Assembly: GCA_007115995.1 (NCBI GenBank)
Contig: SKJI01000036.1
Coordinates: 1-32,119 of the forward strand
Reading direction: 5' to 3'
Source of the DNA: a candidate division SR1 bacterium
Lineage (GTDB): Bacteria > Patescibacteriota > Gracilibacteria > Absconditabacterales > Absconditicoccaceae
DNA length: 32,119 nucleotides
Translations under genes and position numbers: made by a program
Shown here: in pieces, positions 1 to 32,119 of the stretch
How the letters are laid out: each line of letters starts with the position of its first letter
Numbering within the stretch: the stretch's first letter is position 1
Notes under the pieces: model-generated
Told to the model about the DNA's origin: nothing
The model's database searches: none
What the model saw: the letters and a program-made list of their open reading frames with translations, nothing else

Positions 1-64
1 AACAAACCTAAATTATAAAATACTTCCTTATTAGTTGTGCTCCATCCTTAAATCTGTATATTTA

Positions 65-115
65 TGTCAATTTAACTTGAGTTATAACTACTGACATTTC
101 TACTGAGGTTTAACA
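65..115 (-). repeat. Insertion sequence end (left flank)
   Basis: Read on the minus strand this starts with TGTTAAACCTCAG and carries AACTCAAGTTAAATTGACA. The right edge of the window (31997-32045) has a closely similar segment in the opposite orientation, also starting with TGT. The best reading is that these are tips of two copies of one insertion sequence family whose bodies lie outside the window, here to the left. Bases 1-18 could be the last codons of that element's transposase (Asn-Lys-Pro-Lys-Leu then TAA), which is too short to confirm. The repeat match is seen directly; the family is not identified. Confidence 0.55.
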
Positions 116-250
116 ATAAAATATTATGAATGCACTAGAAATTATATTTTATTTCAATACACTCAGTACAGTTGTGAACTGAGATAGTAGTCTGCTCTCT
201 CTTTTATGGCTTAATTCTTTGAATCTATTTTTATATTTCTATGTTATACA

Positions 251-1927
251 ATGTATTCAAAACCTTCTAAAAATAATACAAGACCAATTATGATCATGCT
301 GATTATCTCATGGATAATTATTATATGATGAGTGGTATGGTTTGTATTATCATTACAGTCGTGATCTTCATCAGAAAGTACACAACAAACAGAATCAAGA
401 CGTTTTGTGTGAGAGCAAGTAATTGAGAGATGAACTCTTACACAAAGAGAATGATTATGATCTTATACACATAATTTTGTAACTGATGCAGGACTTACAT
501 TTTGAGCAAGAAGTACTGAATTAGATCTTTCACAATATCTCTGACCAGTCCAACTTAGATGAACTATTTCAACCATAGATTCATGATTACCTATTATCTT
601 AGTAACTGAAGTTGTAAGATCATCGTGAGTATGACTAGTTGATGATAGACAAATTACTTTACAGTGAAATAGTAGCTTATTTTATGATATTGATTTCTGA
701 ATTATGCTTGATCTTTGAGCAATGCAATGATATGAAGTCAAAAGAAGTAATGATACTCTTGTATTAGTTGATAGAGAAAATAATAATAACGAAGTATTCA
801 CTATTGAGTGATTTCCATGTAGAGTATGAGATCCTTTACAGGATTGTGTTGCATTAGAAGAAAGGTTTATTGCATTTAATAATGATTCTTTTACAAATAC
901 TCAATGAGTTGCGTTTTATAATCTTACTGAAACAACTACTTGGTTTGCATTTTATGAAGATATTACATGATACTCACTGCGTGCAACTGATCAAAGAAAT
1001 ATTACTACGTTTGCGTCATTATTTTGATTTATCAATAAAGATATTATTGAAACATTTATTCGTGAGAACTCACAAACATGTAGATCTGTAGAGTCTACTT
1101 TAGAAAGTATTGATACGTTTGATTATAATGATAGATGAAATTGAATTTATAGAATCACTGTGCAGTGAACTTCTTCAGAAGGTAGTATGGCAACTTGTGA
1201 GATTGCGTTGAGAATTTGAACACCTTTGACATTAGAACTCTTATCATATATAACAGATGATGAAACTGTTTCTGTGACACCTCCTGTAGAAGAAACAGTT
1301 GATGAGATTTCATGAGAACAAATTATTATTTGACCAGAACAAGGTCTTTGATCACAGCAACAAAATAATCAAGATAATCAACAAATATGAAATCAAGGAG
1401 ATAATCAAGATAATTGAGAAGAAGTAACTGATACACAGCATGAACAAGATGAAACACCAATAGTAGACTGATCTACTGATAACGAACATGATCAATCAGA
1501 TCTAGATGAGTTGTGAGAACTTCCTGATCCAATTGCTCCCCCATCATTATCAGTAGAAAGACCAGATTCATTTGATTGATGGTTACAGTATACTTCAATT
1601 AGATGATTTGTTATGTGGTTCTCAAGACAGTGAGTGAGTTATTTTTGAGAAGTTTTAGAAGAGGTAGAATCATTTGAACAGCCTTGAGTTATGTGTGATT
1701 ATAAAGTACATGTTACAACTTGGAATAATGCAGAAAATGTAGCAAGTGAACCGGATATTATCGTCTATGAGTGTACATGAGTAGCAATTGATACACTTCC
1801 TGAAAATACTCAATATGTATGATCAGCATCAGATAAACAATTTATTGCTCAATGGTTTACTAACAACCTTGAAACAATGGAAATATTTGTAGAAGATCTT
1901 CCAGAACTTATTGAAACTAATGGATAG
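251..1927 (+). CDS. Secreted or membrane-anchored surface protein, unknown function
   Basis: A 558-residue protein when TGA is read as glycine. ATG 251 is the first Met after an in-frame TAA at 212. A hydrophobic segment at residues 14-32 (IMIMLIISWIIII) follows a basic N-terminus and should act as signal peptide or anchor. Next comes a region with several Cys residues (PCRVG, LQDC, TCRS, ATCE) that looks beta-rich. A linker of roughly 100 residues rich in Asn, Gln, Asp and Glu then leads to a C-terminal domain with two more Cys. I recognise no family. The TAG stop directly abuts the ATG of the YidD-Fmt gene, so the two are probably co-transcribed. The reading frame is certain; the export prediction is an inference. 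Confidence 0.8.
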
Positions 1928-3202
1928 ATGAACTGGTCTATAAAGATTATCAAAAAAATTTGACAATGAATATATCACGTGTTTTCTTTTTTCAATAGAC
2001 TGCTTGCATTATTGATGCAATGACTGATATATATTTATCAGATAATTTTTTCACCAAGTGTTTGATTACTTGGGCATATACTTTGAAGAAATGTTTGTTG
2101 TCATACCCCACATTGTAGTCAGTTTGGTTTAGAAGTATTTAAGAGATACTGATTTATTCGTTGATTTCACTATACTATGGAGAGAGTGAGTTCTTGTACA
2201 TGATGAACAAAAAAGGTATATGATCCTGCACATATTCGTCTTGTGTATTTTAGTTGATCACCAATTTGAGTTCCATTTCTTCATGCACTTGTAGCTGATG
2301 ATCGTTTTGAGTTGATTTGAGTGGTAACACAACCAGCTGTACCCTATGGAAGGTGAATGAATTATCGTGATAATATTATTGCTCAAGAGGTTTCTGCATA
2401 TAATAAAAAAACAAATCGTTCAATACCAGTATATACACCATCTTCGTTAAAAACTACTCATAAAAAATATTGAGATGATGCACAAAGTTGCATATCCTGT
2501 TTGCAAGCGTTACAACCTGACATTATACTTGTTGTCGCTTATTGAAAGATTCTACCCCGTCAAGTTTTGGATATACCTATATTTGGTACAATTAACGTTC
2601 ATTGATCTCTCCTTCCTAAATTTCGTTGAGCTTCACCCTTGCAGTCAGTTTTTCTCGATGATCATGATGCAGCCTGATTTACTGTTATGAAAATGTCAGA
2701 ATGATTAGATGAGTGAGCTATATTATCGTCTCATCCTCTTCCAATTCAGTTTGATCGAACCGTTTTAACGTTGATCGAGCAACTCTCTTCCAAAGCTCCA
2801 AAGCAAACATTGGAGACAATATGGTCTTATTGTAAATGAAGAGTTGATCCAATCCCTCAGGATGATACAGAAGCTACATTCTGTTGAAAAATTGCTAAAG
2901 AAGAAGCAGAAATTGACTGATTTACTGACTCTTTGTCTGAAATATATAAAAAATATCAGGCATATGCTCTTTGGCCAAAAATTTATACTCATCTTTATAA
3001 TAAAATAGTTATTATTGAATCAATGATTCTTCATCAAGCAGTCTATTCAGCAACCCATCATTTACCATTATTTTTTCAAGAGAAATGATGATCAATAGTT
3101 CTTCATCAAGCAGTAAAATCACTGTATGTTAAACCTGCTTGAAAAAAATCAATGCACTGGGATGAGTTTATTAGATGATATGCAGATAAATCTAAAAAAT
3201 AA
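1928..3202 (+). CDS. fmt: YidD-methionyl-tRNA formyltransferase fusion
   Basis: A 424-residue protein. Residues 20-92 match YidD, the small membrane-associated factor that assists membrane protein insertion (FNRLLALLMQGLIYIYQ, FSPSVG, the Cys-rich CCHTPHCSQFG, and KRYGFIRGFHYTMERV). From about residue 100 to the end it is methionyl-tRNA formyltransferase, which formylates initiator Met-tRNA using 10-formyl-tetrahydrofolate. The active-site motif INVHGSLLPKFRGASPLQS supplies Asn223 and His225, and Asp261 lies in MSEGLDEG. A C-terminal OB-like domain follows (ATFCGKIAKEE, WPKIY). There is no stop between the parts and no Met between about residues 84 and 144, so the formyltransferase cannot start separately from an ATG. 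ATG 1928 directly follows the upstream stop. Fmt assignment is firm, YidD strong; I know of no described case of this fusion. Confidence 0.9.
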
Positions 3203-3218
3203 AGTTTGTCAGAGTAAT

Positions 3219-3256
3219 AAAAAAACCAATAAAAATAAAATTTTATTGGTTTTTTT
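3219..3256. terminator. Bidirectional intrinsic terminator
   Basis: The 16-base arms AAAAAAACCAATAAAA (3219-3234) and TTTTATTGGTTTTTTT (3241-3256) are perfect complements around a 6-base loop. The A and T runs let it act in both directions. It lies between the ends of two convergent genes, the YidD-Fmt fusion and the minus-strand thioredoxin gene. Confidence 0.85.
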
Positions 3257-3287
3257 AAGTTGATTATTTCAATTCAACTATCTTTTT

Positions 3288-3953
3288 CTATCCTCAAAAT
3301 CAGTTAAGAACATCTTGATACGTTATAGCATCTCATAGTCTGTTTGTTTCATTCATGTCTGCATCAACAAATACTACAGTATGTTGTGATGTTATAGTAA
3401 ACTGTTCCTTGAGCTCAGTTTCTGAGTCATAATCTAGCTTAAAGACTACCATATCGTCATCAAACGCGGTAGTATTTGTATTTAATGAGTTATGAAGCGC
3501 AGCACATGTTGGACACCAGTCAGCATGGAAGAACAAAGCAACTTGCATTCAGTCTGATAATGCTTGTTGGAGTTCTTCTGTTCCAAATTCAGCGTATCAG
3601 TTCAATGAAAGCGTTACTTCTTCTCATTCTACATCAATTTCATCATTTGTCTCATCACCGTTCATTGTGTCATCTGATTCATCTCCATTTTCATTATCCA
3701 TTGTCTCGTCTGATTCATCCTCATCTCATCCAAGCAATGCTTCCAAAGCTTCTTCAATTTCTGCGAGATCATCTTCAAGATCTTCATCAAAATCCTCATC
3801 AATAAGTTCATCATCTGCATCAATATCTGCAGGAGGAGTAGTACGTATAATATTATTATTAGCTGGTGCTGTTACTTCTTCTTCAGGAGAATAAATTACA
3901 AGAAGTGTTGCTGCAGCTAAAATAATAATGATAAGTCGTGTTGTTTTTTTCAT
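3288..3953 (-). CDS. Membrane-anchored thioredoxin-family protein with acidic linker
   Basis: A 221-residue protein. Residues 1-22 form a Lys/Arg-led hydrophobic segment (KKTTRLIIIILAAATLLVI) that should anchor the protein or direct export. Residues 50-115 are a strongly acidic Asp/Glu-rich linker. The C-terminal thioredoxin fold carries the redox motif ADWCPTC with Cys147 and Cys150, followed by the usual FKLDYD and a segment in the cis-Pro region (TITSQHTVVFVD) where that proline is not obvious. The protein likely makes, reduces or shuffles disulfides outside the membrane. It ends at TAG 3288, just before the shared terminator. A TTGCTA/TATAAC promoter lies upstream. A second secreted thioredoxin-like protein is encoded at 11173-11790. 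The redox fold is clear; the physiological partner is unknown. Confidence 0.88.
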
Positions 3954-3989
3954 AAGTGTATAATACTAATAAAAGAATAAAAACAGTTT

Positions 3990-4017
3990 GTTATATACAT
4001 AAATATGCTTATAGCAA
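3990..4017 (-). promoter_or_regulatory. Sigma-70-type promoter for the thioredoxin gene
   Basis: On the minus strand TTGCTA (4012-4017) and TATAAC (3990-3995) are separated by exactly 16 bases. The predicted leader is about 30 bases. Five other promoters proposed in this window have the same 16-base spacing. Confidence 0.5.
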
Positions 4018-4183
4018 ATATAAATACTTCAAAACTGCTTTTTATCTATTTACAAACTTAATTAATGATATTTTACTAGTGTTAATTTTTTTCATAAATG
4101 GTTTAGATAGAAAAAATGACGAATAGTTACAAGAGTTCAAGAAATTTTATATATATTATTTTTAAAATACTTGTACAATACTT

Positions 4184-4882
4184 TTAATGTCTGTAGGCAA
4201 TAACTCATTGTTCCATATTAGTCAGTGAGTAGTAGACTGTTATAGTATCACCTTGCTCTACTGGTAAAACTACTCTATTACACTGAGCTCGTTCACAGTT
4301 ACTATAAAATCTATTATTGATATACCATCATATATGATACTCATTAGGCCTTTTTGTAAGTAACTGTATATATCCATTTCATAGATTGCTGATAGTATAT
4401 AATGTATGAAGTGTGCTTGTTCAGTCTCTCGTCTGTTTAACAGCAGCATCTCTAACTGCCTGTAATCATAGAATAATTCATTGACGATGTAAACGATACT
4501 GAGTAGCTTCATGATCACTCATTCTTTGCATAATCACTAAGACTTTGTCTAAATAATCTAAATGCATATTAGGTTCTTTACTTTCCAAAAGGGATCATAC
4601 TAGTCTGTAAAATTCAGTATTTTGACCATAATAGAGTATTGTGTTTCCAAATCTCTCTTTTCATGCTATTAACTTATTGAGCATTTCTTGTGATGGTGTT
4701 TCGTAGTGTGTATAGTGTATTGGATTTCAATATGTTTCATGTTCGTAATGATTATATGATGCATATATTTGTGCACCATTAAGTGAGAAAAGGTAAATTG
4801 CGATAGATATAATCAGCAACCATATTGATAATCTCACTTTTTCTGCCTGTCAGCAGACGTAACAAATGAGGAGTAATGACAT
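4184..4882 (-). CDS. Exported protein of unknown function
   Basis: A 232-residue protein when TGA is glycine. After a short Cys-containing N-terminus, a basic residue precedes a hydrophobic stretch at about residues 18-34 (VRLSIWLLIISIAIYLFSL) ending SLNGAQ, which resembles a signal peptide. The true start could therefore be the GTG about 15 codons downstream of the ATG used here. The mature part is mixed alpha/beta with many Tyr and His and a Cys pair near the C-terminus (NCERAQCNR). I recognise no family. A perfect palindrome (4886-4900) sits immediately upstream of the start, and a terminator of the preceding gene lies just beyond it, so this gene is probably its own transcription unit. 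Confidence 0.7.
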
Positions 4883-4885
4883 AGG

Positions 4886-4900
4886 ATTCTCTTAGAGAAT
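4886..4900. promoter_or_regulatory. Palindrome at the gene start, possible operator
   Basis: ATTCTCTTAGAGAAT is a 15-base perfect palindrome around one central base. It lies three bases from the ATG of the unknown exported protein. It could bind a dimeric regulator or form a small hairpin in the leader. No regulator is identified. Confidence 0.35.
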
Positions 4901-4901
4901 A

Positions 4902-4928
4902 AAAAAGGTATATATAAATTATATACCT
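4902..4928 (-). terminator. Intrinsic terminator after the BI-1 gene
   Basis: On the minus strand AGGTATATA and TATATACCT pair around a 5-base loop (4906-4928), followed by a T-run (the A-run at 4901-4906 on the plus strand). It lies about 40 bases after the stop of the BI-1 family gene and would end the grpE-BI-1 transcript. Confidence 0.7.
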
Positions 4929-4965
4929 AAATTATAAAATGTCAATACAAAGTTGTAGAAGATAT

Positions 4966-5667
4966 TTACTCGTTTCAGATTAATCTCAAAAGAAAGAGAA
5001 AAATATTCACAAAATTAATAAATAATCAAAGTGATATGAGTAATGGTGTTCTGTTATCCATAAATAGTGCTTGTTGTTTTATTAAGTTCATATCATATAA
5101 AACAAATCATGCAAATATTACTAATCAAATAATACTAATCCATATATCAAATTGCGCATTTCACCAAAACATATTGATGACCATTGCAATAATTAATCAT
5201 ATTAATGCTCCCATAAGAATTGGTCACACTCTTGTGATATCTATATCTGTCTTCCATCAAATTACTGCAAGAACTCCAAATGCTATTCACGTTGTGAGAA
5301 AGACATTGTAGATTGATCATAAACTGTAAATCATAAATACTCATGATAATCCGTATCATTGTAATAATGCGAAAACAACGAGCAACAACGCAATAGTGTT
5401 ATATTGTAAGCTTTGTCGTTTCATACTAATCCAAAAAATTATTCATAATCATGCTATCCATGATCCTCGATAGAGTGGAGCTGAGATAGGTAGTGTAATA
5501 ATTCATACTCATGCTGCGTATGCTATTCAAAATGATATAAGTAATAGTCAGGCTAATCGTGCAAAAGTATTACTTATTGTTGTATCAATTTTCTCTTTGA
5601 TTTGTTGTTCTGTGAGTATTGCTGTTTGTTGTACTCAATACCCTGCTAGTTCTTGTTTAAAATTCAT
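4966..5667 (-). CDS. BI-1 (Bax inhibitor-1/YccA) family membrane protein
   Basis: A 233-residue protein with about seven membrane segments. The pattern matches bacterial BI-1/YccA proteins: IYNVFLTTGIAFGVLAVIG, WKTDIDITRVGPILMGALIG, FAGFVLYDMNLI with the conserved Tyr-Asp, and the terminal LISLGLFINFVNIFLFLLR. Family members act as pH-sensitive calcium leak channels or modulate membrane protease FtsH. In bacteria the exact role varies, so only family membership is claimed. It follows grpE with a 27-base gap and shares its promoter; an intrinsic terminator lies downstream. Pairing with a chaperone cofactor hints at stress expression, which is inference. Confidence 0.88.
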
Positions 5668-5694
5668 TCTTATAATAAATAAGGAATAAAGAGA

Positions 5695-6237
5695 TTATAC
5701 TCATACGATTATTTTTGCTGGTATGATGACTGTTTCAACTGATTCATGCTTATATATATATCCACTTTCAACTTCTGCAAGTATCTTTCATGCAAGTGAT
5801 TTTTTTGGTGCCTCTTGAGTTCATAGTGGCATGTGTTTTGCTACGTCAGGCTCATCTCATACTTGTGAATCAATAGGATAGATATGTAGCTGTTTGAGTC
5901 ATTCTAACATTTTTTGATACATTAACGTTAATGCTTTTCATAATTGACTTTCTTGTGTTTCTTTATTCATCGATCAGATTGTGACTTTGAACTGTCACAC
6001 GACTGGTAATAACAGCTTTCATACTTGTATAAGCGTATCAATTTTTTGTGTTTGTTGCTGTTGTTGTGTTCTTGTTACCAGCGCATCCATATCGATTTTT
6101 AGATGCAGATAGTCTGATTGTGCTCTTTTTGCTATATCTTCTTGTTCTTTGAGTTTTTTTTGTAGATCTTCTATAGTTTTTTGCAGATCATCATGATTTC
6201 ATGCAGTCTTTTTATTGGTACTTGTTTTTTTTGCCAT
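5695..6237 (-). CDS. grpE: GrpE, nucleotide exchange factor of DnaK
   Basis: A 180-residue protein, close to the usual GrpE length. An N-terminal coiled coil (LQKTIEDLQKKLKEQEDIAKRA, read as heptads over residues 17-40) leads into the dimerisation helix with SDYLHLK. The C-terminal beta-wing follows (HIYPIDSQVGDEPDVAKH, AGKILAEVESGYIY). GrpE releases ADP from DnaK so that clients can be freed. dnaK and dnaJ are not in this window. ATG 6237 is preceded at 38 bases by a TTGAAA/TATAGT promoter. The next gene, BI-1, follows at 27 bases. Confidence 0.93.
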
Positions 6238-6275
6238 TGCTTGAGTATGTAACAGTATATAAATGAATATGTAGT

Positions 6276-6303
6276 ACTATAAGAAATTTTGAAGATTTTT
6301 CAA
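6276..6303 (-). promoter_or_regulatory. Sigma-70-type promoter for grpE-BI-1
   Basis: On the minus strand TTGAAA (6298-6303) and TATAGT (6276-6281) are spaced by 16 bases, 38 bases upstream of the grpE ATG. No CIRCE-like inverted repeat for HrcA is visible here. Confidence 0.55.
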
Positions 6304-6313
6304 GATTATCCAC

Positions 6314-7093
6314 TTAGTGGTATTCTTGAATTCATGCTATTATTTCAATTCTTGTATCATTGATAATAACTGTGTATTCTCGTTGTGCTCAAAGGTCTCT
6401 ATTTTGAGTATAGAGATTCCATTCATTTTTCTTGCCATGTGTATAACTATTGCTACTGATCGCTGTGATTGGTTCTAATGCAACAACCATTCATGGTTCT
6501 GCAATAATTTTTTTCAATGATTTATGTGGCCGATTGTATATTGTTGGTGCTTCATGAACGTCTAATCATACTCAGTGTCAGGTGAGATTTTTTATGATAC
6601 TCATTCAATTATCCTTAATAGTTTGTTCTACTGTCTTACCATATCATAGAAATGTAGATCAAGGGTAAAGAGTCTTTAATCATTTATCTAATGCTAGATG
6701 TGTTGCTTGTACAAGCTTTGCAGCTTCTTTATTATGTTCTTTTCATCAAATAATGAGCGATACTGCGGCATCGGTAATAAGACCTTTATAGGTCACTCCA
6801 ATGTCAATTTTGAGGAGATCTCAATTTTGCAAGATAGTATCATCTGGAATACCATGTACAACACAATCGTTGACTGATAAACAACAATTAGCAGGGAATC
6901 AATGATATCATTTAAAAGCTCATGTGAGATTATGCATATTTAAAAAGTTTTCAGCTTGCTGTTCTATATCAACAAGTCTTACTCACTCTTTTGCAGCTTC
7001 CATAAGAATACGCAACAGTTCATTGTGCCATTTTCAAGCATCTCTAAGAATTTCCTTTTGTTCTTCTGATTTTAGGATAGGTGTCTTAGGCAT
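6314..7093 (-). CDS. map: Methionine aminopeptidase, type I
   Basis: A 259-residue protein of normal length for type I enzymes. It removes the initiator Met from nascent chains. Metal ligands are visible in order: two Asp in KIDIGV and ITDAAVS, His in GHGVGLDVHEAPT, Glu in VVALEPIT, and the final Glu in GAQREYTVII. The upstream HGIP motif carries the substrate-binding His. It starts 2 bases after the stop of the MazG-like gene and is the last gene of the lysS-TPR-uvrB-MazG-map cluster. Co-occurrence in the window with the Fmt domain covers both formylation and Met removal. Confidence 0.97.
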
Positions 7094-7095
7094 TG

Positions 7096-7578
7096 TTATA
7101 CATTGTTATTGATAATTTTTTGGAGGTGTGCAGGTGTATAGTTTATAGATTTTAATACTTTATGGTCCCCTACTCTGTGTACGAGAAATACTCACTTTTT
7201 TTCTACTATATACGCATCAGTATCTTTGTTCTCTTTATACCATTGTGCTGTTTTTTCAGCTTCTTCTCTTGTTTTACAGGCTTTGGACATATTAGAGGTA
7301 TGTACTTCATCAAAACAATCTCAAAAAATCTCTTGTACTCAGCATGCAAGTACTGCTCCACTCAATACATACTGTAGGTCAGTTAATGCATCAACCATCT
7401 CTACAATATCTCCTTGAGCAAATGCTTCTTTGAGTTCATTAAGTTCTTCTTGTAGTAATGAAACTCTTAATGCTTGCACTTCTTGGGGTGGAATGTGTGG
7501 AGTTTTTCCTACATATGCATCAAAGAGTTCGTGGAATTCCTTGACTCATTGTAATCAAGCGGGTTCTTTATAACTCAT
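7096..7578 (-). CDS. MazG-like NTP pyrophosphohydrolase
   Basis: A 160-residue all-alpha protein. The Mg-binding signatures of the MazG/PRA-PH superfamily are present: LLQEELNELKEAF (EExxE) and EMVDALTDLQYVL (ExxD). The segment DEVHTSNMSKA is typical of the single-domain subgroup often annotated as phosphoribosyl-ATP pyrophosphohydrolase-like. Such enzymes split NTPs to NMP and pyrophosphate and are often house-cleaning enzymes for abnormal nucleotides; the substrate is not deducible here. There is no his operon nearby. It sits between the half-UvrB and map genes. A distinct, shorter relative lies at 31588-31935. Confidence 0.85.
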
Positions 7579-7638
7579 AAATTTTTTTAATTATAAATGC
7601 TGTAATAATAGAGATGTAGAAGCTTGTTGCAATTGTAT

Positions 7639-8409
7639 TTATTCATCATTGAGCGATTTAAGTTGATCTCTCAATTGTGCAGCATCTTCAAATCTCCATT
7701 CGCTAATGGCCTGATCAAGCTGTTTTTTGAGATCTTCAGCAATCATTGCTTTTTCTTTTTTAGTCATACGTTTGAGTCTTTTTACTTTTCACTTTGTCAG
7801 TGATCCAAACTCTTGTAAAGGTTCATCAGACTTTACAATTTTGAGTTCTTTGATATTTGATTGAGCTTGTGTTGGTTTTATTCCATGTTCTTTATTGAAT
7901 GTATCTTGTATTGTTCTTCTACGATATGTTTCTCGTAATGATGCAAGGATACTTCATGTAAATTTATCAGCATACAGTGCAACTTCACTGTTTGGATTTC
8001 TTGCTGCTCTTCAAATATTTTGTATTAATGCTGTTGTTGATCTAAGAAATCATTCTTTGTCAGCATCAAGTATGCCGATAAATCACACTTCTGGTAGATC
8101 AATACCTTCTCTGAGAAGATTGACTCATACAAGGACATCTACTTCTCAGCTTTTGAGTTTTTGAATAATTTCCCAGCGATCTATTGTATCAATTTCACTA
8201 TGCAGATAGAATGTTTTAAATCATTTAGAGAGCATGAAATTTGTAATTTCTTCTGAAGATCTTTTGGTCATCGCTAATATCAAAACTCTCAATCATTTAT
8301 CGATTGTTTCTTGCGTTTTGTAGAGTAAGTGATCTATAAATGATTTCGCTTCAATTGATGCTTGCATATCTTTTTGCAGATAATCATTGAGTGCTTTTTG
8401 TGTGTTCAT
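7639..8409 (-). CDS. Stand-alone C-terminal half of UvrB
   Basis: A 256-residue protein matching only the second half of UvrB (about 660 residues). Residues 30-75 carry RVLILAMTKRSSEEITNF and FYLHSEIDTIDR. Helicase motif V follows (DVLVGVNLLREGIDLPEV), then ILDADKEGFLRS and motif VI (QNIGRAARNPNSEVALYAD). The UVR motif closes the protein (DQAISEWRFEDAAQLRDQL). The Walker A domain and beta-hairpin that bind ATP and damaged DNA are missing, and no N-terminal half exists in this window. The frame is intact, so this is not simple decay. It begins 7 bases after the TPR lipoprotein stop. It may partner an N-terminal half encoded elsewhere, or supply the UVR/helicase-2 module on its own. Confidence 0.9.
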
Positions 8410-8416
8410 GATGTCT

Positions 8417-9118
8417 TTAATAATAAAGTCCTTGTATTTGATTGATTTTTTGTTTTGTTTGTAGATGATTAGGGTCATGGCGAAGGAGTTGTTGTAAATA
8501 TTCCAAAGCTTTATTGTTGTTTCAAAGTTCTTTGTATGTTTTTCATAAATAAAACAATGCATTGATTGATTCAGGCTCTTGCTCTAATCATGTATAGAGA
8601 TATGGTAATGCAGTTTCATAATCACCAATATCATAATGGGTAATCCCTTGGAAGATATAAGCATCCGTAAATGAAGGATCTATACTAATAACTCTATCGA
8701 AGAGATCTAGCGCTTGACGTCAATAAAGTATAAAACCTGCTGTTCATGCTATTTTTTCGTGATAGCTGAGATCACTCAGTACTGTTGCTTTATTATAAAG
8801 TATGAGTGGGTCATTGGGTGATATGTTGAGTGCAGCATCAAAATAACGAATTGCACGAGTGAGTTCTCATAACTCTGCAACTATAACTCACATATTGAGC
8901 AATGCTTGCAGATTTGAAGGGTCTTGGATTATAGCTTGTTCAAAATACTCTTGTGCTTGTAGAAGATTTCCTTGTTCATAAGCTGTAATTCATAATTCTG
9001 TGAGTGAAACGATATTATTGTCTTCTATTGTTTCTTGTTGGTTTGAGAGACATCAAGGTAGAAAAAAAAGAGTCAAAAAAATTATTATATATACCGCTCT
9101 GAGAACAAATCTATGCAT
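8417..9118 (-). CDS. TPR-repeat lipoprotein
   Basis: A 233-residue protein. A basic, hydrophobic leader (RFVLRAVYIIIFLTLFF) ends in the lipobox LPGC, so Cys should be lipidated and the protein tethered outside the membrane. The rest is tetratricopeptide repeats: AYEQGNLLQAQEYFEQAI, DPSNLQALLNMGVIVAELG, a third starting ISPNDPLILYNKATVL, then YIFQGITHYDIGDYETALP and LGKTYKELGNNNKALEYLQ. TPRs form superhelical scaffolds for protein contacts; the partner is unknown. The glycine of the lipobox is a TGA codon. It lies between lysS (28-base gap) and the half-UvrB gene. Confidence 0.9.
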
Positions 9119-9147
9119 GTGTTGAGTATTTGATAAAGTTTTACTTA

Positions 9148-10758
9148 TTATGTATCTGTTTCAGTATTTTTTGTATCATTGAGTGGTTTCATGAGTGGGA
9201 AGAGTACTACATCTCTTAAATTATCTTGTCCAGTTAAAAGAGCAAGTATTCTTTCAAGTCACATTCATAATCAAGACTGTGGAGGCATTCCATATTCCAT
9301 CGCAAGCAAAAATTCATCATCACTACTGGTTGCTTCTTGATCTCACTGACTCATTGCTTGTGCTTGTTCGTCAAAATTAGCAGCTTGGACTGTTGGATCA
9401 ACAAGTTCTGAATATGCTTTTATGATCTCCCAACCATTTACTACCAGTTGAAATTGTTCTACTATAGCAGGATTTTTGTCACTTTGTCTTGCAAGTGGTT
9501 GCATCGTTTTAGGATAATTATACACAAATGCTGGACCAAGTATTGTAGGTCTTAGGACTTTCTTATACAGATAGTCAATGAGTGTTGTTGTTCATTGTTG
9601 CTCTATTCATGCTCGTGTGAATCATTGCTTTTTGATTACTTCTCTAAGTCTGTCAGCATCATTCATTCAATATTGTGTTATATCTATTCAGTTACTTGCT
9701 TGTTTGACTCATTCGATATAATCTATTTTTTGTCGTGGTGTTGTTCGATCAACCATACGACTTTTCCCGTCTTTGTCTTTGATAGGAATTGTTTTAGGTA
9801 ATCATAACTGTTCAAAAAGATAGTTAAACATATTTTCTGTAAAACGCATATTGTCTTTGTAGTTTCGATATGCAGCGTAATGTTCTACTTGTGTAAATTC
9901 TTGTAGATGTGATGGGTCAGATCCTTCATTACGAAAATCTTTCCCGATTTCGAATACTTTTTCAAATCTTCACACCGTTGCCATTTTAAGTGCTGGTTCA
10001 AATGCTATTCTTAAATAAACATCTAAATCATAGTCGTTATGGTGTGTTATAAATGGTTGTGCTGCTGCTCCACTTGCAGCATTTCCAAGTATTCATGTTG
10101 TTATTTCAATAAATCATTCTTTTTTGTAAAATGCTCTTAGTGCATCATAAAATTTAGTTTTAAAAAGAAATCTTTGATAAGTTTCGTTATTGAGTGTTAG
10201 ATCTAGGTATCTTTGACGATAGAGCTTTTCTTCATCTTTTATTCCATGCCATTTATCTCAAAGAGGTCTTAATGCTTTGCTAAGAAGTTGATATTCATTG
10301 ACAAATAAAGTTAGTTCTCAGTGCTTTGTTACAAAGAGTTCTCCATGTACTCACAGAAAATCACCTGTATCGATAAATTTTTCTACAAACTTATATGCAC
10401 TGATAGTTTTGTTTTCTATTGAGATTTCTTTGAGATTATCATGTCACGTCATGCATGTACATAAGTTTTTTACAAATGCAATTTGTATGTCGCCATATCA
10501 GTCTCTCAGCGTAGCAAAACTCAGTTTTCAATGAGTACGATACATCATAACTCTTCATGCTGTACTGTATGTAGATCATGATCATTTTGAAAGTAATGTT
10601 TCAGCATCAGAAAGATTTTTTTCATCTGATCAAAGAGTGATTAACTCTGCAATGGTATGAGTTTTATGAAAGCTATTTGCATATGGAATTATGCCTGCCT
10701 GCTTGAGCGCTGTAAGTTTATCAAGACGAGTTTGATATTCATTGCGTTGTTCTTGCAT
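9148..10758 (-). CDS. lysS: Lysyl-tRNA synthetase, class II
   Basis: A 536-residue protein. It charges tRNA-Lys with lysine. An N-terminal OB-fold anticodon-binding domain ([20 protein letters not shown]) precedes the class II core: YRQRYLDL, motif 2 [20 protein letters not shown], and motif 3 [26 protein letters not shown]. The lengths and order are normal. It heads a cluster with the TPR lipoprotein, half-UvrB, MazG-like and map genes. No clear promoter or ribosome binding site was found in the 400 bases upstream. Confidence 0.96.
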
Positions 10759-11119
10759 TAGCGTGCTATGTATAATATAAAAATTGGTCTATGCGTTTTG
10801 CAGTATCTGTATTTTATAATAATTCATGAAGAATATGTAACACAAATATTCTACCTGGTTATACTCATTTATACTGTTTCTGCAAGAATTCTTTTATTTG
10901 TTTTTATTCTATCGTTTATCTACAAGGTCGAGAGATTATCCGTATTTTTTATAATTTAATGAAACTCTGAAACATTACTTTTAAAAGGATTCTATACAAC
11001 AATTATGTGTCATTCTATTTATAGGATTAAATGTAACATAGAGGTTCCTTGAGGAAGGTGTTCATGCGGGAAATATTTTATTTCATCAAATTTTATCTCA
11101 TTTTCAGACCTTTCTTAAT
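10759..11119. other. Intergenic region without a recognisable gene
   Basis: About 360 bases upstream of lysS. A hydrophobic plus-strand frame exists but looks unlike a protein. On the minus strand a start-less frame around 11020-11115 contains several TGA-glycines (GKGDKIGGN), possibly a remnant. No tRNA, SRP or RNase P motif was recognised. A promoter for lysS is expected here but could not be pinned down. Confidence 0.5.
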
Positions 11120-11152
11120 AAAAAAAGCTGTTAATTACTAACAGCTTTTTTT
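11120..11152. terminator. Bidirectional-looking intrinsic terminator
   Basis: The arms AAAAAAAGCTGTTA and TAACAGCTTTTTTT pair perfectly around a 5-base loop. It lies 20 bases past the stop of the minus-strand thioredoxin lipoprotein gene and should end that transcript. Confidence 0.85.
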
Positions 11153-11172
11153 ATTTCATTTAAGTACTTTTC

Positions 11173-11790
11173 TTACTCTAGAAGATTTTCATCTTCTTCC
11201 ATTTCATCATTCATTTCTTCTTCGATTTCTTCCATTTCATCATCTATTTCATCTTCAATTTCTTCAACTGGATCATTATTGTCTTCATCTAGTATTTCAC
11301 TATCATCGTCTTGATCATCAACTACAGCAGGTTCAGGATCTGCAACAGGCACGGCTGCTCATTGATTTTGTCATTCTGGTTGATATTCACATCAAGCGAT
11401 TTGTGCAAGTCTTTCTACGTTTTGCGTTCAGGGATACAAATTATTATTGTCATCAATCCATGTAGGATATCCTCTTACTCAAGCACTTTGACATGTTCCC
11501 CTGTTTTGATCACAGTCTATAAAATCAATAAATTCAAAAGCGTCTCCAAACATCCTTTTTTGGTTTTGACAGTGTCCACACCATTCAGTTCAGTACATTC
11601 TAAGATTGTTGGCATTGATACATTGTGCTAATGATGCTAAATCTCATGCAACTGCTACATTTCAAACTGGTTGTTGTTGCGTTGGTTGATTGTTTGTAGA
11701 TACAGTTCATGGAGTACTAGTATTTGTACCACATCATGCTAATAGTACTACTCATACACTTAATACTCAGAGTGTTATAAATTTTTTCAT
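11173..11790 (-). CDS. Thioredoxin-like lipoprotein with acidic tail
   Basis: A 205-residue protein. The leader ends in the lipobox LLAGC (Cys20), whose glycine is TGA. A Thr/Gln-rich linker precedes a thioredoxin-like domain with RMYGTEWCGHCQNQKRMFG (Cys71 and Cys74), further Cys in IDCDQNRGTC, and the cis-Pro loop GVRGYPTW. This resembles the thioredoxin-like domain seen fused to or paired with VKOR disulfide enzymes. The last 60 residues are almost only Asp, Glu and Asn, with Met and Ile. It is probably an extracytoplasmic oxidoreductase. No VKOR or DsbB is in this window. A TTGATT/TACATT promoter lies upstream and a strong terminator downstream. Confidence 0.9.
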
Positions 11791-11821
11791 AAAGTTAAAT
11801 TACAAAATAAATTGATACTAA

Positions 11822-11849
11822 AATGTATTTAAAATGAAGAGTAAATCAA
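11822..11849 (-). promoter_or_regulatory. Sigma-70-type promoter for the thioredoxin lipoprotein
   Basis: On the minus strand TTGATT (11844-11849) and TACATT (11822-11827) are 16 bases apart, leaving 31 bases to the ATG. The smpB gene diverges from the same intergenic region. Confidence 0.45.
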
Positions 11850-11897
11850 TAATATAAAATAATAATCTATTTACAAACAAATAAAAATATTCATTAG

Positions 11898-12350
11898 ATG
11901 AGAACAATTCTTCATAATAAAAAAGCTTTTTTTGACTATACGATTATTGACACCCTTGAAGCTGGGCTTGTGCTTTTGTGACATGAAGTAAAATCGTTGA
12001 AATTTGGTCATTGATTATTGCAAAATGCTGTTGTTTCTTTTGCTGATAATGAATTACGATTACTCCAATGCTCTATACCATTATATGAAAAAACTCCTGC
12101 TCTTCTTGCATCGTCATATAATCCTAAACAAAGAAGAAAACTTCTTGTCACAAAGAAGCAACGTGCAAGATTGTATGAAAGAACAAAAAAAACTTGATTG
12201 CATCTCGTTCCACTCAAGATTATAGAGACGCATTGACGTGTAAAGCTTCATTTGTGATTATGAAAATTAAAAAAGAAAGTTCAAAAAAAACAGATTATTA
12301 AAGAAAGAGATACCAATATGTTACTCAAAAAAGAATTAAAAAAATATTAG
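11898..12350 (+). CDS. smpB: SmpB, tmRNA-binding protein
   Basis: A 150-residue protein of normal length. It binds tmRNA and rescues stalled ribosomes in trans-translation. The family signature is clear: NKKAFFDYTIIDTLEAGLVL, LGHEVKSLKFG, the RRKLLVTKKQ region, KTGLHLVPLKI and a basic C-terminal tail (KLKKKVQKKQIIKERD) that enters the ribosomal decoding centre. The tmRNA gene itself was not found in this window. It converges with rluD, with only 37 bases between the stops. The rescue role fits a genome with a changed stop-codon set, but that link is inference. Confidence 0.95.
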
Positions 12351-12387
12351 ATTTTTGCAGCTAATTTTTTCTATGGATTGTGCTTTA

Positions 12388-13314
12388 TTATTTATTATCC
12401 AGTGTTATAGTGCGCATCGTTCAGTCTATATCTTGGAAGTCTAATCTTACTGCACTGAGTTGTAATCACTTTTTATCCTCAGTTCCATAGAGATAGTCTC
12501 ATTGTATTGGTAGTCAGAGCTCACTCAGATGTACTCTGATTTGATGTGTTCTACCTGTAAGGATTTCAATCAAGAAGGTGACAGTATGATCAGTTTCTTG
12601 TACTATTGCTTCAAATATTGTAATACCATCTTTTGTTGTTGGACGTGGTGTTTTTGGTGTTACTGGTGCTTGATGGGTAAATGGTAGTTTTGTTTTAAGT
12701 GTGACTAAAAAATCCTCTGCAGCAGGTGTTTTTATTGCAGTTGCTCTATATCGTTTTTTGAGTGGAACTGCATGCTTGTCTGCTAGTGTCGTTGCTATAG
12801 ATTTTTGTTGAAAGAGCATTTTAAAGTGTTGAAGTCATATTTCAGTTTTTGCAATAATCATGAGCCCATTAGTTTCTTTATCGAGTCTATGAATAAGTCA
12901 TGCTCTTACAAAGCTTCACATTGATGGGAGTCACTGCTTATTGAGATAGTGATAGACTCATCATACTACTGAGCGTTGCTGCATATCCCATATACTATTG
13001 GGATGACTAATTACTCACTTTGGTTTGTTGAGTATTAGATAGTCATCACACTCAAAACATACATCAATACTCCATGCTGGTGCTTCTTGTAGAATACCTC
13101 AATCAATAAATCTTTTGAGTGATTCTATATAAACTCTATCTCATACAAGTACTTTTTGAGATTTTTTTTTACAGATGTATTGTTGCGAATCACGTTGTAT
13201 AAGCACAGCTCATCTTTTGATGATATGATGAAAAAAGTTTCTAGAATATGGTAATGTTTTACTTAGAAACTGATCAATTCTTTGTGGTTGTTGTACTACA
13301 GGTAGTTGTTCCAT
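12388..13314 (-). CDS. RluA/RluD-family 23S rRNA pseudouridine synthase
   Basis: A 308-residue protein. The N-terminal S4 RNA-binding domain (RIDQFLSKTLPYSRNFFHH) is followed by the catalytic domain with DYLILNKPKGVISHP and the active-site GLIHRLDKETNGLMIIAKT, where Asp145 is the nucleophile. The later LTGRTHQIRVHLSELGLPI and GDYLYG complete the RluA fold. S4 plus catalytic domain favours RluD-like activity on 23S rRNA, but RluC cannot be excluded. It is separated from the SufBD-like gene by 97 bases. Confidence 0.93.
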
Positions 13315-13411
13315 GTTTGAAAAAGTTATAAGGAAAGCAGTTTTTAGTAGCAGATTAGTTTTGAGTACTGATTATACGATAAGAGGAACTCATAAGAGAA
13401 ACTGTATATGT

Positions 13412-14026
13412 TTAAGCATTCTCTATTCATAATATATCTAGATAACGTTCAGTGAGTGAGCTAATATCTTGTGTGTTTTCTACTGGTTCTAATATATTTT
13501 TGATATATCATGTAATCATAAGTTTTTTGCTGACTGTATTCGGTAGTCATTTGGATTGTAGATAGAAAAGTTTTTGGGGATCTAATCTTTCAATTCTTGC
13601 TCAATGTGATGCTTTGACATCATTGGAACGTACATCAAGCATAGGAAGTGTTTTGAGCGTAACTTTTTCTCCTATAATAATATTTTCTTCTAAAAGATGT
13701 CATTCGGCCTTGATAATATCAGGATGAATTATAACTCATCAATCAATATGTGCATTACTTTGATCTGAGTATAAGGTGACTATATGAATAGAAGCAGAGC
13801 AATTACTATGTAAGAGGTGTGCGTTTATAGAACAACGTAGCGCTCAGATATTTGTAGCTAAGCACAAAACAGAGATGCTTGTTTGTGTATTTTCTTGAGT
13901 TGTTTGAAACTCATAAGTGATATCACTTTCACCATGCAAAACATACACAAACTGACTGTTGTGTTCTGTAAGTGGAATAGTTGTAGTTTCTCAATGATGT
14001 TGTAGTTCTTTGAATTGTAGGCTCAT
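13412..14026 (-). CDS. Minimal SufB/SufD-core protein
   Basis: A 204-residue protein. SufB and SufD, of 420 residues or more, form the scaffold of the SUF iron-sulfur cluster assembly machine. Only the beta-helical core and C-terminal helices are seen here: DGGVIIHPDIIKAEGHL, the conserved MLDVRSNDVKASHGARIERLD, and LFYLQSKGLPNTVSKKLMI. It is about half the usual length, lacking the N-terminal domain. No sufC, sufS or sufU lies nearby. It follows pheT by 12 bases and is probably co-transcribed with it. Short SufBD-like proteins could work as a homomeric scaffold; whether this one does is unknown. Confidence 0.85.
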
Positions 14027-14038
14027 GATAGAAGATGG

Positions 14039-16540
14039 TTATGATCTAAGAGTTCATCATGCTGCTTGCACAGCATTAATTGCTTTTTCCATGATAGTGT
14101 TGATTTGTTCTGTTGTTAATCATCATGTTCATGGAATAGTTATTGTGAGTGCACAGCTTTTTTTTCATGCTGGTATATTTGTACCCATATACAGATCGAA
14201 AAGCTGAATATTTGTGATTTCATCAACTGAGCTGAGCGCATCAGTAATAATACTATAAGGTTGTTCTTTTTCAATAAGAAAGTTGAGATCTCTTTTGATA
14301 AGCTGATCTTGAAGAGTATGATATGAACGTTGTGTCTTTTGCTTTCAGAGATCTTTGAGTAAGGTGTAATCTAATTCTGCAATAGATACTGTTGCATTCT
14401 CATCAATTTTATGTTCTGTAAGAAGTGATGGATGTATTGTTTGTATTGATCAGATGTGTACTGTATCTAAATAAATTTCAGCCTGTTGTTTGGGATGAAA
14501 CATATCATGATTTGTAGACGTGTATATTGGTGTGTGTTGTATATCTAGTTTTTGGAGGATATCAACTATAATTTCTTTTAGAGTACGAACTGGATGGTCT
14601 AATGGTGTTGTTGCTTTGGTATATATACATATCCCGAGCATATCATGTTCATAGTGTTCTCGATGTTTATTTCGTACTTTTCCTTGTTCATAACATAAGA
14701 ATGATTCAAAAAATGCAGCATTTTTTTCAGTGAGTTCTAAGAGTGACCATATCATTGTATCTCTAAGATAGTTTTGTTGATATTGTAATGGGTTTTTGAG
14801 TCTAAAAAGTCTCTCTGCAGAGCTTAGCTTACTTGTTATTCGTTTTTTGTTAAGTCGTGGATATGTTTCAACTTGTAGAGCTTTATACTTATTGACAAGA
14901 AGATCTTCGAGAATTCTTTTCTGTTTTGTTTCTTTACTTTGAGGTATAATATGCATTGTTTCTTTTCTCGATAGTGCAGGAATTGTATTGAATCAGATTA
15001 TTCTACCAATATCCTCAAGAAGGTCAGCTTCATTTGTTATATCTTCAGGAGCTCTTCGAATTGGTACATTGATGGTATTATCAAACACTTGATATCATAA
15101 ATGTTGCAAAATATTTGTTGCTGTTGTTTTGAATGATGTATCATAGTTCTCAGTTCCATATAGCATGGTAAAAATGCGTTTCCAGTCAATATCAATTTGT
15201 TCTATAACGTGCGTATTATTTTCTTCATTTATATATGTTTCTATACCGTTGATGGTATATGATCAGAGTGATTTTTTGGCATAGCTTAGTTCATCTAGAA
15301 ATAACTCTACTGTTGCTAATGTGTACAGTGGATTGATTGATTTTTCAAATCTTACTTGTGCCTCTGTTCTAAGTCATAATCTCATAGCTGTTTTTCTGAT
15401 AATTATTGGATCAAAATTTGCTATTTCAACAACGATATCAGTTGTTTCATCACTTATTCATGCACTATTACTTCAGATTATTCATGCAAGCGCTAGTATT
15501 TTTTGATCATCAGCAATTACAATATCACTACTTTCTAATGTATGTTTTTTTTCAAAGAGATCGGTAAATTCTTCTCATGGTTGTGCATTTCTTACAGTGA
15601 TACCTCATTGAATTTTCTTTTTGTCAAAAAAGTGGACCGGTTGTCCTGTTATGAGCATAAAAATATTTGAAAAATCTACCCAATTGTTTTTGATACCATA
15701 TCAGCAATCGATCAGTTGCAGTTTATTATAAAAATCTGATGGGGCAATAGTAATTGCACTAATATCAATACTACAATATGTATATACTCCATGTGCGGAA
15801 ATAGTTACAGGGATAGTATGTTTTTCTGCATGGGAGAGTAGTTGAATGATATGTCATGGTCTCATTTTTTCCTGGATTTTTTGTAGCGAGTTGAAGAGTA
15901 TTGCATCAGGAAATAATGCTTGCAATTCAAAGGCTAATCAAAAATGACCAAACATATCTGGTCTATGAGTGATGGTTTTGTTTTCTACATCCATGACTCG
16001 ATTTTCAAGTCGTGGGTACTTATCAAGTAGTGAAATTCATAGATCTTTGTCAGTTATATCATCAAATGATCATGCAGTCAAATCGTCTTGATATCAAGGA
16101 GATCATCTATACGTGTTGTTTTGTAGTACTCGAATACTATGATATCATAAATCATCTGCAATTCAAAGTTCTTCTTTGGAGCATATCATTCAGTTTGAGT
16201 CCTCTCCTCTCATTTTACGTGGTTCTATTGTGATTCAGATAGCAGGAAGATGTGTTGATGGTAACGCAACAGGTACGTATGTTCAAACTACCATATTGGT
16301 AGCTCACGTACAAATTTGGTATGTTCATTTATTTCAACAGTCAAGTTGGCAAATTACTAATTTATCTGCGTTAGGATGTTCTTCTACACGCATCACTTTC
16401 CCAATGACAACTCACTGTGGTATTGTTCTTTGTATTAACTCCTCAACTTCACAGGTTTTGATAATGAGTTCGTTTGCTATGAGTTCTGCATCTTTATTGA
16501 TTGAGCAATATCTACGTACTATTTGTTGTGAGTAAAGCAT
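14039..16540 (-). CDS. pheT: Phenylalanyl-tRNA synthetase beta subunit
   Basis: An 833-residue protein with the complete bacterial architecture. The N-terminal tRNA-binding OB fold (VIGKVMRVEEHPNADKLVICQLD) is followed by the B3/B4 editing region (HRPDMFGHFGLAFELQA), the B5 domain, the core (EADLLEDIGRIIGFNTIP) and the C-terminal FDX-ACB domain (SYHTLQDQLIKRDLNFLIE). With PheS, which is not in this window, it charges tRNA-Phe. The last codons include two TGA glycines before TAA 14039. A promoter TTGAAA/TATACT lies 39 bases upstream. Separation of pheT from pheS, usually an operon, is worth noting. Confidence 0.96.
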
Positions 16541-16579
16541 ATTTTTTTGAAATGTATAAAGGTATAGGTGATGTAATGG

Positions 16580-16607
16580 AGTATAGTTGTTTTCTCAGTA
16601 TTTTCAA
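16580..16607 (-). promoter_or_regulatory. Sigma-70-type promoter for pheT
   Basis: On the minus strand TTGAAA (16602-16607) and TATACT (16580-16585) are separated by 16 bases, 39 bases before the ATG. No T-box or leader-peptide structure is apparent in so short a leader. Confidence 0.5.
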
Positions 16608-16651
16608 ATGTATATAGGATATTCATGATACGATGAGAGAACACGATGCAC

Positions 16652-17341
16652 TTATAGTGGAAATAGTTTTGTACAATCATCAAGAGAATATTTTCAAATT
16701 GCTGTTCTTTTTAGTTGAGTGATAATTCATCACCGTCAAAAATGATTTCAGATTGTTTGTGCAATTGATCTAATATATGTTCACGATCAAACATGGCAAG
16801 CAATAGTCAGTAGTGGAAATGCATAGTTGCGTAGTGTTATCTTTTTGATCTCCATGCTTTGTTCTTTGAGTATTGGTTCTCCTGCTCTTGCATAGGTGTA
16901 CAGTTTTTTTCATGCGACCTTTTTTGCACTAAATGGAGTTAATAAAAGTGTGGGATTGCCCTGCAGAGTTCTTAGAAATGCTGTTAGCTGTTGTTGCGTT
17001 GGTATAGTTTTGTTGAAGCATTGCCGTCATCGTTTTTGGGCTTCATCGAGTGATAATTCTATTGTTTCAGTGTTCGCATGTCGTTTCCAGTAGTCGGTAT
17101 CTCGTGTATCGCTTCGTTGAGAGAGATCTATTGTAGCATGATACTGTTTGTCTAATCATACGAGTTCATGGAGTTTTTTTGTTCATTTTCAGACTCATAC
17201 AATCAGTAATCATGTTGCTAATGGATCAAGTGTTCATGCATGTCCAACTTTTACTCTTGGAGTATTTCTATAGAGTCTTTTTACTTTTCTTACTATATCA
17301 AAACTTGTATATCACCTTGGTTTATCGACAAAAAAAAGCAT
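16652..17341 (-). CDS. truB: tRNA pseudouridine-55 synthase TruB
   Basis: A 229-residue protein. It converts U55 in the T-loop of tRNAs to pseudouridine. The catalytic motif KVGHAGTLDPLATGLLIVGVG gives Asp39, whose neighbouring glycines are largely TGA codons. FVDKPRGYTSFDIVRKV and KQYHATIDL precede and follow it, and KKLYTYARAGE and GSGTYIRSIAQTIG complete the fold. It is shorter than many TruBs because the C-terminal PUA domain is absent. ATG 17341 lies inside the SFMLFFVDKP context, so the start is well placed. The gene starts 28 bases past the stop of the small membrane protein. Confidence 0.95.
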
Positions 17342-17369
17342 GAAGCTTACTGTTTTGAGTAAAATAAAA

Positions 17370-17786
17370 TTATTGAAGAATTCATAATGAGATGAGATCT
17401 GAGAGTCTTGTTTGAATAAACAGATCCCATGACTGTTGTGGTGTGAGTTCTTGTGGTGGTATGTCTTCTTGTAACACAATCTGTTCAGGCTCATCTACTT
17501 GTCTCGTTCTAAATCTTATAACGCGCTCTCATCTAAAAAGCTGTCCATTTTCGTGTCATAAAAAAAATGGCGCATACTCCCCTTCTAAATAGTTAATATA
17601 AAAGTTGCTTTTCCATGCTATTTCTTCAAGAATTCTTTGATTTGCAATTTTTACTTCATCAATCGATGCATCAATAGTTGTGTTGTTGATGATAGCTTGA
17701 ATACTATGATAACTAAAAAAAATGGTCAGAATGAATATTCAATATCTTCGATACGTTGTTTTTCTTAGGAAACGTTGATAAAACAT
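17370..17786 (-). CDS. Small membrane-anchored protein, unknown function
   Basis: A 138-residue protein. A basic N-terminus (RFLRKTTYRR) leads to a hydrophobic segment at residues 16-30 (YGIFILTIFFSYHSI), then a helical stretch with coiled-coil character (SIDEVKIANQRILEEIAW), and a C-terminal part rich in Glu, Gln and Pro. Size and topology resemble septum-type bitopic proteins such as FtsB/DivIC, but no specific motif supports that. It lies between obg and truB, 60 bases after obg. Confidence 0.7.
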
Positions 17787-17845
17787 AAGAGAGAACGAAT
17801 AAGAAGAATAAACTCGTTTTGGGAATGCTCGTCAATGTATTCTCT

Positions 17846-19339
17846 TTAATCTCGTTTTAATACAATTGGATCACGATGTGCATATGGTGAGTGAATGAGG
17901 AGAATATCTCATTTTTTTGCTCCACGTGCAAGTAATTGCTCACTAAGACCACGATCAGCACACTGCTTCCAAAACCATAGTTCAGCTTCATCATTTCATC
18001 GTGGTAGTATATATGCAAGTGGACATATATCTGGATGCTTAATATACCAAACCTTGAGGTTAATTGCAAGATATTCTTGTATATATCCTGCATCTATTAG
18101 TTTTGGTATTTGTTCATCTGTTTGTTCTTCAATACTTTCTGTTATTGGTTCTTGTATAGGTAGCTCCTTATAAAAAATCTCATGAGATTGATCGTGTTGT
18201 AGGGTTGTAATATTGATTACAGCTTTATCTAAAAATCCTTGTATTCAGTACATACTTCCTGCAGAGACAAAACTGATCTGTTTGCGCAGTTGGTCTGTTG
18301 TGAGTTTCACAGCACACTGCTCTTTAAAAAATGCTTGGAGCTGTTCAATAAATACCTGTAAAAATTCTTGTTGAATTTCTTGGTCAGGAACAAGATCGGT
18401 TTTATTAATAAGAAAACTGATAATTTTTTTGAAATATGTTATACCTTCGTTATTGTGTGCTTTAAGTCGTATAAGTCAATCTGTTGCTTCTAGAGCTATG
18501 GAAATAGATGTGTTATGTTTTTCTGTAGAGTATTCTTTACAATAAATCAAAAACTCATTGATGATCGTAATGAGTTCATGGATTCCATCTTCATATCTAT
18601 CTAGCGCACAAACAAACTGGAGTAGCGAAGATTTTATGATATGTCTGAGAAATGCAAATCATAATCATTTTCCTTTGTGCGCTCATTTGATGAGTCAGGG
18701 AATATCAATAGCTGAAAATGTTGTTCAGTTATGATTGATGATTCATAAGTTTGGAGTAATAGTGGTAAAGTGATACTCTGCTACTTGTGCTTTTGTGTTT
18801 GCTATTGCATTTATGAGTGATGATTTTCCAACTGATGGAGCTCATACTAGTGCCATATCCGCAAGTAGTTCTAATTCTAGTCTGAGGGTTTTCTTTTGGT
18901 GTGGTTCTCATAAGAGCGCAATCGTTGAAAATTGTTTTTGAGCATCAACAAAGTGTTTGTTTCAGAGTCATCACTTTCCTCATAAAGCTACCACACAGCG
19001 TTCTCATGCAGTTTCAATACTCCCCAAGAGTATGTTTTTATCAGCATCATAGATTTGTGTTCAGAGAGGGACAGGAAGAATGACGTCATCTGCAGCTTTT
19101 CCAAATCTATCTCTTCACTGCCCATTTTCTCATGCTTTTGCTTTGTATACCTTGTTTGTTTTATATCAGAGTAAGGTGTACTCATTGGTAGATCATTCTA
19201 TGATGATTGATCATCAATTTCATCAATCTCATCATGATGGTCATCAAAAAGCAACGTATTTTTCACGTCTTCCAGTTGCAGCACCGTCTCATCACTTTCA
19301 GGATTGTACCTTTATCGTGACGGTATCATAAAATTTCAT
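17846..19339 (-). CDS. obg: Obg/CgtA GTPase
   Basis: A 497-residue protein. It is a GTPase for late assembly of the large ribosomal subunit. The N-terminal glycine-rich Obg fold ([30 protein letters not shown]) depends heavily on TGA codons. The G domain has G1 GAPSVGKSS at 166-174, a switch I threonine pair ([10 protein letters not shown]), G3 DIPG and G4 NKTD. The C-terminal OCT domain ([26 protein letters not shown]) is present, as in many Gram-positive Obg proteins. It heads a run of co-directional genes with a small membrane protein and truB. It diverges from rlmH across 103 bases. Confidence 0.95.
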
Positions 19340-19442
19340 AGTTGTGTGATTAGTACAAAAAACTTATTGTATCTGCTTGTGTTTTCACTACTCTTTCAAG
19401 AAGTAGTTGCCAGTATAGTTATTTTTTTTCTTATTTCTAGTT

Positions 19443-19883
19443 ATGAATATTTCAATTGTATCTATTTCAGACTGAGATAAACATTTCCAAGATATCAGTA
19501 ATGATTATTTCAAAAGAATTCAAGCATTTTGTACCTTGAAGCGTATTAAGTCTATAAAGTATGGCCCAAGACATGAAATTATAGCAAAAGAGACCTTATT
19601 GCTGCAGCAAGCAATACCAGTCTGATCAAAAACTATCCTCTTATCTCATAGATGACCATCACGAACATCTGAAGATTTTTCTGCTTATTTAGAGAAGCAT
19701 CAACAAGTAACATTTCTCATTTGATGAGCATTTGGTGTCAATGAGGAGGTTATTTTACCGTCAGTTGATGCAACCTTATCGTTTGGCAAACAAACTATGC
19801 CTCACTGAGTTGTAAAAGTAATTTTATTGGAGCAACTTTGGAGAGCATATACGTTACAGATTTGAAAAAAATATCACTATTAG
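19443..19883 (+). CDS. rlmH: RlmH, 23S rRNA pseudouridine-1915 N3-methyltransferase
   Basis: A 146-residue SPOUT methyltransferase of normal length. It methylates pseudouridine 1915 in helix 69 using S-adenosylmethionine. The knot motif FLIGGAFGVNEEVI is followed by TLSFGKQTMPHGVVKVILLEQLWRAYTLQIG and the closing KKYHY, which match the family. RluD-type enzymes make the pseudouridine it acts on, and such an enzyme is encoded in this window (12388-13314). Stop is TAG 19881. Confidence 0.93.
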
Positions 19884-20055
19884 AGCTATGCATCTATTCT
19901 TTTTTCTCAGACTTTGCATGAGTATGTTCGTTCCACATAAATGTTCTTTGTCTCACTTCATAAATCATCGGTAAATTTGACAAGAATTACTTTATTCACT
20001 ATACTTAATAAGTGTATATTTTTTATGAGCGTTGCAGATTTATTTTTACTCTACT

Positions 20056-20064
20056 TGATATAAT
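20056..20064 (+). promoter_or_regulatory. Extended -10 promoter for the coiled-coil gene
   Basis: TGATATAAT is a perfect extended -10 element 48 bases before ATG 20113. No -35 element is well placed (a TTGCAG at 20032 is 21 bases away), as is usual for extended -10 promoters. The 229-base gap after rlmH holds nothing else recognisable. Confidence 0.4.
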
Positions 20065-20112
20065 CACTTCGCTTATCTACCAGTATAGACTTTATTATTT
20101 ATTCCCAATATT

Positions 20113-22128
20113 ATGGTATTTGAATCAATTACTAAATCACTTTGAGATATGAGTGATAAAGTTTCTGAAGCTGCATGAAAAGCTTCATGAACAATGAGTA
20201 ATCCTCTAAAAAATGTATCGAAAACAGTTCATAAGACTGTTATATGACCCAAATTAAATATTTTGGAACAGTCTGCTGAACATTTACAATGAGATCTGCT
20301 TCTGAGTGCATACAAGAATGCTGTAGACGCAATGGTAGTAACACTAAAAAAATCGTCAGTGCATGCAAACAAAGTTGCAACATTGAAGAAAGTGTTTATC
20401 TGATCTATAAAGCAATTTGCGCTGAACCATGATGTGCATCATTCAGTTTTTCTGTTTCTTCAACAAGTACAAAAACAGTATGAAACCTGATTACAAGTTA
20501 TAGATTATGTTGATGAAAACGTTCTTGTTCATCAATGAAGAAAACGAACTGCAAAAGAAAAACCAGTTGTGCTTGCAGAACATCAAGCATTGGTTCGTTG
20601 ATTGAAAAAGTTTTACAAAACTACTAGTTCATTGAGTCAAGCTTATACACTACCAGCGCCTACATCGATAGATCAAGCAGCATGCTTTACTCAAGCAAAG
20701 AAAGATTTAGAAAAGAATCATACTGTGTGATTAGATACGATGGCTGATCTTGTGTGAGCACGAAGAGCATTGAATAATCTGTTGCGTCGTTTGGAAAAAA
20801 ATCATAAAAAAATTCATTTACTGACAGATAAACATATAAAAGCCTTGCCTTGAGAAAAAGAAACATTTGCCAAAGAAATTACTCTTCTGAAAAAAGAGAA
20901 TGCATGATTGTTGTCTCAAGAGTGAGCTCGTTTACTTACAATGATTGAACAATATGAATCAACATTAGATACTCATTATGCGCAGGAAAGAGCAATTATT
21001 GATCAATATAGTACATGATATACTACGTATCAATCTTCATTATTCGCTTGGCAGGATGCAAATAAAAAGCTCACTGATAGATACATTAGTGCAAGAAAGT
21101 CATCATCGAAAAAAGAAAAACAATTGCTTGCTGCTATTATAAAGAAAGATCTCTCTGCTCTAGCAAGTATAGAAGCAACTATCAAACAACCATTCACTCA
21201 CCATCAAACATTTTTATTGTTGCATCATGAACAGGTTGAAACACATAACAAAAGAATGGACATGCATACCCATACAGTTTCTGTACTTTATGGACAGCTT
21301 CTTCATATTGAAAAAGATATTGCAACCAAAAAACATGTTGTTTCTGCTCATCATACATATTCTTATGATTTATCTGTACTTTTGAAAGTATCATCTATTT
21401 ATACTTCATTTGCTAACCGTTATCATAACAAGCACGTTACTTGAGCGCAAACAGCACGGAATAAACTGCTTGATTTGAAGCATGAAGATACGTCTTTGTA
21501 TGCTCCATACCTAAAAAATATTCAGAAAAAAGCAGAAAAGTATACGTGACGAATCAAAACAAATACAGATCAGACAAGAGCAGATAAAAGAACTATTCAA
21601 TCATTAAAAAAATGAGTATTGACGCTTGTAAGATTACAGAGTGTTATTGATGAAGAGTTGTTATGGATCAAAGAAAAACAAAAAGCAACGCTTATTCCTT
21701 TCTATCAAGCAATACTCAAAGATATACAACAATCATTACAGGCACATCATAAAAAAATATCTGGTGTAGATGATGCTCTTATATGAGCTATTAAGATGTC
21801 GGAGCATATTATCCATGATAAAGAAAAAACATTATCTTTGCAGTCATCGGTCAAGCTCAAAAAAGAGCTAGAAAAGGCACATAACGATAAAGATGCACAA
21901 GAGTGATTTTTGGATTTTTATCATCATTATATGCAGGAATTAAAGCATCATATTGATGAGTTGCAAGATTTATATAAGTGATATAGTAAAATGAGCACAT
22001 CTGCAAAAAAAGCTGTGAAAAATCACGAAAAACGTCTTGCATATCTTACTAAAAAAATAGGTAAAACTCCTTTATATAAAGCATTACATTGGCAGTCTTG
22101 ACTACAGTCTCCAACGAGTATAGTTTAA
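20113..22128 (+). CDS. Large cytoplasmic coiled-coil protein, unknown function
   Basis: A 671-residue protein. No signal peptide or membrane segment is visible. It is almost entirely helical, with long stretches rich in Lys, Glu, Gln, Leu and His typical of coiled coils (for example LLRRLEKNHKKIHLLTDKHI and KKEKQLLAAIIKKDLSALAS). The N-terminus repeats Gly/Ala/Lys-rich turns (SLGDMSDKVSEAAGKASG, then HKTVIGPKLNILEQS). No family is recognised. It precedes the PilT-like ATPase gene by 18 bases, so a role linked to pili, cell shape or the cytoskeleton is possible but only positional inference. Histidine is unusually common for a coiled coil. Confidence 0.8.
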
Positions 22129-22146
22129 TTTTGTATATACTTACTT

Positions 22147-23205
22147 ATGACCTATTCCCATATCAATGAACTCTTACAAGAATTTGAACATGATATAAAT
22201 ATTTCAGATTTTCATATATCTTGATCATCTCCGCTCTCTTTAAGAAAAACTTGAAAGATTCTTCGTATTGAAGATGATGCTCATCCTCATATCAGTGATG
22301 AGTTGATGGATAGGTTTATTCGTCAACTCTTAGAATGACATCAGTGATGATATGAAAGATTGACAAAAAATAGAGAGATTGATTTTAATTATTTTTCTGC
22401 TGCATGAATCCCGTATAGAGTAAATGCATACTATAAACTCTCTAAGTTATGAGTTGCAATGAGGAAGATATGATATGATGCATTGGAGCTTTCATCAATT
22501 ATGTATGATGATATTGCTCAGGCAATTATTCAGCACGTCTTAAATCAAAAAACTTGAATATTTCTTGTAACGTGACCAACTTGATCCTGAAAAACAACAT
22601 CATTGATTGCAATGCTTGAATGGATTAATCAACACAGAACTGAACATATTGTGACTATAGAAGATCCTATTGAATTTATTTTTACGCCAAAATCTTGTCT
22701 TATCTCTCAAAGAGAGTTTTGATCTGATACCTTAAGCTTTGAAAAAGCTATGAAAGCTGCAATGCGTCAAGATCCTGATATTATTTTTGTTTGAGAGATT
22801 CGTGATCGTGAAACTGCAGAAGCTGCATTAAATTTGGCAGAAACCTGACATTTGGTTTTTTCTACATTACATACGAGATCTGCTTCCAATACTGTGTATA
22901 GACTCATTTCACTGTTCCCTCCAGATATTCAAGAAAGCATAAAAGATAGAGTTGCCTCAAGTTTATTGTGAGTACAGTCTCAGTTTTTGTTAGAAGATTC
23001 ATCATGAGCATCAAGAGTGTGAATGTTTGAATTGATGCTCAATAATACTGCGATCAAAAATGATATTCGTAGAAATGAATGAAATCAAATTAATTCTATT
23101 ATCGATACACATCGTAAAGAATGAATGATTTCCCATAAAGAGTATGCCAAAAGACTGTTGGCAGACTGACTTATCACAGAAGAGAGTGTTGATTGGCTTT
23201 TATAG
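22147..23205 (+). CDS. PilT-like type IV pilus retraction ATPase
   Basis: A 352-residue hexameric secretion-type ATPase. An N-terminal PAS-like domain (ISDFHISGSSPLSLRKTGKI) is followed by the RecA-like core: Walker A GPTGSGKTTS at 143-152, the Asp box with TIEDPIEF, Walker B MRQDPDIIFVGEIRD, and the His box TGHLVFSTLHTRSASNTVYR. These order and spacing patterns fit PilT, which pulls in type IV pili. The AIRNLIRE-like motif of canonical PilT is not obvious. Several P-loop glycines are TGA. Its TAG stop overlaps the end of the convergent truD gene. Confidence 0.92.
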
Positions 23206-24213
23206 TGTTAGATTTTGTATTGTATTGATCAGTACTGTCGCATATGATCATGGTGGTAAGTAGAATGAAATTGTGAGCTTATTTTGTCTGTCTCGTTTTC
23301 GAGTAAGCTTTTGTGGTAGTATCCAAACTGCTCTTCTTCTTGTACGAATACCAAAATTCTGGAGTCATGCTTGGTATTTCCAATAGGTACTTGTTTGAAC
23401 TATATGTGCTTCATGTTGTCATTGGTATGTGTTGGATGAGAGGAGATCGAGTCTATCTCATAATAAAATACCTTGCGGTGCCGTTCATCGAGGTGTTTCT
23501 TGTAATATATCTCATGGGTATGTTGTTCAGGGAGTTCGATACTGTGCAAGCTGGTTAAATCGATAAGCTGGATATGCTTGGAGTGCAAAAATTTGCTGAT
23601 ATGAGTCTTGTCATGATTGAGCAAATTGTTCTAAGATAGCTACTGCTCTTTTATAGTTTCTTCATTGTTTTCCAAATCTTTGTATACCAAAATAGTTTGT
23701 AAATCATTGTGTTTTGATCTGTTGGAGATTCTTTTCCATCTGCTCATATTGGTTTATAGTGAGTTTTTTTCTAGGATACGCTTGAATAATAAATTTATTT
23801 GCAGCATGGCTTGATCTTGTCACTGGATGATCTGATCGCTTTCGTGCAGATATGCATGTATTCTTTTCTGCAAGCATACGATTAAGTATGGGTAGTGATC
23901 AGATACGTTTGTATGTATGGTGATCTAAAGAAAGCCACTGTATGGTTACTGCATACTTATCTTTGAGTCATGCAATTCATATCTGTGTTCTTGTCAGATC
24001 GTATTGTTGCATAAGCATATGGACAATATCCATAGTATTCGTATCTGTTTTTTGTATTTTGATCCGTATATATTTTTTGGGTGTTCAGTTTCATACTCAT
24101 TGTATGTCGGTATAGTCTTTTTCTGTTGTATGTTCAAATATTTCTTCAACAAAAAAATCTTGAGGATGTTTTTTGATACGTAAAAGCGGTTCTTTATTCC
24201 CTGTGAATCGCAT
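23200..24213 (-). CDS. truD: tRNA pseudouridine-13 synthase TruD
   Basis: A 337-residue protein. It forms pseudouridine 13 in tRNA. Family signatures are FFVEEIFEH, the catalytic IGIAGLKDKYAVTIQW with Asp85, and GFTNYFGIQRFGKQGRN. The following insertion domain is divergent. Frame is set by the last codons (Asn-Leu-Thr-Leu then TAA 23200), which overlap the pilT-like gene stop by 6 bases head-on. The start overlaps the VanY-type gene by 20 bases, indicating co-transcription with it. Confidence 0.92.
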
Positions 24214-25054
24214 AATATCGTTGTGCTAATGAAATGTTTTGTTCGTGGAGGTAGGTTGCTAGTGTTCTTCCTATAAATCTCCAATGTCGTTTTTCTTCTT
24301 CGTAGTCATTATATATATCATCTCACTGGTATGATTGATGAAATCAGTATAGATGTGCGTTGTCAACCATTCGTTGATAGAATTGTGAGTGTTCTATAAG
24401 TCATCAGATATCGACAGCAAGTCACGATTGATGTTCTGAAAATCATGGTTTGGCACAAGTATTGACGTGTGGGCATGTAGCATAAATTTCTTGTTGCCTT
24501 TCGTATGATCTATATGCACTAAATATAGTAAGTGGAGTGTTGAATGTCTTATAAAATTCCTTGGCCATGTCTTGTAGTGGACTATAAGCGCTTGCTTCAA
24601 TATAATATTCTATTCATTGATATCGTTTTATGAGGTTGATAGATTCAGATTCCTCTATACGAACAAGATGTTGGGGTGTATACTCTCTTGTATTGTATCA
24701 GATATTTTTTCACACAAACTTAGTAATTGAGTTATCAGAGTGGTAATCAAAATTTGCAATAAAAGCTACTAGTAATCAGTCTTGTATGATGTGTTGTATA
24801 CGTTCTAAGTACCGTTGTGTCTGTGGTGATATATGAGTTGTTTGGAGCTGTGTTATTTTTTTTTGTAGAAAAAATACCTGTTGTGGATTGTCTGAGAGTG
24901 TGTCTTTAATTTTTTCTTGAACTTTTTCTATTTCAAGAAGATCTCTGAGTGTTGGATGATAGACTGCATACGAAAATCATGCATGCAGCTGTTGCGTCCG
25001 TCACATTGTCAGTATTGTTGCTCCTATCACAAGCAATAGTTTGATATGTTTCAT
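24194..25054 (-). CDS. VanY-type D-Ala-D-Ala carboxypeptidase (peptidase M15B)
   Basis: A 286-residue protein. Residues 1-24 form a signal peptide (KHIKLLLVIGATILTMG, cut near QLHA). The C-terminal M15 domain shows TIFSAYRSYERQQEIY, zinc ligands in FSEHQSGLAVDI (His and Asp), and RHWRF with the third His. VanY-type enzymes trim the terminal D-Ala from peptidoglycan stem peptides outside the membrane. The region between the signal and the domain is helical and unassigned. It lies between the Y-family polymerase (65-base gap) and truD (20-base overlap). Confidence 0.88.
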
Positions 25055-25119
25055 TTATAGCTTGATAATAAACTGCTTCTACTCTATAGAACTTGCTCAT
25101 AAAAGCAACAAGTTGTTGG

Positions 25120-26280
25120 TTAGTAGCTCGATGCAGATCAGATAATATCGGTTCAGTATTGTTCTTTGAGATGAGCAATGGTTGTATTGAGTGTGTGTTT
25201 GTATTGAGTGGTGTTTGGTAGTTCAAAGAGTGATGGTTGTTTTTTGTGGATTGGTTCGAGGAGAGAAAATCTCACTCAGGTTGTTCTGTAGTAGGTTGAT
25301 GATCGGTCTATGCTCTCAAAGAGTGTTCTACATGCTTTGATGATGGTTGGTCGATCTTGCGTTGCGTGTGTGAGGATCGTCTCAGCACTTCAGCGATCAA
25401 ATCAGACTGTTCTAAAAAAGATGGTGATTTTTTGAGTCTTCATGGTCTGATAAACAAGCTGATCTCGTGCTCTTTGTATATTGGTGATGAGATGGTGTCG
25501 AAGTGTTGTGGGCTGGTTGGTGGTATGATGATTGAATGAGTAACTTTTACTGATAGAACGTGGATTATTGTGTGGTTGGAAACTTTTTGCGGAGATCCCG
25601 TTGAGTTCTCGTCGTATCGTCATTCAGTTGTGTCAGAGCATTTGTTTGACAGACTCGTACGATAATGATGCAAGGTCATACGCAGAACGACAGTATCATG
25701 CTAGTTTTTTTTGTGTTTGTGTTCCAATAAATGGTATTGCATGTATAGGGAGTTGTTTGAGTATTGTATGGACAGTATGAGGTTCTATTCAGACGCAGAG
25801 ACCGTTTGGTTTCTTATAGTCAGAAAAAATCTTTGCAAGGATTCTTGTTGGTCCAAGACCAATAGATACTGGGATTCCAATAATTTGTTTGATGGTTGCT
25901 TGTAGATGACGAAGTATATGCGTCTGCACGGCTGAGTCTGGATGGGTATTGAGTGGTGAAAAAAACGCTTCGTCGATACTAAACTGTTCGCACTGATCGA
26001 CGTGTTGTTTCAGGAGTGTTATAAAACGTTCTGAGAGTGCACGATAGAGACGATATGTCGGTGAAATATACTCAGTTTCATCAGGAAGGAGTTTTTTTGC
26101 TTCTCGTATCGGTGTACCAATGGTGATGCCGTACTGTTTGGTACTGTATGATCTTGCAATGACTATATCGTCTCAGACAACGATATGTTTGGTGCGTAGT
26201 GATGGATTGTGTGCTGCATGACAACTTGCAAAAAATGCATCACAATCAACATGCCCTCGCATTTGGGTATAGACGTGCAT
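25120..26280 (-). CDS. Y-family DNA polymerase (DinB/UmuC type)
   Basis: A 386-residue translesion polymerase. The catalytic acidic residues are visible in GHVDCDAFFAS (Asp12) and EQFSIDEAFF (Asp103, Glu104). GLGPTRILAKIFSDYKKPNG is the family palm motif and IPFIGTQTQKKLAGY a helix-hairpin-helix. The C-terminal little-finger domain follows (PRSISKSYSF onward). No beta-clamp motif was assigned, though QPSLFEL near the C-terminus (about 354) is a good QxxLF candidate. A 20-base perfect palindrome containing GAAC-N4-GTTC lies 15 bases before the ATG, suggesting LexA control. The second Met, residue 7, is an alternative start. Confidence 0.93.
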
Positions 26281-26295
26281 GGAGGTGTGTAAGAT

Positions 26296-26315
26296 AAAAG
26301 AACATATGTTCTTTT
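26296..26315. promoter_or_regulatory. SOS-type (LexA/DinR) operator upstream of the Y-family polymerase
   Basis: AAAAGAACATATGTTCTTTT is a perfect 20-base palindrome. Its core GAACATATGTTC matches the Gram-positive LexA/DinR box (GAAC-N4-GTTC). It sits 15 bases upstream of the polymerase ATG, where a bound repressor would block transcription. No lexA gene lies in this window. Confidence 0.7.
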
Positions 26316-26358
26316 TATAGGAGAAATTTGGGGAAATGCAAGAAAAGATTGCTGGTGG

Positions 26359-27429
26359 TTAGGTGTTTGAGAGTATCTTATAGAGCTCTGGATATGATTT
26401 GGTGATTTTTGTACGGGTTATATGCAATGGTGCTCACGTATAGAGATAGTTGAGAAATTCTGCTTCGTTTGTATCGGGATATTGCTGTAATACGTCTCAA
26501 TAGTAGTGCATTAGTCTATCGTCTTGCTTTATATCAACTATTCTACAGAGTGGATAGCAATACTGCCTGAGTAGATACGCTTTGTTGCTCTCATTGAGTG
26601 ATGCTTTATCGAGCAGTTGAGCAAATTGTTCTGCATCTTTTCTAAGATTCTCCTTGAGTGATGGCTCATTCTGATAGGCAAGCTGAAAGATATCGTAATG
26701 TATCTTTGCACAGTGTAGTTCATAACTGTTTGCATAGTTTCATCAGATAAACTCATCATGATTGAGTCATCTATCATCTTCAAACTCTATGAGATGATGG
26801 TACCAGTCATGATTTGCTTTGCTTCGGATTGTTGCAATATGTTCCAAGATACGATCTCATCATTTACTGTGTGTGATTGCTTTTGCAACAGCCTGATTGA
26901 TACATACAATTGTCCATATATGTTGTTGTTGATTGAACAGTTGTTTATTTCTGAGTCAAGCAATTTTCGTATCATAGACAAATCAATACCATAATTTTTT
27001 TTCTCATATATTATGTGGTGGTGTAAGAAATCTGATATTGGTTGCACGACGAAATGTTCTCGTGAGGAGTCATGAGCTTGTGAGGAAGAGTTTTTGATGA
27101 AAATATGTGTTATATGATGCTTGTTGTTCTTTGCATAATCAGATCTGCATTAAATTATTGTATGTTTCCCCTGTGAGTTCAATGAGCAGTGCATCAAGTG
27201 CATTGTTTCCTAAATATTGTTCTAGTTCTTGCTTATTCCTTTCAGCAATTGCATGGTACGTTCTTTCTATGCGTTTTCACGCGAGATTTTCTCGGGCTTG
27301 CATAAGAGGTGATGATGTACTTTTTCAGAGCTGTTGTGCTTGCTTTCAGATTGCTTGTAGATAGTCAAACAACCTACGAGCATCGTTTTGTGCGTTTCAT
27401 GTAATGAAGATATTTTTTCAGTGATGCAT
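26359..27429 (-). CDS. Protein of unknown function, helical
   Basis: A 356-residue protein. No signal peptide or membrane segment. The sequence appears mostly helical, rich in Gln, Asn, Tyr and His, with Trp-containing motifs (HDWYHHLIEFEDD, KLWYGFVYD) and a late Cys pair (RQYCYPLCR). A run HNIGEKKLWYGF and an acidic EFEDDRG might hold a metal or nucleotide site, but nothing supports a particular fold. It lies upstream of the SOS operator and polymerase, in the same direction, and has its own promoter TTGACA/TATAAG. It diverges from the SLH nuclease gene. Confidence 0.75.
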
Positions 27430-27466
27430 CAACGAGATTATATGATTATGATAACTAAATAAGGTG

Positions 27467-27494
27467 CTTATAATTAATTTTATATAAATGTCAA
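27467..27494 (-). promoter_or_regulatory. Sigma-70-type promoter for the unknown 356-residue protein
   Basis: On the minus strand TTGACA (27489-27494), a consensus -35, and TATAAG (27467-27472) are 16 bases apart. The predicted leader to ATG 27429 is about 30 bases. Confidence 0.55.
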
Positions 27495-27561
27495 TCGTAC
27501 TCTCTTGCAGTTTGTTCGTTCTATAATTGACATCTTCATAAAAATAATAGCATATGGAGGC

Positions 27562-27589
27562 TTGCTGTGCGTAGATTGAACAGTATAGT
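27562..27589 (+). promoter_or_regulatory. Sigma-70-type promoter for the SLH nuclease gene
   Basis: TTGCTG (27562-27567) and TATAGT (27584-27589) are 16 bases apart, 27 bases before ATG 27617. The spacing equals that of the other proposed promoters here. Confidence 0.4.
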
Positions 27590-27616
27590 ATGTACGTTTT
27601 ATTTTGTTTTGTATGG

Positions 27617-28894
27617 ATGTTTATGAATTACGGTATTTTTGGATCACAACGCTTGATGGTGTTTGTTGTGTGTATAATTGTGGCGCTTATGGTGTATGCT
27701 CCAGCAGTATGAGCAGAAACGACGACGGCGTTGCAGTGGTGACAGCGTCTTGGGTTGACGCAGTATGATGATCTGGAGTCATTTAGATGAGACGATATGA
27801 TTACCAGAGGAGAAATTGCTAAGTTTTTTTCTGTGCTTGCAGTACATCTCTGATCGTGACGTCTAGATACATGATCGTGTTCATTTACTGATCTTGCTTG
27901 ATATGATCAAGGTTTGATCCCGTATATTGCTGATGTATGTAGGAGTGGATTGATGCGTGGTTCTGGATGAAATTTTTTGCCAAATGATCCCATAACCTGA
28001 GCAGAAGCGATTACGGTCTTGATGAGAATAAACCATGGACAACTAGATGAAACCGTTTCTCCATGGTGGATATGGTATGCATATTTATGACTGTATGAGC
28101 ACGTTCTCGATGTTGCTGATATGTTTGCTTTGGAGAACACAGTGAGTAGATCGACGGTTTTGCAGCGAATGTATAGACTTGCACAACCAGTCACACTGAG
28201 TAGTTCTTCTGATCAAGAGATATTGCACGATACTCCTCAGGCAGATCGTTTTTCTGTGACGAGAGTGGTTGATGGCGATACGATTATTATTGACTATCAC
28301 GGTGTCGAAGAAAGAGTCAGATTGATAGGAATTAATACACCAGAGTCTGTGCATCCGAGTAGATGAGTCGAACACTTTGGACCAGAGGCAAGCCAATTTA
28401 CTAGAGAGCTTATCGAAGGAACAATCGTCCGTATCGAGTTCGATGAGCAACAAAGAGATATGTATTGAAGACTGCTTGCATACGTCTGGCTTGATGAGAT
28501 CATGCTCAATGCACGTTTACTTGAGGTATGACTTGCCGCCGTCTCAACTCGACCACCAAATGTCCGTTACCTCGAACGTTTTATCGAGGAAGAACGTCGT
28601 GCACAACTCGCATGAGTATGAATGCGAGCACGTGATGACCTGCCTGCTTCTGACGCTTCTCTTGCTAGCGCTTCCTCCTCTCCTCCATCATCACAATCAT
28701 CTGTTCAATCAGTCAATATCAATACTGCGTCTCTTGATGAGCTCCAACGTATTCAACATATCAACCTCGAAAGAGCTCAAGAAATCATCACACTCAGACC
28801 GTTTGGGTCTGTCGGTGAACTGGTTCGTGTGAGATGAATTTGAGATGCAAGAGTGAGAGATATTATCACGCAGTGAGTTGCGGTGGTCGAGTAA
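27617..28894 (+). CDS. Secreted SLH-thermonuclease-HhH protein
   Basis: A 425-residue protein with an N-terminal signal peptide (LMVFVVCIIVALMVYAPAVGA). Residues about 45-200 resemble S-layer homology repeats (MITRGEIAKFF, SFTDLAGYDQGLIPYIADVC, LMRGSGGNFLPNDPITGAEA). Residues about 220-345 are a staphylococcal-type nuclease: VTRVVDGDTIIID, RVRLIGINTPESVHPSRGVEHFG, and RDMYGRLLAYVWL supply the Asp, Arg and second Arg of the active site. A Ser/Pro linker precedes a ComEA-like helix-hairpin-helix module (VNINTASLDELQRIQHINLE, VRGIGDARVRDII). The protein is likely held at the cell wall and cuts DNA outside the cell. It could serve nucleotide uptake or DNA processing. It has no Shine-Dalgarno sequence. 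Confidence 0.92.
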
Positions 28895-28924
28895 GGGGTT
28901 GTTCTTGTGCGTGTATTGTGGTTT

Positions 28925-29044
28925 ACTTATCATACAATACAACGCTACTTATCATAAGTTTACTAAAAACCTGCATATTATCTAGGGTATGTTGATTGTA
29001 CTGTTTGGTATTACTTAACATTGACGCATACTCTTACTTATCAT
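28925..29044 (+). repeat. Cluster of short direct repeats ACTTATCAT
   Basis: ACTTATCAT occurs exactly at 28925, 28947 and 29036, and with one change (ACTTAACAT) at 29023. All four lie in the 197-base gap between the SLH nuclease and M23-like genes, where no gene is seen. The 22- and 13-base spacings are near helical repeats. They may be binding sites for a regulator of the downstream gene, or chance in AT-rich DNA. Confidence 0.4.
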
Positions 29045-29091
29045 TTCGTACCAACCTCATCGCACAGATACATACTCTCTAGCATACTCTC

Positions 29092-29958
29092 ATGCACTTG
29101 GATATTGGAACAGAATGCGTATACTGTGAGCAAGGTTTTATTAGTAGTCCTCTCTCCATGCAACCGTTCTTGAGTATTCCGTTTTCGAAGGCAGAGTTAC
29201 TTAGACAGCAACCGCACGCTTGAGCAGCGTTTGTGCAGGCTCCGTATTACTTGTCGGAGTGATATATTTATAGTGATAGGTATGTGCCAATTCTAGGACA
29301 TGCCTTGCATGCAGGGATTGATTATCATGTGCCGTATGGCACCGCTGTGTATAGTCCGATCAATGGCTATATCTCAGCATCATACAATATCGAGCGAGCA
29401 AGACGTGATGATGACAGTATTATTACCTATCAATGATCGCCCATCACGTACTGATTGGGCTATTGTGTGCAGCTAGTCGATCAGATGAGGCAGGTGTTTT
29501 TGTTGTTTGGTCATTTGAGTTATATCGCCAGAGGTATTCCGTTCCAACCACCCCATGCAAACGATGAGGGAGAGCTGTTTGCTGCGTGATTTTGATTGAA
29601 AAAAGAGCATATGGAACAGCTTACGTCTTGTCATCGATTGAGACCGATTAGGAGATGAGACTATATCGGTGATGTGTGAGTGAGCTGACTTGCGTTGCTT
29701 GAAACACTCCCTACAATAACCGAGACACCACGAGATAGACTCCCCGAAGACGAATGCCCGACATACAGCTATCCGCACCTCCATCGAAATACCTATACCA
29801 GAGACGAAGACGGCGTCAAACAGACTCCAATCGATCCATACGATATCTATGATGAGTTTGTGCAGTATCCTGATCTGACTCGTCCTGACTGTCCAGTCGG
29901 TAATGGATGTTTGATGCGTCAAGGCGATGATGGGAGGGTGTTGTTTGTGGATGAGTAG
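29092..29958 (+). CDS. M23-like (LytM-type) peptidase domain protein
   Basis: A 288-residue protein. The central part matches the M23 fold: LGHALHAGIDYHVPYGTAVYSPINGYIS holds the first His and Asp zinc ligands in HAGID, and QLVDQMRQVFLLFGHLSYIARGI holds the FGHLS segment that normally contributes the last ligand pair. Only one His is evident there, so catalytic competence is uncertain. M23 enzymes cleave peptidoglycan cross-bridges. There is no signal peptide; the in-frame TAG at 29080 fixes ATG 29092 as the first start. The acidic, Pro-rich C-terminus (about 200-288) with many Asp and Tyr is unassigned. The gene appears richer in GC than most of the window. Confidence 0.78.
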
Positions 29959-29974
29959 GGAGGTTGATTTTAAG

Positions 29975-31570
29975 TTAATTATCTTCAATATATTTCATAG
30001 AATTTTTTATATATTCTTTTAAATTTTTATCAATTACGTATATATATGTTCAAAGAATTCAACGTGAAAGTAATGTTTTATAAATATTAATAATATAGAA
30101 AAAAAGTTCATCTTTATTAATTCAGCGTTTTCAATTCCTATCATGATAATTTTCTGGTCTAATAATAATTTTTTGCCTAATATTATCATATCAAATTTCG
30201 TTTCAAATTATTACTCATACATAATTTAGATCATATCCTTGGACTGTGTGAATACATCATACTTCATTAATTGCATTATTAGAGTTAATCCGATCTCATC
30301 ATATAACACTATTCCAGCAAAAACTTTCTGATTCTATTTTAATATCTATTATATTTCAGCTTTTATCTCACTTTGACTTCCAAGGCCATGCATATCACGC
30401 AACCATTCTTGATAATTTATATTTTTCTTCGCACATTAAGATGTTATTCTTAAAATCTCAGATATTATCAAATATTTTAAATTTATATTTTCATAATTCA
30501 TATTTCTTATTATTTTTTCATATAGATAAATTAAATAGATCATCTATAAAATCCAAATATCATTCACCTTCTCTTAGTCTCATTTGACTTTGCAATGAAT
30601 ATTCTTTTGCTTTCATTCTTCTAAACATACTTGCATCAATATCTGCTGGAAGGATTGACTGTCATTCATCATAGAGAAAAATTTGAAATTTAGATCTATA
30701 GTTTATCCAATTTAGTTGATTTCACTCATCTCAAAGAGATAACTTTTTATTTATATTATCAAAGGCCTGAAAGTTAGTGATATTTTTTCTTCTTTTAAGC
30801 CTATGTGCTTCATCAACAATCAATATATCATAACGTTTTTTAACAACGTCATGAGGTCATAGTACCATTGATGATGATAAATTTTTAATTTTTGAAAAAA
30901 TTTTTTTTATAGTTTTTCTTAGTCATGTCATTGGTATTACAATTCATATTTCTAGATCTTTAGAAAATAGTTGTTCTTTTAAAAATTTAACTAGATATAC
31001 TCATAAAATAGTTTTTCAAGTTCAAGGTTTTCAATGTATCAAGAATTGATTTACGTTAGTACTATGTTTCATATTATATACTATATCGTTAACAATACTT
31101 TTTTGCTCAGAGGTTAATGACTTATATGGAGAAAATTTAAATAAGTCTGAATTTTTCAAATCAAATAGAGTATGTTTTACGATTTTATTATTTAAAAAAT
31201 AATCCCATATTAATTCGAATTTTGCTTTATAATTTTTTCTATTATAGTATTCATGATTTTTTAATCCACCATTTGAATTCAGTAATAAATTTGATCAATC
31301 GGCTGCTAAATACTGAATAAGATCAGATTCAATGTCTAATGTTGCAGATTTATTTGATTCTGCATCGGTTATCACATAAATTTGTTTTAATAATGATTTA
31401 TTTTTATCATTCATATGTTGCTTACACCTATTATACACATTAATTGACTCTCACACATATGCTTCTTTATTATTTTTAAGAAAATATACTACTGGTCGAT
31501 CTTTTCAATAACGATAGACTTCTATATTTTTTAATCAGTTTTGATTAAAATCAAATCTTTTGATATCCAT
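29975..31570 (-). CDS. GIY-YIG/DUF2075 superfamily 1 ATPase
   Basis: A 531-residue protein. Residues 20-95 are a GIY-YIG nuclease-like domain: VVYFLKNNKEAYVGESINVYNRCKQH, read around the Tyr29 and Tyr38-Val-Gly signature, with an acidic Glu at about 81. Residues about 150-531 are a DUF2075-type P-loop ATPase of the helicase group: Walker A HGKPGTGKT (179-187), Walker B YDILIVDEAHRL, a later IFLYDEGQSILP motif, QSQMRLREG, HTVQGYDLNYVGVIIG, and LLSRG near the C-terminus. Such proteins recur in bacterial defence regions and accessory islands. The three P-loop glycines after Pro are largely TGA, so the gene is native to or adapted to code 25. It shares an operon with the next gene (17-base gap). 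Confidence 0.9.
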
Positions 31571-31587
31571 TATTATAACTCTATATA

Positions 31588-31935
31588 TTAAAATTCATTA
31601 TACTTATTGCTATTACCTTTTGACTTTTCAATAGGATATTTTTTTTTATTTTTTTCTATTTTTTTTATTACTGCAGAAAAAATATCAATTCATGTTGAAT
31701 CAGCAAATAGGATTAAATATGAAAATATATCTGCTAATTCATCTTCAGTATATTCTTTTTTATGAATAACTATTTCTTTTGATTGTTGTTGTGATTTCCA
31801 TAAAAAATGTTCGAGCAACTCTCAGGACTCTATCATAATAGCTTCAGCAAGATCTTTAGGGTTATGAAATTGTTTCCAATCTCTTTCATCTCTAAAAGAA
31901 AAGATCATTTTTTTAATTTTTTCAAATATATTCAT
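31588..31935 (-). CDS. MazG-like nucleotide pyrophosphohydrolase
   Basis: A 115-residue all-alpha hydrolase of the dCTP pyrophosphatase-like MazG subgroup. Signatures are RDWKQFHNPKDLAEAIMIES, the metal site ESGELLEHFLW (ExxxE) and EDELADIFSYLILFAD (ExxD). The gene lies 17 bases upstream of the GIY-YIG/DUF2075 gene and heads that pair. Enzymes of this kind hydrolyse dNTPs or abnormal nucleotides; in a defence setting they could limit nucleotides for a phage. The use here is inference. It is next to the insertion sequence end at 31997. Confidence 0.88.
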
Positions 31936-31996
31936 TTTATGTAATATAATTAAATATAGATACAAATTACATATTTTGAATATAATAACAAGTTTT

Positions 31997-32045
31997 TGTA
32001 GAACCCCAGTTAAACTGTCAATGTTGAACTCAAGTTAAATTGTCA
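31997..32045 (+). repeat. Insertion sequence end (right flank)
   Basis: It starts TGTAGAACCCCAG and contains two near-identical copies of AGTTAAA(C/T)TGTCA (32008-32020 and 32033-32045), 25 bases apart. It matches the left-flank segment at 65-115 in inverted orientation. The paired TGTCA motifs look like transposase-binding sites. The element body probably continues to the right. Confidence 0.6.
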
Positions 32046-32055
32046 GTAGAATAAG

Positions 32056-32069
32056 AAGTGCTCGCACTT
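32056..32069. other. Small hairpin in the insertion sequence leader
   Basis: AAGTG and CACTT pair around CTCG, just inside the right insertion sequence end and ahead of a possible transposase start. It may limit readthrough or translation. Confidence 0.3.
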
Positions 32070-32090
32070 TTATATGCTGACTATTTAGCT

Positions 32091-32119
32091 ATGTATAACA
32101 CAACTACAATGAACAAAGT
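32091..32119 (+). CDS. Possible transposase start, cut by the window edge
   Basis: ATG 32091 opens a frame reading Met-Tyr-Asn-Thr-Thr-Thr-Met-Asn-Lys before the window ends. Its position 45 bases inside the insertion sequence end fits a transposase N-terminus. Only nine codons are present, so this is tentative; GTG 32058 is in the same open frame. Confidence 0.3.

Follow-up and report, generated by a model that had tools for sequence, protein, structure and literature searches.

The window, by which we mean the whole stretch of 32,119 nucleotides analysed, belongs to a 1.0-Mb genome that is 94.5% complete and is a draft in 50 contigs. On its forward strand lies a gene that joins YidD and methionyl-tRNA formyltransferase (Fmt) in one reading frame. 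The features of this gene and of the region following it are listed below.

1928..3202, forward strand: yidD-fmt fusion gene, 424 amino acids in code 25, ATG start, TAA stop
1931..2050, forward strand: predicted 40-residue amphipathic N-terminal helix (residues 2-41, from AlphaFold secondary structure)
2015..2227, forward strand: YidD domain (residues 30-100; PF01809, 46.4 bits; TIGR00278, 40.3 bits)
2222..2239, forward strand: junction D99-P100-A-H-I-R, where the YidD end is joined directly to the first Fmt beta strand (residues 103-109)
2234..2809, forward strand: Fmt catalytic domain, Formyl_trans_N (residues 103-294; PF00551, 102.7 bits; Foldseek matches)
2594..2596, forward strand: catalytic Asn223, invariant
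2600..2602, forward strand: catalytic His225, invariant
2708..2710, forward strand: catalytic Asp261, invariant
2888..3181, forward strand: Fmt C-terminal domain of the tRNA-binding type, Formyl_trans_C (residues 321-418; PF02911, 30.7 bits)
3218..3257, unstranded: 17-bp hairpin followed by a T-run

The fusion of YidD with Fmt, proposed in the first-pass annotation, was borne out by the domain searches. The frame is open throughout all 424 residues in code 25, with neither a stop nor a frameshift at the junction, and the Pfam scores exceed the cut-offs for YidD (27 bits, E = 3 × 10-12), for Formyl_trans_N, which matches residues 128-294 (26.1 bits, E = 3 × 10-29), and for Formyl_trans_C (21.1 bits, E = 4 × 10-7). 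The source genome has a single YidD match and a single Formyl_trans_N match, both within this gene. The reported lack of Met near the junction was also correct, since no in-frame ATG is present between residues 84 and 144; GTG occurs at 87 and 106. An AlphaFold2 model of the protein, built with 32 family homologues, gave a pLDDT of 92.5 and a pTM of 0.87. The hairpin downstream (fold -15.5 kcal/mol, z = -5.5) stands between the fusion gene and a converging thioredoxin-like gene, and is likely their shared terminator.

The gene contains 27 TGA codons, which are read as Gly in the code-25 translation and account for 27 of the 31 glycines of the protein. When relatives were aligned at these positions, Gly was found in 564 of 943 cells (60%, versus 6% Gly overall), and 357 of the 564 were encoded by GGN codons. 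This result indicates that code 25 is right for the fusion gene, and the code itself points to the Absconditabacteria/Gracilibacteria. An artefact of assembly, frameshift or genetic code, which the draft state of the source genome might suggest, is ruled out by the coincidence of the TGA positions with conserved glycines and by the same architecture in 39 other genomes, three of them single-contig (G005, G008 and G026); we regard its probability as negligible.

The two halves of the protein and their junction

The YidD half passes the TIGR00278 equivalog of NCBIfam marginally (cut-off 40 bits), and all relatives tested pass it with 47.9-63 bits. It carries the YidD signature Y37, Q38, S42, P43, C57xxxP61xC63S64, R86, C90 and D99-P100, in which the Cys, Pro, Ser and Arg residues and the Y/Q/S/P positions are invariant among 32 members and D99 is nearly so. 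The predicted N-terminal helix has an 18-residue hydrophobic moment of 0.70 and a net charge of +4, and further helices are modelled at residues 49-55 and 63-89. Thus the fusion shares with YidD (PF01809/TIGR00278) the signature residues, the helical make-up and the basic amphipathic N-terminus. Compared with free YidD, the N-terminal helix is longer, in most members the first Cys is preceded by a few additional residues, and the chain runs straight into Fmt instead of ending two residues past the DP motif.

Intact fused YidD copies score approximately 42-66 bits, whereas the free YidDs with the highest scores in the phylum reach 80-101 bits. This divergence would suit a YidD part that had lost its insertion role and been repurposed as a docking module, serving Fmt stability or the binding of tRNA or ribosome; in addition, yidC adjoins atpD in the source genome, away from the fusion gene, and the function of YidD in general is poorly understood. 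Nevertheless, we consider such repurposing unlikely: all signature residues are kept and YidC is retained, the YidD equivalog cut-off is passed by the relatives tested, and the search of the family gave no other yidD.

The Fmt half is full-length. In a Foldseek search, the model matched the Fmt structures 4iqf (E = 1.2 × 10-29) and 2fmt (E = 1 × 10-26), and also 1fmt, and the sequence matches in PDB were all formyltransferase-type enzymes, the best being Fmts that cover residues 102-421. The score against the fmt equivalog TIGR00460 was 191.2 bits, below the cut-off of 201.5, and 5 of 7 relatives pass this cut-off, with a range of 160-226 bits. Asn223, His225 and Asp261, named as catalytic residues in the first-pass annotation, are correctly numbered and invariant in the 32 homologues, together with G226, S227, R233 and G234. 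With Fmt (TIGR00460; 4iqf and 2fmt) the fusion therefore shares complete N- and C-terminal domains, the Asn/His/Asp site and the SLLPxxRG motif, at 28-30% identity to the solved Fmts in the structural match. It differs in that the YidD domain stands where the start codon of Fmt itself would be, and in that some relatives carry a whole extra domain within one loop. ArnA, the bifunctional formyltransferase/decarboxylase, is likewise a protein of two domains, one of them of the Fmt type, but its partner domain and substrate are different and the score (92.9 versus a cut-off of 777) does not make the two orthologous.

Throughout the family the junction is free of linker and follows the pattern DP-xxY-K/R-VVFF. 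Of 27 free YidDs measured in the phylum, 22 end two residues beyond the DP motif, and most of the free Fmts in sister families begin with M-K/R-I, two or three residues before the same beta strand. A natural YidD end is thus followed by a natural Fmt start, indicating that two natural chains were joined end to end. Loss of the stop codon between abutting yidD and fmt genes would produce such a protein. The pTM of the model hints that the YidD part may have a defined position on Fmt.

The single frame might still give rise to two products, through a second start of translation close to the junction or through proteolysis, so that cells would contain no fused chain. In its favour, 29 of the 40 family genomes with the fusion have an ATG at some position within residues 86-110, but these codons do not share one position and are absent from the other 11, the source genome included. 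We accordingly rejected the alternative of two genes separated by a conserved internal start: no position-conserved start codon was found at the junction in the 40 genomes, and no free yidD was found in the family. A search for Shine-Dalgarno motifs gave none at the main starts of the fusion genes, and the motif is therefore uninformative about internal initiation. The model shows a short junction, ordered with confidence (block pLDDT 86-97), which does not resemble an exposed site of processing. We judge the two-product explanation to be highly improbable.

Several relatives carry in-frame insertions of whole domains at one Fmt loop, near residues 155-170 of the source protein. The insert is an alpha/beta hydrolase of approximately 200 residues (Ser_hydrolase/Abhydrolase) in G007, G016, G030, G033 and G340, and, at the end of a contig, in G001; a DUF559 nuclease-like domain in G012; and a stretch of approximately 90 residues without a Pfam match in G027 (loci L026, L027, L028, L029, L030, L071 and L083 for G012, G007, G030, G033, G027, G016 and G340, respectively). 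The DUF559 insert lies between the arms of a 42-nt inverted repeat with 76% complementarity (L156:8804-9296), an arrangement that recalls the in-frame insertion of a small mobile element bounded by a palindrome. In the Fmt tree the nearest relatives of these proteins are without inserts, indicating repeated gain or loss. Hydrolase homologues of standalone size occur elsewhere in the family, for example in G024 and G342. An AlphaFold model of the G033 protein (pLDDT 81) keeps the Fmt and YidD elements around the hydrolase-like insert.

Distribution and origin of the fusion

We surveyed 49 genomes of the family, from 22 genera, of which 26 were of high quality (completeness of at least 90% and contamination of at most 5%). 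The fusion forms one continuous frame in 40 of the 49, as the search of related genomes suggested by the first-pass annotation was meant to reveal; the loci of G016, G023 and G340 among them are cut by contig or locus ends. All 26 high-quality genomes have the fusion, a YidD match and a Formyl_trans_N match. The other nine genomes comprise two with contig-end fragments (G001 and G002), four with only unresolved Formyl_trans_N matches (G015, G034, G341 and G346) and three in which neither YidD nor Formyl_trans_N was found (G019, G028 and G345). A free yidD above the cut-off, the other thing to look for in relatives, was found in none of the 49, including these nine. In G019 and G028, both of genus g20 and 88-89% complete, peptide deformylase is present, as is the initiator tRNA arm, and YidC was found in G019 only; a joint loss of the fused gene in these two is possible.

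A profile search of 353 genomes of the class and 380 of the phylum, the latter an even sample across it, gave no full-length protein with YidD and Fmt outside the family among the matches listed. Elsewhere, among the same matches, those to Fmt begin near the Fmt boundary or run slightly upstream through stops or unrelated sequence. Matches in G354 and G376 seemed to reach upstream of Fmt, and the opened loci proved to be without YidD. In the sister families f145, f14 and f3, no yidD was found within approximately 9 kb of fmt, or less where the contig ends sooner; fmt is standalone in the loci opened there, and an intermediate stage with yidD near fmt was therefore discarded. We found no earlier description of the fusion in the open-access literature, in agreement with the first-pass annotation, and it is apparently undescribed so far.

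In a tree of the Fmt parts, all 38 family rows fell into one clade with support of 100/99, which fits a single origin of the fusion. The 32 homologues have approximately 40% overall identity to the source protein while keeping the invariant residues of YidD and Fmt, indicating that both halves are under purifying selection. The genes neighbouring the fusion were not conserved among 13 genomes compared; the fusion thus persists through rearrangement and is no accident of an operon.

The main competing explanation, to which we assign somewhat less than an even chance, accepts the fusion as real and takes it to be functionally neutral: a stop codon was lost, both parts work as usual, and only a fixed 1:1 expression was added. 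It is consistent with the junction, where no linker has evolved between the natural ends, and with the single origin; moreover, the tRNA on which Fmt acts is diffusible, so that the location of formylation need not matter. Against this, none of the 40 genomes, which come from many genera, shows the gene split again, in spite of the scrambled gene order and approximately 60% divergence, and this persistence argues mildly against neutrality.

Formylation and a possible membrane location

The partners of both halves are present in the family. YidC, peptide deformylase and FolD were each found in 26 of 26 high-quality genomes, and folD lies near the fusion gene in a few family genomes. An initiator-type anticodon arm, GGGCTCATAACCC, is present in 40 of the 49 genomes. 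In the initiator tRNA-Met of the source genome, the anticodon stem has three G:C pairs and the acceptor end a weak U1:A72 pair. A weak 1:72 pair is of the kind that Fmt is thought to accept. From the presence of deformylase, FolD, initiator tRNA and YidC, formylation looks functional and intact in the family as far as gene content tells. In E. coli, cross-linking and transport experiments in vitro have linked YidD to membrane insertion (Yu 2011, as cited in PMC8082313).

The reading we favour, and hold to be quite probable, is that of a true two-domain YidD-Fmt protein, in which yidD and fmt were joined end-to-end once, in the ancestor of the family, and the fused gene replaced both separate genes. 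The C-terminal part would act as an ordinary Fmt and formylate Met-tRNA(fMet) with 10-formyl-THF. The amphipathic YidD part may lie against the inner membrane face close to YidC/Sec and keep its accessory role there. Formylation of the initiator tRNA would then be a peripheral-membrane activity in cells of this family. That Fmt is held at the membrane by the YidD part is suggested by the identity of that part, by the long amphipathic N-terminal helix and by the presence of YidC.

Formylation may further be coupled to membrane insertion. A strong form of this idea, that the initiator is formylated where membrane insertion takes place and that this matters for insertion, seems doubtful to us. 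If true, freshly formylated initiator, giving an uncharged N-terminus, would be supplied to the ribosomes making YidC/Sec-dependent proteins, and the chemistry of the start and membrane insertion would be physically coupled in this lineage.

YidD and Fmt are widespread bacterial proteins for which we know of no link, and here they are united family-wide. Through the fusion YidD, a protein of still vague role, acquires a fixed partner that belongs to translation initiation, and the spatial organisation of formylation and any effect of the N-terminal formyl group on membrane insertion become open to test. It is also a clean shared derived trait and a useful taxonomic marker for one family of very small, recoded bacteria.

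Other genes in the window

An ORF of 558 residues without a Pfam match (251-1927, forward strand) ends directly before the ATG of the fusion gene and is possibly co-transcribed with it; it is not conserved beside the fusion in relatives. On the reverse strand, an ORF at 7639-8562 corresponds to the C-terminal half of UvrB only (Helicase_C, UvrB and UVR motif), and the N-terminal half was not read just upstream in the same frame. At 27590-28894 (forward strand), an S-layer homology domain, a staphylococcal-nuclease domain and a helix-hairpin-helix motif are combined in one protein, possibly a cell-surface nuclease judging from its domains. At 29975-31570 (reverse strand), a GIY-YIG nuclease domain is joined to a helicase of the Schlafen group 3 type.

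Follow-up and report, generated by a model that had tools for sequence, protein, structure and literature searches.

The Absconditabacteria (SR1), an order of tiny bacteria that probably depend on hosts, encode UvrB in two separate genes, an N-terminal half (N-half) and a C-terminal half (C-half), in almost all genomes sampled, although the protein is normally a single chain and close to universal in bacteria. The distribution of motifs and the predicted folds make it very likely that the two products form an obligate two-chain UvrB, in which the ATP site would arise on assembly only; both assembly and activity are inferred from sequence and structure models. The C-half described here lies in a window of 32,119 nucleotides (the whole stretch of DNA analysed), and its partner lies outside the window on another contig of the same genome. 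The features are as follows:

7639..8409, minus strand: UvrB C-half, 256 aa, second RecA-like domain and UVR motif (code 25, TGA=Gly; Pfam/TIGR00631)
8374..8394, minus strand: ALNDYLQ start peptide, residues 6-12, a proposed docking peptide
7852..8349, minus strand: domain 3, the second RecA-like helicase domain, residues 21-186 (profile and model)
8098..8121, minus strand: motif V, NLLREGID (21/21 C-halves)
7996..8022, minus strand: motif VI, QNIGRAARN (21/21 C-halves)
7648..7737, minus strand: UVR motif, residues 225-254 (Pfam UVR; 21/21 C-halves)
G000:C27:27482-28852, minus strand: UvrB N-half, 487 aa frame (UvrB profile 1-436; outside the window)

The window gene had been described in a first-pass annotation, made from the letters alone, as the C-terminal half of UvrB, and the profile comparison agrees. 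The gene aligns with positions 425-657 of the 658 in TIGR00631 (uvrb; E 1.2e-74) and has Pfam matches to Helicase_C, UvrB, and UVR, with nothing N-terminal of domain 3. Motifs V and VI and the UVR motif are retained as claimed, and so is motif IV, which that annotation did not list; we take TKRSSEE, NLLREGID, and QNIGRAARN to be motifs IV, V, and VI, respectively. The reported loss of the Walker A domain and the DNA-binding beta-hairpin is likewise borne out, as Walker A, the beta-hairpin, the UvrA-interaction domain, DESH, and SATP are all absent from the window C-half and present only in the partner N-half. The frame at 7639-8409 (minus strand) was called intact, and it is open for 256 residues plus stop only when its nine TGA codons are read as glycine under code 25; translation of the window with the standard code gives no long frame across this region. 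An upstream extension into the TPR gene region had also been raised. The frame is indeed open to an ATG at 8562 (307 aa), but the region above 8409 has no similarity to UvrB and shares its nucleotides with the TPR gene, which is read in a different frame. The start at 8409 is supported because the start peptide that follows it is common to relatives. The suggestion that the gene is packed in an operon stands in part: it starts 7 nt past the stop of the co-directional TPR gene, but the neighbors are not kept around the C-half in 20 relatives. Across 41 loci (20 C-halves, 20 N-halves, and the window), no gene family beyond the half itself recurs in more than three, which suggests that each half is retained for itself.

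The UvrB model, run against the own genome (50 contigs totaling 1.0 Mb; completeness, 94.5%), located the N-terminal fragment that the first-pass annotation had proposed to look for, on contig C27, and found no full-length uvrB on the 50 contigs. The N-half carries Walker A, the beta-hairpin, the UvrA-interaction domain, DESH, and SATP. Two weaker matches to the model belong to other helicases, by eye a DEAD-box protein and RecG. The halves score 499.3 and 229.2 bits against a family cut-off of 750.1 bits; since neither reaches it, we refer to the gene pair as a "split UvrB" and not as an ordinary member of the family. Contig C27 is 39.5 kb long and continues for about 10.7 kb beyond the N-half on its shorter side, and the 32.1-kb window contig leaves 7.6 kb between the C-half and one end. 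These distances exclude a contig-end artifact as the cause of the break. In the same genome, uvrA is found in pieces on two contigs (C20 and C10), and C50 carries uvrC as a frame of 553 aa. The earlier suggestion of a split UvrB thus holds, with a complementary N-half in the own genome, no full-length copy, and a two-piece pattern that extends across the order. Its other suggestion, a helper protein with a changed role, is disfavored because the genome has no intact UvrB to help.

The order was sampled with 49 genomes of one family and 22 genera. A profile search found no UvrB above the family cut-off in any of the 49, and recovered the N-half in 47, the C-half in 46, and both in 45; four of the 47 N-halves (G001, G003, G004, and G024) are partial or in pieces. 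A full-length uvrB accompanied by an absent or variable fragment in relatives, the pattern named earlier as speaking against a split, is therefore not what the order contains. Both halves are present in 25 of the 26 genomes with completeness of at least 90% and contamination of at most 5%. Among the exceptions, G002 (88% complete) has the C-half only, G059 (74%) the N-half only, and G066 (65%) neither, while in G013 (99% complete), which has the N-half, neither two profiles nor examination of the place where it would be expected revealed a C-half. Profiles derived from the halves did not recover the missing halves in these genomes. In G013, the gene that neighbors the C-half in a congener is present and adjoined by another frame (DnaK-like by eye), and the C-half has been lost, moved, or left unassembled. 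The uvrA profile matched in 49/49 genomes of the order, above the cut-off in 33 (some of the others are weak ABC-type matches), and uvrC matched in 46/49, a few of these being merely the UVR motif of the C-half. The single-contig genome G026 (97%) has both UvrB halves and uvrC, without a strong uvrA match.

This distribution is an order-wide split rather than decay. Incomplete uvrB genes do occur in other genomes of the class, mostly at contig ends with two contig-internal cases (G241 and G301), and they lend some substance to the idea of a pseudogene or assembly artifact, a broken uvrB of one genome. However, the frames of 20 N-halves and 21 C-halves, drawn from different genomes, are intact, and in the three single-contig genomes G005, G008, and G026 the halves lie 95.8, 240.4, and 504.7 kb apart. 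Relatives' halves share 55 to 68% identity with the own halves, and 70 columns of the C-half are invariant. An artifact is extremely improbable on these data and, for practical purposes, refuted by the order-wide conservation. A shorter distance, about 16 kb, separates the halves of G023 and G032, which belong to one genus. Programmed fusion or frameshifting was rejected because the halves occupy separate contigs or are widely spaced.

The anatomy of the halves was compared in a set of 20 N-halves and 21 C-halves, with at most one of each per genome. DESH, SATP, the hairpin, and RPTG are present in 20/20 N-halves, and the Walker A pattern is present in 19, the exception being L039 with GATATGKT. 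All 21 C-halves have motifs IV, V, and VI, the RRR run, and the UVR motif. The division is clean in both directions, with motif V in none of the 20 N-halves and TGKT in none of the 21 C-halves. The N-halves bear an extra segment before motif III, such that the spacing from xRP to SATP is 34 to 88 residues (median, 61), compared with exactly 16 in 93/93 single-chain UvrBs. They also have a tail of 23 to 68 residues after LLDP, with YPK in 20/20. A start peptide with the consensus NLxDFLQ, a pattern picked after viewing the sequences, is found in 19/21 C-halves against a mean of 0.75 and a maximum of 4 in shuffles.

Measured on a model of single-chain UvrBs, the C-halves start at about 429, and the majority of N-halves reach about 444. 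The similarity of the C-half heads exceeded all 40 shuffles in 20/20 usable rows (the mis-cut L058 row was left out), and the resemblance of the N-half tails to domain 3 is weak, with 11/20 exceeding all 40 shuffles and the rest equaled by 1 to 9 of the 40. The slight overlap of the two halves hints at, without proving, duplication followed by complementary truncation. In a phylogenetic tree, each of the two halves forms a single group with 100/100 support, which allows one origin and does not prove it. We regard one ancestral split as likely, perhaps by this duplication route. In the 19 genomes with both halves, mean pairwise identity is 0.60 for N and 0.64 for C, similar to the values of 0.63 (N) and 0.61 (C) that the same parts of 16 single-chain relatives in the class give. 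N and C identities are correlated (r = 0.73; 0/5000 permutations), as expected from shared descent, and the correlation is thus no evidence of contact.

The near meeting of the profile ends (C from about 429, most N to about 444) would also suit a joining of the halves after transcription or translation, by a trans-spliced RNA or a split intein, into an ordinary UvrB. Pfam scans of the own halves, however, found no intein (Hint) domain, and the N-half tails, at 23 to 68 residues, are shorter than an intein N-part, which has about 100 residues. Rfam models, introns included, gave no match in the window or around the N-half, and the C-half begins just 7 nt behind the preceding gene. Such joining is, on balance, highly improbable.

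AlphaFold2 models were built from alignments of the N-half of L080 (JAPLUU010000002.1) and the window C-half, with mean pLDDT values of 85.6 and 82.0, respectively. The N-half model superposes on UvrB residues 3-413 of 1t5l_A (Z 44.0; rmsd 2.0; 410 aligned) and the C-half model on residues 422-592 (Z 24.2; rmsd 1.9; 171 aligned). Taken together, the two models span everything from domain 1a to domain 3, and the hinge that separates the RecA-like domains is where they meet. The N-half segment before motif III is modeled in part as a long helix (residues 405-431), with confidence below 50 at its start and above 80 at its end. Confidence is also low in the N-half tail (roughly 50 to 70) and in the C-half start peptide (about 43). 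Such uncertainty in the tail and start peptide would be expected if a partner is needed, or if these elements are simply flexible.

Domains 1a and 3 of single-chain UvrB hold the ATP site between them. In the split version, one chain keeps Walker A and DESH and the other keeps the motif VI arginines, for which a two-chain enzyme is the simplest explanation. The N-half would supply domains 1a, 1b, and 2, with Walker A, DESH, SATP, the DNA-clamping beta-hairpin, and the UvrA-binding domain, and the C-half would supply the second RecA-like domain with motifs IV to VI and the UVR motif, the cut falling at the hinge that links one RecA-like domain to the other. The chains may join noncovalently through the ordinary contact of domain 1a with domain 3, and the N-half segment before motif III, the N-half tail, and the C-half start peptide are candidates for new contact elements. 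Only in the complex would Walker A of the N chain and the motif VI arginine of the C chain complete an ATP site, and the complex would then perform the standard UvrB work of being loaded by UvrA, verifying damage, and recruiting UvrC.

Is it possible that the two products do not work together? Each half could have left UvrB work, the C-half becoming one helper (e.g., a regulator that binds UvrC or DNA) and the N-half a second one, so that no joint enzyme exists, and the near-complete G013 with its lone N-half is consistent with this, as are the lineage-specific additions on both halves. This reading is improbable in our view, given that both sides retain motifs whose action requires the domain 1a/domain 3 interface, that both halves are kept in 45/49 genomes, and that the order has no other UvrB, yet uvrA and uvrC are widespread. 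Within the two-chain enzyme, the location of the UvrA-binding domain on the N-half and the UVR motif on the C-half permits a stepwise, switchable assembly but does not demonstrate it. A more speculative version, which we consider rather unlikely, is a conditional motor, in which the N-half, loaded by UvrA, is the first to clamp DNA and the ATPase turns on only after docking of the C-half, whose UVR motif may by then already hold UvrC. Docking would proceed by the new segment, tail, and start peptide, and verification and UvrC recruitment would become one licensed step.

The split version shares with single-chain UvrB (TIGR00631/NF003673; 1d9x, 1t5l, and 2d7d) the same motifs in the same order, the UvrA-interaction domain, the UVR motif, and the folds of the halves. 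Unlike single-chain UvrB, it consists of two chains from unlinked genes, with an extra segment, an N-half tail, and a C-half start peptide. A comparable cut is seen in 7egt, a database listing in which the Thermus UvrB N-terminal domain was crystallized with the UvrD C-terminal domain. There, UvrB is cut near residue 409-411 and the N part (about 410 residues) folds alone; the N-half model matches it with Z 43.7 and rmsd 2.1 over 408 aligned residues. Judged from its title, 7egt is a laboratory construct, in contrast to the natural split gene here.

Among the parallels found, the split genes of the Nanoarchaeota come nearest; they include a large helicase-related protein and reverse gyrase (passages of PMC3655853, including Table 1). 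They resemble the UvrB split in coming from a reduced, host-dependent lineage, in having one protein as two genes, and in including a helicase; they differ in being archaeal and in affecting other proteins, and a UvrB split between the RecA-like domains does not appear in those passages. No split UvrB was reported in the open-access literature searched; subscription journals fell mostly outside this search, so the split may nonetheless have been published. Words starting with "uvr" are absent from the main text of the Absconditabacteria/Gracilibacteria genome papers PMC8406219, PMC8080830, and PMC11452946. A natural, order-wide cut at the hinge offers a ready experiment on the cooperation of two RecA-like domains. 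It could also show whether assembly switches UvrB and in what order UvrA, UvrB, and UvrC meet. The split is a bacterial counterpart to gene splitting in the Nanoarchaeota, whose lineage is likewise reduced, and might serve as a marker for the order. Annotation requiring a full-length UvrB would call these genomes UvrB-less.

The class was searched in 353 genomes, with three candidates scored per genome. UvrB above the cut-off was found in 264 of the 304 class genomes outside the order and in none of the 49 within it. Re-examination of 41 genomes outside the order found UvrB above the cut-off in 26. The 15 without such a match are the cases given below, and a second family-wide split was therefore not found in the class. 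A partial uvrB stops at contig ends in G036, G092, G152, G211, G296, and G312, and uvrB pieces lie close to the first bases of a contig in G178, G218, and G338. G294, G306, and G352, which belong to these 15, lack a strong UvrB match, as does G039, all four being 96 to 99% complete genomes of the same class.

Among class members that do not belong to the order, the TGA-recoded genomes (f14, and G087 of f19) mostly have a single UvrB frame of about 590 to 760 aa. In f14 genomes (e.g., G118, G126, and G134), the profile match to this single frame is broken at about 402 and 554, and the sequences suggest insertions close to the same hinge. G043, G241, and G301, the remaining three of the 15, show other arrangements. 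In L025:1492-4218 (G043 contig 69), UvrB has an in-frame insert directly after motif III within an open frame of 1125 aa; the insert contains histidine phosphatase (His_Phos_1) and serine hydrolase (Ser_hydrolase) domains and is either a fusion or an artifact. In L170 (G241 contig 19:40000-44500), a stop interrupts UvrB with about 35 residues missing (profile 390-425), leaving frames of 415 and 226 aa side by side in this one genome. L183 (G301 contig 40) is a contig-internal, 290-aa UvrB remnant (profile 365-658) whose N part was not found, adjoined by a transposase-like frame (by eye).

Three other genes in the window have unusual domain combinations. A 424-aa frame at 1928-3202 (plus strand, code 25) appears by eye to be a fusion of a YidD-type membrane factor and methionyl-tRNA formyltransferase. 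At 29975-31570 (minus strand), a GIY-YIG domain (weak match) is followed in one protein by a Schlafen group 3 helicase domain, and at 27590-28894 (plus strand), one protein carries SLH, staphylococcal-nuclease-like, and helix-hairpin-helix domains.
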